Shown piece after piece: positions 1 to 64,000 of a stretch of DNA of 64,000 nucleotides. Every line of letters starts with the position of its first letter. Within the stretch, counting starts at the first letter, position 1. The DNA lies in the NCBI RefSeq assembly GCF_947632075.1, contig NZ_CANRNX010000005.1, forward strand, positions 1-64,000, written 5' to 3'. The position numbers were made by a program, and so were the translations under genes. Origin of the DNA: an uncultured Flavobacterium sp. Its GTDB lineage: Bacteria > Bacteroidota > Bacteroidia > Flavobacteriales > Flavobacteriaceae. The notes below the pieces were generated by a model. It saw only the letters and a list, made by a program, of their open reading frames with translations, did no database searches and was not told the DNA's origin.

Positions 1-1744
1 AATATTGTTCAATCATTAAAGAAGCAATTGGACCTGCAATTGTTGCACCGAATCCTCCATTTTCGATAAAAACAGCGACTACTATCTTAGGGTCTTCTTT
101 AGGTGCAAAGGCTAAGAATACTGAGTGATCTTTAAGTTGTGTTTTTTTGCCATCTACTCGAATGAAATTTTCTACTGTTCCTGTTTTTCCACAAATTTCA
201 ATATCTGGTATTTGTAATCTTCTAGCGGTTCCTGATTGATAAACTTCTGCTAAACCTTCAATTACGGGTTTGAAATGTTGCTTATCGATTGTAGTGTTTT
301 TACGCTGAACAAAATTTTTATCAATATTATCGTTTTCTATAGATTTAATAATGTGAGGAGTATAGTAGTAACCCTGATTCGCAACTGCGCACATAACGTT
401 AGCTAATTGAATAGGGGTTACAGTTATTTCTCCTTGTCCAATTGAGTTTGAGATTGTTGTTGTACTTTTCCAAGCTCCGTTAGGATACCATCGATCATAG
501 TATGCTGAATTTGGAATTTGTCCTTTTCTACCAATTGGTAAATCGTAACCTAAAAAATCGCCCAATCCAAAACTTTTTAAATGACTATACCATGCATCCA
601 TTCCAAGTTTCGGATTTCTATATTTTTCAATAATGCGTTTATACGTTTGAGCAAAATAGGTATTACAAGATTTTGCAATAGCAGGATGTAGACTCCAACT
701 ACCTGCATCGTGACATTTCATAAACGCACCTCGAGCATAATAGAAGCCATGGCTACATGGAAAGCTTGTACTTGTTGTTATTACTTCTTCTTGAAGACCA
801 ATTAGACCTGTTAAAATTTTAAATGGAGAACCAGGCGCGTATTCTCCAATTAAAACACGATCAAAAAATGGATCACCTGGTAATTCAGCTAATTCTTGAT
901 AGTTTTTAGATCTTTCTCTTCCAACTAAAAGTTTCGGATCGTAATTTGGTGATGCAACTAATGCTAAAATTTCGCCTGTTTTGGGCTCAATTGCTACAAT
1001 ACCACCACGCTTATTTATCATTAATTGCTCCCCAAATTCTTGAAGTGCGCCATCTATTGTTATTGTAATATCTTTACCTTTTTCAGAAATAGTATCATAA
1101 ATTCCATTTTTAAATGATCCAATTTCTCTATTATGTTTGTCTTTCTGAATATATTTAACTCCTTTTTGTCCACGTAATACTTCCTCGTACGCTTGTTCTA
1201 CCCCTTGAATTCCTATTAAATCTCCGCTAATATAATATGGATTTCTTTTTATGTCGCCTTCATTAACTTGTCTGATATATCCAAAAACATTACCAGCAAA
1301 ATCAACTTGGTAATCTCTTAAATTTCTTTTTTGTATATAAAAACCCTTGTAATGTCTAATTTTTTCTTGAAATGCGGCGAATTCTCTTTTTGTTAATTGT
1401 GATAAAAAAACGGATGGTAATCTTGGACTGTAAACTTTAGCTTTTTCTATTTTAGTATTAAAATCTTCAATAGTTATATCTAAAATTTTACATAATGAAA
1501 GAGTATCGATGTTTTTCATTTCACGAGGAATCACCATGATATCATAGCTAGGCTGATTAGCTACTAATAATTTACTATTTCTATCGTAAATATAACCTCT
1601 TTCGGGATACTCATAAACAATTTTTAAAGCATTATTATCTGATTTTTTTATGTAAGAGTCATCTATAATTTGCAAATAGAATAATTTGGCTACAATTGCC
1701 ATTGTGGCTAAAATTATAATTATTGGAAATAGTAGTTTTCTCAT
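1..1744 (-). CDS. mrdA: Penicillin-binding protein 2 (peptidoglycan DD-transpeptidase), C-terminus cut by window edge
   Basis: This gene is absent from the ORF track because it runs off the window. Reading from the ATG at 1744 gives an open frame of about 581 codons to base 1. It starts MRKLLFPIIIILATMAIVAK, a single N-terminal membrane anchor. The transpeptidase motifs are visible: PGSPFKI with the catalytic Ser near residue 306 (the usual form is PGSTFK), SIGQGEITVTP, and EICGKTGTVEN near residue 519. PBP2 cross-links peptidoglycan for lateral wall growth with RodA and MreBCD. Its ATG overlaps the mreD stop (ATGA), so the two are translationally coupled in one operon. Roughly 30-60 C-terminal residues lie outside. 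Identity is firm from motifs and context. Confidence 0.95.
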   Translation of the reverse strand, partial: MRKLLFPIIIILATMAIVAKLFYLQIIDDSYIKKSDNNALKIVYEYPERGYIYDRNSKLLVANQPSYDIMVIPREMKNIDTLSLCKILDITIEDFNTKIEKAKVYSPRLPSVFLSQLTKREFAAFQEKIRHYKGFYIQKRNLRDYQVDFAGNVFGYIRQVNEGDIKRNPYYISGDLIGIQGVEQAYEEVLRGQKGVKYIQKDKHNREIGSFKNGIYDTISEKGKDITITIDGALQEFGEQLMINKRGGIVAIEPKTGEILALVASPNYDPKLLVGRERSKNYQELAELPGDPFFDRVLIGEYAPGSPFKILTGLIGLQEEVITTSTSFPCSHGFYYARGAFMKCHDAGSWSLHPAIAKSCNTYFAQTYKRIIEKYRNPKLGMDAWYSHLKSFGLGDFLGYDLPIGRKGQIPNSAYYDRWYPNGAWKSTTTISNSIGQGEITVTPIQLANVMCAVANQGYYYTPHIIKSIENDNIDKNFVQRKNTTIDKQHFKPVIEGLAEVYQSGTARRLQIPDIEICGKTGTVENFIRVDGKKTQLKDHSVFLAFAPKEDPKIVVAVFIENGGFGATIAGPIASLMIEQY

Positions 1745-2247
1745 TTTTTAGTTGGTTTTATTAAAAAAATTAAGATAATAATGAAGGTTAAAGTTAATAT
1801 TGATGATAATAATGTTCTTAATAAAATTTCTAAAATAAAATTAAAGCTGAATATCTCTAAACTGTAAAGAATGATTTGATGAAAAATGGTTGAAATTGCT
1901 AAGTAGGTGATTAATTCGTTTGAAATTTTGTCTGTAATTTTCATCATATGATATTCATAACTAATACCAAATGAGAATTTTAAAAATGGTTCTCTAAAGT
2001 AAGCTAAAGTAACACAAGCGGCTGCATGTACTCCACCAGAGTTATTAAAAGTATCTAAAATTAAACCAAGTAAAAAACTTGCTGTTATTAAACCTGCTCT
2101 ATTCCAATCTAAAGGATATAATAATATAAATAAAATGTAAGGATAAGGTGTTACAAAACCAAACAATTCAATGTTATTGAATAAAACAACCTGTAGTAAA
2201 AGTAAGGATACAAATCGAAAAATATTTATAAGTAAGTCACTATTCAT
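1741..2247 (-). CDS. mreD: Rod shape-determining protein MreD
   Basis: A 168-residue protein that is almost entirely hydrophobic, with about five predicted membrane spans. That matches MreD, the small integral membrane partner of MreC and PBP2 in the elongasome. Sequence conservation in MreD is low, so the call leans on topology, length and position between mreC and mrdA. It overlaps mreC by 8 bases and mrdA by 4 bases (ATGA), a tight operon on the minus strand driven from the mreB promoter. No anomaly is seen. Confidence 0.92.
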   Translation of the reverse strand: MNSDLLINIFRFVSLLLLQVVLFNNIELFGFVTPYPYILFILLYPLDWNRAGLITASFLLGLILDTFNNSGGVHAAACVTLAYFREPFLKFSFGISYEYHMMKITDKISNELITYLAISTIFHQIILYSLEIFSFNFILEILLRTLLSSILTLTFIIILIFLIKPTKK

Positions 2248-3073
2248 TATCTAAAGTTATTTCTTCTAATTGTTTAATTTCTTCAAGATTTACATTCTCT
2301 ATTAAATATACTGAACCAATATTTGTCATATCATTAAATAAACGAACATTAATTGTATAAAAGTTAGAGTTCTTAGAGGCGAATACTTTATCAATTATTC
2401 CAACAGGTATATTTTCAGGAAAAATAGTAGATTCACCACCTGTAACAATACTATCTCCTTTGTGTATCTTAGCTAATTTTGGAATATCAATCAATTGAAT
2501 AAAACCTGTATTTTTTCCGTCCCAAACTAAAGTTCCAAAATGATTAGAATTGCTAATTTTTGCATCAATTCGTGTTTTAGTATTTAAGATACTTTGAACA
2601 GTTGCATAATTTTTAGAAACATTTTCTACAATTCCAATTACTCCTCTAGCATTAATTACTCCCATATCTTTTGAAAAGCCATTTTTAATACCTCCTTTTA
2701 TTGTCAAGTAATTATCTTTTTTATTATAACTATTTCTAATAATTTTAGTTTGAAAAACTTCAAAGTCAGAGGCAATTCTTAATTCTGGTTTAATCGAAAA
2801 TGCAGAATCAATTATAATTTCGCTATTATAAAGTATCTGTTTTAGTCTTGAATTTTCTTCAGCAAGCATTTCATTTTCAGATTTTAAATGAAGATATTCT
2901 TTAACGTTATTGGTTTCTTCATAAATAGTTCCTGAAACTAAATTTGCTGAATTAATGAATTGACTTTTATGAAAAGCGTGCGACTGAATAGTCAGATATA
3001 ATGAAATGACTAAAAGCAGCAAAAACAGCAACTTCGTGCTGTTTTTTGTAAAAAAATATATGATTTGCTGCAT
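2240..3073 (-). CDS. mreC: Rod shape-determining protein MreC
   Basis: A 277-residue bitopic protein: a short cytoplasmic N-terminus, a membrane span at about residues 12-31 (LLFLLLLVISLYLTIQ), a coiled coil at about 55-75 (NEMLAEENSRLKQIL), then the periplasmic beta-domains with family-typical stretches such as KNGFSKDMGVI and GDSIVTGGESTIFPENIPVG. MreC scaffolds PBP2 and MreB/MreD for cell elongation. It lies 13 bases downstream of mreB and overlaps mreD by 8 bases. Length is normal for Bacteroidota. Confidence 0.95.
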   Translation of the reverse strand: MQQIIYFFTKNSTKLLFLLLLVISLYLTIQSHAFHKSQFINSANLVSGTIYEETNNVKEYLHLKSENEMLAEENSRLKQILYNSEIIIDSAFSIKPELRIASDFEVFQTKIIRNSYNKKDNYLTIKGGIKNGFSKDMGVINARGVIGIVENVSKNYATVQSILNTKTRIDAKISNSNHFGTLVWDGKNTGFIQLIDIPKLAKIHKGDSIVTGGESTIFPENIPVGIIDKVFASKNSNFYTINVRLFNDMTNIGSVYLIENVNLEEIKQLEEITLDNE

Positions 3074-3086
3074 GCTTTTTCTTTAC

Positions 3087-4115
3087 TTATTTTATAAGAA
3101 TACTTTTGTATTTATTGATGTCTTTAATAACCATACCAGTACCACGAACTACAGCACGTAATGGATCTTCAGCAATGTAAACTGGTAAATCTGTTTTTTG
3201 AGAAATACGTTTATCCAAACCTCTTAATAACGAACCTCCACCTGCTAAATAAATTCCAGTATTGTAGATATCAGCAGCTAATTCTGGTGGCGTTTGTGAT
3301 AACGTTTCCATAACTGAGTCTTCGATACGTTGAATAGATTTATCTAACGCTTTAGCAATCTCTCTATATGAAACGTTAATCTGTTTAGGTTTACCTGTTA
3401 ATAAATCACGTCCTTGAACAGACATGTCTTCTGGGCCTTGATCTAAATCTTCGATGGCAGCACCAATTTGAATTTTGATTTTTTCTGCCGTTCCTTCTCC
3501 TACAAATAAATTGTGTTGCGTTCTCATGTAATAAATGATGTCGTTAGTAAAAACGTCTCCACCAATTTTTACAGATTTATCACAAACAATACCTCCTAAA
3601 GCTAAAACTGCAATTTCTGATGTACCTCCACCTATATCAACAATCATGTTTCCTTTAGGCTGCATGATGTCAACACCAATACCAATTGCAGCTGCCATTG
3701 GTTCATGAATTAAGTAAACTTCTTTACCGTTGATTCTCTCACAAGATTCTTTTACCGCACGCATTTCAACTTCTGTAATTCCAGAAGGAATACAAACAAC
3801 CATACGTAGGGCAGGAGTAAATAGTTTTTTCTTAAGTGCAGGAATACTTTTAATGAAAAGACTAATCATTTTTTCAGAAGCATCGAAATCTGCAATAACT
3901 CCGTCTTTTAACGGTCGGATGGTTTTAATGTTATCATGGGTTTTCCCCTGCATTAAACTCGCTTCTTTTCCTACTGCAATTATTTTTCCAGTAACTCTAT
4001 CACGTGCCACGATAGACGGGCTGTCTACCACAACTTTTCCATTGTGAATAACAAGTGTATTAGCAGTACCAAGGTCCATTGCAATTTCCTCGGTCATGAA
4101 ATCAAAAAATCCCAT
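3087..4115 (-). CDS. mreB: Rod shape-determining actin homologue MreB
   Basis: A 342-residue actin-fold ATPase, the usual length for MreB. Nucleotide-binding motifs are present: phosphate-1 loop DLGTANTLV at about residue 14, phosphate-2 DIGGGTSEIAVLALGG in the middle, and the adenosine loop GGGSLLRGLDKR near residue 290. MreB forms membrane-bound filaments that direct lateral wall synthesis. It is the first gene of mreB-mreC-mreD-mrdA; a TATTTTTG -7 box lies 42-49 bases upstream of its ATG. Nothing unusual in the protein. Confidence 0.98.
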   Translation of the reverse strand: MGFFDFMTEEIAMDLGTANTLVIHNGKVVVDSPSIVARDRVTGKIIAVGKEASLMQGKTHDNIKTIRPLKDGVIADFDASEKMISLFIKSIPALKKKLFTPALRMVVCIPSGITEVEMRAVKESCERINGKEVYLIHEPMAAAIGIGVDIMQPKGNMIVDIGGGTSEIAVLALGGIVCDKSVKIGGDVFTNDIIYYMRTQHNLFVGEGTAEKIKIQIGAAIEDLDQGPEDMSVQGRDLLTGKPKQINVSYREIAKALDKSIQRIEDSVMETLSQTPPELAADIYNTGIYLAGGGSLLRGLDKRISQKTDLPVYIAEDPLRAVVRGTGMVIKDINKYKSILIK

Positions 4116-4156
4116 ATTCGTTAAAAGGGTATTAAGTTAATTAAAAGGTTTCCTTA

Positions 4157-4164
4157 CAAAAATA
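4157..4164 (-). promoter_or_regulatory. Predicted promoter -7 box of the mre operon
   Basis: On the minus strand the bases read TATTTTTG, a perfect match to the Bacteroidota -7 consensus TAnnTTTG, 42 bases upstream of the mreB ATG. It sits just past the purH stop codon. I see no clear TTG at the -33 position, so this is a half-supported promoter. Confidence 0.5.
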
Positions 4165-4169
4165 ATAAA

Positions 4170-5078
4170 TTAATGTTTAAAATGACGAATTCCTGTAGTA
4201 ACCATTGCAACATTATTTTCGTTACAATAATTTACACTTAATTCATCTTTTATTGAACCACCTGGTTGAATAACAGCAGTGATTCCTGCTTGGTTAGCAA
4301 TCTCAACACAATCTGGGAACGGGAAGAAAGCGTCACTTGCCATAACAGCTCCGTTTAAATCGAAATCAAAAGTATTTGCTTTTTCAATAGCTTGTTTTAA
4401 AGCATCTACACGTGATGTTTGTCCTGTTCCTGAAGCACATAATTGTTTGTTTTTAGCTAAAACAATTGTGTTTGATTTTGTGTGTTTACAAATTTTAGAT
4501 GCGAATAATAAATCTTCAATTTGTTCTTCAGATGGTTTTAAGTTAGTAACGTAAGATAAGTGTTCTTTAGTATCTGTGATATAATCTTTATCTTGAACTA
4601 AAATTCCATTTAAGCAGCTACGAACTTGTTTATTTGGTAATTCTACATCGTTAAGGATAAGAATAATTCTGTTTTTCTTGCTTTGTAAAATTGTGATAGC
4701 ATCTTCATCATAAGAAGGAGCAATTACTATTTCACAGAATAATTTATTGATTTCTTCTGCAGTAGCAACATCAATGTTTCCGTTTGCAATTAAAACTCCA
4801 CCGAAAGCAGAAGTTGGGTCACCCGCTAAAGCTGTTAAATAAGCTTCAACCATTGTTGGTTTTTGTGCAACTCCACAAGCGTTGTTGTGTTTTAAGATGG
4901 CAAATGTAGGAGCTTCATTTTTAAACTCTTCCATTAATTTAACTCCAGCATCTACATCTAATAAATTGTTGTAAGATAATTCTTTTCCGTGAACTTTAGT
5001 AAACATTTCGTCAAAATTTCCAAAGAAAAATCCTTTTTGATGCGGGTTTTCTCCGTAACGTAAAAATAGCACTGTCAT
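4170..5078 (-). pseudogene. purH: PurH C-terminal part (AICAR transformylase domain), separated from its N-terminal half by a frame change
   Basis: This frame carries the AICAR formyltransferase domain: RYGENPHQKG, KHNNACGVA, GDPTSAFGGV, ASGTGQTSRVDALKQA, NGAVMASDAFFPFPD, VIQPGGSIKDE and the C-terminal RHFKH, complete to the normal end. The track starts it at a GTG (5102); the first ATG is at 5078 (MTVLFLRYGENP). In intact relatives the N-terminal half continues in the same frame through a linker of very roughly 18 residues before LRYGENPHQ; here that linker is missing and the frame moves by +1. A separate AICARFT polypeptide could in principle be made from the ATG, but normal bifunctional PurH cannot. 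It lies 54 bases upstream of mreB with the same orientation. Confidence 0.9.
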
Positions 5079-5637
5079 AGTTAGATGATACGTGGAAAGC
5101 ACGTGTAGCTAATAATCTTCTTTGTTCTAAAGTTGTAGCTCCGTTTCCTTCTGTAATCATGTTTAAGAATAATTCATATTCATCAACAGAAGCAACGATA
5201 ACTGTATCTTTAAAGTTTTTAGCTGCTGCGCGAATTAACGAAATTCCACCTATGTCAATTTTTTCAATAATATCAGCCTCAGGTGCTTTAGAAGCAACTG
5301 TTTTTTCAAACGGATATAAGTCAACAATTACTAAATCGATTTGAGGAATTGCATATTCTTGCATTTGTTGTACATCACCTTCATGGTCTTGACGGTTTAA
5401 AATACCACCGAAAATTTTTGGATGTAATGTTTTTACACGTCCACCTAAAATTGATGGGTAAGATGTAACTTCCTCTACAGGAACTACAGGAATACCTAAA
5501 TCTTTGATAAATGTTTCTGTTCCTCCGGTAGAATAAATAACTACGTTGTTTTCGTGTAATTTTTTTACAATTGGTTCTAAGCCATTCTTATCAAAAACTG
5601 ATATTAATGCAGATTGAATCTTTTTAGTTGTTGTCAT
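5011..5637 (-). pseudogene. purH: PurH N-terminal part (IMP cyclohydrolase/MGS-like domain), frame lost at the linker
   Basis: This frame carries the IMP cyclohydrolase domain with ALISVFDKNGLEPIV, YSTGGTETFIKDLGIPV, GGRVKTLHPKIFGGIL, DLVIVDLYPFEKTV, EKIDIGGISLIRAAAKNF and HVSSNYDSAIF, then runs out of frame into TLRRKPASKRIFLWKF. The last out-of-frame residues are encoded by the same DNA that, one base over, reads LRYGENPHQKGFFFG. I prefer the ATG at 5637 (MTTTKKIQSALIS) because the track start at 5667 falls inside a -7 box. The domain ends almost exactly at the known IMPCH/AICARFT boundary. It catalyses the last step of de novo IMP synthesis if folded alone. Sequencing artefact or true mutation cannot be told apart here. 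Confidence 0.9.
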
Positions 5638-5664
5638 TATAGTTGTGTCATTGTTTTGAAAGTG

Positions 5665-5672
5665 CAAAACTA
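5665..5672 (-). promoter_or_regulatory. Predicted promoter -7 box of purH
   Basis: The minus strand reads TAGTTTTG, matching TAnnTTTG, 27 bases upstream of the ATG at 5637. Its position supports starting purH at 5637 rather than at 5667. Confidence 0.5.
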
Positions 5673-5806
5673 CTATTTGTTATTCATTTATTAAAAAAAA
5701 AATGGGCTGATTTTCAATTATTCAATAAAAAAAATAAATGAATTACCCTTGTAACATATTCTTGCTTTTTTCTACTTATATTTATATCAACTTCTAATGA
5801 AATAGA

Positions 5807-7054
5807 ATGATTTATTTAAAATTATTAAGAGAAAGTTTGATGTTCGCGTTAAATGCTTTACGAACAAATAAACTACGAACTTTACTATCGTTACTTGGTG
5901 TTACTGTTGGAATTTTTTCAATAATCGCGGTCTTGGCTGCGGTTGATTCTATGGATAAAGGAATTCGAAAAGATTTAGATGGATACGACAACAGCATGCT
6001 TAATATTTTTCAGTATTCTTTCTCTCCAACTGATGTTCCGAAATGGAAAATAGAACAATTTCCGGATATGAAGTATGATGAATATGAATATTTAAAAAGA
6101 AATGTTGAAGGAATAGATCGCATTTCATTTAACTATTATACCAGTTCGCAAAATATAAAATCTGAAAACGCTACGGCAAACAGTGTAAATATCACATCGT
6201 GTGGTTTTGATTATCAATATTTAGATAATGTAAAAGTAGATCAAGGTCGTTTTTTTAGCGAAAGTGAAGATGCTTCCGGAAATCCTGTAATTGTTTTGGG
6301 GTATGAAATCGCCGAACTTTTATTTCCGAATAGCAATCCAGTTGGAAAATCAGTAAGATTATATGGAAAAAGATTTGACGTTATTGGTGTTTTAGAAAAA
6401 GAAGGAGCAACGTCATTCGGACAAAGTAAAGATTTACAAGTTTACATTCCATCTAATTTCTTGCGACAGCATTTTGGAGAAAACAGTAATTACCTTACGC
6501 CTGTAATAGTTACTAAGCCACAAAAAGGTTATGATTCAGAAATTTTTAAAGATGATATTACTTTAAAACTTAGAACTTACCGTGGATTGAAACCTTCAGA
6601 TATTGATAATTTCTTTTTGAATGAATTTGCAGGGTTAACTGATTTTATTGACAATATTGTAGGAAGTTTAAATATTGTTGGTTGGATAATTAGTGGGTTT
6701 TCTCTTTTAGTTGGAGGTTTTGGAATTGCAAATATCATGTTTGTTTCTGTAAAAGAACGTACGCACATCATCGGAATTCAAAAAGCATTGGGAGCAAAGA
6801 ATCGCTTTGTTTTGTATCAGTTTCTTTTTGAAGCTGTAATACTATCTTTTATTGGTGGTTTGGTCGGAGTTGTAATTGTTTACTTTATCTGTGTTGGAGT
6901 AACTGCAACCGGAAAATTTGATATGTTCTTAAGTTTTTACAACATCGTTATCGGATTATCATTGGCAAGTTTCATCGGTTTAATTTCTGGAATTTTACCT
7001 GCCATATCCGCATCTAAATTAGATCCTGTTGAAGCCATGCGAACAGGTATGTAA
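5807..7054 (+). CDS. ABC transporter permease of the MacB/FtsX family
   Basis: A 415-residue permease with MacB topology: an N-terminal membrane span at about 22-45 (TLLSLLGVTVGIFSIIAVLAAV), a periplasmic MacB-PCD domain to about 280, then three spans near 285-310, 335-360 and 375-400. The LLFEAVILSFIGG and LDPVEAMRTGM stretches are typical of FtsX-domain permeases. It likely works with a separate ATPase in mechanotransmission-type export (drugs, lipoproteins or toxins; substrate unknown). No ATPase or membrane fusion partner is adjacent in this window, as its neighbours are purH and a methyltransferase on the opposite strand. It ends at a bidirectional terminator. Confidence 0.85.
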   Translation: MIYLKLLRESLMFALNALRTNKLRTLLSLLGVTVGIFSIIAVLAAVDSMDKGIRKDLDGYDNSMLNIFQYSFSPTDVPKWKIEQFPDMKYDEYEYLKRNVEGIDRISFNYYTSSQNIKSENATANSVNITSCGFDYQYLDNVKVDQGRFFSESEDASGNPVIVLGYEIAELLFPNSNPVGKSVRLYGKRFDVIGVLEKEGATSFGQSKDLQVYIPSNFLRQHFGENSNYLTPVIVTKPQKGYDSEIFKDDITLKLRTYRGLKPSDIDNFFLNEFAGLTDFIDNIVGSLNIVGWIISGFSLLVGGFGIANIMFVSVKERTHIIGIQKALGAKNRFVLYQFLFEAVILSFIGGLVGVVIVYFICVGVTATGKFDMFLSFYNIVIGLSLASFIGLISGILPAISASKLDPVEAMRTGM

Positions 7055-7064
7055 TAATAAAAAC

Positions 7065-7098
7065 AAAATCCACTCGCAATAAACGAGTGGATTTTTTT
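7065..7098. terminator. Bidirectional rho-independent terminator
   Basis: The inverted repeat AAAATCCACTCG / CGAGTGGATTTT has a 7-base loop and T-rich flank on both strands. It lies between convergent genes (permease and methyltransferase) and could serve both. Confidence 0.85.
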
Positions 7099-8695
7099 AT
7101 TTCAATAAGTTAATACTTACAGTTGCTAATTCAGAATTCGGGAATTTCTTAAACAATTTATCGTCAGGTTGCAAACCAGCTTCTTTACAAACTCTATGAA
7201 AAACATCGACTTCCACAATATACTGATCTGAGAATCCGTGGGTAGCATCATAAGCTGTAGCCGGAGTTTCGCCTAAATGTTTCGATGTAATTGCCGGATC
7301 AATCGTATGTAATTCAACCACCATTAAACCAAACTTCTTAATATAAGGCTGCCATTTTTGTAAATGCTCCAGTAAGTTTTCTTCAACCAAATTGTTCGAT
7401 AAATAAACACCTCTATGTGCAAAAGCACCAGTTGAAGTACTCACGCGTTCTGGGTTTATATTTTTAGGTTCAAACCAAATACGGTTATGATCTAAGAACG
7501 TACGCATGTTTAATAAATCTTCTAAAGCAATGCCGTAATTCTCTTTTAAGTCAGCAGCTAAACGATTCGGATCACCAATATCGCCCCAAATAACTTTTGC
7601 CCAAATATCATTTTTAATTAAGTTGGCACGTGTTATTTTCAAAGCTGCTTGGTTGTAATCTGCACCCACTAAAAACAACGGATATTCATCCAAATGTTTA
7701 CCGCGTAACGTATAACGTTCAATGGTTTCGTACAAATGCTGTAAAAAAGCACCATTACCACAACCCATATCTAAAATTCCTTTTGGCTGACTGTCTAACG
7801 GTTGATTGAAAATCTCAATAATAAAATCGTCAATTACTTTAAAGTACGTTGCGTGAGCGCCACCACTTCCCCAAACATTCATGGCTCTATCTACGTGAAT
7901 TTCGTCTTCACCTTCGTTTAATTGGCGAATGCGTTCGGCATTTCCAAAAAGTAAATCTTCCATTTTACTAAACATTGGCAGGTACGAAACCGTAACTCCG
8001 TATGAAGCTGCACGTTTGGCAAAAAATAAGCCCGTTTCGGTAAATTGGTAATTGTCATTCTTCTTATCAAACCAATCTAAATGCGTTAAGAAATCAAGAA
8101 TCTTCTCAAAACATTCTGGCTCGGTATGGAATTCTTCTGCCTTGAAAGACGATTCCATAAAATACTTATGAAACATACCACTCATTCCCAAACGCACAAT
8201 CGTTGGACCTACTAAATGTCCTTCGATATGTTTTAAGATTTGCTTTTGAATGCGCAATTCGTTCTCGTTTTCAGAAAAGGTAATTCCGAAGTTATTGTAG
8301 TATTTGTCGAATAAAACCGCTAGTTTTTCAAAAGGTTTTTTATCGAAATTTCTCGGATGAAAATCAATTGAATATTTTAAAAAAGCTGTAACTTCATCGT
8401 ACAAATAAGCGTAATCAATAAAGGTTTGTGTATTTGCGTTGGTGCTAACCGTAACAGTGTTTTGTTTGTTATCTACCGAATAATCAATAAAACCTTGCGA
8501 TGCCAACGTACGCAACGCTACGTTTAAATAACCTTTGTTTGCCTGATAATTATCTGCCAACTCATCTAAGGTTAAGGTGTTTTTAGAAGCGAATGCAGTT
8601 AAAAGATTTTTGCTATTTAAAGCCGATACAATCGGAGCAGTAACCAATCCGTCTAAATGTTGAAAGATGGTACTTCTTAATTGTTTTTTGTCCAT
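7097..8695 (-). CDS. Large class I SAM-dependent methyltransferase with N-terminal winged-helix-like region
   Basis: About 532 residues from the ATG at 8695 (MDKKQLRSTIFQHLDG); the track's GTG start at 8713 is less likely. The N-terminal part (QHLDGLVTAPIVSAL...NYLNVALRTLASQGFIDYS-like) resembles the dimerisation/winged-helix domain of O-methyltransferases. A SAM-binding motif I, GILDMGCGNGAFLQHLYE, lies near residue 315, followed by an acidic loop FLVGADYNQAAL. The substrate is not evident. Length is roughly 1.5 times a usual small-molecule methyltransferase because of a duplicated helical N-terminal region. It stands alone, convergent with the permease and divergent from pncA. Family is sure, substrate unknown. 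Confidence 0.75.
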   Translation of the reverse strand: MDKKQLRSTIFQHLDGLVTAPIVSALNSKNLLTAFASKNTLTLDELADNYQANKGYLNVALRTLASQGFIDYSVDNKQNTVTVSTNANTQTFIDYAYLYDEVTAFLKYSIDFHPRNFDKKPFEKLAVLFDKYYNNFGITFSENENELRIQKQILKHIEGHLVGPTIVRLGMSGMFHKYFMESSFKAEEFHTEPECFEKILDFLTHLDWFDKKNDNYQFTETGLFFAKRAASYGVTVSYLPMFSKMEDLLFGNAERIRQLNEGEDEIHVDRAMNVWGSGGAHATYFKVIDDFIIEIFNQPLDSQPKGILDMGCGNGAFLQHLYETIERYTLRGKHLDEYPLFLVGADYNQAALKITRANLIKNDIWAKVIWGDIGDPNRLAADLKENYGIALEDLLNMRTFLDHNRIWFEPKNINPERVSTSTGAFAHRGVYLSNNLVEENLLEHLQKWQPYIKKFGLMVVELHTIDPAITSKHLGETPATAYDATHGFSDQYIVEVDVFHRVCKEAGLQPDDKLFKKFPNSELATVSINLLK

Positions 8696-8838
8696 AAAAA
8701 ATGTTTTAATCACTTTAAAAATTACAAACCGTATGTAATTTACAAGTTGCGTTGTTAGGTGATTGTTAATGTTCTCAAAGATGCCCTTTTTATTGGTTCT
8801 TAACTGTTTAATTTATCTTAAATATAACATAAATTTTT

Positions 8839-9447
8839 ATGAAGGCATTATTAATTGTTGATATTCAGAATGATTTTTTGGAAGGAGGTTCGCTTGAAGT
8901 GAAAAACGGTAACGCGATAATTCCGTTAGTGAATAAAATACAAGACCAGTTTGATGTGGTGGTAGCTACCCAAGATTGGCATCCGGCAACGCATAAAAGT
9001 TTTGCTGCCAACCACGAAGGCAAGCAACCGTTTGAAGTGATTGACCTAAACGGATTACCACAAGTTTTATGGCCGAACCATTGCGTACAAGGAAGTTTTG
9101 GAGCCGAATTTCATTCCGACTTAAACACCCAAAACATACAAGCTATTTTTAGAAAAGGAACCGATATAGAAGTAGATAGTTACAGCGGTTTTTACGATAA
9201 CGGCAAACGCAACAGCACGGGTTTACTTGGTTTTTTAACCGAATTGCAAGTGACTGAAGTATATGTTTGCGGTTTAGCTGCCGATTATTGTGTGTTTTAC
9301 ACCGCTAAAGATGCGGCAAACCTTGGCTATAAAACCTTTGTGATTGAAGATGCTACCAAGTATATTGATGAAGCCAATTACCAACAAGCCAAACAAGAAA
9401 TGTTAGCTTTTGGAGTGGAGTTTGTGAATACGGAGGATTTGCTTTAA
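8839..9447 (+). CDS. pncA: Nicotinamidase (bifunctional nicotinamidase/pyrazinamidase)
   Basis: A 202-residue isochorismatase-fold amidase. The catalytic triad is visible: Asp8 in LIVDIQNDF, Lys106 in FRKGTD and Cys151 in AADYCVFY. Metal ligands follow the family pattern with Asp46 and His48 in TQDWHPATH and His81 in WPNHCVQG. It deamidates nicotinamide to nicotinate for NAD salvage in the cytoplasm. Length is typical of PncA. Divergently arranged from the methyltransferase and closed by a strong hairpin. No niacin-salvage partner is nearby. Confidence 0.96.
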   Translation: MKALLIVDIQNDFLEGGSLEVKNGNAIIPLVNKIQDQFDVVVATQDWHPATHKSFAANHEGKQPFEVIDLNGLPQVLWPNHCVQGSFGAEFHSDLNTQNIQAIFRKGTDIEVDSYSGFYDNGKRNSTGLLGFLTELQVTEVYVCGLAADYCVFYTAKDAANLGYKTFVIEDATKYIDEANYQQAKQEMLAFGVEFVNTEDLL

Positions 9448-9456
9448 AAAAAGTAA

Positions 9457-9476
9457 ACCCTCCTTTGGGAGGGGTA
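9457..9476. terminator. Hairpin terminator between pncA and the convergent membrane-protein gene
   Basis: CCCTCC-TTTG-GGAGGG forms a GC-rich stem with A-rich bases on the left and TAATTT on the right, directly after the pncA stop and next to the stop of the convergent gene. Confidence 0.7.
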
Positions 9477-9478
9477 AT

Positions 9479-10231
9479 TTACTTTAAAATTAATTTTTGT
9501 AAATTTTTTCCTTTTTCGGTGAATTTATATACTCCTTTACCTTGATTTTCGATTATATCGTAAGATTCAAGTAAACCTATAAATGTACTGTCTATATCTG
9601 ATTTTCCTGTTATTTGAAATCCACCTTGTATTAAGGACATAATATATTCAAATTGTTCTTTTTCATTAGTATTTTCTCGTATTCTTTCAGAAAGATAATT
9701 TACGTCTACATTGATATGATTTAAAGAATCATCTTCTTCCGATTTTGTTGACTTTTTTGAATTTAAATCATTATTATACTCTGAAAGTTTTAATTTTAAT
9801 AAATCAATTTCTTTGTTTTTACTTTCAATTAATTTCCCGAATTTTTCTTCTTGGCTTGACATTTCTTCTCTAAGTTCAATAGATTGCTCTAAACTTAAAA
9901 GTTGTTTTCTATCAACTTCATTTTTCTTTTCCACTTTCCATTTATTGAATATAAGTGATAACCAATATGCTCCATTTGAAAGAAAAGGTATAATAGTTAA
10001 TATCAGAATAGTTGACGCTAAAGGATACCAAATAATATTTTCTGATTGGCTATAATTTTTTATTATATAATCAATTTTGTTTTCGCATAATTTATCTTCA
10101 GAGATAAAAAGAGTAAGATAAATTATTTTCCAATTCCAAATTAGCCAAGAACAAATTAATGTTCCATAAAAAGGGCTTGTAGTTCTTTCGTAAATAATTT
10201 CATTAAATGATTTTTTAATGTCACTAAGCAT
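9479..10231 (-). CDS. Unknown two-span membrane protein with coiled coil and C-terminal winged-helix-like region
   Basis: I do not recognise a named family. From the ATG at 10231 (MLSDIKKSFNEIIYERTTSP) it is about 250 residues. Visible parts: a basic amphipathic N-terminus; membrane span 1 around residues 24-42 (FYGTLICSWLIWNWKIIYLTLF); membrane span 2 around 75-98 (YPLASTILILTIIPFLSNG); a long charged coiled coil at roughly 105-160 (KKNEVDRKQLLSLEQSIELREE); and a C-terminal 60 residues (FEYIMSLIQGGFQITGKSD...KGVYKFTEKGKNLQKLIL) resembling a winged helix. The gene is clearly more AT-rich than pncA. It stands alone between a terminator and the 22-bp repeat array. The layout suggests a membrane-anchored sensor or effector; this is inference. 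Confidence 0.6.
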   Translation of the reverse strand: MLSDIKKSFNEIIYERTTSPFYGTLICSWLIWNWKIIYLTLFISEDKLCENKIDYIIKNYSQSENIIWYPLASTILILTIIPFLSNGAYWLSLIFNKWKVEKKNEVDRKQLLSLEQSIELREEMSSQEEKFGKLIESKNKEIDLLKLKLSEYNNDLNSKKSTKSEEDDSLNHINVDVNYLSERIRENTNEKEQFEYIMSLIQGGFQITGKSDIDSTFIGLLESYDIIENQGKGVYKFTEKGKNLQKLILK

Positions 10232-10407
10232 TTTGTCTTTTTTAGTTATGATCACGAATATAACCAAAATAAAAAAACAACAAACTATGATTTTGTAAAC
10301 TTTTGTTTTAAAAAAGTAGTTTTTTAAATAGAATGTGCTAAATTATTTATAATGTTCTTTTTAAAATATTAATTTGAAGTAATAAATGAAATCTTTATTT
10401 TAAATAA

Positions 10408-10583
10408 AAGACGTAAGCAAGTTTTACCCAAAACATAAGCAGGTCTTGCACAAAAGGCGCACAGGTTTTGTTTAAAACATAAGCAGGTCTTGCACAAAAG
10501 GCGCGCAGGTTTTGCTTAAAACATAAGCAGGTCTTGCACAAAAGGCGCGCAGGTTTTACCCAAAACATAAGCAGGTTTTTTAA
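10408..10583. repeat. Eight-unit tandem array of a 22-bp repeat in two alternating forms (44-bp higher-order repeat)
   Basis: Units of 22 bases run head to tail. Form A (AAAACATAAGCAGGTCTTGC plus AC) is at 10430, 10474 and 10518, identical each time; form B (AAAAGGCGCGCAGGTTTTGC plus TT or a variant) is at 10452, 10496 and 10540. A degenerate A-like unit precedes (10408) and a truncated one follows (10562). All share a GCAGGTYTT core at a constant 22-bp period, about two helical turns. There are no unique spacers, so this is not a CRISPR array. The ORF on the minus strand across it (67 codons) is just a frame free of stops. The rest of the 10268-10650 gap is AT-rich with no gene seen. Confidence 0.9.
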
Positions 10584-10617
10584 CCCCAGTAAATACAAGT
10601 GTTTTCAGAGGACAAAA

Positions 10618-10645
10618 AAACGCCATCAAATAAATGATAGCGTTT
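10618..10645 (-). terminator. Terminator hairpin downstream of miaE
   Basis: AAACGCCATCA / TGATAGCGTTT is an imperfect stem with an AATAAA loop region and poly-T on the minus strand, just after the miaE stop. Confidence 0.65.
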
Positions 10646-10650
10646 ATATT

Positions 10651-11232
10651 TTATCCGTGAATGGTTTCTTTTTTACCGTAATTGGTAATAATTTCCCCTT
10701 CGTAATCTAACCATTGTTTCCAACGTTTATCCACATCAACATCGGTACTGTATTTTTTAGCAAGCTTTAAAAACGTAGTGTAATGTCCGGCTTCACTAAT
10801 CATTAATTCTCTGTAAAACTTAGCTAATTCTTCGTCTTTAATATTTTCAGATAAAACTCTAAAACGCTCACAGCTTCTAGCTTCAATCATTGCCGCTAAA
10901 AGCAAACGGTCAATAAACGATTCGTTTCTAGAACCGTCTTTCTTTAAAAATTTAAGTAATTGCCCCACATAATCGTCACGGCGCTCTCTACCTAAAGTAT
11001 AGCCACGCGCTTTAATGATGTTGTGTACCATCTGAAAATGTTGCATTTCTTCAACAGCAATTTCAGTAAGTTGGGTAACTAAATCTTCGTGTTCCGAATT
11101 ATATGTAATTAACGTAATGGCGTTGGTTGCTGCTTTTTGCTCACACCACGCATGATCGGTTAAAATCTCCTCTAAATTTCCTTCTGCAATATTCGCCCAA
11201 CGCGGGTCGGTTAACAATTTTAATCCCAACAT
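10651..11232 (-). CDS. miaE: tRNA-(ms2io6A37)-hydroxylase
   Basis: About 193 residues from the ATG at 11232 (MLGLKLLTDPRWANIAEGN), a start I prefer to the track's 11256 because MiaE proteins begin near this LL-DPRW segment. It is a ferritin-like diiron enzyme: the iron-ligand stretches VEEMQHF, EARSCERF and ISEAGHY are all present, as is DHAWCEQKAA in the first helix. MiaE hydroxylates 2-methylthio-isopentenyl adenosine 37 in tRNA using O2, which fits an aerobic lifestyle. Single gene ended by its own hairpin; upstream lies the first REPIN-like cluster. Confidence 0.93.
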   Translation of the reverse strand: MLGLKLLTDPRWANIAEGNLEEILTDHAWCEQKAATNAITLITYNSEHEDLVTQLTEIAVEEMQHFQMVHNIIKARGYTLGRERRDDYVGQLLKFLKKDGSRNESFIDRLLLAAMIEARSCERFRVLSENIKDEELAKFYRELMISEAGHYTTFLKLAKKYSTDVDVDKRWKQWLDYEGEIITNYGKKETIHG

Positions 11233-11336
11233 AATTTGTAAGTATTTAAAAACCAAAAATACAAATATATTTCCACCGAATAAAATCGGATGCTGCTTTT
11301 AGATTTTGTTATTTTGTGTTTCAAAGTTTTTTTTAT

Positions 11337-11635
11337 TGTCATGTTGAACTTATCGAAGTACAGCATCACACAAGGAATTTATAAATAGGATGAGATTACT
11401 TCGTCTGTTCGCAAGCTCGGGTCCAAAACAAGTTTGGAATGACAAAAATCACGATTGTCATGCTGAATTTAGTTCAGCATCACACAAGATTGGTTTATGC
11501 TTATTTTGTTCTAATATCATGAGATTCCGTGTCAAGCACGGAATGACAAAAGAACGATTGTCATGCTGAACTCGTTTCAGCATCTCACAAGAATTTATAA
11601 ATGGGATGAGATTCCAAAACAAGTTTGGAATGACA
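11337..11635. repeat. Cluster of three REPIN-like double-hairpin intergenic repeats (left of glycosyltransferase)
   Basis: Three elements lie at 11337-11444, 11456-11548 and 11559-11635. Each begins TGTCATG and ends ATGACA. The left arm is a hairpin TGCTGAA-n5-TTCAGCA followed by CATCACA or CATCTCA; the right arm is TGAGATTCC...GGAATGACA with its own hairpin such as TTCCGTG-TCAAG-CACGGAA. The outer (TGTCAT/ATGACA) and inner (TCTCA/TGAGA) bases are also complementary, so the whole element can form a cruciform. Middle spacers differ. The first element has an altered right arm containing GATTACTTCGTCTG. This fills the gap 11257-11669; no gene is seen there. Confidence 0.85.
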
Positions 11636-11669
11636 CAACCAGAATCATTACCTCAGTAAAAAATAAAAA

Positions 11670-12902
11670 ATGAAAAGCAAAAAAGTATTAGTTATTGGAT
11701 TTGTTTGGCCAGAACCTACCTCGTCTGCGGCGGGTTGGCGTATGTTGCAATTGATTGAATTTTTTATCGAAAACCAATACGAAGTGCATTTTGCATGTGC
11801 AGCTCATAAATCGGACTTTGCTTTTGTGTTTGATACTACCCAAGTGACCGAACATGAAATTTTATTAAACGATGCGAGTTTTGATGTTTTTGTTTCGGAA
11901 TTGCAACCCGATGTGGTGGTTTACGACCGTTTTATGATTGAAGAACAGTTTGGATGGCGCGTGCGTGAAAATTGCAAACAAGCCATTCAGATTTTAGATA
12001 CAGAAGATTTACATTTTGTGAGAAAAGCCAGAGAGAAAGCTTTTAAGAAACAACAAAAAGTAAATTACCATACCGATGAAATGCTTCGTGAAGTGGCTTC
12101 TATTTTACGATGTGATTTAAGTTTGATTATTTCGGAAGTGGAAATGGAAATGCTACAAAGAGAGTTTAATATTCCGGCTCAAATTTTAATGTATTTGCCT
12201 TTTATGCAAGAAACGCTTTCGGAAGCTGATTTGGAACTATTGCCGAATTTTGAAGCGAGAGCTTATTTTATGTTTATTGGTAATTTTATGCACGAACCCA
12301 ATTGGCAAACGGTGTTGCGTTTAAAACGTGACATTTGGCCGGTGTTACGTAAAAAACTTCCAAAGGCAGAGATGCATATTTTTGGTGCTTACCCAAATCC
12401 GAAAGCGTTGCAATTGCATAAACCTGCCGAAAACTTTTTTGTAAACGGTCGTGCAAAAGATGTGAATATCGAAATGCAAAAGCATAAAGTATTGTTAGCT
12501 CCGATTCCGTTCGGTGCCGGAATTAAAGGTAAGTTTATTGATGCCATGCGAAATCGTTTGCCATCGGTTACAACGCAATTAGGTTCAGAAGCTATGCAAG
12601 AAAACACACTTTGGAATGGTTTTATTTGTGATTCAGATGAAGATTTTATTGAAAAAGCGGTGATGTTATATACCGAAGAATCAGTTTGGGAAACAGCTGC
12701 AAAAAACGGACTTTCGATTTTAAATGCGACATCAAACAAAAATCAGTATTCTGATTTGTTTAAAAATCGTTTAACTGATTTAGCTTCGAATTTAGATACT
12801 TACCGAAAAGCCAATTTGTTTGGTGAAATTTTACGTTATCAAACCAATCAAGCTACTAAATATATGGGCTTATGGATTCAAGAGAAGCATAGGAAGTTTT
12901 AA
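11670..12902 (+). CDS. GT4-type glycosyltransferase
   Basis: A 410-residue GT-B fold protein. The N-terminal Rossmann domain opens VLVIGFVWPEPTSSAAGWR, the common start of this group; the C-terminal domain holds FIGNFMHEPNWQTVLRL near residue 211 and VLLAPIPFGAGIKGKFIDAM near 274, the acceptor/nucleotide-sugar region of GT4 enzymes. It probably transfers a sugar to a surface glycan; donor and acceptor are unknown. No other polysaccharide gene is adjacent. The gene is isolated between two clusters of three REPIN-like repeats each, an unusual setting. Length and motifs appear intact. Confidence 0.85.
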   Translation: MKSKKVLVIGFVWPEPTSSAAGWRMLQLIEFFIENQYEVHFACAAHKSDFAFVFDTTQVTEHEILLNDASFDVFVSELQPDVVVYDRFMIEEQFGWRVRENCKQAIQILDTEDLHFVRKAREKAFKKQQKVNYHTDEMLREVASILRCDLSLIISEVEMEMLQREFNIPAQILMYLPFMQETLSEADLELLPNFEARAYFMFIGNFMHEPNWQTVLRLKRDIWPVLRKKLPKAEMHIFGAYPNPKALQLHKPAENFFVNGRAKDVNIEMQKHKVLLAPIPFGAGIKGKFIDAMRNRLPSVTTQLGSEAMQENTLWNGFICDSDEDFIEKAVMLYTEESVWETAAKNGLSILNATSNKNQYSDLFKNRLTDLASNLDTYRKANLFGEILRYQTNQATKYMGLWIQEKHRKF

Positions 12903-12915
12903 AGTTGGTAAGTTT

Positions 12916-13242
12916 TGTCATGCTGAATTTAGTTCAGCATCTCACAAGGAATTTATAAATAGGATGAGATTCCGTGTCAAGCACGGAATGACAAAAAAGA
13001 GGTTTGTCATGCTGAACTCGTTTCAGCATCTCACAAGATTGGTTTATGCTTAGTTTGTTCTAATATCATGAGATTCTGTGTCAAGCACGGAATGACAAAA
13101 GCACGGAATGACAAAAGCACGGAATGACAAAAAAGAGGATTGTCATGCTGATTTTAGTTGAGCATCTCACAAGGGATTTATAAATAAGATGAGATTACTT
13201 CGTCTGTTCGCAAGCTCGGGCCCCTGTCAAGCACGGAATAAC
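12916..13242. repeat. Second cluster of three REPIN-like repeats (right of glycosyltransferase)
   Basis: Elements at 12916-12993, 13005-13097 and 13141-13242 show the same TGTCATG...ATGACA architecture as the left cluster. The middle spacer GATTGGTTTATGCTTAGTTTG of the second element is nearly the same as that in the second element of the left cluster. The last element has the GATTACTTCGTCTG right arm and a decayed terminus (ATAACC). It fills most of the gap 12903-13319. The track ORF 12820-13053 (VMLNSFQHLT) is a translation of the repeat, not a gene. Confidence 0.85.
13085..13132. repeat. Three perfect copies of a 16-bp tandem repeat at the end of a REPIN-like element
   Basis: GCACGGAATGACAAAA occurs at 13085, 13101 and 13117 without a mismatch. 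It is the right terminus of the second element in the cluster, tandemly amplified, probably by slippage. Confidence 0.9.
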
Positions 13243-13319
13243 CATTAGGATTTATTTCATTCAGAAAACTTTATAACGTTTCGGCATATAAGCAAATTCG
13301 CAAATAAACGAATGAGCAA

Positions 13320-14180
13320 TTAGCTATCAATACTTACTTTCCAACTTTCAGTAAAAACTTGTTGAGGTGCTAAAGCAATCATTCCTTCTTTATCTTCAAT
13401 ATGTTGGTTGTGGTTTTGCAAATCGGCCATTCCAAACCAAGGTTCTAAACAAATAAACGGTGCGTTTTGTACCGTCCAAATTCCAAAATGTGTAAAATCA
13501 TCAAACGTTAGTGTAAGTTTGTTTTCGTTTTTGGTATTCTTTATTGTAATGGCGTTACTTTTTAAGTCACGAAAAACCATCGCATCTTCTTTAAATAAAT
13601 CATAATGTAAGGGTAATTGTTGGTTGTTTAGGTTTATGATTTCTTTGTTTTCAGAAATTAATCCGTCAACCAATTTCAAACGATTTAAAGAGGTGTCATT
13701 ATTAAACTCTAAATAAAAGTTTTCAAAATCGGTAGCATCTTTTCCTAATGCAAATGCCGGATGTCCGCCAATTGAGAAATACATGATTTCGTTACCTACA
13801 TTGGCTACTTCATAGATACAAACAAGCTGCTTGTTTTGAAGTTCATAAATGACGTTCAACTCAAAATAAAACGGATAGTTTACTAACGTTTTCTCATTCG
13901 CTTTTAAAGTGAAAATGGCTTTGGTTTTTGAAACTTGTTCGGCATCAAATTCCATATCACGCGCAAATCCGTGACGAGACAAACTGTAGTTTTCTCCCTT
14001 ATAAATAAACGTGTTGTTTTTTAAACTTCCTACAATCGGAAAAAGAATAGGTGAGGTTTTACCCCAGAAGTTTGGGTTTGCATTCCACATCCATTCGTTG
14101 TTTTGGTTGTCTAAAATGCTTTTTATTTCTGCACCAAAAGTTGCTATTTCTACCGTAAGGAAATTGTTTTGTAAAATCAT
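13320..14180 (-). CDS. Aldose 1-epimerase family protein (LacX-like)
   Basis: About 286 residues from the ATG at 14180 (MILQNNFLTVEIATFGAEIKSI), which matches the usual start of LacX-type epimerases and lies just after the stop of the upstream gene; the track start at 14210 would overlap that gene by 29 bases. Family marks: WNANPNFWGKTSPILFPIVG, SRHGFARDMEF, FSIGGHPAFAL and PWFGMADLQNH. The fold is a galactose-mutarotase beta-sandwich; it may interconvert sugar anomers or bind sugars, with the true substrate unknown. It follows the HEPN-like gene closely and could be cotranscribed. It ends near the right REPIN cluster. Confidence 0.88.
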   Translation of the reverse strand: MILQNNFLTVEIATFGAEIKSILDNQNNEWMWNANPNFWGKTSPILFPIVGSLKNNTFIYKGENYSLSRHGFARDMEFDAEQVSKTKAIFTLKANEKTLVNYPFYFELNVIYELQNKQLVCIYEVANVGNEIMYFSIGGHPAFALGKDATDFENFYLEFNNDTSLNRLKLVDGLISENKEIINLNNQQLPLHYDLFKEDAMVFRDLKSNAITIKNTKNENKLTLTFDDFTHFGIWTVQNAPFICLEPWFGMADLQNHNQHIEDKEGMIALAPQQVFTESWKVSIDS

Positions 14181-14181
14181 T

Positions 14182-14859
14182 TTATTTTTCATCATTTTTA
14201 ATGAAAGCATTTATGAAGTTTGTTGTCAAAAAACTTGAATCTATTTTCTTTTCTTTCTCCATGATAAGCGTAGACTTGAGTATTGATTGTCTATCTATTT
14301 TTCGGATCTGTTTTTTGATTTCTTCAATATCATTTAGTTTCTCAATTTTTTGTAGTTGATTACTTATATTAATAATAAGCATTTGTTTATCATAATTTAG
14401 CTTTGTTTGTGTAGCTAAGCTTTCTATTATTGTACATACTCTGCTAATCTCTGATTTTAAAATATTTTTAATATTTAATAAATTCTGAGAAGTTAAGTTA
14501 ATATATTTTTCTAGACTGTTATTTCCGTCTATTTTTTTGAAGCTATTCCTATTACTATGACTTTTTCGAGTGTAATATAAATATTCGAAACAATCTTCAA
14601 AACTAATAATGTCTTGATTATGAATGAAAATATTTCTAATTTCAAGTTGTAAAATAATGTTATTATAATCAGTTGTATTTATAAGATTTAAATCTTTTAG
14701 CAAATCGACTTTATTTCTTGCTGAAAAAGAACTTGGTTTGAAAAGCATTTTTGAGTGTGGATTAGCGATTCTAAACAGTTTATAGATAGTATTTGATAAT
14801 TCTTTTTCAATTGATAATTCAGATTTAACTACAACTAATAATAGATCGTCTTTTTCCAT
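14182..14859 (-). CDS. Unknown protein with MltR/DUF4145-like HEPN signature
   Basis: About 225 residues from the ATG at 14859 (MEKDDLLLVVVKSELSIEK), preferred over the track start at 14922. The first 110 residues look like the MltR/HEPN helical fold: LFKPSSFSARNKVDLLKDLNLI, then LEIRNIFIHN. The last holds R-x4-H, the HEPN catalytic signature seen in many RNases, and also common in non-catalytic relatives. The C-terminal half is a lysine- and isoleucine-rich helical region (QLQKIEKLNDIEEIKKQIRK) suggesting a coiled coil. Strongly AT-rich. It lies directly upstream of the epimerase-like gene. Function is inference only; a toxin-like RNase or a regulator are both possible. Confidence 0.55.
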   Translation of the reverse strand: MEKDDLLLVVVKSELSIEKELSNTIYKLFRIANPHSKMLFKPSSFSARNKVDLLKDLNLINTTDYNNIILQLEIRNIFIHNQDIISFEDCFEYLYYTRKSHSNRNSFKKIDGNNSLEKYINLTSQNLLNIKNILKSEISRVCTIIESLATQTKLNYDKQMLIINISNQLQKIEKLNDIEEIKKQIRKIDRQSILKSTLIMEKEKKIDSSFLTTNFINAFIKNDEK

Positions 14860-14998
14860 TTTATTTTGTATAAATACAAATATATAAAATAAACAATACA
14901 CTTTTTTCATAGAGTAGTTCACAATGGGTGTTCCATTTTGTTGTTTTAAAAGTTTTATAGCTTCTAAAAAATCAATTTAAAATCTCTCGAAATATTTC

Positions 14999-15006
14999 TA
15001 TTTTTG
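14999..15006 (+). promoter_or_regulatory. Predicted -7 box very close to the GH25 start codon
   Basis: TATTTTTG matches TAnnTTTG but ends only 4 bases before the ATG at 15011. If used, the transcript would have almost no leader. Confidence 0.45.
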
Positions 15007-15010
15007 TGCT

Positions 15011-15871
15011 ATGGCCACACAAACAAAAATCCCACAGAAACCTGTTCGAAAACGAACCGTAAAAAAGAAAATGAAAGAAACTCCCGCTTGGCGTTGGTAT
15101 CTTAGAATTGCGCTAATTGTAGCTGTTTTTGGTTTTATAGGTTGGTTTTTATTTACGTTCAGAGAAGGAATCTCATATTATTTTAGTTCAAAGTTTGATA
15201 AGAAAGACGATAAAAATATGGTGTTTGATGTGCGTAACATTGAAGTGATGAAACGCCATGACGACTTACTTTTTGGAATTGATGTTTCCCATTATCAAGG
15301 TCCGATTATTTGGGATAGTTTGAATTTAATGTACGATGAGTTTCCTATTGATTTTGTCTTTGTACGATCAACTATGGGAATCGATGGAGTAGATGCACGT
15401 TTTGATCAGAATTACAAACAAGCCAGAGCATTTCAGTTTATTCGCGGAGCTTATCATTATTACCGTCCGAATGAAAGTTCTGTTCAGCAAGCGGAAAACT
15501 TTATTAAAAATACCAAGCTTGAAGCCGGTGATTTTCCTCCGATTTTAGACATCGAAGAAATGCCTAAAACGCAATCGATAGATAGTTTAAAGGTTGGTTT
15601 AAAAAAGTGGTTGAACTTAGTAGAAGACCATTATAAAGTAAAACCTATTTTATATTCGGGTGAGCATTTTTACAAAACCAATTTAAAAGATGATTTTGCC
15701 GATTACGAAGTTTGGATTGCCAATTATAATTTCTTTGTTGAAAATATAAAGCCCGAATGGATGATGTGGCAGTTTACTGAAAAAGGTACGGTTCCGGGAA
15801 TTAGAACCAATGTTGATGTAAATATTTTTAATGGTTCACGAAGCGATTTACGTAAGAAATTAATCAAATAA
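15011..15871 (+). CDS. Membrane-anchored GH25 family lysozyme (muramidase)
   Basis: A 286-residue protein with a basic N-terminus (RKRTVKKKMKET), one membrane span at about 28-50, then a GH25 domain: LFGIDVSHYQGPIIWDSL near residue 92, FVRSTMGIDGVD, RGAYHYYRP, and PPILDIEEMP near 180, which holds the acidic catalytic residues; then WIANYN and MMWQFTEKG. GH25 enzymes cut the MurNAc-GlcNAc bond of peptidoglycan. The anchor suggests periplasmic wall remodelling rather than secretion as a phage-type lysin. It stands alone and ends at a strong terminator. Confidence 0.92.
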   Translation: MATQTKIPQKPVRKRTVKKKMKETPAWRWYLRIALIVAVFGFIGWFLFTFREGISYYFSSKFDKKDDKNMVFDVRNIEVMKRHDDLLFGIDVSHYQGPIIWDSLNLMYDEFPIDFVFVRSTMGIDGVDARFDQNYKQARAFQFIRGAYHYYRPNESSVQQAENFIKNTKLEAGDFPPILDIEEMPKTQSIDSLKVGLKKWLNLVEDHYKVKPILYSGEHFYKTNLKDDFADYEVWIANYNFFVENIKPEWMMWQFTEKGTVPGIRTNVDVNIFNGSRSDLRKKLIK

Positions 15872-15873
15872 AA

Positions 15874-15906
15874 AAAGCTGTTTCAGATTTGAAACAGCTT
15901 TTAATT
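15874..15906. terminator. Bidirectional rho-independent terminator
   Basis: AAAGCTGTTTC-AGATTT-GAAACAGCTTT forms a perfect 11-bp stem with A and T tracts outside, between the convergent GH25 and OppC-like genes. Confidence 0.9.
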
Positions 15907-16998
15907 TTTTACATCTAATGCATCTCGTAAGGCATTTCCAATCATCATAAAGGCAACAACCAAAAGTAACATGGCAATTCCGGGAATTAAGGCTAAATAG
16001 GCTTTTCCAAGAATGATGTAGTTGTAATGTTCTTTAATCATTCCGCCCCAACTTGGAATGGGAACTTGAGCGCCTAATCCTAAAAAGCTTAAACCGCTTT
16101 CTACTAAAATGGCTGAAGCAAAATTAGCCGCAGAAATTACAATTACCGGAGCCCAACTATTTGGTAATATGTGTTTGAAAATAATTCGTGTGTGTGAATA
16201 TCCTAGTGCTTTTGCAGCCGTTACATATTGCATTTGTTTGATGCTCATAACTTGACCACGAACTACACGAGCTACTTCAACCCACATGGTTAATCCCACG
16301 GCAATGAATACTTGCCAAAATCCTTTTCCTAAAGCTAAGGTAATTGCAATTACTAAAAGTAGGGTAGGAATTGACCAAATTACGTTTATAATCCAAAGTA
16401 CAGCAGCATCGACTTTTCCGCCAAAATAACCAGCAATTGCTCCCATGAAAACTCCGATTACTAACGAAATTCCTACAGCAACAAAACCAATGGCTAAAGA
16501 AACGCGTGAGCCAATGATTAATCGGCTTAAATAATCGCGTCCTTGATTATCGGTTCCTAAAAAATATTTTTTGGTAAAAATGTTTTCAGAAATAATCTCG
16601 GCTTCGGTTTTATGAAACGCTTTAATAGGAATCGATTTGATTTGTGCTAAAGCAGCATCTTGATGGTATTCTTTATAAAAAAGTGTATCGTTTTTAAATT
16701 GATAACTTAAGATTGGAATGTTTTGGTCTGTGATTTCAAAGCCGGTAAACCAATTAGAAAAGGTGTTGTTCTTTTCTTTAATCGGGATTTGAAGCATTTC
16801 AACCTCAAATCCCATAGGTTTTGTACTTAATGAAACATCGCCATTGTTTGCATTTGTAGATGCGTCTGGTGCGATGAAATATCCGAAAATAGATATTAAT
16901 ATTAAAAATACTATGAACCAAAAACTCAAAACGCCCCAAAAATTCTTTTTGAATTTTTGGAGCGCCATTTGATTATGAGATAAATGTTTGTTCGACAT
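15901..16998 (-). CDS. ABC transporter permease of the OppC/DppC type
   Basis: A 365-residue inner-membrane permease. After an N-terminal span (about 21-43) there is a roughly 110-residue periplasmic insertion, then the binding-protein-dependent transport domain with GTDNQGRDYLSRLIIGSRVS, the EAA loop AAKALGYSHTRIIFKHILPN, and SGLSFLGLGAQVPIPSWGGMI. OppC-type subunits pair with OppB to import peptides or similar solutes. No oppB, ATPase or binding protein is adjacent, so the partners must be elsewhere. It begins 8 bases after the tail-specific protease stop and is probably cotranscribed with it. Confidence 0.88.
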   Translation of the reverse strand: MSNKHLSHNQMALQKFKKNFWGVLSFWFIVFLILISIFGYFIAPDASTNANNGDVSLSTKPMGFEVEMLQIPIKEKNNTFSNWFTGFEITDQNIPILSYQFKNDTLFYKEYHQDAALAQIKSIPIKAFHKTEAEIISENIFTKKYFLGTDNQGRDYLSRLIIGSRVSLAIGFVAVGISLVIGVFMGAIAGYFGGKVDAAVLWIINVIWSIPTLLLVIAITLALGKGFWQVFIAVGLTMWVEVARVVRGQVMSIKQMQYVTAAKALGYSHTRIIFKHILPNSWAPVIVISAANFASAILVESGLSFLGLGAQVPIPSWGGMIKEHYNYIILGKAYLALIPGIAMLLLVVAFMMIGNALRDALDVKN

Positions 16999-17006
16999 TT
17001 AATGAA

Positions 17007-19172
17007 TTACTTATTTGACTTATTAGTGTTTTTTATGTCGATTAAAACGTTAACAGCTTCGTCTACATAAACATCTTTATTTAAGTTTTCGTGCCATTTG
17101 TCACGTTTCTTTTTCAACGTTTCATCCGTTTTGTAAAGTTCGATTTCGTAAGGTAACGAAAGGAAAACTAATTCGTTTTTGTAATCTTTAATTGGTTTGA
17201 AAACTTTGTTTTTCTCTTCGAATTCTTTAGATTTTTTATTGAAATCGTCATAGTTTAAAGAGAATGTATTTTCGTCTTTACGAGAACTAATCCATTTTGC
17301 ATTTTCGTCGATTAACTTGAATTGCGGATTATTTTGCATTCTGTTTTTACTATTGTTGATTACCGTTGTAAAATCGTATGCAAAAGGTTTGTAATTTGCT
17401 TTTTCAATTTTATCCCATTCCATTGCATTGTCTAAATCTCTTTCTCCTGTATCAATGTAAGTTAAACGGTCTGGCATTACAATATCACTTTCAACTCCTT
17501 TTAACTGAGTAGAACCTCCGTTTACACGGTAGAATTTTTGTGAAGTGAATTTAAGTGCTCCGAAATCGTAATCTTTAACTTTTAAGATTGAATTTAAATC
17601 TAACATGTTTTGAACGGTTCCTTTTCCGAAAGAATGTTTAGAACCAATAACTAAACCTCTGTTGTAATCTTGAATTGCCGCAGCGAAAATCTCAGAAGCA
17701 GAAGCAGAATAGTTGTTTACCATTACTACTAACGGACCATCCCATTGTACTTTAGTATCTTTATCAAACAGAACTTGACGTTGACCTTTTTGTGAACGAA
17801 CTTGAACTACCGGACCTTGATCGATGAATAAACCAACCATGTCAACAACTGTTTGTAATGATCCACCACCGTTGTTTCTTAAATCCATGATAATTCCTTG
17901 AACATTTTGTTCTTTTAAGCGTTCTATTTCTTTAGCAACATCTTTAAAAGCATCACGGCTATCTCTGGTTTCAAAATCGATATAGAATTTTGGTAACTGA
18001 ATCATTCCATATTTACCATCTTTCGTATCAATTATTGTTGATTTTGCGTAAGTTTCTTCAATTTCAAATTTATCTCTTTGAATAGGAATTACTTTAATGT
18101 CACCATCAACTTTTTTAACTGTTAATTTAACCGTAGTTCCTTTTTTACCTTTGATTAATTTAACTACGTTATCTAACCGTTTTCCGGCAATATCAACAGG
18201 TTCTTCGTCACCTTGAGCAACTTTTAAAATTACGTCACCACTTTCTAATTGACCGTCTTTCCAAGCTGGTCCGCCGGCGATGATTTCTGTAATTTCAATA
18301 TAATCGTTTTTCTTACTAAGTTGCGCTCCAATTCCTTCCATAGAACCACGCATACTTTCGTCAAATTTTTCTTTAGTTTCTGGTGCGAAATAAGAAGTGT
18401 GCGGATCAAATTGTTCTAAGATAGAGTTGATGTAAACACTCATCCAATCTGTACGAGTAAGTTCACCAATAACTTCGAAATAATCGTTTAAATTTTTCAA
18501 AGCACTTTCTCTTGCTTCTTTTTCTAATTCTTCAAATGATTTTTTCTCAATTGGTTCTTTCTTCTTTTTCTTTTTATCGTCAGAAATTTTAATTTCAGTA
18601 TTGGGTTCTTCCACATCAGTTTCTTCTACGTCTTTACCTTCCTGAATTTTTATTTTATCTTCAATACTTGAAAGTACGTTAAGTTTTAACTGTTTTCTCC
18701 AACGTTCTTTTAATTCTTCTTTGTCTTTAGCAAAAGGCATTTTCTCGAAATCTGTATTAATTTCTTCCTTAATAGTAAAATCAAAAGGTTTTGAAAGAAT
18801 TTCAGTATAAATTTCTTTTGAATCTTTCATACGTTGTTGCAAAATCTCGTATGAATAATCAAAAAATGTAAAACTTTTATTTTTAACTTGATTGTCAATT
18901 TCTAATTCGAATTTATTAAGATTATCAACATCTGCTTGAGTTAAGAAGCGTTTGTTTGGGTCGATATTATTTAGATAATCTTTAAAAGCTTTTTTAGAAA
19001 AATTGTCATCTATTTTAGAAGCGTTGTAATGACCGTTTTGTACAACATAGGCCAATAATTCCATAAGAATTGCTTCTTTTTCTGGGTTTGGATCTTCTTT
19101 TTTTGGAATGAAACTCCATAAAAGTGCAGAAATTGCTAATACAGCAATTATAATTTTATAATTTTTCTTCAT
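17007..19172 (-). CDS. prc: Carboxy-terminal (tail-specific) S41 protease
   Basis: About 721 residues from the ATG at 19172 (MKKNYKIIIAVLAISALLW), chosen because it gives a clean signal-anchor; the track start at 19196 adds eight residues. Order: N-terminal helical domain (about 30-250), with a lysine-rich loop DDKKKKKKEPIEKK near 200; PDZ domain (EGIGAQLSKKNDYIEITEII) from about 270; S41 core with the Ser in NNYSASASEIFAAAI and the Lys in HSFGKGTVQ, the Ser-Lys dyad of Prc; a C-terminal DUF3340-type region. Prc trims or degrades periplasmic proteins from the C-terminus and affects wall hydrolases. Length fits the family. Confidence 0.94.
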   Translation of the reverse strand: MKKNYKIIIAVLAISALLWSFIPKKEDPNPEKEAILMELLAYVVQNGHYNASKIDDNFSKKAFKDYLNNIDPNKRFLTQADVDNLNKFELEIDNQVKNKSFTFFDYSYEILQQRMKDSKEIYTEILSKPFDFTIKEEINTDFEKMPFAKDKEELKERWRKQLKLNVLSSIEDKIKIQEGKDVEETDVEEPNTEIKISDDKKKKKKEPIEKKSFEELEKEARESALKNLNDYFEVIGELTRTDWMSVYINSILEQFDPHTSYFAPETKEKFDESMRGSMEGIGAQLSKKNDYIEITEIIAGGPAWKDGQLESGDVILKVAQGDEEPVDIAGKRLDNVVKLIKGKKGTTVKLTVKKVDGDIKVIPIQRDKFEIEETYAKSTIIDTKDGKYGMIQLPKFYIDFETRDSRDAFKDVAKEIERLKEQNVQGIIMDLRNNGGGSLQTVVDMVGLFIDQGPVVQVRSQKGQRQVLFDKDTKVQWDGPLVVMVNNYSASASEIFAAAIQDYNRGLVIGSKHSFGKGTVQNMLDLNSILKVKDYDFGALKFTSQKFYRVNGGSTQLKGVESDIVMPDRLTYIDTGERDLDNAMEWDKIEKANYKPFAYDFTTVINNSKNRMQNNPQFKLIDENAKWISSRKDENTFSLNYDDFNKKSKEFEEKNKVFKPIKDYKNELVFLSLPYEIELYKTDETLKKKRDKWHENLNKDVYVDEAVNVLIDIKNTNKSNK

Positions 19173-19372
19173 AAATAGCCAAATAGCATTCATCAATTAA
19201 TTTTCAACTAAAGTAATTAAAATTTTCCGTACGCTGAGTAGCTAACGGATAATTTTTTGTTAAACATATCTTCAAAAAAGCTTAAAATATCAGGTTTTAA
19301 GTAGTTTCTTTTTTCTTTATAAAAGAAGTATTTATTATTTTGTTACTTTTACGAATGTATAAAAAATACAGT

Positions 19373-20143
19373 ATGGAAAAAAGACCTTTGATATTAGTTA
19401 CTAATGACGATGGAATAACAGCACCTGGAATTAGATCGTTAATTGAAGTGATGAAAGAAATTGGAGATGTAGTAGTTGTAGCGCCAAATAGTCCGCAATC
19501 GGCAATGGGACATGCAATTACAGTTAATAATACACTTTACTTAGAGAAAGTAAAAATAGATAAAGATTTAGAATCTGAATATAGTTGTTCTGGAACTCCG
19601 GTTGATTGTGTAAAAATTGCAATTGATCAAATTATAAAAGGGAAGCCCGATATTTGTGTTTCTGGAATTAATCACGGTTCAAATTCAGCTACAAATGTTA
19701 TTTATTCTGGAACTATGTCTGCTGCTGTTGAAGCAGGAATGAATGGAGTTCCGGCTATTGGTTTTTCGTTATGCGACTTTAGTTGGAATGCTAATTTTGA
19801 AGAAATTAAAACTTTTGTTAAGTCAATAACATTACAAACTTTGAAAAATGGTATTCAAAGTGGAGTAGTACTTAATGTGAATTTTCCGAAATTACCTTTC
19901 TCCGAAATAAAAGGCGTTAAAGTTTGTAGACAAGCCAATGCAACGTGGGTTGAGAAGTTTGATGAAAGAGTAAATCCACACGGAAAAAGATATTATTGGT
20001 TAACTGGTACTTTTGAAAATCATGATAAAGGTGAAGATACAGATGAATGGGCTTTAGCTCATGGTTACGTTTCTATTGTTCCGGTACAGTATGATTTGAC
20101 AGCTTATCATGCGATGCAACAATTAAATACTTGGGAATTTTAG
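19373..20143 (+). CDS. surE: 5'/3'-nucleotidase SurE
   Basis: About 256 residues from the ATG at 19373 (MEKRPLILVTNDDGITAPGI); two upstream in-frame starts in the track would add residues not seen in SurE. The metal site motif TNDDG, NSPQSAMGHAIT, SGTPVDCVKIA and SGINHGSNSATNVIYSGT are all present. SurE is a cytoplasmic metal-dependent phosphatase acting on nucleoside monophosphates. It is followed 3 bases later by a small membrane protein and then lpxB, forming a plus-strand operon. Confidence 0.96.
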   Translation: MEKRPLILVTNDDGITAPGIRSLIEVMKEIGDVVVVAPNSPQSAMGHAITVNNTLYLEKVKIDKDLESEYSCSGTPVDCVKIAIDQIIKGKPDICVSGINHGSNSATNVIYSGTMSAAVEAGMNGVPAIGFSLCDFSWNANFEEIKTFVKSITLQTLKNGIQSGVVLNVNFPKLPFSEIKGVKVCRQANATWVEKFDERVNPHGKRYYWLTGTFENHDKGEDTDEWALAHGYVSIVPVQYDLTAYHAMQQLNTWEF

Positions 20144-20146
20144 TTT

Positions 20147-20419
20147 ATGAATATATTAAAATTGTTTTTAGGGACAATAATTGGATTAATTGTTTCTTTT
20201 ATTTTCGGAAGTGTAGTTTTTAATTTTCTTACAGGAGTACCTCCATTTGAAAATTTAAATGTTTTAAATTACGGTTCGTTATCAGGAAAAGCCTTGTCTA
20301 TTGGTGCTATTCCGAATATAGGTTTGTTTTATTTATTTTTAAATAAAGATAATTATTACAGTGCACGTGGTGTTATTCTGTCATTTATTATCATCGGATT
20401 ATTTGTTTTATTAAGCTAA
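20147..20419 (+). CDS. Small three-span membrane protein of unknown function
   Basis: A 90-residue hydrophobic protein with three likely spans: about 5-27 (LFLGTIIGLIVSFIFGSVVF), 45-62 and 72-89 (GVILSFIIIGLFVLL). I do not recognise a family. It sits tightly between surE (3-base gap) and lpxB (1-base overlap, TAATG), so it is almost certainly translated as part of this operon. A role in envelope or lipid A metabolism is suggested only by position. Confidence 0.75.
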   Translation: MNILKLFLGTIIGLIVSFIFGSVVFNFLTGVPPFENLNVLNYGSLSGKALSIGAIPNIGLFYLFLNKDNYYSARGVILSFIIIGLFVLLS

Positions 20420-21540
20420 TGAGGTATTATATTATTGCAGGAGAAGCATCGGGCGATTTACACGGATCTAATTTACTTAAAGCTTTATTTAAGGAAGATC
20501 CGAATGCAGAAGTTCGTTTTTGGGGAGGAGATTTAATGCAACAAGTTGGTGGAACCTTAGTTAAACATTATAAAGATTTAGCTTTTATGGGTTTTGCTGA
20601 GGTTGTGATGAATTTAAGAACTATTTTTAGAAATATCGATTTCTGTAAAAAAGATATTTTAGCTTTTAATCCGGATGTGATTATTTTTATTGATTATCCT
20701 GGCTTTAATATGCGAATTGCTAAATGGGCTAAAGAAAAAGGATTTGATACTCATTATTATATTTCACCTCAAATTTGGGCTTGGAAAGAGAATAGAATCA
20801 GAGCTATAAAACGTGATGTAAATCATATGTATGTAATTCTTCCGTTTGAAAAAGATTTTTACGAAAAGAAGCATAACTATAAAGTACATTTTGTAGGTCA
20901 TCCGTTAATTGATGCTGTTAACCAATTTAAAGATGCAGATGTTGTTGATTTTAGAAAAAAATACGATTTAGACTCTCGTGAAATTATTGCACTTTTACCC
21001 GGAAGTAGAAAGCAAGAAATTGAACGTTTACTATCAGAAATGCTTTCTGTGGTAAATGATTATCCGCAATATCAGTTTGTAATTGCTGGAGCTCCAAGTC
21101 AGTCTTATGAATTTTATAAGAAATTTATCAAGCAAGAAAATGTTAAGTTTATTTCAAATGATACCTATTCGTTACTAAACAATTCTTACGCTGCATTGGT
21201 AACTTCTGGAACGGCTACTTTAGAAACCGCTTTATTCAAAGTGCCACAAGTAGTTTTATATAAAGCAAATAACATTTCTTATCAAATTGCAAAACGAGTA
21301 ATTAAACTAAAATATATTTCTTTAGTTAATTTAATTATGGATAAACAAATTGTTACAGAACTTATTCAAGATGATTGTAATACAAAAAATATTAAAATTG
21401 AATTAGAAAAAGTTATTAACAATCCATCAAGATCGCAAATCCTTGAAAACTATGATGAATTAATAAAGCTTTTGGGTAAAGAGCAGGCAAGTGAAAAATT
21501 TGTTCACATTTTAAAAACATTAAAAAGTTTGGCTAAATAA
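20419..21540 (+). CDS. lpxB: Lipid-A-disaccharide synthase
   Basis: A 373-residue GT19 glycosyltransferase. Motifs: YIIAGEASGDLHGSNLL at the N-terminus, YISPQIWAWKENRI near 115, IALLPGSRKQEIERLL near 190 and VTSGTATLETALF near 257. LpxB joins UDP-diacylglucosamine and lipid X into the lipid A disaccharide at the inner membrane. It overlaps the small membrane gene by one base and ends before an nlpC promoter. Other lpx genes are not in the window. Full length. Confidence 0.97.
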   Translation: MRYYIIAGEASGDLHGSNLLKALFKEDPNAEVRFWGGDLMQQVGGTLVKHYKDLAFMGFAEVVMNLRTIFRNIDFCKKDILAFNPDVIIFIDYPGFNMRIAKWAKEKGFDTHYYISPQIWAWKENRIRAIKRDVNHMYVILPFEKDFYEKKHNYKVHFVGHPLIDAVNQFKDADVVDFRKKYDLDSREIIALLPGSRKQEIERLLSEMLSVVNDYPQYQFVIAGAPSQSYEFYKKFIKQENVKFISNDTYSLLNNSYAALVTSGTATLETALFKVPQVVLYKANNISYQIAKRVIKLKYISLVNLIMDKQIVTELIQDDCNTKNIKIELEKVINNPSRSQILENYDELIKLLGKEQASEKFVHILKTLKSLAK

Positions 21541-21558
21541 AAAAATAGTATATATTTG
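21529..21558 (+). promoter_or_regulatory. Predicted promoter of the NlpC/P60 gene
   Basis: TTG at 21529 and TATATTTG at 21551 with a 19-base spacer fit the Bacteroidota -33/-7 consensus exactly, 46 bases upstream of the ATG. The -33 element lies inside the end of lpxB. Confidence 0.7.
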
Positions 21559-21604
21559 TAAAAGTCAAGTCAAAAATCCCCGACTATTAATTTAAATTCC
21601 GATT

Positions 21605-22222
21605 ATGAATACATTTAAACTTACGTTAGCTTTCGCAATTTCATTGTTTGCAATGAATATTACGTCAGCACAATCATTTATGGTTAAGCCAAAAAATACA
21701 ACGAAGACAGAAGTTAAAAAATCGGATAGAGAATTAACTGTTGAAGAATTAAATAAAATTTTAAGTTCAGCAACTGAAGAAACTAAGAGCAAAAAATCTG
21801 ATGAAGATTTATCTGAGAAATATTCTTATTTAACAGAGCAGCTAATAAATGTAGCAAATGACTATAAAGGTGTTAGATATTCTTGGGGAGGAATGAGCCG
21901 TAGCGGAATGGATTGTTCAGGATTTGTAAAAACAGCTTTTGATCATTTTGATATTAACTTACCAAGAACGTCAAGAGAAATGGCTTCTTTAGGAAATAAA
22001 ATTTCTAAAAATGACGCTAAACCAGGAGATTTAGTTTTTTTTAAAAACGGAAGATCTAGAGTTATCAATCATGTTGGTATTGTAGTAGAAGTTAAAGGAG
22101 ATGAAATATTTTTTATTCATTCAGCAACTTCAAAAGGTGTAACCGTAAATTCTACAAAAGAACCATATTATAGTAAAGGATTTGTTCAAGTGAACAGAGT
22201 TTACGATCAACAAATTTTATAG
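21605..22222 (+). CDS. Secreted NlpC/P60 family cell-wall hydrolase
   Basis: A 205-residue protein with a signal peptide (LTLAFAISLFAMNITSAQS), a low-complexity linker rich in Lys, Glu and Ser to about 75, and an NlpC/P60 domain: YSWGGMSRSGMDCSGFVKTAF with the catalytic Cys near 101, INHVGIVVEV with the catalytic His, and FIHSATSKGV. Such enzymes cleave D-Glu to diaminopimelate bonds in peptidoglycan stems. It has its own well-formed promoter, separate from the lpxB operon. Confidence 0.93.
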   Translation: MNTFKLTLAFAISLFAMNITSAQSFMVKPKNTTKTEVKKSDRELTVEELNKILSSATEETKSKKSDEDLSEKYSYLTEQLINVANDYKGVRYSWGGMSRSGMDCSGFVKTAFDHFDINLPRTSREMASLGNKISKNDAKPGDLVFFKNGRSRVINHVGIVVEVKGDEIFFIHSATSKGVTVNSTKEPYYSKGFVQVNRVYDQQIL

Positions 22223-22266
22223 AAGTTAATTATTAAATTTCATATTTATTTCATTATCTTCATGTT

Positions 22267-24261
22267 ATGAAGAAGTACATGAGATATCCTATTATTCCCA
22301 TTGCATTCTTTTATGTCAATGGGATTTTTTTTTCAAATCAAATTATAGAAGTGTTTTCTATCGAATTGATTTGGTGTTTCATTACTTTCTTTTTTTTAAT
22401 TCTAATTTCATTTCAATTTACTTTTTTGAAAAAAAGAATTAATCCTTTTTTAGAAACCTTATGTTTTTTGTTTTTATTCTTTTTTGTTGGAATTTCGTCC
22501 TTTCAAAATGTTAGAACTGAAAACAAAATTCCTGTTAATGAATTTCAGTACGGTGTAATTACAATTAACGAAGTATTGAAATCGAATTCGTATCAAAATA
22601 GATATTTTGCAAATTTTGTTTCCACTACTAATATTGAACAGAAAATTTTATTATATCAGGCTAAAGATTCATTAAAGTTAAAAGTTGGAGATCAATTAGC
22701 TGTCACAATATTTGTTGAAACTATTCCGATCGCTAAAAATCCGTATCAGTTTGATTACGCTAATTATCTAAAAAATAAACAAATTTTTATTCAAGCTAAG
22801 CTTCCTGAAAATTATTTGCCTTTGGCACGTTCGGAAAACCTAAAGTTTCAACTATTATATTTTAGAGAAACTTTGATGAATAGCTTTAAAATACATCATT
22901 TTACTCCTGAAGTAAATGGAGTAGTTAACGCGTTATTATTTGGTCAACGTGCAGATTTAAGTGAGAAAATTCAAACAGATTATAGAAATGCGGGAGTTAT
23001 GCATATTTTAGCTATTTCAGGAATGCATATCGGAATTTTGTATTGGATTATTAATCTGATTTTAAAATCGTTTATACGGCCAAAAAATATCCGTTTTATT
23101 ACAGTAATTGTTATTCTAAGTTGCTTTGCCGTAATTACTGGCTTAAGTGGCTCTGTAGTTCGGGCTGTACTGATGTTTACTATCGTTGGTTCTGGTTTGG
23201 TGTTTAAGCGCAAAAGTGAAACTACAAATGTATTAGCACTTTCAATGCTATTGATTTTAATTTTTAATCCGTACTACATTTTTGATGTTGGATTTCAATT
23301 AAGTTATATGGCAGTTTTTTCTATTGTTTATTTATATCCTATAATTCGTCCATATTTTCAGTCGAAATATCTTGTTTTAAATTATTTTACTGAATTAATT
23401 AAGATTTCAATTGTTGCTCAGCTTGGAATTTTACCTTTAACGGTTTATTATTTCGCTCAAATTCCACTATTATTTTTATTAGGAAATTTAATTGTGATTC
23501 CTATTTTAACAGTAGTTTTAATAGGACTTGTATTTGTCCTGATTCTTAATTTTATTTGGAAAGATTTATCAATTTTGATTGGAAAAGTACTTGCTTTATT
23601 AATTGATGTTGTTAATGAAGCGATGGCTTTTATATCGTCTAAAGATTCCTTTTTATTATCTAATATTAAACTTGATGGTATTACATGCGTTTTATTAATA
23701 CTTATAATTTTTGGTATTGCTTATACAATTAAAAAATTTTCTTACAATAAATTACTTGCCGTATTTATTTTAATTTTCGTTCTGCAAATAAATAATTTTG
23801 TACAGTTAAATGAAATTAAAAATAAGTATGAAAAGTTTGTACTTTATGATTATCAATCTTTAATATTTGCTATTTCTCATAAACAAAATCTGTTTGTTTA
23901 TAGCGATGATTCTTTGATTTTACGAAAACCGATTTTAAAAGACATAATTCGTGAAAATGAAATTAATAATATTGATTTTAAGTACATTGAAAATTACATT
24001 GAAATAAATAATTTGAATTATTTAATTGTCGACAGTTTAGGAATTTCTGAAATTTCAACTAATATTGATATTTTAATTTTAAAAAATAATCCAAAGTTTA
24101 ATTTAGACCGATATTTAAATAAAAATAATCCAAAGCTTATAATTGCTCATCCGAAAAATTATAAAACAAACACAGTTTTGTGGGAGCAAACTTGCCGTGA
24201 AAAAAACATCCCATTTCACAATATGCGTGAAATGGGATATGTAAATTTGTCAGAGTATTAA
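22267..24261 (+). CDS. comEC: ComEC/Rec2 family DNA-uptake channel protein
   Basis: A 664-residue polytopic protein. N-terminal spans and a DUF4131-like beta region (about 1-180) precede the competence domain with VVNALLFGQRADLSEKIQ, AGVMHILAISGMHIGILY and GLSGSVVRAVLMF, followed by repeated spans up to about 500. The last 150 residues resemble a metallo-beta-lactamase region but I see no HxHxDH, as is usual in short Bacteroidota ComEC. The protein moves single-stranded DNA across the inner membrane during transformation. It abuts the stop of the convergent thioredoxin-like gene with no gap. Confidence 0.9.
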   Translation: MKKYMRYPIIPIAFFYVNGIFFSNQIIEVFSIELIWCFITFFFLILISFQFTFLKKRINPFLETLCFLFLFFFVGISSFQNVRTENKIPVNEFQYGVITINEVLKSNSYQNRYFANFVSTTNIEQKILLYQAKDSLKLKVGDQLAVTIFVETIPIAKNPYQFDYANYLKNKQIFIQAKLPENYLPLARSENLKFQLLYFRETLMNSFKIHHFTPEVNGVVNALLFGQRADLSEKIQTDYRNAGVMHILAISGMHIGILYWIINLILKSFIRPKNIRFITVIVILSCFAVITGLSGSVVRAVLMFTIVGSGLVFKRKSETTNVLALSMLLILIFNPYYIFDVGFQLSYMAVFSIVYLYPIIRPYFQSKYLVLNYFTELIKISIVAQLGILPLTVYYFAQIPLLFLLGNLIVIPILTVVLIGLVFVLILNFIWKDLSILIGKVLALLIDVVNEAMAFISSKDSFLLSNIKLDGITCVLLILIIFGIAYTIKKFSYNKLLAVFILIFVLQINNFVQLNEIKNKYEKFVLYDYQSLIFAISHKQNLFVYSDDSLILRKPILKDIIRENEINNIDFKYIENYIEINNLNYLIVDSLGISEISTNIDILILKNNPKFNLDRYLNKNNPKLIIAHPKNYKTNTVLWEQTCREKNIPFHNMREMGYVNLSEY

Positions 24262-24717
24262 TTATAATTCTGCTCTTAATTGTTCTGGTGTTCTAAATCC
24301 TAAAATTGTTTTTTCTACTTTTTGATTGTTATTTATTATCACCATTGCAGGATATCCTTGAACTTTTAAATAAGAAGCGAATTCGTGCATTCCGTTTCTG
24401 CTTTTCTTTCTTTCTTCTTTATAACCTGAATTTTTATAGGTCATTTTTCCAAAAGTTACTTCTTCATTACCTTCTGCATTAAACTTTACAGGGTTGTAAT
24501 TTTCATTGATGAATTTTGAAGTTTCAGGATCTGAAAATGTCTTAGAATCTAAAAGTTTACAAGGCCCACACCAAACCGTATAAACGTCTATAAAGATTGG
24601 TTTTTTATTTTTTTTCTGTGCTTGAATCGCTTCATTCATCGTCATCCATTTCACTTCTTGAGCTTGTACTGCTAAACTGACTAAAGTTATTAAGAAGAAA
24701 AAGAAAATTTTTTTCAT
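24262..24717 (-). CDS. Exported thioredoxin-like protein
   Basis: A 151-residue protein with a signal peptide (MKKIFFFFLITLVSLAVQAQ) and a thioredoxin fold: FIDVYTVWCGPCKLLDSKTF carries the CxxC active site, and VQGYPAMVII carries the cis-proline loop. A periplasmic thiol reductase or DsbD-like partner role is likely. It is a single gene, tail to tail with comEC. No partner reductase is adjacent. Confidence 0.88.
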   Translation of the reverse strand: MKKIFFFFLITLVSLAVQAQEVKWMTMNEAIQAQKKNKKPIFIDVYTVWCGPCKLLDSKTFSDPETSKFINENYNPVKFNAEGNEEVTFGKMTYKNSGYKEERKKSRNGMHEFASYLKVQGYPAMVIINNNQKVEKTILGFRTPEQLRAEL

Positions 24718-24745
24718 GATATTTAAATTTTAGTAAAGATAAAAA

Positions 24746-24773
24746 AAATCCGATAGCGTAAACTACCGGATTT
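24746..24773 (-). terminator. Terminator hairpin downstream of the first POT carrier gene
   Basis: AAATCCGATAG / CTACCGGATTT is an 11-bp stem with one mismatch, loop CGTAAA and T-rich bases on the minus strand, 20 bases past the carrier's stop codon. Confidence 0.7.
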
Positions 24774-24793
24774 ATGTATTTCAAAAGGTGTGC

Positions 24794-26560
24794 CTATTTT
24801 ACACCGTGCATTAATTTTTTCAATACTGGATTTAACGCCATTACTAAAAGTCCTGCAGCGATTGGTACAATAGTGAAAATTAAAAAGAATGTAGATAACG
24901 AATATTCGTTTGTAATGTTTTCAATTTCACCACCAACGGCAGCTGCCAATTTGTTTCCGATTGCAATTGCTAAGTACCATATACCAAACATAAACGCAAT
25001 CATACGAGCTGGAACTAATTTAGATACATAAGATAAACCTACAGGCGATAAGAATAATTCACCTAACGTGTGGAATAAATATGCAAGAACTAACCAAATC
25101 ATTGAAACTTTTACACCTTCTTGAATTCCATGTGAACCATAAGCTAATAATCCAAATCCTAAAGCCATAATAATTAATCCTAAACCATATTTAATTGCTG
25201 CTGGTGGATTAAATTTAGAATCCCATATTTTAGCAACTGAAGAAGCTAATGCAATAATAAAGAATGAGTTTAATATTGAGAACCAAGATGGATCGATTTC
25301 AGATTCTGTTTTAGAGAATTCGTTCATTAACATCCAAATCGCTACAGCCCAAACACCAATAAAAGTAATTGCTAATACAATGTTTGATCCTGGTGCTTTT
25401 TTGAATGTTTGTTTTGCTAATAAGTATAATACCCACGAAATAATAATTAACGGAATAACAGTTAATAATGTATTTACGATATTAAATGTAGTTAATGAAG
25501 AACCAGCTAAAGAACGGTCAACATTATCTCTTGCGAAAATTACTAATGAAGAAGCTCCTTGTTCAAAAGACATCCAAAAGAAGATTGTAAAGAAAGCAAA
25601 AACTGTTACAGCAATCATTCGGTCTCTTACTATAGGTGAATAACGAATTACACGCGATACAACCAAGAATAAGAATAATACTAAACCAATTACAATCATA
25701 ACAATTGAACCATCCATACCAAACATTTCCTTTGGTAAAATGTGCATTCCACCAATTTTAGATAACGGATCGTTAAACGCATATAATAAACCAATTACAG
25801 TAGATGCAGCGATTAAGAAATAATCTAACATTGTAAATGGATTTGCTTTATCTTCTTCACCATCTTTTAAATCAGCTTTAGCAGCAGCAGCTTTAGCTAA
25901 TTTACTTTCAGCTGTTGGTTTTTCTCCAATAGAACCAAATAAAGGTTTTGCTAACCAAAATTGTAAAGTTCCTAAAAGCATGAAAACACCTGCTAATCCA
26001 AAACCATAATGCCACCCTACATTGTTTGCTAGATATCCACAAAGCATCATTCCGAAGAAAGCACCAGCGTTAACTCCCATGTAGAAAATAGTATATGCTC
26101 CGTCTTTTTTCTCTGGGAATGATTTATACATTTCAGATAAAATCGAAGTCATATTTGGTTTAAAAAATCCAGTTCCAATTACTAAACATCCTAAACCTAA
26201 ATACATAAATAATGGTGTGTCGAAAGCCATCAAACCATGACCAAGCGTCATAATGATAGAGCCGACTACTACCGCCCAACGGTATCCGATGTATTTATCG
26301 GCAATAATTCCTCCAAAAATAGGAGTTATGTACAATAACATTGCATAAGTTCCATATAAAGCCCCTGCGTTTTCTGCATTCCAACCCCATCCAGGATTAT
26401 CTCCAGTTAATGCAGCAGTTAAGAATAAAATTAGTAAAATACGCATTCCGTAGAATGAGAATCTTTCCCACATTTCTGTAAAGAAAAGTACAAATAATCC
26501 AGATGGATGACCTAATACTTTTGATTCAAAAAAATCAGGATTAGAGGTTGTTGTTGACAT
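24794..26560 (-). CDS. POT-family proton-coupled di/tripeptide transporter (copy 1)
   Basis: A 588-residue carrier with about 14 spans. It begins with the POT hallmark FFTEMWERFSFYGMRILL, the ExxERFxYYG-type proton/peptide motif, followed by TPIFGGIIADKYIG and IFYMGVNAGAFFGMMLCGYL (PTR2 signature). An inserted cytoplasmic loop near 215-240 is Lys/Ala-rich (KLAKAAAAKADLKDGEEDK). It imports di- and tripeptides with protons. It is a close paralogue of the next gene, including the C-terminal end LNPVLKKLMHG. Together with the neighbours it forms a minus-strand peptide-uptake cluster. Confidence 0.95.
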   Translation of the reverse strand: MSTTTSNPDFFESKVLGHPSGLFVLFFTEMWERFSFYGMRILLILFLTAALTGDNPGWGWNAENAGALYGTYAMLLYITPIFGGIIADKYIGYRWAVVVGSIIMTLGHGLMAFDTPLFMYLGLGCLVIGTGFFKPNMTSILSEMYKSFPEKKDGAYTIFYMGVNAGAFFGMMLCGYLANNVGWHYGFGLAGVFMLLGTLQFWLAKPLFGSIGEKPTAESKLAKAAAAKADLKDGEEDKANPFTMLDYFLIAASTVIGLLYAFNDPLSKIGGMHILPKEMFGMDGSIVMIVIGLVLFLFLVVSRVIRYSPIVRDRMIAVTVFAFFTIFFWMSFEQGASSLVIFARDNVDRSLAGSSLTTFNIVNTLLTVIPLIIISWVLYLLAKQTFKKAPGSNIVLAITFIGVWAVAIWMLMNEFSKTESEIDPSWFSILNSFFIIALASSVAKIWDSKFNPPAAIKYGLGLIIMALGFGLLAYGSHGIQEGVKVSMIWLVLAYLFHTLGELFLSPVGLSYVSKLVPARMIAFMFGIWYLAIAIGNKLAAAVGGEIENITNEYSLSTFFLIFTIVPIAAGLLVMALNPVLKKLMHGVK

Positions 26561-26602
26561 TTATTTTAATTTTTAATTTTTCGTATCCGAAAGATACTTA
26601 AT

Positions 26603-28357
26603 TTATTTAATTCCGTGCATTAATTTTTTAATTATTGGGTTTAAAATCATTACTAAAACTCCAGCTGCTAATGGTATTGCAGTGAATAAAAAGAAAAAAT
26701 GACTTAAAGAATATTCAGCTTTTATAGTTTCTACTTGACCTCCGATAACTGCAGCCAATTTTTGTGCGATTGCAATTGCTAAGTACCAAATTCCGAACAT
26801 GAATGCTAACATTCTTCCTGGTACTAATTTAGAAACGTAAGATAAACCTACAGGAGAAATGAATAATTCACCTAAAGTGTGGAATAGATAAGTTAAAACT
26901 AAGAAAATCATAGAAATTTTAACTCCCTCAGATATTCCCATAGATCCTAATCCTAAAACTAAGAAACCAATTGCTACTAAAACTAAACCAAAACCGTATT
27001 TGAACGCAGCTGATGGATTGTATTTAGATTCCCATAATTTTGAAACTGTAGAAGCTAATGCAATAATAAAGAATGAGTTTAAAGTTGAGAACCAAGAAAC
27101 GGTTATTTCTGATGCATCTTTAGCAAACTCTTCGCTTAACATCCATAAAGCAGCTCCCCAAATAATTAAGAAACATGTAATTAAAATTACGTTTGATAAA
27201 GCAATTTTAGCCCAAGTTGAAACCGCTAATTTTATTAAAACCCAAGATATAATTGCTAATGGAACTATTGTTAATAATCCGTTTACGATATTGAATGTTA
27301 ACAGTGCTGAACCTTCTAAAGTTCTATCGATATAATCACGTGCTACAAGTACTAAAGATGTAGCACCTTGTTCAAAACTCATAAAGAAGAAAATTAAAAA
27401 GAAGGCTAATAAAACTACCGCAAACATTCTATCTCTAACTACTTTATCATAACGTAAAATTCGTGAAACCAACATATAGATAAATATAATTAAAGCAATC
27501 AATATCATGATGTTTTGACCACGTAAAACAGATGTATCTAATGCAGAGAACATATCAATAATTCCGTTTTTAGATAACGGATCATTGAACGCATATAAGA
27601 AACCAATAACCCCAACAATTGCAATTAAAGTATAATCTAAAACCGTGAACGGGTTACGTTTGTCTGTATCTTCAGCTGCTTTTGCAGCAATTACTTCTTT
27701 GTCTTTACTGATAATTCCTAAGTTCCCCATTAAAGGTTTTGCAAAAGCAAATTGTAAAGTACCTAATAACATAAAAACTCCAGCTAAACCAAAGCCCCAG
27801 TGCCAACCTTGTGTTTCTGCAACGTATCCACAAAGCATCATTCCAAAGAAAGCTCCAGCATTTACTCCCATATAGAAAATAGTATAAGCACCATCTTTCT
27901 TTTCTGGTAAATCTTTATACATTTCGCCTAAAATAGAAGGCATATTTGGTTTGAAGAAACCTGTTCCGATTACTAAACAAGCTAAACCAATAAAGAACAT
28001 AATGGTTGTGTCAAAAGCCATTGCTGCGTGACCAATAGTCATAATAATAGCACCAATGATCACTGCCATTCGAGAACCAATGTATTTATCTGCAATTATA
28101 CCTCCAAAAATGGGAGTTAAATAAAGCATCATAGCATAAGTTCCGTATAAAGCTCCAGCTTCTTCTGCTGTCCAAGCCCAACCTGATTTTAATGGATCAC
28201 CAGCGATTACAGCTGCTGTTAAGAATTGAATTAATAAAACGCGCATTCCGTAGAATGAAAAACGTTCCCACATTTCTGTAAAGAATAGGACAAATAATCC
28301 CGATCGCTGACCCAGAACATTTGATTTATAAAAGTCTGTAGAAATTTTAGTATCCAT
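26603..28357 (-). CDS. POT-family proton-coupled di/tripeptide transporter (copy 2)
   Basis: A 584-residue paralogue of copy 1: FFTEMWERFSFYGMRVLL, TPIFGGIIADKYIG and IFYMGVNAGAFFGMMLCGY are nearly identical, while the cytoplasmic loop near 215-235 (ISKDKEVIAAKAAEDTDK) and the periplasmic loop near 265-280 have drifted. This looks like a tandem duplication with later change in exposed loops. It lies 42 bases upstream of copy 1, with a small GTATC/GATAC hairpin in the gap, and is probably cotranscribed. Substrate difference between copies cannot be read from sequence. Confidence 0.95.
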   Translation of the reverse strand: MDTKISTDFYKSNVLGQRSGLFVLFFTEMWERFSFYGMRVLLIQFLTAAVIAGDPLKSGWAWTAEEAGALYGTYAMMLYLTPIFGGIIADKYIGSRMAVIIGAIIMTIGHAAMAFDTTIMFFIGLACLVIGTGFFKPNMPSILGEMYKDLPEKKDGAYTIFYMGVNAGAFFGMMLCGYVAETQGWHWGFGLAGVFMLLGTLQFAFAKPLMGNLGIISKDKEVIAAKAAEDTDKRNPFTVLDYTLIAIVGVIGFLYAFNDPLSKNGIIDMFSALDTSVLRGQNIMILIALIIFIYMLVSRILRYDKVVRDRMFAVVLLAFFLIFFFMSFEQGATSLVLVARDYIDRTLEGSALLTFNIVNGLLTIVPLAIISWVLIKLAVSTWAKIALSNVILITCFLIIWGAALWMLSEEFAKDASEITVSWFSTLNSFFIIALASTVSKLWESKYNPSAAFKYGFGLVLVAIGFLVLGLGSMGISEGVKISMIFLVLTYLFHTLGELFISPVGLSYVSKLVPGRMLAFMFGIWYLAIAIAQKLAAVIGGQVETIKAEYSLSHFFFLFTAIPLAAGVLVMILNPIIKKLMHGIK

Positions 28358-28392
28358 TAGATTTTTAAAGTTGTTTTATAATTAGATTTTTT

Positions 28393-30042
28393 TTAAGACT
28401 GATTTGCATTCTTTTTTTCAAGCGGGCGAACCACTAAACGATCGTAAATGCTTAATGTAATAATTGAGAAAATACCAATTCCAACAATTACATACCAAAT
28501 TTTATTTGGGTTGTACGTGTTCCAAAGCATATCGGTCATGTCCCAATAATTCATTCCAAGTTTCTGTTCAGCTAAAGCGAAATATTCGTTTTTAGAGAAT
28601 GGTAAATGTACGTTTGAAATGTCGATGTTTTTTGAAGCAGCAAATTCCTTTAAAGCTGTTGAAACTGATTTCCAATCGATGGTTTCTGCTTTTAAATTGA
28701 ATTGTTGTTCAAATTGTGCTATGGAAATGTTTAAAGCTTTTGCGCCTTCTTCAATAAATTGTTCTTTTGAAACTACTTCGGGCATTTCGATATTTCGAGA
28801 TGCCATTTCTCGTTTTAACAGCGATAATTTATCTGACCAGTTTTGGTATAATCCTCCAGAAATAAAACTCGTTACAAAATAACTTGCTGCTACAGGTAAA
28901 AAGTAAGTTCCTTGGTATAAGGCTTCTTTTCCTTTTGGTGTGATTAATGCAATGAATGATGAAACTGTTGGTGAAGACATCATTTCTCCCATGGCAAAAA
29001 TCATGGTTCCGATAACAGTGAACCAAACATTTCCTGAATAAAAAGTTAATCCAATACCAATAGTTGCAATGATAGCTCCACGAATTACGGCATTGATATG
29101 ACGCATTTTGATGACCATAAATGAGATTGGAATCTGTAAAAAGATAATCATTAAAGCATCGATATTGGTAAACCATTCAGGTTTTACTTGACCATCTTGA
29201 GTAAGTAAACTTCCTAAGAAAGGGACTTTTTCGTTAATCCAATTATTTAGAACTGAAGAATTAACCCAATCTTCAATAAAGTTTGGTAAGGTATTGAATA
29301 ACTGATTAAACATCGTCCAGAAACCAATCATAAGTAATAAAAGAATTCCTAAACGAACATCTCTTAAAGCTTCAAAAATTCCTTTGATTGAATCACCGAT
29401 AGCTTTTCCGATTGAATCTTTAGGTTTTTCTACTTTAGGTTCTTTATAAAAGAAAAGTAAAACAATTAAGTTAATGGCAATTACGGTTGCTGCTTGAATG
29501 AAAATAATTTTCCACCCGTAGGTTGAGCGTAACCCAGAAGACATTGCTGGTCCAATAAATCCACCAATGTTAACCATCATATAGAAAATTCCAAATCCCA
29601 TGGTTCCAGAAGTTTCATCTGTGTTTCTTGCCACAATTGCAGAAGCAACAGGTTTAAAGAAAGCAGCTCCGACAGCAACAAGTAAAAATACCATATAAAC
29701 ATTGGAATATGAAGTAACTTCTCCAAGGAAATAATAGCCACAAATCATTAAAAGATAGGCAATGATTAACGAAATTTTATAACCGATTCTATCAGCGATA
29801 ACACCAAAAAATAGAGGTAGGAAATATAAAATCCCTACAATATTTGCCATGATGCTTCCTTTTTGAATATGATCGAAACCTAATCCTCCAGCATCTGTTG
29901 AACCTACAAGATAAAGTCCGAAAAGGGTATAAATTCCATACCAGGCCCAACGCTCCATCAATTCCATGAAACTCGCAAGCCAGAAATTTTTGTTAAATGA
30001 ACCAATGGTATTCCACAACGAAGGTTTGTTGTTTTCTAACAT
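28393..30042 (-). CDS. Diverged POT/MFS-family transporter
   Basis: A 549-residue carrier more distant from its neighbours. The hallmark reads FMELMERWAWYGIYTLFGLY rather than EMWERFSFYGMR, and FGIFYMMVNIGGFIGPAMSS replaces the PTR2 signature. A roughly 90-residue hydrophilic segment (about 395-495, from NWSDKLSLLKREMA to LGMNYWDMTDML) is inserted before the last span, absent from the other copies. The substrate may therefore differ from simple di/tripeptides. It is upstream of copies 1 and 2 and followed on its 5' side by a terminator for copy 4. Confidence 0.88.
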   Translation of the reverse strand: MLENNKPSLWNTIGSFNKNFWLASFMELMERWAWYGIYTLFGLYLVGSTDAGGLGFDHIQKGSIMANIVGILYFLPLFFGVIADRIGYKISLIIAYLLMICGYYFLGEVTSYSNVYMVFLLVAVGAAFFKPVASAIVARNTDETSGTMGFGIFYMMVNIGGFIGPAMSSGLRSTYGWKIIFIQAATVIAINLIVLLFFYKEPKVEKPKDSIGKAIGDSIKGIFEALRDVRLGILLLLMIGFWTMFNQLFNTLPNFIEDWVNSSVLNNWINEKVPFLGSLLTQDGQVKPEWFTNIDALMIIFLQIPISFMVIKMRHINAVIRGAIIATIGIGLTFYSGNVWFTVIGTMIFAMGEMMSSPTVSSFIALITPKGKEALYQGTYFLPVAASYFVTSFISGGLYQNWSDKLSLLKREMASRNIEMPEVVSKEQFIEEGAKALNISIAQFEQQFNLKAETIDWKSVSTALKEFAASKNIDISNVHLPFSKNEYFALAEQKLGMNYWDMTDMLWNTYNPNKIWYVIVGIGIFSIITLSIYDRLVVRPLEKKNANQS

Positions 30043-30102
30043 GATTTTTAAAAAATGGTTAAGTTTACAAATAAAAGAAATTATTTAGATAAATGCATAA
30101 AA

Positions 30103-30138
30103 AAAAGCGACTCGATTAATATCGGTCGCTTTTAATTT
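30103..30138 (-). terminator. Terminator hairpin downstream of the fourth POT carrier gene
   Basis: AAAAGCGAC-tCGAT-TAAT-ATCG-GTCGCTTTT makes a long stem with one bulge and T-rich flank on the minus strand, separating this carrier from the diverged one. Confidence 0.8.
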
Positions 30139-30156
30139 TTACATAAAAACGGAAAA

Positions 30157-31773
30157 TTAATTAATTCCGTGCATTTTCTTTTTCAACATCGGATTCATTA
30201 ATAATAAAATTAAACCTACAGCAATTGGCAATGCTGCGATGATTAAGAAGAATACAGACATTGAATATTTTTGAGAAATGGTATCAATCATTCCGCCCAT
30301 TTGAGCAGCAATCATGTTTGAAATAGCCGATGCTAAGAACCATAAACCAAAGATTAAACCAATTAAGCGTTTTGGTGATAATTTACTCACGTAAGATAAT
30401 CCTACTGGTGATAAGCATAATTCTCCCATAGTTTGGAAGAAATAAGCCAAAATTAACCAAATCATACTTACTCTTACAGCTCCTGCTACAGCTCCTTGCG
30501 GAATTGCAGACGCTCCGTAAGCAACTACTAAGAAACTAATTCCAACAAAGAATAATCCCATGGCAAATTTTACTGGTCCAGATGGATTCCAATATTTTTC
30601 CCAAAGTTTACTAAATAGAGAAGCAAAAGAAACAATGAAAAACGCGTTTAAAATTTGGAACCATGAAACGGTAACTTCTGTTTCTAATGATGTAAATTCT
30701 CTATAAACTTTCCAGAATCCTAAAACTGCAATTGAAGCAAATGATAGTAAAGTGAATAAAATAGTTAATGGATATTGCTTGAAAATTTTTCTTGCTAAGG
30801 TTAAAAGAACAAAAGTGACTACTAAAATAGGGAAAATCGTTAACGCAGCATCAATCCATTTGAAGCTTGTTGCGGCGGTACCTTCTAAAACACGTTGTGT
30901 ATAATCTTTAGCAAAGATACTTAATGATCCACCTGCTTGTTCAAAAGCTAAAAAGAAGAAAATACTCGCAACCATTAATACTCCAACTACGAATAAACGA
31001 TCTCTAACAACATGTTTCGGAGCTTCTACTTCTTCTTCTTTAATTTTATTGTCTTTCGTTTCGTCTTCTTTAATCTGTTTCGGACTATTTCCAACGATTC
31101 CAAAAATACGTTGACCATAATAAAATTGTAACATACCAAAGAACATAAAAACTCCAGCTAAACCAAATCCATAATGCCAACCAATTTTTTCTCCTAAATA
31201 ACCACATAAAAGTGAACCTAAGAAAGCACCTGCATTAATTCCCATATAGAAAATGGTATAACCAGCATCTTTTTTAGAACTTGTATCAGGATATAATTGA
31301 CCTACCATCGATGAAATATTTGGTTTAAACATACCATTTCCTAAAATCATCAAAGCTAAACCAACGAAAAAGAAGTTTTTATCAAAGCCTTCAAGTGCCA
31401 TAGAAGCGTGACCTAAAGTCATTAATAAAGCACCGATTAAAATAGCTTTTTTAAATCCTGTTAATTTATCTGCAATCATACCTCCAAATAAAGGTGTTGC
31501 GTAAACTAACATGGTGTACCAACCGTACAAACTAATTGCTTCTGAGTTTGTCCATCCCCAACCACCATCGGCAATTTGAGAAACTAAGAATACAACTAAT
31601 AGCGCACGCATTCCGTAGTAACTGAAACGTTCCCACATTTCAGTAAAGAATAAAATAAATAATGCAGCCGGATGTCCCAGAACTGTACTGGTGTCTGCTC
31701 CTTTGCTTTCAAGATGTTTGGTTAAACTTAAGTCGTTTGATTGATTCATTATAATTTTGTTTGTATTGTTCAA
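30157..31773 (-). CDS. POT-family proton-coupled peptide transporter (copy 4)
   Basis: A 538-residue POT carrier: FFTEMWERFSYYGMRALLVV near residue 42, TPLFGGMIADKLTG, IFYMGINAGAFLGSLLCGYLG and a C-terminal LMNPMLKKKMHG. A shorter highly charged loop (KQIKEDETKDNKIKEEEVEAP) sits near 230. The first ATG in the track gives a 35-residue hydrophilic N-terminus before the first span. It lies 28 bases downstream of the DPP-IV-like peptidase stop and reads the same way, so peptidase and carrier are probably cotranscribed. Confidence 0.95.
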   Translation of the reverse strand: MNNTNKIIMNQSNDLSLTKHLESKGADTSTVLGHPAALFILFFTEMWERFSYYGMRALLVVFLVSQIADGGWGWTNSEAISLYGWYTMLVYATPLFGGMIADKLTGFKKAILIGALLMTLGHASMALEGFDKNFFFVGLALMILGNGMFKPNISSMVGQLYPDTSSKKDAGYTIFYMGINAGAFLGSLLCGYLGEKIGWHYGFGLAGVFMFFGMLQFYYGQRIFGIVGNSPKQIKEDETKDNKIKEEEVEAPKHVVRDRLFVVGVLMVASIFFFLAFEQAGGSLSIFAKDYTQRVLEGTAATSFKWIDAALTIFPILVVTFVLLTLARKIFKQYPLTILFTLLSFASIAVLGFWKVYREFTSLETEVTVSWFQILNAFFIVSFASLFSKLWEKYWNPSGPVKFAMGLFFVGISFLVVAYGASAIPQGAVAGAVRVSMIWLILAYFFQTMGELCLSPVGLSYVSKLSPKRLIGLIFGLWFLASAISNMIAAQMGGMIDTISQKYSMSVFFLIIAALPIAVGLILLLMNPMLKKKMHGIN

Positions 31774-31801
31774 GTTTGTAAAAATAGATTAAATTTCTTA
31801 A

Positions 31802-33973
31802 TTACAAATTTTCTTTAATATATTCGGTCATTTTTGTGTATAACTGCTCGCGCGTTTTTCCACCGTAAATTCCGTGGTTTTTATCTGGATAAATTGCCCA
31901 ATCGAATTTTTTGTTCTGGTTTACTAATTCGTTAATTAAAACCATGGCGTTTTGTACATGCACATTATCATCTGCCGTTCCGTGAATTAATAAGTAATTT
32001 CCTTTTAAATTTCCGGCATGTGTAATTGGCGAATTTTCATCATAACCTATTGGATTTTCTTGCGGAGTTGATAAAAAACGTTCGGTATAAACCGTATCAT
32101 AAAAACGCCAAGAAGTTACCGGAGCAACTGCAATTGCTGTTTTGAAAACATTTGGAGCTTGGAATAAGGCGTTCGATGACATAAAACCACCAAAACTCCA
32201 TCCCCAAATACCGATTCTATCTGAGTCGATATAGTTTTTCTTAGCCATTTCTTTAGCAACAAAAACTTGGTCTTCAACTTCGTATTTTCCTAAATTGTTT
32301 TGAGTTGTTTTTTTAAAATCGGCTCCTTTAAATCCGGTTCCTCTTCCGTCAACACATAAAACAATATAACCTTCTTGTGTTAAAAGTGCGTGCCAATAAT
32401 CGTTACTGTCTAACCATTTGTCTGCAACTTGTTGTGAACCAGGACCTGAATATTGATACATCAACATCGGATATTTTTTATTCGGGTCAAAGTTTTTAGG
32501 CTTCATCATATAAGCGTTTAAAACATCACCTTTTGCATTTTTAATTTCAAAGAATTCCTTTTCAGGTAAATTGTATGCTTTTAATTTATCTTCTAAAGCT
32601 TTGTTTGAAACGATGGTTTTGATTTCTTTTCCGTTTGCAGTTTCATTCAAAGTATACGTCGGAGCTGTTTTGCTTGATGAATAGGTGTTGATGAAATATT
32701 CAAAATTCGGACTAAAAGTTGCTTTGTTTGTTCCGTTGTTTTGCGTTAAACGTTTTTTGTTTTTACCGTTTAAATCAATGCTATAAACATCGCGTTTTGT
32801 TGAACCGTTTTCAACCGATTGATAATAGATTTTTGATTTCTTTTTATCGAAACCGTAATAATCTGTTACTTCCCGATTTCCTTTGGTGATTTGGTTTTTC
32901 AGCTTTCCGTTTTTATCGTAATGATAAATATGGTTGAAGCCATCTTTCTCGCTTGTCCAAATAAAACTGTTATCGTCTAAGAAAGTCAAATTATCTGTGA
33001 TGTCAACATAAGCTTTATCTTTTTCGTTTAACACGATGTTGAAGTCAGCCGAATTTCCATCGATAAACAATAAATCTAAATTATTTTGATGACGATTTAA
33101 AACTTGTGCACTTAAAACATTTGCATCATTGGTCCATTTGATTCTTGGAATATAAAAATCGTTGTATTTTGCTAAATCAACCTTTGTGGTTTTGTTGTTT
33201 TTTAAATCGTAAATATGAAGAGAAACTTTTGCATTATTTTCTCCTGCCTTCGGATATTTAAAAACTTGTTGCGTTGGATATAATCCATCAACGTAAACAT
33301 CCATTGAAAATTCAGGAACTTCGGTTTCATCAAATTTAATGTAAGCGATTTTGGTTCCATCGACATTCCAATCGAAAGCACGAACAAAAGCAAATTCTTC
33401 TTCGTAAACCCAATCGGTAATTCCGTTAATGATTTTATTTTTCACACCATCATTGGTAATCTGAATGGTTTTATTCAAATTTAAATCGTTTACAAAAATG
33501 TTATTATCGTAAACATAAGCGATTTTTGAACCATCGTAATTGAATTGCGGTTCTTGAATTTCGTTATCAGAAACTTTTACTAATTTATTGGTGTTTAAAT
33601 CGAAAGTGTAAAAAAGCGACGTAAACGAATGACGATAAATAGGGTTGTAGTTGGTTGCAATTAACAACTTGGTTTCGTCATTATTAAAACTGTATTCAGA
33701 AATTTCAGTTAATTCCGGAAAGTTTTTGGTATTTAAAATATTCTTAGTTCTTTCTAAAGTTGCGAAATCATATAAATCAATTTGGTACGATTTGTTTCCT
33801 CGATTGTAATCTAAAACAGTGTACGCGTTGGTATTTTTCATTGCGTTTAATGAAGTCATTCCCTGCGTTCTAAACGTTCCGTTCCAAATTTCTTCCTGAC
33901 TAATTTTCTTTTGAGCTGTAGCCGAAATTCCAGCAAACAATAAAAAGGCTAAAGTGTATTTTATATTTTTCAT
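31802..33973 (-). CDS. S9 family peptidase, dipeptidyl peptidase IV type
   Basis: A 723-residue exported serine peptidase: signal peptide MKNIKYTLAFLLFAGISATAQ, an eight-bladed DPPIV N-terminal propeller (about 40-460), then the alpha/beta-hydrolase domain. The nucleophile elbow GIWGWSFGGFMSSN (about 590-605), the Asp in HGTADDNVH (about 665) and the His in PDKNHGIYGG (about 698) give a complete triad. The double Glu motif WVYEEEFAFV that holds peptide N-termini is present near 188. It releases N-terminal dipeptides, which the adjacent POT carriers could import. Family is sure. Confidence 0.95.
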   Translation of the reverse strand: MKNIKYTLAFLLFAGISATAQKKISQEEIWNGTFRTQGMTSLNAMKNTNAYTVLDYNRGNKSYQIDLYDFATLERTKNILNTKNFPELTEISEYSFNNDETKLLIATNYNPIYRHSFTSLFYTFDLNTNKLVKVSDNEIQEPQFNYDGSKIAYVYDNNIFVNDLNLNKTIQITNDGVKNKIINGITDWVYEEEFAFVRAFDWNVDGTKIAYIKFDETEVPEFSMDVYVDGLYPTQQVFKYPKAGENNAKVSLHIYDLKNNKTTKVDLAKYNDFYIPRIKWTNDANVLSAQVLNRHQNNLDLLFIDGNSADFNIVLNEKDKAYVDITDNLTFLDDNSFIWTSEKDGFNHIYHYDKNGKLKNQITKGNREVTDYYGFDKKKSKIYYQSVENGSTKRDVYSIDLNGKNKKRLTQNNGTNKATFSPNFEYFINTYSSSKTAPTYTLNETANGKEIKTIVSNKALEDKLKAYNLPEKEFFEIKNAKGDVLNAYMMKPKNFDPNKKYPMLMYQYSGPGSQQVADKWLDSNDYWHALLTQEGYIVLCVDGRGTGFKGADFKKTTQNNLGKYEVEDQVFVAKEMAKKNYIDSDRIGIWGWSFGGFMSSNALFQAPNVFKTAIAVAPVTSWRFYDTVYTERFLSTPQENPIGYDENSPITHAGNLKGNYLLIHGTADDNVHVQNAMVLINELVNQNKKFDWAIYPDKNHGIYGGKTREQLYTKMTEYIKENL

Positions 33974-34059
33974 TAAAATTTATTTTCTGATGCGAATCCT
34001 ACAAAGTAAATCATTTTTTGGAAATAGCGAAATAGGAAGTTTATTTTGGAGTTTAGTTG

Positions 34060-34082
34060 CCACAGATTCACAGATTTTTATT
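34060..34082. repeat. Short dispersed repeat, left copy
   Basis: CCACAGATTCACAGATTTTT occurs here at the 3' end of fic and, with one mismatch, at 35694-35713. It overlaps the last codons of fic. Confidence 0.6.
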
Positions 34083-35030
34083 TTTCTTGTAAATCGTGGT
34101 TTTTTTATCTCCGTTTTTCAAAATAAGATTTTTTTCTACAGCATTTTTTAAATCACGACTTGCAGTGGCTGAGGAAATATCCTTAAAATAAATCATATAA
34201 TCTTTTCTAGAGAATTCATTATCGTTGTTTTCTAAAAAAATATTGATTCTATCTTCATCCGAAAGTTTTTTACTTGAATTCATTAATAGCTCACTTAATG
34301 AGTTATCAATTATTTGCAACATATATTCAATGAATTTTGTAGATTTTCCTTCTTTATCAGATTGTGAAAGTTCATTGTAATATGCTTCTTGATTTTTAGA
34401 AATTAAAGTTTCAAACGGTAGAAATTCAAAAACAGGATATTCTTGCATCAAAATTAAAGTTTGCCACAATCTTCCCATTCTTCCATTTCCATCAAGAAAA
34501 GGGTGAATAAATTCCATTTCGTAATGAAAAACACAACTTTTAATTAAAGTTAATTCCGACTTATCTTTCAAATACTCGAACAAATCATTCATTAAAAAAC
34601 GAACATTTTCATAAGGAGGCACAATATGTTCTACTTTTGAACCTTTTACAATTCCAACTCCTTGATTTCTATATTTTCCAGGATTTTCTATTAACTTTTC
34701 TAAAAGAAGTTTATGCGCTTTTAGGAAATCCTTTTCGTTATGAGGTTTTAATTTATTTATGTTTTTATAAACTTCTAAAGCGTTTAATACTTCGAGAATA
34801 TCTTTCTGCGGACCTACGACGCGTTTGTTTTCTAAGATGGCAGTGATTTGTTGTTCAGTCAGTGTGTTTCCCTCAATACTTAAAGAAGAATGAATGGTTT
34901 TAATTTGATTTTGTTTTCTTAAAGTTGGATTTGTTTTAATTAAATATTTAGCGTTTACTTCTCCAATTTTTTCTGAAATTGAAGAAATTAATTTTAATAT
35001 TTTAGAAGTTATTTCGTAGGGAGGCTTCAT
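34068..35030 (-). CDS. Fic family protein (predicted AMP-transferase) with C-terminal winged helix
   Basis: A 320-residue class II Fic protein. The inhibitory helix motif S-x3-E-G is seen as SLSIEGN near residue 49; the Fic core motif HPFLDGNGRMGRLW, matching HxFx(D/E)GNGRxxR, is near 177; the flap region lies before it. The C-terminal 70 residues (FSRKDYMIYFKDISSATASRDLKNAVEKNLI) look like a winged helix as in many Bacteroidota Fic proteins. It should modify target proteins with AMP from ATP; target unknown. Two TGATACTATCA palindromes stand 4 bases upstream of the ATG, so autoregulation via the winged helix is plausible. No antitoxin gene is adjacent. Confidence 0.93.
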   Translation of the reverse strand: MKPPYEITSKILKLISSISEKIGEVNAKYLIKTNPTLRKQNQIKTIHSSLSIEGNTLTEQQITAILENKRVVGPQKDILEVLNALEVYKNINKLKPHNEKDFLKAHKLLLEKLIENPGKYRNQGVGIVKGSKVEHIVPPYENVRFLMNDLFEYLKDKSELTLIKSCVFHYEMEFIHPFLDGNGRMGRLWQTLILMQEYPVFEFLPFETLISKNQEAYYNELSQSDKEGKSTKFIEYMLQIIDNSLSELLMNSSKKLSDEDRINIFLENNDNEFSRKDYMIYFKDISSATASRDLKNAVEKNLILKNGDKKTTIYKKNKNL

Positions 35031-35034
35031 ATTG

Positions 35035-35058
35035 TGATACTATCATTTGATACTATCA
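35035..35058 (-). promoter_or_regulatory. Two tandem palindromic candidate operators at the fic start
   Basis: TGATACTATCA is a perfect 5-1-5 palindrome and appears twice, at 35035-35045 and 35048-35058, 13 bases apart centre to centre. The pair ends 4 bases before the fic ATG, so a bound protein would cover the transcript start. The Fic protein's own winged helix is the obvious candidate binder. Confidence 0.65.
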
Positions 35059-35147
35059 TAAAAGTATGTTTTTTTATTTACTGTTCTTTATTTGAAAAAA
35101 AATAAATTGTATTTTTTTTACAAACTGTTGATTGTTAGTTTTTTATT

Positions 35148-35178
35148 TTGTTAAAATGAGTTTTTAAAGGTATATTTG
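35148..35178 (+). promoter_or_regulatory. Predicted promoter of the lipoprotein gene
   Basis: TTG at 35148 and TATATTTG at 35171 with a 20-base spacer, 26 bases before the ATG at 35205. This is one of the best promoter matches in the window. Confidence 0.7.
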
Positions 35179-35204
35179 ATTCACTAATCAATTAAAATAA
35201 AATT

Positions 35205-35663
35205 ATGAAAAAACTATTATTTCTATTTGTTACCAGCTTATTTCTTTTGAGTTGTAACGACGATAATTCTACTGAAACTACGCAAGGATCAATGGATTTT
35301 GAAGTTTTGTTTCAATCATCTTTAAGTTCTGCTTTAAATCTATATACACCACAAGGCAACGTAGTTATGAGTTTAGAGGAATTGAATGAAATGCATAATA
35401 CGATGTTAGAGGAATTATATTCACCTGAACTATTCATTGATACTGATTTTAGTACAAATTATTTGTTAATCGTATTTGATAAAGTACAACCAGATACAAA
35501 TTATTACATTAAAGTTGAAAGTATTTATGAGAATGCAAATTCTGTTGATGTTTTTGTTGTTTCTTTTTTTGTTGATGGAGTTGCTGCTACTGTACCAGTG
35601 GAACCATTTACTGTTGTAAGAATTCCAAAAACAAATAAACCAATTAATTTTATTTTTAATTGA
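35205..35663 (+). CDS. Unknown lipoprotein
   Basis: A 152-residue protein with a lipoprotein signal MKKLLFLFVTSLFLLSC followed by DDNS, so the lipidated Cys is residue 17. The mature part is acidic and probably a single beta-rich domain with stretches such as YLLIVFDKVQPDTNYYIKV; I recognise no family. It has its own promoter and a strong terminator, so it is an independent unit between fic and the HMG-CoA reductase gene. Confidence 0.8.
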   Translation: MKKLLFLFVTSLFLLSCNDDNSTETTQGSMDFEVLFQSSLSSALNLYTPQGNVVMSLEELNEMHNTMLEELYSPELFIDTDFSTNYLLIVFDKVQPDTNYYIKVESIYENANSVDVFVVSFFVDGVAATVPVEPFTVVRIPKTNKPINFIFN

Positions 35664-35692
35664 AAATTTAATACCCATAAAATTTATAATTA

Positions 35693-35738
35693 ACCACAGG
35701 TTCACAGATTTTTATCTGAGTATCTGTGGTATTTTTTT
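35693..35738 (+). terminator. Terminator built on a CACAGATTTTTATCTG repeat
   Basis: CCACAG...CAGAT-TTTT-ATCTG...CTGTGG forms a long interrupted stem followed by a T run. Its left arm contains the short repeat also found at the end of fic (CCACAGGTTCACAGATTTTT here). Confidence 0.75.
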
Positions 35739-35768
35739 GTTCAAAAAAATCCAATCCATAAGAATGTG

Positions 35769-35776
35769 TATCTTTG
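35769..35776 (+). promoter_or_regulatory. Predicted -7 box of the HMG-CoA reductase gene
   Basis: TATCTTTG matches TAnnTTTG, 23 bases upstream of the ATG at 35800. It supports that start over the longer track ORF. No good -33 TTG at the usual distance. Confidence 0.5.
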
Positions 35777-35799
35777 TGCAAAATTTAAGCACAAAAAAA

Positions 35800-37113
35800 A
35801 TGAGTTTAGTAAACGGTTTTTCAAAACTAAGTAAAGCAGAAAAAGTACATTGGATTGTTGAAACATATTTCAACGGAAATAGCGAAATAACAAATTTGTT
35901 AACTTCATATTATAATTCAGACGAAGCTTTACAAAAACTTCACGACGAGTTTATTGAAAATACCATTACCAATTTTTACCTTCCTTTTGGTGTGGCGCCA
36001 AACTTTATAATTAACGATAAGGTTTATACCGTTCCTATGGTTATCGAAGAAAGTTCGGTTGTTGCTGCTGCTTCAAATGCTGCTAAATTTTGGAGTAAAC
36101 GCGGTGGGTTTAAAGCAACAGTTCTTTCTACGGAGAAAATCGGAAACGTACATTTCTTGTTTTCTGGTTCAAAGCAAAAATTAGAACAATTCATTAAAGA
36201 CATTCAATCTAAATTTTATGAAAACACCAAACACATTACCAAAAATATGGAAAAACGTGGTGGTGGAATTTTAGCTATTGAATTGGTTGATAAAACTTCT
36301 GAACTTAAAGATTACTACCAATTACATGCAACTTTTGATACTAAAGATAGTATGGGAGCGAATTTCATTAATTCGTGTTTAGAAGAATTTGCAAATGTTT
36401 TACGTTCTGAAGCTGCTGTTTATGCTAACTTCACAGAAGAAGAAAAGAATCTACAAGTAATCATGTCAATTCTTTCAAACTACGTTCCAAATTGTTTGGT
36501 TCGCGTTGAGGTTTCTTGTGCGGTGGAAGATTTAAAAAGTAAAGAAATTAAAGACCCACAATATTTTGCTGAAAAGTTTGTGCAAGCGGTTCGTATTGCA
36601 GAAATTGAAACCTATCGTGCTGTTACACATAATAAAGGAATTATGAACGGGGTTGATGCGGTGGTTTTAGCAACAGGAAACGATTTCCGCGCGATTGAAG
36701 CTGGAGTTCATGCGTTTGCTGCAAAAGACGGAATGTATTCAAGTTTATCTCATGCTGAAATTAAAGATGGAATTTTCCATTTCTGGATGGATTTACCTTT
36801 AGCTTTAGGAACCGTTGGCGGATTAACAACTTTACATCCAATGGTGAAGTTTGCGTTAGAATTGTTAGAAAAACCTTCGGCAAACCAATTGATGGAAATT
36901 ATTGCAGTTGCCGGATTGGCTCAAAATTTTGCAGCTGTAAAATCGTTGACTACAACCGGAATTCAACAAGGTCACATGAAAATGCACTTGATGAATATTT
37001 TAAATCAGTTTAACGCAACCGATGAAGAACGCGTTAAAGTGGTTAATCATTTCGAAAATCAAACGGTTACACATAGCGCAGTGGTTGAATTTATTGAAAG
37101 TCTTAGAAAATAG
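35800..37113 (+). CDS. mvaA: Hydroxymethylglutaryl-CoA reductase, class II-like
   Basis: 437 residues from the ATG at 35800 (MSLVNGFSKLSKAEKVHWIV); the track start at 35737 lies upstream of the promoter. Family marks of class II reductases: the catalytic Glu at 83-84 in VIEESSVVAAASNAAKFW, NLMGANFIN-like DSMGANFINSC, VLATGNDFRAIEAG with the catalytic Asp, and LTTTGIQQGHMKMH with the catalytic His. It reduces HMG-CoA to mevalonate, the committed step of the pathway. It leads a run of mevalonate genes and is followed 41 bases later by a GHMP kinase. Confidence 0.95.
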   Translation: MSLVNGFSKLSKAEKVHWIVETYFNGNSEITNLLTSYYNSDEALQKLHDEFIENTITNFYLPFGVAPNFIINDKVYTVPMVIEESSVVAAASNAAKFWSKRGGFKATVLSTEKIGNVHFLFSGSKQKLEQFIKDIQSKFYENTKHITKNMEKRGGGILAIELVDKTSELKDYYQLHATFDTKDSMGANFINSCLEEFANVLRSEAAVYANFTEEEKNLQVIMSILSNYVPNCLVRVEVSCAVEDLKSKEIKDPQYFAEKFVQAVRIAEIETYRAVTHNKGIMNGVDAVVLATGNDFRAIEAGVHAFAAKDGMYSSLSHAEIKDGIFHFWMDLPLALGTVGGLTTLHPMVKFALELLEKPSANQLMEIIAVAGLAQNFAAVKSLTTTGIQQGHMKMHLMNILNQFNATDEERVKVVNHFENQTVTHSAVVEFIESLRK

Positions 37114-37154
37114 TTTTCAACTTTCAATCTCTCGTTAGAAACGATTAAAAATAT

Positions 37155-38063
37155 ATGGAATTTTACAGCAACGGAAAATTATTTATTCTAGGTGAATACT
37201 ACGTTTTAGAAGGCGCAAAGGTTTTTGCCTTGCCAACTAAATTCGGACAAACCTTGCGTGTTTTTTCGTTGAATTCGTCTGTAATCACTTGGAAAAGTTA
37301 TGATGCAGATGGTTCGGTTTGGTTTAACGATGAAATTCTGATTGCCGATATAATTTCCAAAAATATAAAAGAGCAAGATGATAAAGTTCGAAAAACATTA
37401 ATCGAAATTTTACATCAAGCACATCAACAAAATCTAAATGTTTTAAATTCAAAAACTGGATTTTTGGTTGAAACCGAATTAACTTTTCCTCGAAATTGGG
37501 GATTAGGAACTTCGTCAACCTTAATAAATAATATTGCTCAATGGTTTCAAATTGATGCTTTTGAATTGTTAGAAAATTCATTCGGAGGCAGTGGTTACGA
37601 TATTGCTTGTGCACAAAATAACGAACCAATTACGTATCAAAAAGTAAACGGAAAAGTTTCGGTAAAACAAGTAGTTTATAAACCAAGTTTTGCAGATAAA
37701 ATTTACTTTGTGTATTTAAATCAAAAACGCGATAGTAAAGATGCAATTGCTAATTTCCGAAAAAAGCAGAAAGATTTAACTCATGAAATTGCTGAGGTTT
37801 CTAAAATGACCGAACAAATTCTACAGATTGATGATTTAAATGAGTTCATTCATTTTTTCAAAACTTATGAAGCTAATTTGAGTAAAGTTTTAGAAGTGCC
37901 AACCATACAAGAGCAGCTGTTTTCTGATTTTAACGGATTGGTTAAAAGTTTAGGCGGTTGGGGCGGTGATTTTGTTATGGTAGCTTCACAAGAAAATCCA
38001 ACAACGTATTTTAAACAAAAAGGATTTGAAACCATACTTTCATATCAAGATATGATAAAATAA
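37155..38063 (+). CDS. GYDIA-type GHMP kinase of the mevalonate locus
   Basis: A 302-residue GHMP kinase. Motif 1 is NGKLFILGEYYVLEGAKVFALP at the start, motif 2 is NWGLGTSSTLINNIAQWF near 115, then FGGSGYDIACAQN, which gives the GYDIA family its name, and GGWGGDFVMV near 273 is motif 3. It lies between HMG-CoA reductase and later mevalonate enzymes. A second GHMP kinase (41703) looks like mevalonate kinase, so this one is a good candidate for the phosphomevalonate kinase step; that is inference from context. Its stop is followed by a terminator. Confidence 0.88.
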   Translation: MEFYSNGKLFILGEYYVLEGAKVFALPTKFGQTLRVFSLNSSVITWKSYDADGSVWFNDEILIADIISKNIKEQDDKVRKTLIEILHQAHQQNLNVLNSKTGFLVETELTFPRNWGLGTSSTLINNIAQWFQIDAFELLENSFGGSGYDIACAQNNEPITYQKVNGKVSVKQVVYKPSFADKIYFVYLNQKRDSKDAIANFRKKQKDLTHEIAEVSKMTEQILQIDDLNEFIHFFKTYEANLSKVLEVPTIQEQLFSDFNGLVKSLGGWGGDFVMVASQENPTTYFKQKGFETILSYQDMIK

Positions 38064-38064
38064 A

Positions 38065-38096
38065 AAAAGCCAAGTAATTTACTTGGCTTTTTCGTT
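38065..38096. terminator. Bidirectional rho-independent terminator
   Basis: AAAAAGCCAAGTA-ATT-TACTTGGCTTTTT is a perfect stem between the convergent GYDIA kinase and lipoprotein genes. Confidence 0.88.
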
Positions 38097-38114
38097 TGTT
38101 TGTTGTTAAATTGT

Positions 38115-38615
38115 TTACTTAGCGGGCCTTAGTTTATTACTGTATGTAATTTTGTAAGGTTTTTCACCGCCAGTTTCTTTCATAATGTAAATAAATTTGT
38201 TTGTACTTACACTTTCTGGTTTTATATAGATTTTCTTCTTTGTTTCTTTATCGTAAATCTCAGTTTCTATAGCGCTTTTCACTCGCATATTTTTTGCTAA
38301 TCCAGTTTCTTTATCAGTAAAAACAATTCCTTTAAAAATTTCACCTTCTTCATTTCTCACAGTAATTTCTTCTCCATTAAAACCTTGAGTGAAAAATAAA
38401 ATGGCATATTCTTCTGAATCTGCTTTATAATCTTTCAGAAATTTTTTTTGAACTTTTTCAGAAACAGATCTAAAATCATTTCTCGTTTGTTCTGTATAAT
38501 AAATTGTTTCAGTTTTTTTTCCTTTTTCTTCAATTACACCATCTGTAACATTTTTTTTAGATTTACACATAGCAAATAACAAAATCAAAAAAAGTAAGGG
38601 TAGTTTTTTTAACAT
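38115..38615 (-). CDS. Unknown lipoprotein
   Basis: A 166-residue protein with a lipoprotein signal MLKKLPLLFLILLFAMC, Cys17 followed by KSKKN. The mature part is lysine- and glutamate-rich with segments such as FTQGFNGEEITVRNEEGEIFKGIVF; I do not recognise a family. It is a single minus-strand gene within the mevalonate region and shows no sign of sharing its function. Confidence 0.75.
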   Translation of the reverse strand: MLKKLPLLFLILLFAMCKSKKNVTDGVIEEKGKKTETIYYTEQTRNDFRSVSEKVQKKFLKDYKADSEEYAILFFTQGFNGEEITVRNEEGEIFKGIVFTDKETGLAKNMRVKSAIETEIYDKETKKKIYIKPESVSTNKFIYIMKETGGEKPYKITYSNKLRPAK

Positions 38616-38655
38616 CGTTCAGAATTTAAATTTTTAAATACAAGTCTTAGTTCTG

Positions 38656-38663
38656 TATCTTTG
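38656..38663 (+). promoter_or_regulatory. Predicted -7 box upstream of the small ORF and baiN
   Basis: TATCTTTG matches TAnnTTTG. It is 33 bases before the ATG of a 29-codon ORF (38697) and 145 bases before the flavoprotein gene. Confidence 0.45.
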
Positions 38664-38696
38664 TTGAAATTTCTATGGAATAAAATTACAATAATT

Positions 38697-38786
38697 ATGC
38701 CTAATAAAAAAAGCTTATTTTCAAGTGTTTTAATATGGCTTATTATTAAATTATTGTTTTTCGTTCTACAAAACGGGGAAATTTAA
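38697..38786 (+). CDS. Possible 29-residue membrane miniprotein
   Basis: An ORF too short for the track encodes MPNKKSLFSSVLIWLIIKLL plus nine more residues: a basic N-terminus then one hydrophobic helix. A -7 box lies 33 bases upstream and the flavoprotein gene starts 22 bases downstream. It may be a real small membrane protein or only the leader of baiN. Nothing else in 38616-38808. Confidence 0.3.
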   Translation: MPNKKSLFSSVLIWLIIKLLFFVLQNGEI

Positions 38787-38808
38787 AATAAGAATTGGGG
38801 AAACCTGA

Positions 38809-40035
38809 ATGAATATGAAAAATAATTTTGATGTAATTGTTGTTGGAGGAGGAGCTTCTGGATTTTTTACTGCGATTAATATTGCCGAAAATAATCCCGA
38901 TTTACGAATTGCAATTCTTGAACGTGGAAAAGAAGTTTTAGGAAAAGTAAAAATATCAGGTGGCGGACGTTGCAATGTTACGCACGCTTGCTTTGTACCT
39001 AATTTACTTACGAAGTTTTATCCGCGTGGTGAACGCGAACTTCGTGGACCTTTTCATACTTTTTGTTCTGTCGATGTTATTGAATGGTTCGAAAACAATG
39101 GCGTAGAACTAAAAATTGAAGAAGACGGACGTATGTTTCCTGTTACTGATTCTTCACAAACCATCATCGATTGTTTTTTAAATTTAGCTCAAGAAAATCA
39201 AATTAAAGTAAATACCTCATGTAGCGTTCAAGCGATTTCGCAAACCAATGATAATTGGATTTTAGAAACTACTCAAGGAACACTTACTTGTAAGCATTTG
39301 GTTATGGCAACCGGAAGCAATCCAAAAATTTGGGAAATGCTTACAGGTTTAGGTCACCAAATTGTTTCTCCGGTTCCGTCGTTATTTACCTTTAATATTA
39401 ATGATACACGAATCAAAGATTTAATGGGAATTTCGGTTCCGAACGTGACTTTAAAAGTTAAAGAAACCAAACTAAAATCAAACGGCCCTTTATTAATCAC
39501 ACATTGGGGATTAAGCGGACCTGCTATTTTACGACTTTCAGCTTGGGGAGCTCGTGAACTTTTCGATAAAAATTATCAGTTTACCTTACAAGTGAATTTC
39601 CTTAACGAAGAAGTTTTTGATGATGTTTTGGTTCAGCTTAACGAATTAAAGTTAGAACACGCTAAGAAAACCGTAGTAAAAAAATCGCCTTTCGATTTAA
39701 CCACGCGTTTGTGGGAACAATTGGTTCTGGCTTCAGAAATTACTGCCGATGCAAAATGGGCCGATTTAACCAAAAAACAATTGGTGAATTTAACCAATCA
39801 GTTAACTAATACCGAGTTTAAAGTAAACGGAAAAAGTACGTTTAAAGATGAGTTTGTAACAGCTGGTGGCATCGATTTAAAAGAAATCGACTTTAAAACC
39901 ATGCAAAGTAAGTTGTTCAAAAACTTATATTTTACGGGCGAAATCATGAATATTGATGCTATTACCGGCGGATTCAATTTTCAAAACGCTTGGACTTCGG
40001 GTTTCATTGCTGCTCAAGCTATTGCAAATAAATAA
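38809..40035 (+). CDS. BaiN/HI0933 family FAD-dependent flavoprotein
   Basis: A 408-residue protein of the YhiN/HI0933 family: dinucleotide-binding motif FDVIVVGGGASGFFTAI at the start, KVKISGGGRCNVTHAC near 45, FPVTDSSQTIIDCF, HWGLSGPAILRLSAWG near 225, and the end region FTGEIMNIDAITGGFNFQNAWTSG near 378. These enzymes bind FAD and NAD(P); the physiological substrate is unknown in this lineage. It is monocistronic or follows the small ORF. Full length. Confidence 0.9.
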   Translation: MNMKNNFDVIVVGGGASGFFTAINIAENNPDLRIAILERGKEVLGKVKISGGGRCNVTHACFVPNLLTKFYPRGERELRGPFHTFCSVDVIEWFENNGVELKIEEDGRMFPVTDSSQTIIDCFLNLAQENQIKVNTSCSVQAISQTNDNWILETTQGTLTCKHLVMATGSNPKIWEMLTGLGHQIVSPVPSLFTFNINDTRIKDLMGISVPNVTLKVKETKLKSNGPLLITHWGLSGPAILRLSAWGARELFDKNYQFTLQVNFLNEEVFDDVLVQLNELKLEHAKKTVVKKSPFDLTTRLWEQLVLASEITADAKWADLTKKQLVNLTNQLTNTEFKVNGKSTFKDEFVTAGGIDLKEIDFKTMQSKLFKNLYFTGEIMNIDAITGGFNFQNAWTSGFIAAQAIANK

Positions 40036-40170
40036 TATTTTAAGAAGCTAAACATTTTGCTTATTTTTGAGTTTTTGCCTGCTTTTCGTTTTATCTTTAA
40101 AATAAATTTTAAAGGATATCACTGCAACGAGGGCTAGCTCTAAGTTAACGCATATTTTAAAGAAATTTAA

Positions 40171-41253
40171 ATGACTAATTTTCAAGAATTCATCGCTCAA
40201 ACAAATCACAAATTAAGTAACGGAACTTTTAAATTCTCAGCACCAAGTAATATTGCTTTGGTGAAATACTGGGGTAAAAAAGACAATCAAATTCCGGCAA
40301 ATCCGTCGTTGAGTTTTACTTTAAGTAATTGTAAAACCATTACATCGTTAACTTTTGAAGCGAAAGAAACCAAAGGAATCAGTTTTGATTTGTTGTTTGA
40401 AGGACAACCAAAAGAATCATTCCGTCCAAAAATCCAAAAATATTTCGAGCGTATTTTACCTTATTGTCCGTACATCGAAGATTATCATTTTACCATTGAT
40501 ACTCATAATACATTTCCGCACAGTTCTGGAATTGCATCTTCTGCTTCTGGAATGGCGGCTATTTCTGCAAATATCATCGCTTTAGAAAAAGAATTAGTTT
40601 CAGATAAAGATGAAAATTATTTCTTACAAAAAGCATCTTTCTTAGCTCGTTTAGGTTCCGGAAGTGCTTGTCGTAGCATTAAAGGAGAAATGGTTGTTTG
40701 GGGAAAAACCGAAAGTATTGCAAATAGTTCTGATGCTTACGGAATTGAATTTGATTACGAAGTACATCCTAATTTTAAAAACTATCAAGATTCTATTTTG
40801 TTAGTTGATAAAGGAGAAAAGCAAGTTTCAAGTACCGTTGGTCACGAATTAATGTTTGGTCATCCGTTTGCAGAACAGCGTTTCGCACAAGCGCATGAAA
40901 ATATCGCTAAGTTGAAAGCTATTTTTGCTTCTGGAGATTTAACGGAGTTCATTAAAATTGTAGAAAGTGAAGCCTTGACTTTACACGCAATGATGATGAC
41001 TTCAATGCCGTATTTTATTTTAATGAAACCAAATACGTTAGAAATTATCAATGCCATTTGGAAGTTCAGAAACGAAACACAAGTTCCGGTTTGTTTTACT
41101 TTAGATGCAGGTGCTAATGTACACGTTTTATATCCTGAAAATATAAAAACTCAAGTGCAAGATTTTATTACAAACGAACTTTCTAAATATTGTCAAAATA
41201 ACCAATATATACACGATTTTGTTGGAAATGGTGTTGAAAATTTAGCTCAATAA
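40171..41253 (+). CDS. mvaD: Diphosphomevalonate decarboxylase
   Basis: A 360-residue GHMP enzyme. PSNIALVKYWGKKDNQIPANPS near residue 26 is the diagnostic MvaD start; the ATP loop SSGIASSASGMAAI is near 112, RLGSGSACRSIKGEMVVWG near 157, and the catalytic Asp lies in FTLDAGANVHVLY near 310. It turns mevalonate diphosphate into isopentenyl diphosphate, the last step of the pathway. It is followed 1 base later by a small Cys-rich protein. The 135-base gap before it holds no gene. Confidence 0.95.
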   Translation: MTNFQEFIAQTNHKLSNGTFKFSAPSNIALVKYWGKKDNQIPANPSLSFTLSNCKTITSLTFEAKETKGISFDLLFEGQPKESFRPKIQKYFERILPYCPYIEDYHFTIDTHNTFPHSSGIASSASGMAAISANIIALEKELVSDKDENYFLQKASFLARLGSGSACRSIKGEMVVWGKTESIANSSDAYGIEFDYEVHPNFKNYQDSILLVDKGEKQVSSTVGHELMFGHPFAEQRFAQAHENIAKLKAIFASGDLTEFIKIVESEALTLHAMMMTSMPYFILMKPNTLEIINAIWKFRNETQVPVCFTLDAGANVHVLYPENIKTQVQDFITNELSKYCQNNQYIHDFVGNGVENLAQ

Positions 41254-41254
41254 C

Positions 41255-41596
41255 ATGCGAGAAAATTGTACACATTGCCATAAAACTTTAGAATGTAAAG
41301 CAGATGATATTCAAAACTGCGATTGCCAAAAAGTAGAATTGCTAGATGAAACCGTTGCCTTCTTGTATGAAAAAACAGAACACGATTGTTTATGTAACGA
41401 TTGTTTGAAGAAATTTGATGAGATGATGAAGTTTTCTATGGAAAATAAATTTCCAAAACGACCAACTGAAATGGTTGAAGGTTTGCATTTTTATATGGAA
41501 AACGGATTTTTTGTATTTACCGAAATGTATCATTTCTTAAAAGGTAGATGTTGTAAAAACGGTTGCAGACATTGTGTTTACGGGATTCATAAATAG
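41255..41596 (+). CDS. Cysteine-rich CWC/DUF5522-like protein
   Basis: A 113-residue protein with ten Cys in two groups: N-terminal NCTHCHKTLECKADDIQNCDC and CLCNDCLKKF, as in the Cys-rich CWC family, and a C-terminal EGLHFYMENGFFVFTEMYHF followed by GRCCKNGCRHCVYG, as in DUF5522. It looks like a fusion of the two, probably binding zinc or another metal. It starts one base after mvaD and is surely cotranscribed with it, but a link to isoprenoid synthesis is not evident. Confidence 0.8.
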   Translation: MRENCTHCHKTLECKADDIQNCDCQKVELLDETVAFLYEKTEHDCLCNDCLKKFDEMMKFSMENKFPKRPTEMVEGLHFYMENGFFVFTEMYHFLKGRCCKNGCRHCVYGIHK

Positions 41597-41641
41597 TTTT
41601 TAGTACTTAATTTTAACAAAAGATTATAAAATACATCATAT

Positions 41642-41673
41642 TTGTTCAAGTAACATTTTTTTACTTAACTTTG
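41642..41673 (+). promoter_or_regulatory. Predicted promoter of the mevalonate kinase gene
   Basis: TTG at 41642 and TAACTTTG at 41666 with a 21-base spacer, 29 bases before the ATG at 41703. Confidence 0.65.
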
Positions 41674-41702
41674 TATCTACACTTATTGAAAAGAAATTGA
41701 TT

Positions 41703-42641
41703 ATGAAAGGACCATTATTTTACTCAAAAATTCTTCTATTTGGAGAATACGGAATCATCAAAGACTCAAAAGGGCTTTCTATTCCGTATAATTTTTACAA
41801 TGGTGCATTAAAAATTTCTGGAGATTCTACAGAAGAAGCTGTAAAATCAAACGGAAGTTTACGTGCTTTTGCTGCGCATTTAAAACAAATGCAAGCAGAA
41901 AATCCTGAATTAGTATCTTTTGATATGCAAGCTTTAGAGCGTGATATTGAAAATGGTATGTATTTCGATTCTAGTATTCCTCAAGGATACGGAGTTGGAA
42001 GTAGTGGTGCTTTAGTGGCTGCTATTTACGACCAATACGCGAAAGATAAAGTTACGGTGTTAGAGAATTTAACACGTGAGAAATTACTTCAATTAAAAGC
42101 TATTTTCGGAAAAATGGAATCGTTCTTTCATGGAACTTCTTCAGGTTTAGATCCGTTAAATAGTTATTTAAGTTTACCAATTTTAATCAATTCTAAAGAT
42201 AATGTAGAGCCAACTGGAATTCCATCTCAAAAAGAAGAAGGAATAGGTGGTGTTTTCTTAATTGATTCTGAAATGGTTGGAGAAACAGCTCCTATGGTAA
42301 ATATTTTTATGGATAATTTAAAGAATGAAGGTTTCAGAAGTATGATGAAATCTCAGTTTACTAAATATACTGATGCTGCTGTTGAAAACTTCTTAAAAGG
42401 TGATTTTAAAACACTTTTCCGAAATACAAAAGAACTTTCTAAAATTGCTTTAAATCATTTTAAACCGATGATTCCTGAGAAATTCCACGGAGTTTGGCAA
42501 CAAGGAATTGAATCTAATGATTACTATTTGAAGCTTTGTGGCTCAGGTGGAGGAGGATACATTTTAGGTTTTGCTCCTGATTTTGAAAAAGCAAAAGAAG
42601 CTTTAAAAGATTATAAGTTAGAATTGGTTTACAAATTCTAA
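41703..42641 (+). CDS. Mevalonate kinase (GHMP kinase)
   Basis: 312 residues from the ATG at 41703 (MKGPLFYSKILLFGEYGIIK). GHMP motif 1 KILLFGEYGII is near residue 8, motif 2 PQGYGVGSSGALVAAIYDQY near 90, FHGTSSGLDPLNSYLSLP near 138 and motif 3 CGSGGGGYILGF near 280. The HGTSSGLDP segment, with its catalytic Asp, is typical of mevalonate kinases. It phosphorylates mevalonate at C5. It has its own promoter and runs with the following prenyltransferase gene (34-base gap). Confidence 0.9.
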   Translation: MKGPLFYSKILLFGEYGIIKDSKGLSIPYNFYNGALKISGDSTEEAVKSNGSLRAFAAHLKQMQAENPELVSFDMQALERDIENGMYFDSSIPQGYGVGSSGALVAAIYDQYAKDKVTVLENLTREKLLQLKAIFGKMESFFHGTSSGLDPLNSYLSLPILINSKDNVEPTGIPSQKEEGIGGVFLIDSEMVGETAPMVNIFMDNLKNEGFRSMMKSQFTKYTDAAVENFLKGDFKTLFRNTKELSKIALNHFKPMIPEKFHGVWQQGIESNDYYLKLCGSGGGGYILGFAPDFEKAKEALKDYKLELVYKF

Positions 42642-42675
42642 AACCTTTCCGTTTCTCGGATTTTAAAAACATGTT

Positions 42676-43599
42676 ATGCTTTCGCGTAAACAGAAAATAA
42701 TTGTAAAGAAATTACTCAGTATATTTTCGGTAGTTCGAGGGTATAATATCTTTGTTGTGGTTTTAGCCCAATATTTAGCATCGATTTTTATATTCGGTTC
42801 AGATTATCGTGCGCTTGATGTAGTGCTAAATTTTCCCTTATTCTTAATTATTTTAAGTTCGTCTTTTGCAATTGCATCGGGCTATATTATTAATAATTTC
42901 TACGATTCTGAGAAAGATTTAATCAACAGGCCGAATAAATACACAATCGACCGATTTGTTAGTAAAGCAACGCAATTTCGAATTTATTTTGCTTTAAACT
43001 TCTTAAGTGCCGGATTGGCTTTTGTTGTTTCATGGCGAGCTGCTGCTTTCATTTCCATTTATATTTTTTTAATTTGGTTTTATTCCCACAAGCTTAAAAA
43101 ATTTCCTATTATTGGAAATCTAACGGCTTCGTTATTGGTAGTTTTACCTTTTTTTGAAATATTAATGTATTTCAAGAATTTCAGTTTCGGAATATTTGTT
43201 CATGCATCTTTCCTTTATCTTATTATTTTAATTAGAGAAATGGTTAAAGATTTAGAAAATATTACCGGTGATTTTGCGAATAATTACCAAACTATTCCTG
43301 TTCGTTTTGGCATAAAACCTGCCAAGCGAATCATAACCTTTCTTGCCGTCTTAACTATCGTTCCGATTGTAATTTTAATTCAGCATTTTGAGATTGGGTA
43401 CATGGCTTATTATTTCTATTTCAGTCTGATAATGCTTTCTATTTTTTTAGTGCAGCTTTGGCAAGCTAAAAATAAAAAAGCTTACAATGCATTGCACGTA
43501 AGCTTAAAGTTATTGTTAATCTTAGGGATTTTATCTATAGTTTTAATTGATCCAAAGGTAATTCTTCACGGAAAACAATTAATTCAACCCTTGATTTAA
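42676..43599 (+). CDS. UbiA-family prenyltransferase, geranylgeranylglycerol-phosphate geranylgeranyltransferase type
   Basis: A 307-residue membrane protein with about eight spans. The first polyprenyl-diphosphate motif is NNFYDSEKDLINRP near 75, matching NDxxDxxxD in spaced form; the second is DLENITGDFANNYQTIP near 190. It sits immediately downstream of mevalonate kinase, fitting use of the isoprenoid product. In Flavobacteriaceae such proteins are commonly named geranylgeranylglycerol-phosphate geranylgeranyltransferase; the true acceptor here is not proven. The 3' end overlaps the convergent gene by 21 bases. Confidence 0.82.
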   Translation: MLSRKQKIIVKKLLSIFSVVRGYNIFVVVLAQYLASIFIFGSDYRALDVVLNFPLFLIILSSSFAIASGYIINNFYDSEKDLINRPNKYTIDRFVSKATQFRIYFALNFLSAGLAFVVSWRAAAFISIYIFLIWFYSHKLKKFPIIGNLTASLLVVLPFFEILMYFKNFSFGIFVHASFLYLIILIREMVKDLENITGDFANNYQTIPVRFGIKPAKRIITFLAVLTIVPIVILIQHFEIGYMAYYFYFSLIMLSIFLVQLWQAKNKKAYNALHVSLKLLLILGILSIVLIDPKVILHGKQLIQPLI

Positions 43600-44034
43600 A
43601 TCGGTATTTGTTGATTCAGTAGTTGGTTTTGGCTTCACACTAAAAATGAAAAAGTAAATACAATTAATAAACCAACCCAACCATACTAAATATCCACCCG
43701 TATGGAATTTACTATTCATGTATTTGTTTGAAGTTGTTGTAAAGTCGATATAAGTAAAAAATACTCCCAACAAACCAATAATTATTAGAATTAAGTTAAT
43801 TATTACAAAGGTTTTGTAGAGCATAAAACGTTTACTTATATATAAAATTGCGATAATAATAAGTTGAACTATAAATACAACTAAGGCTGCTTTCCACCAG
43901 GTTTTTAATAAAGAATATTCTGTGTAAACGATACTGATTCCAATTTTTCCGACCAATGACATTTTTGAAAGTAATATTCCAGAAATTAAACTGATAATAC
44001 CTTGTAGTAATATTAAATTCAATATTTTTTTCAT
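43579..44034 (-). CDS. Unknown four-span membrane protein
   Basis: A 151-residue protein with about four hydrophobic segments (LILLQGIISLISGILL, AALVVFIVQLIIIAILYI, INLILIIIGLLGVFF, LGWFINCIYFFIFSV) and a short hydrophilic tail. I recognise no family. It overlaps the prenyltransferase gene tail to tail by 21 bases, with no terminator between them. Confidence 0.7.
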   Translation of the reverse strand: MKKILNLILLQGIISLISGILLSKMSLVGKIGISIVYTEYSLLKTWWKAALVVFIVQLIIIAILYISKRFMLYKTFVIINLILIIIGLLGVFFTYIDFTTTSNKYMNSKFHTGGYLVWLGWFINCIYFFIFSVKPKPTTESTNTDLNQGLN

Positions 44035-44127
44035 GATAATTAAATTTTAATTTGAAATTACATATTTTTTTTCGAAGATATTATTTGAAACTCAATTTTG
44101 TTTTTCGTATTATGAAATTTAAATAAC

Positions 44128-44135
44128 TATCTTTG
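44128..44135 (+). promoter_or_regulatory. Predicted -7 box of the pseudouridine synthase gene
   Basis: TATCTTTG matches TAnnTTTG, 16 bases before the ATG at 44152. Confidence 0.5.
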
Positions 44136-44151
44136 CAAAAATTATTTTATA

Positions 44152-45081
44152 ATGAACACAGGAAGAGGTAAAAGCACCAGAGGTGGAAACGATAAGAAAA
44201 AACCGTCAGGTCCGCCAAGAAAAACAGCTTCAAAGAAAAAAAATAAAGACACGAAACCTTTCGCTTCAAAGAATATTTTTAGCGGAAATTCACCATATAA
44301 ATCAGATCGTAAACCTTTCGTAAAAGGAAATCAAGAAACCCCAGAGCAACCTAAAAAGGCTGTGCTTAAAAAAGGGTCTGATGATATTCGATTAAATAAA
44401 TATATATCAAATTCAGGAGTATGTTCTCGACGAGATGCCGATTTATATATTCAATCAGGTAACGTTACGGTTAATGGTGAAGTAGTTACTGAAATGGGAT
44501 ATAAAGTAAAACCAAATGACAAGGTTGTTTTTGATGGTGTGACTTTAAATCCAGAAAAGAAAGTTTATGTATTATTGAATAAGCCAAAAGGCTTTTCAAC
44601 TTCAGAAGACGAAAATGTATCAAGTGCTTATGATTTAGTACGAAATGCTTCAAGATCACTTCTTAAACCTGTAGGTCGAATGGACAAAACTACGGTTGGA
44701 TTATTATTGTTCACCAATGATAACGAAATGATTCAGAAGTTTACAAACGATGCACAGCGTTCTTCTAAATTATATCAAGTGAGTTTAGATAAAAACTTAA
44801 AGTTTGAAGATTTAGAAAAAATTCAAAAAGGTGTTTATATCAAAGACCATAAAGTTTGGGTTGAAGATGTGAACTATGTTGAAAACGAACCAAAAAGCGA
44901 AGTGGGTATTAAATTAAAAACATCGAACGTTAAAATTGTACGTGCGGTTTTTGAAAGTTTAGGATACAACGTTTTAAAACAAGATCGTGTAATGTTTGCA
45001 GGATTAACTAAGTGGGGAATTACTCGTGGGCAATGGCGTTTCTTAACAGAACAAGAGGTGATTAACCTTAAAAATATATAA
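44152..45081 (+). CDS. RsuA/RluB-family pseudouridine synthase
   Basis: A 309-residue protein. The first 75 residues are disordered, rich in Lys, Gly and Pro (GRGKSTRGGNDKKKPSG), common in Bacteroidota homologues. An S4 RNA-binding domain follows (IRLNKYISNSGVCSRRDAD), then the catalytic domain with GRMDKTTVGLLLFTND near 178; its Asp is the catalytic residue. It isomerises a uridine in rRNA, probably 23S as in RluB. It ends at a perfect terminator hairpin. Confidence 0.92.
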   Translation: MNTGRGKSTRGGNDKKKPSGPPRKTASKKKNKDTKPFASKNIFSGNSPYKSDRKPFVKGNQETPEQPKKAVLKKGSDDIRLNKYISNSGVCSRRDADLYIQSGNVTVNGEVVTEMGYKVKPNDKVVFDGVTLNPEKKVYVLLNKPKGFSTSEDENVSSAYDLVRNASRSLLKPVGRMDKTTVGLLLFTNDNEMIQKFTNDAQRSSKLYQVSLDKNLKFEDLEKIQKGVYIKDHKVWVEDVNYVENEPKSEVGIKLKTSNVKIVRAVFESLGYNVLKQDRVMFAGLTKWGITRGQWRFLTEQEVINLKNI

Positions 45082-45084
45082 TAG

Positions 45085-45114
45085 AAAAGCACTTCGAAAG
45101 AAGTGCTTTTTTTA
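45085..45114 (+). terminator. Rho-independent terminator of the pseudouridine synthase gene
   Basis: AAAAGCACTTC-GAAA-GAAGTGCTTTT then T run. The same 26-base hairpin sequence recurs after gpmI at 54414. Confidence 0.9.
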
Positions 45115-45164
45115 TGTTTAGAATTATTAAAAATTATTTATACTTTAGTATTAATAATCATTTT

Positions 45165-45680
45165 ATGCAAAAGGTATTTAAATATAAGAATTGGATTGAG
45201 GTTTTTATTGGAGTTTATAAAGATTGGTTGGATTTTAGTAGTTTAACAAATAAATGGGATAATAACTCAATCCAAATCCTCCATAATGAGCGTTATTTTG
45301 AATTATATTGGGCTGAAAAAAAATCTAAAGAAGATGTTTTAAAACTTTTAAGTAAATATATTTATGATGATTATCAAATAGATATGATTTATGAAGGTGA
45401 TGAGAATTTTCTCGAATTACTTAAATATGATAAATTTAGATTAGGTTTTAAAATATGGGAACATTTCTTTTTGAGTGAAATAAAAGAATCAAAGAAAAAC
45501 ATAAATCAAAAACTTGAAGAAGATATTTATTATTTATGGATGGATTTTAAATATTTTGGAGTTGATTGGTCTGATTTTATTTACTTAGCTGCTTTTTCAA
45601 AAAAACTTACTGAAAACGACTTGTATTCAAATTTTGAAAATTATTTTGATGATCTTGAAGCGTTTTTGTTTTCAAGATAA
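45165..45680 (+). CDS. Unknown cytoplasmic protein
   Basis: 171 residues from the ATG at 45165 (MQKVFKYKNWIEVFIGVYKD); the track start at 45114 falls in the terminator of the gene before it and is unlikely. It is acidic and aromatic-rich, with ERYFELYWAEKKSKEDVLKLL and, at the C-terminus, YFDDLEAFLF. The pattern faintly recalls small immunity-like proteins (SMI1/DUF2247 type) but I cannot support a family call. AT-rich, a lone gene between two terminators. Confidence 0.6.
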   Translation: MQKVFKYKNWIEVFIGVYKDWLDFSSLTNKWDNNSIQILHNERYFELYWAEKKSKEDVLKLLSKYIYDDYQIDMIYEGDENFLELLKYDKFRLGFKIWEHFFLSEIKESKKNINQKLEEDIYYLWMDFKYFGVDWSDFIYLAAFSKKLTENDLYSNFENYFDDLEAFLFSR

Positions 45681-45697
45681 TTTCAAGAATAATAAAA

Positions 45698-45726
45698 AAA
45701 TCCCAACCAGTAATTGATTGGGATTT
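45698..45726. terminator. Bidirectional terminator hairpin
   Basis: AAATCCCAA / TTGGGATTT with an 11-base loop and A/T tracts outside, between the convergent unknown gene and the M3 peptidase. Confidence 0.75.
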
Positions 45727-45733
45727 GTATTTT

Positions 45734-46258
45734 TTAGTTTAAACCACGTTTCTTTAAAAGTGGTTCAATTTTAGGATCTGCTCCTCTGAATTTTCTATAT
45801 AATTCAGCTGGGTCTTCGGTTCCACCTTTTTCTAAAATATTTACTCTAAATGATTTAGCTTTTTCTGGGTTAAATAGAGTTGTTGATTTAAATGCATCAA
45901 AAGCATCAGAATCTAAAACTTCGCTCCAAATGTAGCTGTAATATCCAGCTGAATATCCACCAGAGAAAATATGACTGAAATACGTACTTCTGTAACGAGG
46001 AATTATAGCGTCTGTTAAACCAATATTTTTCATTCCGCTTAATTCAAAAGTATTTAAATCTGTTGTAATTGGTTTTTCAATCGTGTGATATTGCAAATCT
46101 AATAACGATGCTGCTAAATATTCTGTAGTTGCAAAACCTTGATCAAAAGTTCCTGCATTTGTCATTTTTTCAATTAATGCATCAGGAATAACTTCACCAG
46201 TTTTATAATGCTTTGCAAACATTTTTAAAACTTCAGGCTCAGCTGCCCAATTTTCCAT
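45734..46258 (-). pseudogene. M3 family peptidase, C-terminal fragment after a frameshift
   Basis: This frame holds the last 174 residues of an M3 (Dcp-type) peptidase: MENWAAEPEVLKMFAKHYKT, then AASLLDLQYH, HIFSGGYSAGYYSYIWSEVL and FNPEKAKSFRVNILEKGG, all family-typical. Read one base over, the DNA just upstream gives DFVELPSQIMENW, the expected continuation of the N-terminal frame. The MENW methionine is therefore an internal residue, not a real start. A single base appears to be missing near 46280. Confidence 0.9.
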
Positions 46259-47871
46259 AATCTGAGATGGTAACTCAACAAGTCTCTTGAAACATTTGTT
46301 CCTGCTAAGCTTTTATAATTAACGTTAGAAAGTAATCCGTGTAATGCGTGACCAAATTCATGGAAATAAGTTGTTACTTCGTCAAACGTTAATAATGCTG
46401 GTGCATCTGCAGTTGGTTTGGTGAAATTACAAACAATTGAAATAACTGGAATTCTACGTTTTCCATCAACCATTTCTTGGTCGCGGAATGATGTCATCCA
46501 AGCACCTCCACGTTTAGAAACTCTTGGGAACATATCCATATATAAAATACCAATTAAAGTTCCATCTTTATCTGTAACTTCCCAAGTTGATACCTCATTG
46601 TGATATTTAGGAAGATTATTAACTTCTTTAAACTTTAAGCCGAATAAGTTTTCTGTCACTTGAAAAACTCCGTCGCGAACTTGGTCGATACTGAAATAAG
46701 GCTTCATTTCCTGTTCGTCTAAATCAAAACGTTCTTTACGAATTTTTTCAGCATAATAACGCCAATCTGCTGGAGTTACATTTTCATTAATCCCTTCTTT
46801 ACGCATCATTGCAGCAATATCTGCAGCTTCAACTTTAGCTTTCTCTAAAGCAGGAGTCCAAAGTTTGTTTAATAAAGCATTAACGTTTTCTGGATTTTTA
46901 GCCATGCTCTCTTCTAAAACATATTCTGCGTGATTTTTGTAACCTAAAAGTTGTGCCTTTTCCATACGAAGATTAGCAATTTGTTTTGCGATTTCTTTGT
47001 TGTCGTTAGCATTATCATTGTTACCTCTTTTTTGATAAGCATTCCAAATGGTTTGTCTTAACTCACGTTTGCTTGAATATTGTAAAAATGGCATTACGCT
47101 TGAATTACTCAAAGTAAATACCCATTTTCCGTCTTTATTTCTTGATTTAGCTTCTGCAGCAGCAGCTTCGATAATCTCAGAGGGTAATCCAGCTAAATCT
47201 TCTTTATTTTCGATAACTAATTCGTAAGCATTAGTTTCTGCCAACAGATTATCACCGTATTTCAAATTTAATAAAGAAAGTTCACTGTTTAATTTTCTTA
47301 ATTTGTCTTTATCTTCTACAGATAAATTCGCACCGCTTCTTACAAAACTCTTGTAAGTGTTATCTAATAACATTTTTTGTTCTGGTGTAAGCGCTAATTT
47401 TTCGTTTCCACCGATGCTGTAATCGTCATAAACTTTTTTAACACGTTTAAACAAATCTTCGTTTAAATTGATATTGTCTCTATGTTCAGACATTTTTGGC
47501 GCTAAATTCTGAGCGATTTTTTGTAACGTATCGTTAGTATTAGAGCTTGTTAAATTATAAAAAACAGAAGCAACTTTACCTAAAAGTACCCCAGAATTAT
47601 CTAAAGCTACAATTGTGTTTTCAAATGTTGCAGGTTCGTTGTTTTTTATAATTGCATCAATTTCTTGTTGTTGTTCTTTAATTCCTTCAAGAATTGCAGG
47701 TTCAAAATGTTCGTTTTTGATTAATTCAAAAGGAGGTGTTTGGTATGGAGTTTCCCAATTTGCAATAAGTGGATTGTCGTGTCCAGAAGTTGCAACGGTG
47801 TTTTCTTTTTTACAAGAAGTTACTGCCATTCCGAAAACAGTTGTTAGAATCAAAAAAGTTTTTTTATTCAT
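46225..47871 (-). pseudogene. M3 family peptidyl-dipeptidase, N-terminal part of a frameshifted gene
   Basis: A lipoprotein-type exported metallopeptidase: signal MNKKTFLILTTVFGMAVTSC with Cys20, then the M3 helical domain and the zinc motif FHEFGHALHG near residue 515. It goes off-frame after GTNVSRD, reading LLSYHLRLWKIGQ, so it loses the third zinc ligand (the Glu of DFVELPSQ) and the whole C-terminal lobe; as read, it would be inactive. The intact protein would be about 700 residues, normal for Dcp. The break sits in a short A/T run, so a sequencing or assembly error is a real possibility. Upstream there is a TATATTTG -7 box. Confidence 0.92.
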
Positions 47872-47896
47872 GTTGTAAAATTTAAACTATCAAATA

Positions 47897-47904
47897 CAAA
47901 TATA
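47897..47904 (-). promoter_or_regulatory. Predicted -7 box of the M3 peptidase gene
   Basis: The minus strand reads TATATTTG, 25 bases upstream of the ATG at 47871, next to the yceI terminator. Confidence 0.45.
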
Positions 47905-47920
47905 ATTATATAATCAAGAA

Positions 47921-47955
47921 AAAACGCATTCTGTTGAAGAATGCGTTTTTTTGTT
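47921..47955 (-). terminator. Terminator of the pirin-yceI unit
   Basis: AAAACGCATTCT / AGAATGCGTTTT forms a 12-bp stem with a short loop (GTTGA) and T/A tracts, downstream of the yceI stop. Confidence 0.85.
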
Positions 47956-47968
47956 TTATTAAGTTGAA

Positions 47969-48495
47969 TTATGCTTTAGCTAATTGAAGTTCAATATCAA
48001 GTTTAATTTCGTCACCGATTAAAACACCTCCAGTTTCTAAGGCTGAATTGTAAGTTAATCCCCAATCTTTACGGCTGATTTTTCCGTTAATGTTTAAAGC
48101 GATTTTTGTATTTCTCCAAGGATCTTTCATTTCGTTGCTCACTTCAACATCTAAAGTAATTGAATTAGAAATTCCGTGCATTTCTAAATCACCAGTTACT
48201 TTAAAATCATTTCCCGATCCAGTAATTGATTTTGATGTGAATTTTAATTCAGGAAATTTTTCTGCATCAAAAAAATCTGGACTAATTAAATGTCCATCAC
48301 GGTCTTTATTGTTTGTATTTATAGAATTAGTTTGCGCTTTAAAATCTAGTTTTGCATTTGCGAAATCTTCTTTTGAAAATGAATATCTGAAGTATAATCT
48401 TCAAACTGTCCTTTTACGTTTGTAAACATCATATCTTTTACTTTAAACCCAATCAAAGAGTGTGTAGGATCGATATTCCATTTTGTTGTACTCAT
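47969..48495 (-). pseudogene. YceI family protein gene, frameshifted
   Basis: The track shows only the C-terminal 70 codons. From the ATG at 48495 the frame gives MSTTKWNIDPTHSLIGFKVK...GQFEDYTSDIHF and then QKKISQMQN-stop. One base over, the same DNA reads SKEDFANAKLDFKAQTNSI, and continues through FPELKFTSKSITG and MHGISNSITLDVEV to the stop. The whole is a normal cytoplasmic YceI lipocalin-like protein of about 176 residues that binds isoprenoid-type ligands. One base seems lost in an A run at 48376-48379. No signal peptide. It is 16 bases downstream of pirin, in the same operon. Confidence 0.88.
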
Positions 48496-48511
48496 AATTT
48501 ATGTTTTTATA

Positions 48512-49228
48512 TTAATAATTAATTGTCATTGGCACTTCCATTAATAAAATCTCAGCGTTAGAGCTTGCTTTGATCGAAATAGATTCGATTTCAGAGATTC
48601 CAATAGCATCACGTTTATTTAATTCTTTGTCTCCAATGGTTACATCGCCTTCAATAATAAAAATGTATAAACCGTTTTTAGAATCTTTTAGTTGGTATGT
48701 TGTTTCAAAACCAGAATCTAACTTGCCTAAATGAAACCAAGCGTCTTGATGAATCCAAAGACCGGAGTCGTCTTTATTTGGCGAAATAATCTGTACTAAT
48801 TGATTTCTTACTTCAGGTAAAGTCATTTGATCATAACGAGGAGTAACATTTCTTTTATTTGGAAAAACCCAAATTTGTAAGAATTTAACTTCTTTATCAG
48901 AATTTGCATTGTATTCGCTATGCGTAATTCCAGTACCTGCACTCATTACTTGAATATCTCCTTCTTTAATGATTTCTTGAGAACCAATACTATCTCTATG
49001 TGCTAAATCACCAGAAAGTGGAATGGTAATTATTTCCATATTATCATGTGGATGTTCTCCAAAACCCATTCCGGCTGCAACAGTATCGTCGTTTAATACG
49101 CGTAAATTTCCAAAATGAATTCGTTCGTTGTTCATATATCCAGCGAAACTAAATGTATGAAAAGAGTGTAACCAACCATGGTTCGCTTCACCTCTTGTAT
49201 TTGCTTTGTGTAAAATATAATTTTTCAT
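48512..49228 (-). CDS. Pirin family protein
   Basis: 238 residues from the ATG at 49228 (MKNYILHKANTRGEANHGWL). Bicupin fold with the metal-site stretch GEHPHDNMEIITIPLSG near residue 57 and HSEYNANSD, and the C-terminal cupin. Pirins bind iron; some act as quercetin dioxygenases or redox-responsive regulators. A -7 box (TACTTTTG) overlapping a perfect 8-3-8 palindrome lies just upstream. It is followed by yceI and preceded by a Crp-like regulator gene, an arrangement that suggests shared stress or redox control. Confidence 0.92.
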   Translation of the reverse strand: MKNYILHKANTRGEANHGWLHSFHTFSFAGYMNNERIHFGNLRVLNDDTVAAGMGFGEHPHDNMEIITIPLSGDLAHRDSIGSQEIIKEGDIQVMSAGTGITHSEYNANSDKEVKFLQIWVFPNKRNVTPRYDQMTLPEVRNQLVQIISPNKDDSGLWIHQDAWFHLGKLDSGFETTYQLKDSKNGLYIFIIEGDVTIGDKELNKRDAIGISEIESISIKASSNAEILLMEVPMTINY

Positions 49229-49246
49229 TTTCTTTTGTTTATATAT

Positions 49247-49270
49247 CAAAAGTACAATACATTATTGTAC
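49247..49270 (-). promoter_or_regulatory. Pirin-yceI promoter with overlapping palindromic operator
   Basis: On the minus strand TACTTTTG (49254-49247) fits the -7 consensus. GTACAATA-CAT-TATTGTAC (49252-49270) is a perfect inverted repeat lying between the -7 box and the -33 region, where no TTG is found. A Crp-like regulator encoded 95 bases further upstream is the natural candidate binder. Confidence 0.6.
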
Positions 49271-49309
49271 AGTAAGGTTAATGTAAGTTAAGAAAAATTA
49301 ATGTAATAA

Positions 49310-49342
49310 AAAAGCGCCTAATTGTTTAGATTAGACGCTTTT
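49310..49342 (-). terminator. Terminator of the Crp-like regulator gene
   Basis: AAAGCGCCTAAT / ATTAGACGCTTT pairs as RNA with one G-U, loop TGTTTAG and a T run on the minus strand, directly after the regulator stop. It separates it from the pirin promoter. Confidence 0.8.
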
Positions 49343-49343
49343 A

Positions 49344-49925
49344 TTATTTGTTTCTTAATAGTTTACTTTTCATTTTACTAAAAAATTCTGGAGTTACTCC
49401 AATATAAGAAGCTATGTGTTTTTGTGGCAAACAGTTTTTAACTTCAGGATATTTTTTTGCGAAATTTTCGTAACGTTCTTCTGCAGAAAGTGAAAGTTTA
49501 TCAACTAATCTTTGTTGATTAGCAATTAAAGAGTTTTCGATTAAAATTCTAAAAAAACGCTCTGTTTTAGGAACAAGTTTATATAATTCCTCTTGTTTAT
49601 CTTTTGTTATAATATATACTTCTGCATCGTCTATAACTTCAATATAAGAATTACTTGGTTTTCCTGCTAAAAAACTATACATATCGGCAATCCACCAACC
49701 TGGGCTTGCAAATGAAAGCACATGTTCAGTTGCGTTTTCATCTATAGTATAATTTCTTATAATTCCTTGTTGAACAAAATATGCCCAATCTCCAATTTGG
49801 CCAGGTTTTAATAAAATTTCTTTATTTTTAAAAGAAGCAGTCTCAAATTGATTAAGTACAATTTGCTTCTCTTCTTCAGATAAATCTACATGTTTGGCTA
49901 TATTAATAAGTAGTAAATTTTCCAT
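49344..49925 (-). CDS. Crp/Fnr family transcriptional regulator
   Basis: A 193-residue regulator. The N-terminal cyclic-nucleotide-binding-like jelly roll spans about 10-120 (ILLKPGQIGDWAYFVQQGIIR, FASPGWWIADMYSFLAG); the C-terminal helix-turn-helix is CLPQKHIASYIGVTPEFFSKM near 165-186. There is no FNR-type Cys cluster. The effector is not evident. It is transcribed towards pirin and yceI but separated by a terminator and a promoter with a palindrome, so it more likely regulates than cotranscribes them. Confidence 0.9.
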   Translation of the reverse strand: MENLLLINIAKHVDLSEEEKQIVLNQFETASFKNKEILLKPGQIGDWAYFVQQGIIRNYTIDENATEHVLSFASPGWWIADMYSFLAGKPSNSYIEVIDDAEVYIITKDKQEELYKLVPKTERFFRILIENSLIANQQRLVDKLSLSAEERYENFAKKYPEVKNCLPQKHIASYIGVTPEFFSKMKSKLLRNK

Positions 49926-50079
49926 TTATTGAATATGTTATGACAATAAAATTACTCTGTTTTTCTTATAAAAAAAACATAAAGTTCAATATAGAATTAA
50001 AAATATTAAATTTTGTATATTGTGTTAAAAAAATGTATTTTTACTAATAAAAAAAGAAAATGCTAAAAAAAAGAAAATT

Positions 50080-50385
50080 ATGATGAGAGTTAAAAAAATT
50101 TCGCCAGATGATTTGATACATTTAAAATCAGATGATTTTTTTCATTTAAAGTTCGTTGAAAACGGTATCTATTTAAAGAAAATTTGTGATAATTATTTTT
50201 GTTTTGGAATTTTTGAAAATGACAAAATTTTAGGAATCGCTTTATTTAATAAAAGTAAGGTTATTGATTTTAAATTAAAAGCGTTATTTATTAAGGAACA
50301 GACAGATACAAATAAATTAACTTGGAATTTATTAAAACACGCAGAGGCGTACTTAACTCAACAAAACAAGATGTTAGTTTATTAA
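50080..50385 (+). CDS. Small GNAT-like protein of unknown function
   Basis: A 101-residue protein with a layout like the core of GNAT acyltransferases: FCFGIFENDKILGIALFNKS, then FKLKALFIKEQTDTNKLTWN and a final LLKHAEAYLTQQNKMLVY. The first and last strands of a full GNAT are missing, so it may be a truncated or minimal member. The L,D-transpeptidase remnant begins within or right after it in another frame. Function cannot be assigned. Confidence 0.5.
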   Translation: MMRVKKISPDDLIHLKSDDFFHLKFVENGIYLKKICDNYFCFGIFENDKILGIALFNKSKVIDFKLKALFIKEQTDTNKLTWNLLKHAEAYLTQQNKMLVY

Positions 50386-50402
50386 GAAAATTTATTTATT
50401 CG

Positions 50403-51950
50403 TTGTTAATAAAATCCATTACTTTATTTTCTGTCATTTTTTTTGTTGTATTAACAAGTTGCTCTTTAGAGACAGAGAAGATTAGAGAAGTTAAACAAAT
50501 GACTAGTTCTTTGATTTTTCCTTTTCGAATCAAGAAAGAAAAATTTTTTTCAGTGTGATCTGAAATTATCGATTTTTATCGAAATTCTAATCGCCAATTA
50601 GCTTGGACTTCTAAAATGAACCGAGAGGCTTTTCTATAGGAATTATTGAAATTAGAAAAAGATGAAATAAATATTCAGCATCTTCAACTTACTAAATTAG
50701 CATTCAGACATCGAGATTATAATAAAATGAATTTAGACGAAAAAAGTGAAATTGATATTGCTTTTACTAATACTTTTTTCACCGTCTCTAAATTGTTTAT
50801 ACACGGGAAAATTAATCCAAATAAATACTATTCAGATTGGATTGTACCACAAAGAGAGCTAGATTTTTTTAGAGAGCTAGAGCAAGTGCTATCTGATGCT
50901 TCATTTCAAGATTTTTTTGAAAAATACACACCTAAAAATGGTTATTATAATGGAATAAAGGACGCTATTCAGATTTATAAAAAATTACCTAATGATACTT
51001 TATTGAATATTTCATATCATGATATTTCTAAAATTAAGAAAAAATTAAATTATTATAATGATGCTCAATTCTCTGATTTTTCTGACAATATTTCAGTTGA
51101 TTTTACCGAGGCATTAAAACGTTTTCAGAAACGACATGGTTTATTCCCAAATGGAAAAATAGATGACGAAACTTTAATAGAGTTAAATGTTTCTAAAGAA
51201 GATAGATTACGACAACTAAAAGTTAATTTAGAACGTGCGCGTTGGTTTTATAACGATTTAGGACAGCATTATGTAATGGTTAATTTACCTGAATGTAAAT
51301 TGTTTTTGTTTTCTAATGGAAATTTACTTCAACAACATGATATTATAATAGGCACTAATGAAAGAAAGACTCCGATTTTATCATCTTCATTTAATAATTT
51401 GATATTAAATCCTACTTGGACGATTCCTCCAACCATTTTAAAAAATGATGTAGTTCCGAAAGCAACTTACAATTTAGATTATTTTTCAAATAATAGAATT
51501 ACAATATATGATAAAAAAGATAAAGCAGTTGATCCGTTAAATTGGAATTCTGATTTATTCAAAAACTATAGGTATGTTCAAAGTCCAGGGAGTAATAATG
51601 CACTTGGATTAATAAAATTTGATTTTCCAAATTCGCATAGTGTGTATTTACATGACACAAGTAATCGCTCTTTTTTTTTAAGAAAGAATCGAGATTTAAG
51701 CTCAGGTTGTGTTCGAGTTAAAGATCCTTTTGATTTAGCAATAGAAATATTAAAAATAGAAGCCATAGATTACTCAATGGCAGATCTAGAAAATATAATC
51801 AATATCGGTAATACTAAAAGAATTCCATTAAAACAGAAAGTTAAAATTCATCAGCATTATTGGACAGCTTGGAAAGATGAAAATGGAATTCAGTTCAGAA
51901 AAGACATTTATCAATTAGACAAAGCTTTATATAAAAGATTAATTAAGTAG
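50403..51950 (+). pseudogene. YcbB-type L,D-transpeptidase gene with two in-frame stop codons and no ATG start
   Basis: One continuous frame encodes a lipoprotein-like leader (LLIKSITLFSVIFFVVLTSC), an N-terminal domain (SEIIDFYRNSNRQLAWTS, NREAFL-stop-ELLKLEKDE), a peptidoglycan-binding helix (FTEALKRFQKRHGLFPNGKID) and a YkuD domain ending SSGCVRVKDPFDLAIEILK with the catalytic Cys. It is cut by TGA at 50556 and TAG at 50637, and the only start candidate before the leader is a TTG (50403). The track's 50646 ORF is the part after the second stop. Both stops could arise from C-to-T changes (CGA, CAG). The intact protein would be about 515 residues; it would form 3-3 cross-links. Likely a decaying gene. 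Confidence 0.8.
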
Positions 51951-52730
51951 AGTTGATTTCTTTAAGTATGCAGGATCACTATCATGATAAATAAACAAGC
52001 AGCTTTCATCTTTTATAAAATCAATAATTTCTTTATAGTTACTTAATGGCAATGCTGGACAGCCATAACTTCTTCCTAAGTAGCCTTGATTGTTAGCTAA
52101 ATTTTCATCTGCGTAATCAGCGCCGTGTATAACAATAGCTCGGCTTCTCGCATTATCATTAATTCCTTTTTCTAAGCCATCAAGTCTTAAAGAATAACCA
52201 TTTGCTCCATAATAAGTTTCAGCAGTTTTGTAGAAGCCTAAACTACTTTTATGGCTTTCTGGTGTATTTGAAAAATTTGTGGCATACTCTAAACCACTGT
52301 TTCTACCGTGAGATACAACCGTTTGAAAAATAATTTCATTCTTAACCATGTCAATAACCCACATTCTCTTTTCTGTAGAAGATTGTGTGAAATCGATAAT
52401 AGTTAAAATTTCTTTGTCTATTTTACCTTCAGATTTTAATTTATAATAACCTTTGAAAGCTGAGTCAAAACTTTGAATTTTTGGTTTTTCAAATTTCTTT
52501 TCATCAAGGTCCAAATATTTAGTTAAGATCATGTGATCTATGTTTTCAATTTTAAAATCTTTTTTTGTTAAAGAAGCAATTTCTTTACTTGAATTAGGTA
52601 CTATTTTTTTTGTTACCACCTTTTTCTTTCCGCCACCATTTTCATTGTTCAAATTTATTGAAAGGTTCATGTTTAAAGGGCCAATTAAAAATGTTCCTAT
52701 CAATACAATAGGTAATAAAGCTGTTTTCAT
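51939..52730 (-). CDS. Exported murein L,D-transpeptidase (YkuD_2 family)
   Basis: A 263-residue protein with an N-terminal signal or anchor (MKTALLPIVLIGTFLIGPLN), a linker rich in Lys, Asn and Ser, and a catalytic domain with TEKRMWVIDMVKNEII, RAIVIHGADYADE and GYLGRSYGCPALP, which contains the nucleophilic Cys. The family rearranges peptidoglycan stem peptides in the periplasm. It faces the broken YcbB-type gene and overlaps it tail to tail by 12 bases; with that gene lost, this would be the only intact L,D-transpeptidase seen in the window. Confidence 0.88.
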   Translation of the reverse strand: MKTALLPIVLIGTFLIGPLNMNLSINLNNENGGGKKKVVTKKIVPNSSKEIASLTKKDFKIENIDHMILTKYLDLDEKKFEKPKIQSFDSAFKGYYKLKSEGKIDKEILTIIDFTQSSTEKRMWVIDMVKNEIIFQTVVSHGRNSGLEYATNFSNTPESHKSSLGFYKTAETYYGANGYSLRLDGLEKGINDNARSRAIVIHGADYADENLANNQGYLGRSYGCPALPLSNYKEIIDFIKDESCLFIYHDSDPAYLKKSTLLN

Positions 52731-52838
52731 TACGCTAATCTCTTGTTTTTATGTTGTTTATAAAACGTAAATATAATATTTTTTATTTTTCACACAACTT
52801 ATTTTGTAGCTAATTAAAATTATTTTAACAAAATAGAT

Positions 52839-52866
52839 TTGGTGACTTTTATATTCATTAAATTTG
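52839..52866 (+). promoter_or_regulatory. Predicted gpmI promoter
   Basis: TTG at 52839 and TAAATTTG at 52859 with a 17-base spacer, 18 bases upstream of the ATG at 52885. It rules out the track start at 52864. Confidence 0.65.
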
Positions 52867-52884
52867 GCGAAACACAAACACAAC

Positions 52885-54405
52885 ATGAATAAAAAAGTAA
52901 TTTTAATGATTTTAGATGGTTGGGGAAAATCTCCAGATCCTAAAATTTCTGCAGTAGATCAGGCAAAAACGCCTTTTATCGATTCTTTATATCCTAAATA
53001 TCCAAATACTTTATTACGAACAGATGGTTTAAATGTTGGTCTTCCTGAAGGTCAAATGGGAAATTCTGAAGTTGGTCATATGAATCTTGGAGCGGGTAGA
53101 ATTGTATATCAAGATTTAGCAAAAATTAACATTGCTGTTGAAAATAAAAGTATTGCTCAAAATTCTGAATTAGTAAAGGCTTTTGAATATGCTAAAACAA
53201 ATAATAAAAACGTTCATTTTTTAGGATTGGTTTCTGATGGAGGAGTACATTCACACATCAATCATTTATTCGGATTGTTAGATGCTGCTAAAGAAGCTAG
53301 TGTTGAGAATGTTTATGTTCATGCTTTTACCGATGGGCGAGATGTGGATCCAAAATCTGGAGCTGGGCACATTGAAGCTTTGGTTCAGCAGATGGGGAAA
53401 TCTACAGGTAAATTAGCTTCTGTTGTTGGAAGATATTTTGCTATGGATCGTGATAAACGTTGGGAACGCGTTAAGAAAGCTTATGATTTATTAGTTAAAG
53501 GAATTGGAATGCCTTCACAAAATGCTGTTTTAAGTATTTCAGATTCTTATATAAATAATGTAACAGATGAGTTTATTGAACCAATTTTAATGGTTGATGA
53601 AAATGATAAACCTGTGGCAACAATTGCAGAAGATGATGTTGTAATTTTCTTTAATTTCAGAACAGATCGTGGTCGTCAGTTAACAGAAGTTTTATCGCAA
53701 CAAGATTTGGTTGAGTTTGGAATGCAAAAACTAAATTTATATTATGTTACAATGACGAATTATGATGATAACTATCAGCATGTTCATGTAATGTATGATA
53801 AAGATAATATAACAGAAACTTTAGGTGAAGTGATTGCTAAAGCCGGAAAGAAACAAATTCGTATGGCTGAAACAGAGAAATATCCTCACGTAACATTTTT
53901 CTTTTCAGGAGGAAGAGAAGAGCCTTTTGAAGGAGAAAGCAGAATTTTATGTCCATCACCAAAGGTAGCTACTTATGATTTACAGCCAGAAATGAGTGCT
54001 TACGATTTAAAAAATGCACTTTTACGAGAATTAGACAAAGGAGAAGCTGATTTTGTTTGTTTGAATTTTGCAAACGGAGATATGGTTGGACATACCGGAA
54101 GCATGGAAGCTGCAATCATTGCTTGTGAAACTGTTGATAAATGCGTGAAAGAGCTTGTTGAAAAAGCAATTGAAAAAGATTATACGGTTTTAATCTTAGC
54201 AGATCACGGAAATTGTGAAACCATGTATAATCCTGATGGATCACCAAATACAGCGCACACAACAAATCCGGTTCCGTTTATCGTTGTTGATAAAGAAATC
54301 ACAGAAGTAAAACCAGATGGTGTTTTAGGAGATATTGCACCAACAGTTTTACACTTAATGGGAATTGAACAACCAGAAGCAATGACACGTCATTCGTTGG
54401 TTTAA
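52885..54405 (+). CDS. gpmI: 2,3-bisphosphoglycerate-independent phosphoglycerate mutase
   Basis: 506 residues from the ATG at 52885 (MNKKVILMILDGWGKSPDP). Metal and catalytic residues: Asp in ILDGWGK, the phosphoserine in GQMGNSEVGHMNLGAGR near 62, FTDGRDVDPKSG, FFNFRTDRGRQLTE, LADHGNCETMYN and PNTAHTTNPVPF near the end. It interconverts 3- and 2-phosphoglycerate in glycolysis with two Mn ions. It is monocistronic, with a good promoter and a terminator identical to that of the pseudouridine synthase gene. Confidence 0.97.
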   Translation: MNKKVILMILDGWGKSPDPKISAVDQAKTPFIDSLYPKYPNTLLRTDGLNVGLPEGQMGNSEVGHMNLGAGRIVYQDLAKINIAVENKSIAQNSELVKAFEYAKTNNKNVHFLGLVSDGGVHSHINHLFGLLDAAKEASVENVYVHAFTDGRDVDPKSGAGHIEALVQQMGKSTGKLASVVGRYFAMDRDKRWERVKKAYDLLVKGIGMPSQNAVLSISDSYINNVTDEFIEPILMVDENDKPVATIAEDDVVIFFNFRTDRGRQLTEVLSQQDLVEFGMQKLNLYYVTMTNYDDNYQHVHVMYDKDNITETLGEVIAKAGKKQIRMAETEKYPHVTFFFSGGREEPFEGESRILCPSPKVATYDLQPEMSAYDLKNALLRELDKGEADFVCLNFANGDMVGHTGSMEAAIIACETVDKCVKELVEKAIEKDYTVLILADHGNCETMYNPDGSPNTAHTTNPVPFIVVDKEITEVKPDGVLGDIAPTVLHLMGIEQPEAMTRHSLV

Positions 54406-54413
54406 TATTACAA

Positions 54414-54441
54414 AAAAGCACTTCGAAAGAAGTGCTTTTTT
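54414..54441. terminator. Terminator between gpmI and the convergent CoA-transferase gene
   Basis: AAAAGCACTTC-GAAA-GAAGTGCTTTT, A tract on the left and T tract on the right; works for both strands. Identical to the hairpin at 45085. Confidence 0.9.
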
Positions 54442-55706
54442 TATCTTGTTAATTCAAAGTATTCTTTTGCAATTTGTTCTCTAAAATCAGGATGTGCAAT
54501 TTCAATCATAGCTTTAACTCTTTCCTTTAAAGTTTTACCATATAAATTTGCTATTCCGTATTCTGTAACTATATACTGAACGTGAGCTCTGGTGGTTACT
54601 ACTCCAGCTCCTGGTTTCAAGATTGGAACAATTTTATTTACTCCTTTATTTGTAGTTGAAGGTAGCGCAATAATTGCTTTTCCTTCTTTACTTAATGAGG
54701 CACCTCGAATAAAATCCATTTGGCCACCAACACCAGAATACATTTTTGCGCCGAAAGAATCTGCACAAACTTGTCCTGTTAAATCAACTTCAATTGCAGA
54801 GTTAATTGCAATCATACGGTCGTTTTGGCGAATATTTGCAGTGTCATTTACATAAGAAGATTCTTTCATAACTAAAAACGGATTATCATTCACAAAGTCA
54901 TACAAACGTTGTGATCCGTTTAAAAAAGTAGCTAAGATTCTATCTTTATAAACACTTTTGTATTTTCCTGTAATAACTCCAGATTCTACTAAATCAATAA
55001 CCCCATCTGAAAACATTTCGGTATGAATACCTAAATCTTTATGATTTTTTAATTTTGATAGAACTGCATTCGGAATAGACCCTATCCCCATTTGCAAACA
55101 GCTACGGTCCTCAATTAAACTAGCTACAAACTCACCAATCTTATTTTCTGTTTCACTGATTTTTCCCGGAATTGATTCGTGTAACGGAACATCGTGTTCA
55201 ACACCAAAATCTATATCCGAAACGTGAATACTGGCATCTCCGAATGTACGGGGCATAAATTTGTTAACTTGAGCAATTACAAGTTTTGCATTTAAAATGG
55301 CAGCTTTTGTAGCTTCTACAGAAACTCCTAATGAGCAATATCCGTGAGCATCTGGAGGTGAAACGTGTATAAAAACGGCATCTAATTTTAAAATTCCTTT
55401 AGAAAAAAGATAAGGAATTTCACTTAAAAAAACTGGAGTATAAGAGCCATTTCCAGAAGTTAATGTGTGTCTTACATTTGAACCAATGAAAAAAGAGTTT
55501 ACATGAAAGTTTTCTTTGTATTTTACATTAGCATATTTGGCTTCACCTTCGGTATGTAAATGGCAAAGTTCTACATTTTTTAATTCTGCGGCTCTTTCAG
55601 TTAAAGCATTTGTTAGTAAACTTGGTGTTGCAGCTGCAGCTTGAACATAAATTCTGTCGTTTGATTTTATGTGTTTAACAGCTTCTGTAGCGGTTGTTAA
55701 AATCAT
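54441..55706 (-). CDS. Acetyl-CoA hydrolase/transferase family protein
   Basis: A 421-residue CoA-transferase of the Cat1/4-hydroxybutyrate type. Marks: VFIHVSPPDAHGYCSLGVSVEATKAA near 115, LQMGIGSIPNAVLSKLKNHKDLGIHTEMFSDGVIDL near 205-240, where the Glu after HT is the likely acyl-accepting residue, and VTTRAHVQYIVTEYGIANLYGKTLKERV near 385. It probably moves CoA between acetate and another acyl acid. The exact acceptor is not determined. Single gene on the minus strand. No unusual feature. Confidence 0.88.
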   Translation of the reverse strand: MILTTATEAVKHIKSNDRIYVQAAAATPSLLTNALTERAAELKNVELCHLHTEGEAKYANVKYKENFHVNSFFIGSNVRHTLTSGNGSYTPVFLSEIPYLFSKGILKLDAVFIHVSPPDAHGYCSLGVSVEATKAAILNAKLVIAQVNKFMPRTFGDASIHVSDIDFGVEHDVPLHESIPGKISETENKIGEFVASLIEDRSCLQMGIGSIPNAVLSKLKNHKDLGIHTEMFSDGVIDLVESGVITGKYKSVYKDRILATFLNGSQRLYDFVNDNPFLVMKESSYVNDTANIRQNDRMIAINSAIEVDLTGQVCADSFGAKMYSGVGGQMDFIRGASLSKEGKAIIALPSTTNKGVNKIVPILKPGAGVVTTRAHVQYIVTEYGIANLYGKTLKERVKAMIEIAHPDFREQIAKEYFELTR

Positions 55707-55795
55707 AAGGGCTTTTTTTAGATTAAACTACTATAAAAATACAATCTTAATTCATCATTTCATATTAAAATTTAATGTTTTCGTGCTATTTTTTT

Positions 55796-55823
55796 TTGAA
55801 CGTTTTAAAATTTAGTATTTTTG
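55796..55823 (+). promoter_or_regulatory. Predicted map promoter
   Basis: TTG at 55796 and TATTTTTG at 55816, spacer 17, 20 bases before the ATG at 55844. Excludes the long N-terminus in the ORF track. Confidence 0.65.
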
Positions 55824-55843
55824 TGTTTCGAAAAATCTATATC

Positions 55844-56662
55844 ATGATTATTACAAAAACACGTGAAGAAATTGAATTGATGCGAGAAGCAGCTTTATTA
55901 GTTTCAAAAGCATTAGGAATGTTAGCTGGTGAAATTAAACCAGGGGTAACAACTTTACATTTAGATAAATTAGCAGAACAATATATTAGAGATAACGGTG
56001 GAGTTCCTGGATTCTTAGGATTGTATGGATGTCCGGTAACTTTATTGACAAGTGTTAATGACCAAATTGTACACGGATTACCTACAAATCGTCCGTTAGA
56101 AGATGGTGATGTAGTTTCTTGTGATTTAGGAGCAATTGTGCACGAATTTTACGGTGATCATTGTTATACTTTTGAAGTTGGTGACGTAGCTGCCGAAACT
56201 AAAAAATTACTTCAAGTTACTAAAGAATCTTTATATGTTGGAATTAACGAATTTAGAGTAGGAAATAGAGTAGAAGACGTTGGCCATGCTATTCAGAAAT
56301 ATGCTGAATCTCATGATTACGGTGTTGTTCGTGAATTGGTTGGACACGGAATTGGTAAGAAAATGCACGAAGCGCCAGAAATGCCGAATTATGGTAAAAA
56401 AGGTCGTGGAAAGAAATTCGTAGAAGGAATGGTTGTTGCAATTGAACCAATGATTAATATGGGGACAAAAAACATTAAGCAATTAAAGGACGGGTGGACT
56501 ATTGCTACACGCGACGGAAAACCTTCAGCTCACTTTGAGCACGATGTTGCTTTAGTGGATGGTAAACCTGAAATTTTATCTACTTTCTATTACATTTATA
56601 AAGAGTTAGGAATTGTAAGTAACGAAGAAGATGCTTTTAGACAAGTTTCTTTAGTTCTTTAA
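55844..56662 (+). CDS. map: Type I methionine aminopeptidase
   Basis: 272 residues from the ATG at 55844 (MIITKTREEIELMREAALLV). The five metal ligands lie in DVVSCDLGAIVHEFYGDHCYTF (two Asp), ELVGHGIGKKMHEAPE (His), VVAIEPMIN (Glu) and SAHFEHDVALVDG (Glu); the order and spacing fit Map. It removes N-terminal Met from nascent proteins. A methyltransferase gene follows after 7 bases. Length is slightly longer than E. coli Map through a C-terminal extension (KELGIVSNEEDAFRQVSLVL), as usual in Bacteroidota. Confidence 0.96.
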   Translation: MIITKTREEIELMREAALLVSKALGMLAGEIKPGVTTLHLDKLAEQYIRDNGGVPGFLGLYGCPVTLLTSVNDQIVHGLPTNRPLEDGDVVSCDLGAIVHEFYGDHCYTFEVGDVAAETKKLLQVTKESLYVGINEFRVGNRVEDVGHAIQKYAESHDYGVVRELVGHGIGKKMHEAPEMPNYGKKGRGKKFVEGMVVAIEPMINMGTKNIKQLKDGWTIATRDGKPSAHFEHDVALVDGKPEILSTFYYIYKELGIVSNEEDAFRQVSLVL

Positions 56663-56669
56663 TCTATTC

Positions 56670-57434
56670 ATGAAAAAAATATTTAAAATAGTTTTGAATC
56701 GCGTACCTCGACCGATATTAATTCGGATGAGTTATGTGGTTCGTCCTATTTTAGCCCTATGGTTAAAAGGTGATAAGTTTACAGATCCGATTGATGGAAA
56801 ATCTTTCCGATCTTTTCTTCCTTACGGATACGGAAAACAACGAAATAACGTGCTTTCACCGAGTACACTTTCTCTAGAAAGACATCGTTTGTTGTGGTTG
56901 TATCTTCAGAATGAAACCGATTTTTTTACTAAAGAATTAAAAGTTTTGCATTTTGCACCAGAACAAGCATTTTACAAACGATTCCGAAAACAAAAAAATC
57001 TAAATTGCACAACAACCGATTTAGAATCGCCTTTGGCAGATGTTAAAGCTGATATTTGTGATTTGCCTTTTGAAGATAATTCTTTCGATTTTATTTTATG
57101 TAATCATGTTTTAGAACATATTCCAGACGATAAAAAAGCCATGCAAGAATTGTATCGAATTTTAAAACCTGGCGGAATTGGTGTTTTTCAAATTCCTCTT
57201 GATTTAAATCGAGAATTTACTTTTGAAGATGATTCAATTGTTGATAAAGCAGAAAGGGCTGAAGTTTTTGGGCAATACGACCATGTTCGTGTTTACGGAA
57301 GAGATTTTTTTGACAAACTTAGAGCAGTTGGTTTTAAAGTTGATGAGGTAGATTATACTAATAATTTAGGACCAGAATTGGTACAAAAATATTGTTTAGA
57401 ACCTGGAGAAATTATTCCAGTTTGTTATAAATAA
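56670..57434 (+). CDS. Class I SAM-dependent methyltransferase (Methyltransf_11 type)
   Basis: A 254-residue protein, 7 bases after map and probably cotranscribed. An N-terminal region (about 1-90) with FRSFLPYGYGKQRNNVLSPS-type residues precedes the Rossmann core: VLHFAPEQAFYKRF (motif I variant with HFAPE in place of GxGxG), DICDLPFEDNSFDFILCNHVLEHIPDDKKAMQEL and RILKPGGIGVFQIPL. The substrate is unknown. The N-terminal half resembles methyltransferases seen near glycan genes, but nothing of that kind is adjacent. Confidence 0.85.
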   Translation: MKKIFKIVLNRVPRPILIRMSYVVRPILALWLKGDKFTDPIDGKSFRSFLPYGYGKQRNNVLSPSTLSLERHRLLWLYLQNETDFFTKELKVLHFAPEQAFYKRFRKQKNLNCTTTDLESPLADVKADICDLPFEDNSFDFILCNHVLEHIPDDKKAMQELYRILKPGGIGVFQIPLDLNREFTFEDDSIVDKAERAEVFGQYDHVRVYGRDFFDKLRAVGFKVDEVDYTNNLGPELVQKYCLEPGEIIPVCYK

Positions 57435-57436
57435 AG

Positions 57437-57459
57437 TCCTGCATTGCAGGATTTTTTTG
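57437..57459 (+). terminator. Terminator after the map-methyltransferase unit
   Basis: TCCTGC-ATT-GCAGGA followed by seven T, 3 bases past the stop codon. Confidence 0.8.
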
Positions 57460-57508
57460 TTTTAAAATTATTTGATATTTACTATCTTTAAAAAATAAAA
57501 CCTATTTC

Positions 57509-58753
57509 ATGTTTCGAAAAATAATTTATCTGTTTCTACTTTTAAGCGTTCAATTATTTGCTCAAAAAAGTAACGAAGTTGCTCCACCATATTATATAAA
57601 ATCAGTTTCAATAAATACTGGTGCAGAATCTTTATATCCGATGTTTCGTTTGGGAGATTCATTTAATTTAGAGTTTGACGATCTAATGGCACAAAGTTTT
57701 AACTACTACTATAAAATAAAACATTATAATGCCGATTGGACACCTTCTAATTTACAAATCACTGAATATTTAGGAGGTTTCGATAATATAATGATAAACA
57801 ATTTTCAAAATTCGTTTAATACACTTCAAAGTTACACGCATTATAAGTTAACATTGCCAAATCGAAATACTAGAATTTTAATTTCAGGAAATTATATGAT
57901 TGAGATTTTAGATGACGATGGTGATTTGATGTTTTCAAGAAGAGTAATTGTTTACGAAGAAGAAGTTCAAGTAGCCGTAAGGGTAAACAGAACAAGAAAT
58001 AATGAAACTATAGATTCAAAACAAAACGTTGGAATTACTATTGATTATAACGTTGAAGCTTATAACAATCCAAGTAGAAATTTTAAAATTGCAATTCTAC
58101 AAAATGGTCGTTTTGATACTGCAATTACAAACGTTCAGCCACAATATACTTTAGGGAATCAGTTTATATATAATTATGATAATGAAACTCAGTTTTATGG
58201 AGGAAATGAGTTTCTGTATTTTGATAATAGCGATATTAAGCAACCAAATAACACGATTGTAAAGATTGAGTCAACAGATATTTACAGTTCATATTTATAT
58301 CCGTTGGCACCGAGAGGATTAAGACAGTATTCATACTATCAAGATATTAATGGAGCTTTTTATCCTCGAAATAGATTTAGAGACGATGCTGCAGTAGATG
58401 CAGATTATGCCTGGGTTTATTTCAATTTACCAACCGAAGAATATATTGGAAAAGATGTTTATGTAGTTGGAATGGTTGATAATTATTTATTAAGCGATAG
58501 TAACAAATTAGTTTACGATTCAACAGAAAAAGCATACAAAAAAGCAATGCTTTTAAAACAAGGATTTACGAGTTATCTATTTTGTTTGGTAGATTCAAAT
58601 ACAAATAAAATAGATTTTGAAAATGCTATCGACGGTAATTATTATCAAACAGAAAATGATTATCAGGTAATTGTTTATTATCGTGGAGTTATTGATCGAT
58701 CAGATCGTGTGATCGGTTTTGGTACAGCAAGAAGTTTAAATATTACAAATTAA
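57509..58753 (+). CDS. Type IX secretion system plug protein (DUF5103)
   Basis: A 414-residue exported protein: signal peptide MFRKIIYLFLLLSVQLFAQ, then the beta-sandwich regions of DUF5103 with LYPMFRLGDSFNLEFDDL, YYKIKHYNADWTPSNLQITEYLGGF near 75, and PRNRFRDDAAVDADYAWVYFNL near 280. Plug proteins block the SprA translocon pore of the type IX system in Bacteroidota. This places the organism among T9SS-bearing members, but no other T9SS gene is in the window. It appears to be its own unit; apaG follows with a separate -7 box. Confidence 0.9.
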   Translation: MFRKIIYLFLLLSVQLFAQKSNEVAPPYYIKSVSINTGAESLYPMFRLGDSFNLEFDDLMAQSFNYYYKIKHYNADWTPSNLQITEYLGGFDNIMINNFQNSFNTLQSYTHYKLTLPNRNTRILISGNYMIEILDDDGDLMFSRRVIVYEEEVQVAVRVNRTRNNETIDSKQNVGITIDYNVEAYNNPSRNFKIAILQNGRFDTAITNVQPQYTLGNQFIYNYDNETQFYGGNEFLYFDNSDIKQPNNTIVKIESTDIYSSYLYPLAPRGLRQYSYYQDINGAFYPRNRFRDDAAVDADYAWVYFNLPTEEYIGKDVYVVGMVDNYLLSDSNKLVYDSTEKAYKKAMLLKQGFTSYLFCLVDSNTNKIDFENAIDGNYYQTENDYQVIVYYRGVIDRSDRVIGFGTARSLNITN

Positions 58754-58777
58754 CAAATTATTAAGTTGGAAATTTGT

Positions 58778-58785
58778 TATCTTTG
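58778..58785 (+). promoter_or_regulatory. Predicted -7 box of apaG
   Basis: TATCTTTG matches TAnnTTTG, 21 bases before the ATG at 58807. No TTG at the usual distance. Confidence 0.5.
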
Positions 58786-58806
58786 AAATGAATAAGCGCT
58801 TTAATT

Positions 58807-59193
58807 ATGATTTCACAAATTACCAAAGGCATAAAAATTTCTGTAAAAACTAGTTTTGAAGGCACGTATTTCAAAAACTATCAAATACATTTTGCCTTTA
58901 GTTACGAAATTATGATTGAGAATCAAGGGAAAGATTATGTACAACTTGAATCGCGTCATTGGGAAATAAAAGATGCTTTAAAAGAAGTTGAATTTGTCGA
59001 TGGTGAAGGGGTTTTAGGAAAAAAACCTGTTATAAAACCAGGTGAGAAACATGTATATAGTTCAGGTTGTTTATTAACCTCGCCTTTTGGATCTATGAAA
59101 GGATATTATAATATGATTAATTTTTCTACAACCAGAAAGTTTAAAGTTGTTATTCCTACATTCAAGTTAAGTGCACCATTTGCAATAAATTAA
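58807..59193 (+). CDS. apaG: ApaG family protein
   Basis: A 128-residue single-domain beta-sandwich protein: IHFAFSYEIMIENQGKDYVQLESRHWEI, then GVLGKKPVIKPGEKHVYSSG and TSPFGSMKGYYNM are diagnostic of ApaG. It is linked in the family to Co/Mg efflux or phosphate-ester signalling, with mechanism unclear. It sits 26 bases before pruA on the same strand and has its own -7 box. Confidence 0.93.
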   Translation: MISQITKGIKISVKTSFEGTYFKNYQIHFAFSYEIMIENQGKDYVQLESRHWEIKDALKEVEFVDGEGVLGKKPVIKPGEKHVYSSGCLLTSPFGSMKGYYNMINFSTTRKFKVVIPTFKLSAPFAIN

Positions 59194-59219
59194 TCAAGAA
59201 CAAACTAATTAATAAAATT

Positions 59220-60845
59220 ATGCCTAAAGGAATTTTTAATGTTCCAAAAGCGTACAACGAAGTTGTAAAATCATACGCTCCAGGAACTCCTGAAAGAGAA
59301 GAAGTAAAAAAAGTATTCAGTGAATTATATAATTCAACAGTTGATGTTCCTCTTTACATTGGTGGAGAAGAGGTTAGAACGGGAAATACAAAAAACTTAT
59401 TTCCTCCGTTTGATCATCAACATCATTTAGGTGTTTATCACTTGGCAGATAAAGCTTTGGTAGAAAAAGCAATCTCAACTGCTCTTGAAGCACGTAAAAA
59501 ATGGTCTGCAATGGCTTGGGAACATAGAGCTTCTATTTTCTTAAAAGCAGCAGAATTATTAGCTGGTCCTTACCGTGCTAAAATCAACGCTGCAACAATG
59601 ATTGCTCAAGGAAAAACAGTTCATCAAGCAGAAATTGATTCAGCTTGTGAATTTATCGATTTCTTAAGATACAACGTAGAGTACATGACACAAGTTTATG
59701 CTCAACAACCTGCATCTTCAGAAGGAATTTGGAATAGAGTAGAGCACCGTCCGTTAGAAGGATTTGTTTATGCAATTACGCCATTTAACTTTACAGCTAT
59801 CTCTGGTAACTTACCTTCTTGTGTAGCTATGATGGGGAATGTTGTTGTTTGGAAACCAGCTGCTACTCAAATTTATTCAGCGCAAGTTATTGTTGAGGTT
59901 TTCAAAAAAGCAGGTTTACCTGATGGAGTTATCAATGTAGTTTACGGTGATTCAGCAATGATTACAGATACTATTTTAGATAACGAAAATTTTGCAGGAA
60001 TTCACTTCACAGGTTCAACAGGAGTATTTAATGATTTCTGGGGAACTATCGGAAAAAACATTTCTAAATATAAAACATATCCAAGAATTGTAGGAGAAAC
60101 AGGAGGAAAAGATTTTGTTTGGGCACATCCATCTTCAGATGCAAAAGAGGTAGCAACAGCTTTATCTCGTGGAGCTTTTGAATACCAAGGACAAAAATGT
60201 TCGGCAGCTTCTCGTGCTTATATTCCAGCTTCGTTATGGGAAGAAGTTAAAAACTTCGTAATCGAGGATGTGAAATCATTTAAAATGGGGTCTCCAGAAG
60301 ATATGAGTAACTTTATGTCTGCGGTAATTACAGAAAGTTCTTTTGATAAATTAGCTAAAGCAATTGAAGATGCTAAAGCTTCAAACGAAGCAGAAATTGT
60401 TGTTGGTGGTAGATATGACAAATCAAAAGGATGGTTTATTGAACCAACGGTTATCTTAACTTCGAATCCGAAATACGATACCATGGAACGCGAATTATTT
60501 GGTCCGGTATTAACGGTTTATGTTTATGAAGATGCGAAATGGGAAGAGTCGTTAAAGTTAGTTGATGAAACTTCGAATTACGCGTTAACAGGTGCTATTT
60601 TCTCTCAAGATCGTTATGTGATAGAGATTGCTTCAAAGGCTTTAGAAAATGCTGCAGGTAACTTCTATATAAACGATAAACCAACTGGAGCTGTTGTGGG
60701 ACAACAACCATTTGGTGGAGCTAGAGGTTCTGGAACGAATGATAAAGCAGGTTCAGTGTTGAATTTATTGCGTTGGGTTTCTCCACGTACTATTAAAGAA
60801 ACATTTGTACCAGCTACAGATTATAGATATCCGTTTTTAGGGTAA
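59220..60845 (+). CDS. pruA: L-glutamate gamma-semialdehyde (P5C) dehydrogenase
   Basis: A 541-residue aldehyde dehydrogenase. The catalytic Cys is in FEYQGQKCSAASRAYI near 327, the general-base Glu in RIVGETGGKDFVWAHP near 293, and the NAD loop in HFTGSTGVFNDFW. The start (MPKGIFNVPKAYNEVVKSYA) and end (FVPATDYRYPFLG) match eukaryote-like P5CDH found in Bacteroidota. It oxidises glutamate semialdehyde to glutamate in proline breakdown. Its stop lies inside the 3' end of the next gene (25-base tail-to-tail overlap), with no terminator of its own. Confidence 0.95.
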   Translation: MPKGIFNVPKAYNEVVKSYAPGTPEREEVKKVFSELYNSTVDVPLYIGGEEVRTGNTKNLFPPFDHQHHLGVYHLADKALVEKAISTALEARKKWSAMAWEHRASIFLKAAELLAGPYRAKINAATMIAQGKTVHQAEIDSACEFIDFLRYNVEYMTQVYAQQPASSEGIWNRVEHRPLEGFVYAITPFNFTAISGNLPSCVAMMGNVVVWKPAATQIYSAQVIVEVFKKAGLPDGVINVVYGDSAMITDTILDNENFAGIHFTGSTGVFNDFWGTIGKNISKYKTYPRIVGETGGKDFVWAHPSSDAKEVATALSRGAFEYQGQKCSAASRAYIPASLWEEVKNFVIEDVKSFKMGSPEDMSNFMSAVITESSFDKLAKAIEDAKASNEAEIVVGGRYDKSKGWFIEPTVILTSNPKYDTMERELFGPVLTVYVYEDAKWEESLKLVDETSNYALTGAIFSQDRYVIEIASKALENAAGNFYINDKPTGAVVGQQPFGGARGSGTNDKAGSVLNLLRWVSPRTIKETFVPATDYRYPFLG

Positions 60846-61378
60846 TTAAATTTTGTAGTAGCCTTTTTGTCTTTAGAATCTGATTTAGGTTCGTCTTTTT
60901 TACTGTCTTTATCACAAGATTTTCCAGATTTTGAACAACAACCTTTTTTCTCTTTTTTAGGTTCTTGGTCAATAAGCATTGCTGTTTCTAAAGACGATTG
61001 CATGTTTTCTACTTGATATAAACCATCTCCAATTTTTTCAACTGTTTCTTCAATTGTTGTTGGAGTTTGTTTCGCATTATCGAATTCAACAGTAGCAGTC
61101 TTGGTTTCAAAATCAACAGTAGCTGTTTTTACACCTTTTAATTTAGCTAATTTCCCTTCAATTACTTTTGCACATCCAACAGCACACGACATTCCTTCGA
61201 TTTGAAAAGTAGCTTTTTCCATGGTTCCTGCAACTTCGTTAGAAGTAGTGTCGTTTGGAGTTGTATTCTCAATTTCTAAATTATCATTTCCGTTTGAATC
61301 GATGGTTTCTACAACTTTGTCTTTACATCCTACCATAAAAATAGCCGAAAGAGCTAATAAAGCAAATGATTTTTTCAT
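60821..61378 (-). CDS. Lipoprotein with heavy-metal-associated (HMA) domain
   Basis: A 185-residue protein: lipoprotein signal MKKSFALLALSAIFMVGC (Cys18), an acidic low-complexity spacer, an HMA fold at about 53-125 (ATFQIEGMSCAVGCAKVIEG, GVKTATVDFETKTATVEFD) and a Cys/Lys-rich tail (KKGCCSKSGKSCDKDSKKDE). The metal site reads CAVGC, C-x3-C, rather than the usual CxxC. It probably carries copper or another soft metal at the outer membrane or periplasm. The first 45 residues are a paralogue of the next gene. Overlaps pruA by 25 bases. Confidence 0.85.
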   Translation of the reverse strand: MKKSFALLALSAIFMVGCKDKVVETIDSNGNDNLEIENTTPNDTTSNEVAGTMEKATFQIEGMSCAVGCAKVIEGKLAKLKGVKTATVDFETKTATVEFDNAKQTPTTIEETVEKIGDGLYQVENMQSSLETAMLIDQEPKKEKKGCCSKSGKSCDKDSKKDEPKSDSKDKKATTKFNYPKNGYL

Positions 61379-61414
61379 ATTTTTTTTAATATTTAAGTAA
61401 CTGATTTATATATA

Positions 61415-61422
61415 CAAATGTA
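61415..61422 (-). promoter_or_regulatory. Predicted -7 box of the HMA lipoprotein gene
   Basis: Minus strand TACATTTG matches TAnnTTTG, 36 bases upstream of the ATG and immediately after the T run of the preceding terminator. The same arrangement occurs at 61720. Confidence 0.6.
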
Positions 61423-61431
61423 TAAAAAAAA

Positions 61432-61452
61432 AGCTGCCAACGAATGGTAGCT
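61432..61452 (-). terminator. Terminator of the small lipoprotein gene
   Basis: AGCTGCCA / TGGTAGCT stem (one G-U as RNA), ACGAA-side loop, T run on the minus strand running straight into the next -7 box. Confidence 0.75.
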
Positions 61453-61472
61453 AAAAATTTTAGTTTTTTAAG

Positions 61473-61673
61473 TTATTTAAGTTCATCACCTGTTGCAGTT
61501 TCATAACCTTCAGTTTCTGCAGGAGTAAGCTCTGTTGAAGTAGTATCTTGTTGCGTTACGTTTTCAATTTGTGGAGAATCTGTTCCATCAGTTTCAATTG
61601 TATCAACAACTTTATCTTTGCAGCTTACCGTGAAAATAGTAGATAAAGCTAATAATGCGATCGTTTTTTTCAT
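61473..61673 (-). CDS. Small lipoprotein paralogous to the N-terminus of the HMA lipoprotein
   Basis: 66 residues from the ATG at 61673 (MKKTIALLALSTIFTVSCKD); the track start at 61745 is not credible because it lies upstream of a -7 box. Lipidated Cys18. The leader and the following 28 residues (KDKVVDTIETDGTDSPQIEN) match the neighbouring HMA lipoprotein closely, but the HMA domain itself is absent and the rest is an acidic tail (PAETEGYETATGDELK). It looks like a tandem duplicate that lost or never had the metal domain. Function unknown. Confidence 0.8.
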   Translation of the reverse strand: MKKTIALLALSTIFTVSCKDKVVDTIETDGTDSPQIENVTQQDTTSTELTPAETEGYETATGDELK

Positions 61674-61719
61674 TTTCTTGTGTTTTGAATTAATGTGTAA
61701 TAACGTTGTTATTGTTGTA

Positions 61720-61727
61720 CAAATGTA
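61720..61727 (-). promoter_or_regulatory. Predicted -7 box of the small lipoprotein gene
   Basis: Minus strand TACATTTG, 46 bases upstream of the ATG, directly following the M16 terminator T run. Duplicate of the arrangement at 61415. Confidence 0.6.
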
Positions 61728-61736
61728 TAAAAAAAA

Positions 61737-61757
61737 AGCCACCAAAAAATGGTGGCT
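61737..61757 (-). terminator. Terminator of the M16 protease operon
   Basis: AGCCACCA-n5-TGGTGGCT perfect stem followed on the minus strand by a T run, 20 bases past the M16 stop. Confidence 0.85.
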
Positions 61758-61779
61758 AGAATTATGTTTTTTTACAAAA

Positions 61780-63825
61780 TTATTTAAAGTCAGCGTCAGA
61801 AACTCCTTCGTTAACTTTTACATCTTTGGTAATCATTTCAATATCGATTCCCATATTCATAGTTGTTTTAAAAGGAACTTTAATTCCTTTAACATCTTTA
61901 TAGTCTGCAAAATAAACTGTTTGAACTCCTTGTTGACCTTGTACATCATAAGCAGTAGCAGTAGCAGTTTTTAAACCAGATTTTACATCGAAATAATGTG
62001 TTGTATCTCCGTCTTTAATTCCGTAAGCATCACTTCCTTCAATGTTTTCTATTCCAACTAAAACAACACCAGGTTTTGAAGCTAATTCGATTTCGCTGAA
62101 CAATTTCGCTGCAGCTTGTGCTTGTTTTAAGTCGTCACCTGTTAAAGTTTGTTTTTGACCTTGTTGCTCAACATATCCCATTGATGGAGTAATAACTTGT
62201 TTAGACATTGTTTGTCCCATCATTGTTGTAGTAGAGTTTAATTGACCTTTGTTAGTTTGTTTTGTAACTGATGTCAATTCCATTCCTTGAACCGTTGCAT
62301 TTGCAGTTGTTGAAAGTGATTTAACTGTTTTTAATTTTGCTTCACCACCAATTGCATTTGTGTAGTTTTCGATTACTGATTTTACAGTTACTCCAGCAGG
62401 AATTTCTTTTTTCAATTCTGGTTTTGATGTTGGTTTACCAAACTTATCATAGAAATGAATTGGATAAGGTAATTTTTCTAATCCAGGTAAAACATCGGCA
62501 GCTTTTCCAACGATAATTATTCTTAAGTTTTCTGCTTGGAAATATCTTTTTGCTGCATTTTGTACGTCTTGAACTGTAACTGCATTTAAATTTTTAATGT
62601 AGTTTTCGTAAAAATCAGCCGGTAAATTTTGCGTTTTAGTTCTTAAAGCAAACGAAGCAATTGTTCCTGCTTTTTGTGTTCCCATTACAAAACTTCCGAT
62701 GTATTTAGCTTTAGCTAATTTTAATTCGTCTTCTGTAACAGCTTCTGTTCTAACTTTGTGAATTTCGTTCATAAACTCAACAACAGCACTATCAGTAACT
62801 GCGTTTCTAACCGATGCAGTTGCTTTGAATTTTGAAGTGTATTTTCCTGCTCCAATTGAAGAATAAGCACCGTAAGTCCATCCGTGAGCTTCACGTAAGT
62901 TTAAGAACAAACGACCTTCACCACCACCACCAAGAATTTGGTTAGCCATAATTGTAGCAAAATAATCTTTGTCAGTCATTTTTAATTCTACTGCATTTAC
63001 AATAGCAATTTCTGATTGCACTGCATTTGGCATGTCAACAAAATCAATTTGCGTTTTTGCTACGTTTTTAGTTGCAGGGAATTCTTGTTTAGGAGCTGAA
63101 GCTTTTTTCCAACCTCCAAAAAGTTTTTCAACTTGTTTTTTTACTTTTTTGTAATCTACATCACCGATGATGATTAAATAAGCATTTTCTGGAACGAAGT
63201 AAGAAGCGTAGTTATCCTTAACATCTTGTAAAGTGATATTATTGAAAGTTTCTTCAGTCTCGAATTCACCGTATGGATGATGTGTTCCAAATAATAAAGC
63301 ATTTTCAACTCGACCAGCTACAGCTGAAACCGATTTTTCCGATGCTTTCAAACCTTCAATAGCTTGAGCTTTACTTTTGTCAAATTCTTCTTGAGAGAAA
63401 ATTGGATTTAAAGCACCATCAGCCATGATTTCTAAAATACGATCGCTGTATTTTGATAATCCACTTCCTGATGCACCTGTGTTCCAAAAACTGATGTTTG
63501 CTCCTAAGAAATCAATTTCTTCGTTAAAAGCTTCTTTAGATATTTTTTTAGTTCCGTTACCTACAACAGCACTTGTTAAAGACGAAACTCCTGCAATATT
63601 TCCTTCGTGATACGGAGGAGTGTCAATAGTTAAGCTATAGCTAACACGTGGTAATTTATGATCTTCAACCACTAAAACTTTTAATCCATTTTTTAAAGTG
63701 AATTCCTTTGGTTTAGATATGTTTACCGATGGAGCTGGTCCTGGTTGTGGTTGTGGTCTTTTAATTTGAGCCTCACTGCTTAAAGAAAGCATTAAAGCCG
63801 TTGCTATGATAAATATTTTTTTCAT
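61780..63825 (-). CDS. M16 family (insulinase-like) protein lacking the zinc motif
   Basis: A 681-residue exported protein: signal MKKIFIIATALMLSLSSEAQ, M16 N-domain (LKNGLKVLVVEDHKLPRVSY, HPYGEFETEETFNNIT), M16 C-domain (QILGGGGEGRLFLNLREAHGWTYGAYSS near 293), and a C-terminal extra domain of about 200 residues (ENYTNAIGGEAKLKTVKSLS onward). The place where HxxEH should stand reads GVSSLTSAVVGNGT, so this subunit is probably inactive and pairs with the active M16 encoded just upstream. The pair is likely periplasmic. Its end has a terminator. Confidence 0.9.
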   Translation of the reverse strand: MKKIFIIATALMLSLSSEAQIKRPQPQPGPAPSVNISKPKEFTLKNGLKVLVVEDHKLPRVSYSLTIDTPPYHEGNIAGVSSLTSAVVGNGTKKISKEAFNEEIDFLGANISFWNTGASGSGLSKYSDRILEIMADGALNPIFSQEEFDKSKAQAIEGLKASEKSVSAVAGRVENALLFGTHHPYGEFETEETFNNITLQDVKDNYASYFVPENAYLIIIGDVDYKKVKKQVEKLFGGWKKASAPKQEFPATKNVAKTQIDFVDMPNAVQSEIAIVNAVELKMTDKDYFATIMANQILGGGGEGRLFLNLREAHGWTYGAYSSIGAGKYTSKFKATASVRNAVTDSAVVEFMNEIHKVRTEAVTEDELKLAKAKYIGSFVMGTQKAGTIASFALRTKTQNLPADFYENYIKNLNAVTVQDVQNAAKRYFQAENLRIIIVGKAADVLPGLEKLPYPIHFYDKFGKPTSKPELKKEIPAGVTVKSVIENYTNAIGGEAKLKTVKSLSTTANATVQGMELTSVTKQTNKGQLNSTTTMMGQTMSKQVITPSMGYVEQQGQKQTLTGDDLKQAQAAAKLFSEIELASKPGVVLVGIENIEGSDAYGIKDGDTTHYFDVKSGLKTATATAYDVQGQQGVQTVYFADYKDVKGIKVPFKTTMNMGIDIEMITKDVKVNEGVSDADFK

Positions 63826-63838
63826 TTCTTAAATAATC

Positions 63839-64000
63839 TTAGTTTGCTGCATCTTCTTTAACAGGAACGTAATCTAAAAGTAAACGTGCATTTGGTTGCA
63901 AGTATTTTTTAGCTACTTCTCTAATTTCTTCTCTTGTAATCGAACGGTAAATGTTGATTTCTTCGTTAATTAAATTAATGTCTCCCATTAATAAATAGTT
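63839..64000 (-). CDS. M16 family protease, C-terminal end only (cut by window edge)
   Basis: Not in the track. The minus strand reads NYLLMGDINLINEEINIYRS, ITREEIREVAKKYLQPNARL and ends LLLDYVPVKEDAAN-stop. This is the typical last helix and strand of an M16 C-domain. It lies 13 bases upstream of the next M16 gene, so the two form the usual tandem pair. Whether it holds HxxEH cannot be seen. Confidence 0.8.
   Translation of the reverse strand, partial: NYLLMGDINLINEEINIYRSITREEIREVAKKYLQPNARLLLDYVPVKEDAAN

Follow-up and report, generated by a model that had tools for sequence, protein, structure and literature searches.

Twin palindromes at the start codon of a solitary Flavobacterium fic gene form a probable operator for autorepression by the Fic winged helix

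In toxin-antitoxin systems of the Phd-Doc type, a Fic/Doc-fold gene is autorepressed via palindromes, and a separate antitoxin binds the operator. Class II enzymes make up the largest group of Fic proteins, and their functions and control are almost unknown according to the authors of the work on CccR (PMC9755527). CccR, from Yersinia pseudotuberculosis, is a class II Fic protein with a C-terminal HTH; lacZ fusion, EMSA and footprint established that it binds inverted repeats in the promoter of its own gene and represses that gene. The protected stretch is 46 nt long and contains two 10-bp repeats spaced 26 bp apart, and the protein is an effector of the T6SS (PMC9755527). CbFic2 of Coxiella burnetii is likewise a class II Fic protein with a DNA-binding C-terminal winged helix-turn-helix (wHTH). 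Its affinity for random DNA is high, part of the binding takes place away from the HTH, and DNA binding can alter Fic activity. A difference in deAMPylation and AMPylation between dimer and monomer has been proposed; CbFic2 is not known to have a specific operator or to regulate itself, and its studied target is host histone H3 (PMC10628234). SoFic and EcSofic are further Fic enzymes with a C-terminal domain (PMC12249575).

We analysed a Fic enzyme of this general build and the DNA around it in a 64-kb window, by which we mean the whole stretch of DNA presented here. The features that the argument uses are as follows.

34068..35030, minus strand: fic gene, 320 aa, predicted class II Fic AMPylase with a C-terminal winged helix (PF02661 and motifs)
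34869..34886, minus strand: inhibitory-helix motif SLSIEG, residues 49-54, of the form [S/T]xxxE[G/N] (orthologue alignment)
34470..34505, minus strand: Fic motif HPFLDGNGRMGR, residues 176-187 (profile match and orthologue alignment)
34080..34262, minus strand: predicted winged helix-turn-helix domain, about residues 257-317 (structure prediction)
34134..34172, minus strand: recognition helix, residues 287-299 (conservation, structure prediction and covariation)
34158-34160, minus strand: Ser291 of the recognition helix (covaries with operator base 5)
35035..35045, minus strand: predicted operator 2, the gene-proximal palindrome TGATAGTATCA (sequence and orthologue conservation)
35048..35058, minus strand: predicted operator 1, the promoter-proximal palindrome TGATAGTATCA (sequence and orthologue conservation)
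35059..35066, minus strand: candidate -7 promoter box TACTTTTA (adjoins operator 1 on its upstream side; consensus TAnnTTTG)

The window Fic matches PF02661 with an E-value of 1e-20. Its HPFLDGNGRMGR fits the catalytic motif HPFx[D/E]GNGRxxR and is invariant in 51 orthologues except at residues 179 and 185, and the N-terminal inhibitory motif of class II enzymes is present as SLSIEG, in which E53 and G54 are invariant across the orthologues and S49 nearly so. The PADLOC SoFic profile covers residues 7-315 (E 1e-45), and the score against the NCBIfam SoFic equivalog NF046030 is 59.4 bits for a cut-off of 550. By sequence and fold the closest solved structure is Dde_2494 (PDB 4rgl), which aligns over the full length. 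Pfam and PDB sequence searches with the C-terminal domain returned no family over its cut-off, so that the assignment of this domain rests on structure prediction. Folded alone, it is a confident winged helix in AlphaFold (mean pLDDT 89), and its Foldseek neighbours in the PDB are DNA-binding winged helices of the Fur, ArsR, MarR and AspA-like kinds, with a TM of about 0.7 and no match having an E-value below 0.001. Conservation within the domain, where identity falls to about 50%, peaks in the helix SSATASRDLK.

Upstream of the fic ATG, TGATAGTATCA occurs in two copies, each an exact 5-1-5 palindrome. The initial annotation had described such palindromes 13 bp apart, centre to centre, and 4 nt before the start codon of a Fic protein with a C-terminal winged-helix-like domain, and had seen the motif nowhere else in the window. 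The coordinates agree, with the ATG (35030, minus strand) lying 4 nt (CAAT) past the end of the gene-proximal copy, the domain is borne out by structure prediction, and the 64 kb hold no exact copy beyond the two. Dinucleotide shuffles contain an average of 0.145 exact copies, and 9 of 200 shuffles hold two identical 5-1-5 palindromes, whatever their sequence, within 30 nt; judged from the window alone, the twin palindrome is only moderately significant. The window's own genome contains 12 exact single copies of TGATAGTATCA, and the pair at fic is its sole pair. A literature search for the motif yielded unrelated sequence matches only.

Conservation lifts the twin palindrome far beyond what chance would give. 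We gathered relatives of the window Fic, 80 from annotated species and more from whole genomes, and scored the twin motif over 20 fixed positions in 109 non-identical Bacteroidota orthologue loci (identity of at least 52%). The motif is exact in 87 of these, has one mismatch in 15 and two in four. An upstream scan of orthologues had been named beforehand as the test on which the proposal could fail, and the proposal came through it: the motif is kept with at most one mismatch in 102/109 loci. The gap between palindrome and ATG is mostly 2-5 nt and reaches 17 nt. Across 70 diverse upstream regions, the strongly conserved stretches are the operator and a TA-n2-TTTG just before it, and no others. 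In flavobacterial sigma-A promoters, TAnnTTTG is the -7 box, whose mapped position is -12 to -5 (PMC9723704). Operator 1 is overlapped or abutted by this box in 103 of 107 orthologue loci, so that the pair is expected to lie across the promoter and the start of the transcript; in the window itself the box reads TACTTTTA, off consensus at its last base (A for G).

Across 396 Bacteroidota genomes we counted 13 occurrences of the pair pattern and none of a reversed control. Eight of the 13 pairs adjoin an intact fic and one adjoins a decayed fic; the predicted operator pair is nearly fic-specific in these genomes. At L128 the genes flanking the pair are the same as at L037, with fic missing from between them; this comparison marks L128 as the site of a missing fic, and we rejected it as a possible second target. 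The decayed fic, at L134, had first looked like a standalone wHTH, from a match to residues 248-314 beside the pair, and proved not to be a separate regulator. Three pairs (L124, L125 and L130) have no adjacent fic and stand without explanation; they may be relics or second targets. The pair at L130 lies about 18 nt ahead of a HAD hydrolase gene.

Judged by its surroundings, the fic gene is solitary. Clustering of neighbouring ORFs of 90 aa upward sorted 294 ORFs near fic in 81 loci into 255 clusters, the largest with four members; fic has no conserved neighbours in this set, downstream ones included, and no adjacent antitoxin gene of a type II toxin-antitoxin operon was found. The lack of constant neighbours makes a linked regulator or antitoxin of normal size unlikely. 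In the window, the next ORF of at least 80 aa past fic starts within 100 nt of the stop codon, has the same orientation and encodes a peptidase of 723 aa, and no small AS1-type gene as in Sofic-AS1 follows fic. Viral contigs gave no confirmed Fic relative. Relatives in type I restriction-modification operons, in Proteobacteria and elsewhere, have other C-termini and lack the twin site. Five such relatives, about 43-50% identical, lie in type I restriction-modification operons on Gammaproteobacteria plasmids (L175, L176, L177, L179 and L180), where they adjoin hsdS and often precede hsdR.

The evidence that we consider strongest concerns residue 291 and base 5 of the half-site. The covariation set was extended to a second family; a query for finding genomes was the window Fic with altered first residues, and the analysis was run on the sequences thus found. 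Ser stands at residue 291 in 133 loci, Thr in 13 others. With Ser291, base 5 is as in TGATA in 526 of 528 half-sites; the two exceptions both come from L306, where the helix departs as well (RDM for RDL). Among the 52 half-sites that go with Thr291, TGATG prevails, base 5 being G 35 times, C 10 times, A six times and T once. Fisher's test over half-sites gives a p of about 3e-47, a figure to be read with the half-sites of a locus, and related loci, not being independent. On a tree built from the Fic domain without the wHTH, residue and operator each change five times, at least four of these changes being forced by well-supported branches, which amounts to 4-5 independent residue/operator switches, all in the same direction and none opposite. 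Three to four of four independent pairs agree and none is opposed, for a sign-test p of 0.125; with only four pairs, this test cannot reach 0.05. One genome (G812) carries both the Ser and the Thr kind as paralogues, each with its own operator type. The unanimous direction of the switches links Fic's own recognition helix to the twin site.

Other Bacteroidota clades of Fic-wHTH enzymes differ in the helix and also in the repeats that lie near the -7 box and the ATG, for example TGAGCCGATTA..TAATCGGCTCA, AACGAGGGTAA..TTACCCTCGTT and ATGTCGA..TCGACAT. Significant inverted repeats occur in 30 of 68 other-clade upstream regions and in 4 of 67 control windows, in a test that responds to inverted repeats and passes over clades with direct ones, such as TTGGATA. 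These repeats suggest that several Bacteroidota Fic clades (upstream regions L182-L261) carry private Fic operators, and autoregulation through such operators may be common among these enzymes.

In marine Flavobacteriaceae, fic and its operators form a mobile cassette of about 1.05 kb that is 94-99% identical between genera (L064, L066, L068, L075, L079-L082, L091 and others; G170:C1:2559016-2592838). The cassette has fixed inverted ends, GTTGTGCCCA at -87 and TGGGCACAAC at +955, and is set among 120-nt imperfect-palindrome spacers that resemble attC sites, lie in arrays and number up to 36 per genome. In G170, a tyrosine recombinase lies 1.4 kb from the end of 16 spacer copies; its score passes the NF040815 cut-off and falls short of that of the integron-integrase family TIGR02249. 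A Psychroserpens contig (L075) bears two fic cassettes with a third cassette between them that has its own inverted ends, GTTACCCAAC and GTTGGGTAAC, and L080:5699-5731 gives a near-threshold match to the Rfam DUF805b RNA (33.6 bits against 35.6). Complete integrons were rare in Bacteroidetes (PMC9024848), and attC sites have been reported in a Polaribacter phage (PMC9892861). Close fic orthologues in these marine bacteria travel as integron-like cassettes; the window's own genome has none of the 120-nt spacers.

We consider it very likely that fic is directly autorepressed, the Fic winged helix occluding its own promoter via the twin palindromes. The initial annotation had proposed self-repression through this operator pair, and the proposal now has strong comparative backing from the conservation of the pair, its specificity to fic, the solitary gene, the predicted wHTH and the covariation. 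We infer direct binding, and repression rather than activation: the C-terminal winged helix of this solitary class II Fic would bind both TGATAnTATCA palindromes in its own promoter, each presumably occupied by a Fic dimer. From the mapped position of the -7 box, the twin sites would span about -6 to +18 in most orthologues, where bound Fic would block RNA polymerase and expression would stay low. A potentially toxic AMPylase might in this way be held low without a separate antitoxin gene. Counting against this reading are the three pairs that lack a fic, the off-consensus last base of the window's own -7 box and the binding of random DNA by CbFic2 (PMC10628234).

Another host regulator might bind the twin site and control fic in place of Fic itself, with which the three orphan pairs lacking an adjacent fic would agree, but the site moves with fic through unrelated neighbourhoods in several Bacteroidota families, is nearly specific to fic and changes together with a residue in the recognition helix of Fic, and we regard such a regulator as very unlikely. 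More improbable still is that Fic binds and activates its own gene, or that the main role of the sites is to anchor Fic on DNA and govern its enzyme activity: they overlap the -7 box and the predicted start, a position typical of repressors, and CccR, a tested protein of the same kind, represses.

The palindromes might instead act in the mRNA, as a hairpin or another translational signal, given that the site would fall in the 5' leader, that in most loci 2-5 nt separate it from the ATG and that the whole 24-mer is nearly self-complementary. A hairpin is unlikely because the two centre bases that would have to pair are complementary in only 23 of 124 loci, being mostly GG or CC; moreover, the spacing to the ATG is variable and reaches 17 nt, each palindrome is symmetric alone, and the operator covaries with a helix that reads DNA. 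A signal in the leader is on these grounds scarcely plausible. Hardly credible at all, and the last in our ranking, is a recombination or insertion site used in the movement of fic. The gene is horizontally mobile, and L128 keeps the operator with the ORF gone, yet the palindromes flank one side only, the conserved ends of the mobile cassettes lie elsewhere, at -87 and +955, and the site sits on the -7 box with a fixed 13-bp spacing.

Direct autorepression by Fic, the reading we prefer, would account for the tolerance of solitary, mobile Fic genes that bring no antitoxin gene with them; gene and operator would then be a self-contained unit able to enter a new host. It also offers testable outputs, namely a precise operator for one clade and a single-residue prediction of specificity (S291T). 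The initial annotation had also named the AMPylation state of Fic as a possible switch, an idea that would draw on the work on CbFic2, another Fic protein (PMC10628234). The twin operator could in addition serve as a switch for the enzyme, Fic on its site being a dimer that is inhibited or deAMPylating, an extension that we think rather doubtful. A lost grip, through loss or titration of host DNA, auto-AMPylation or break-up of the dimer, would then open the promoter and free active AMPylase. If this were true, fic would be a one-gene toxin module with DNA as its antitoxin, and, with clade-specific operators throughout the phylum, most Bacteroidota Fic-wHTH enzymes would operate in this manner.

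Compared with Phd-Doc, where the operator is bound by a separate protein, no partner gene was found here and the enzyme itself carries the predicted DNA-binding domain. The resemblance to CccR is closer, since the window Fic has both a predicted C-terminal wHTH and conserved inverted repeats in its own promoter. It belongs to a separate clade, in Bacteroidota, and its predicted operator does not share the layout of two 10-bp repeats 26 bp apart: it consists of two adjacent 11-bp palindromes whose centres lie 13 bp apart and which overlap or adjoin the -7 box. Autorepression by a Fic-HTH protein has a precedent in CccR.
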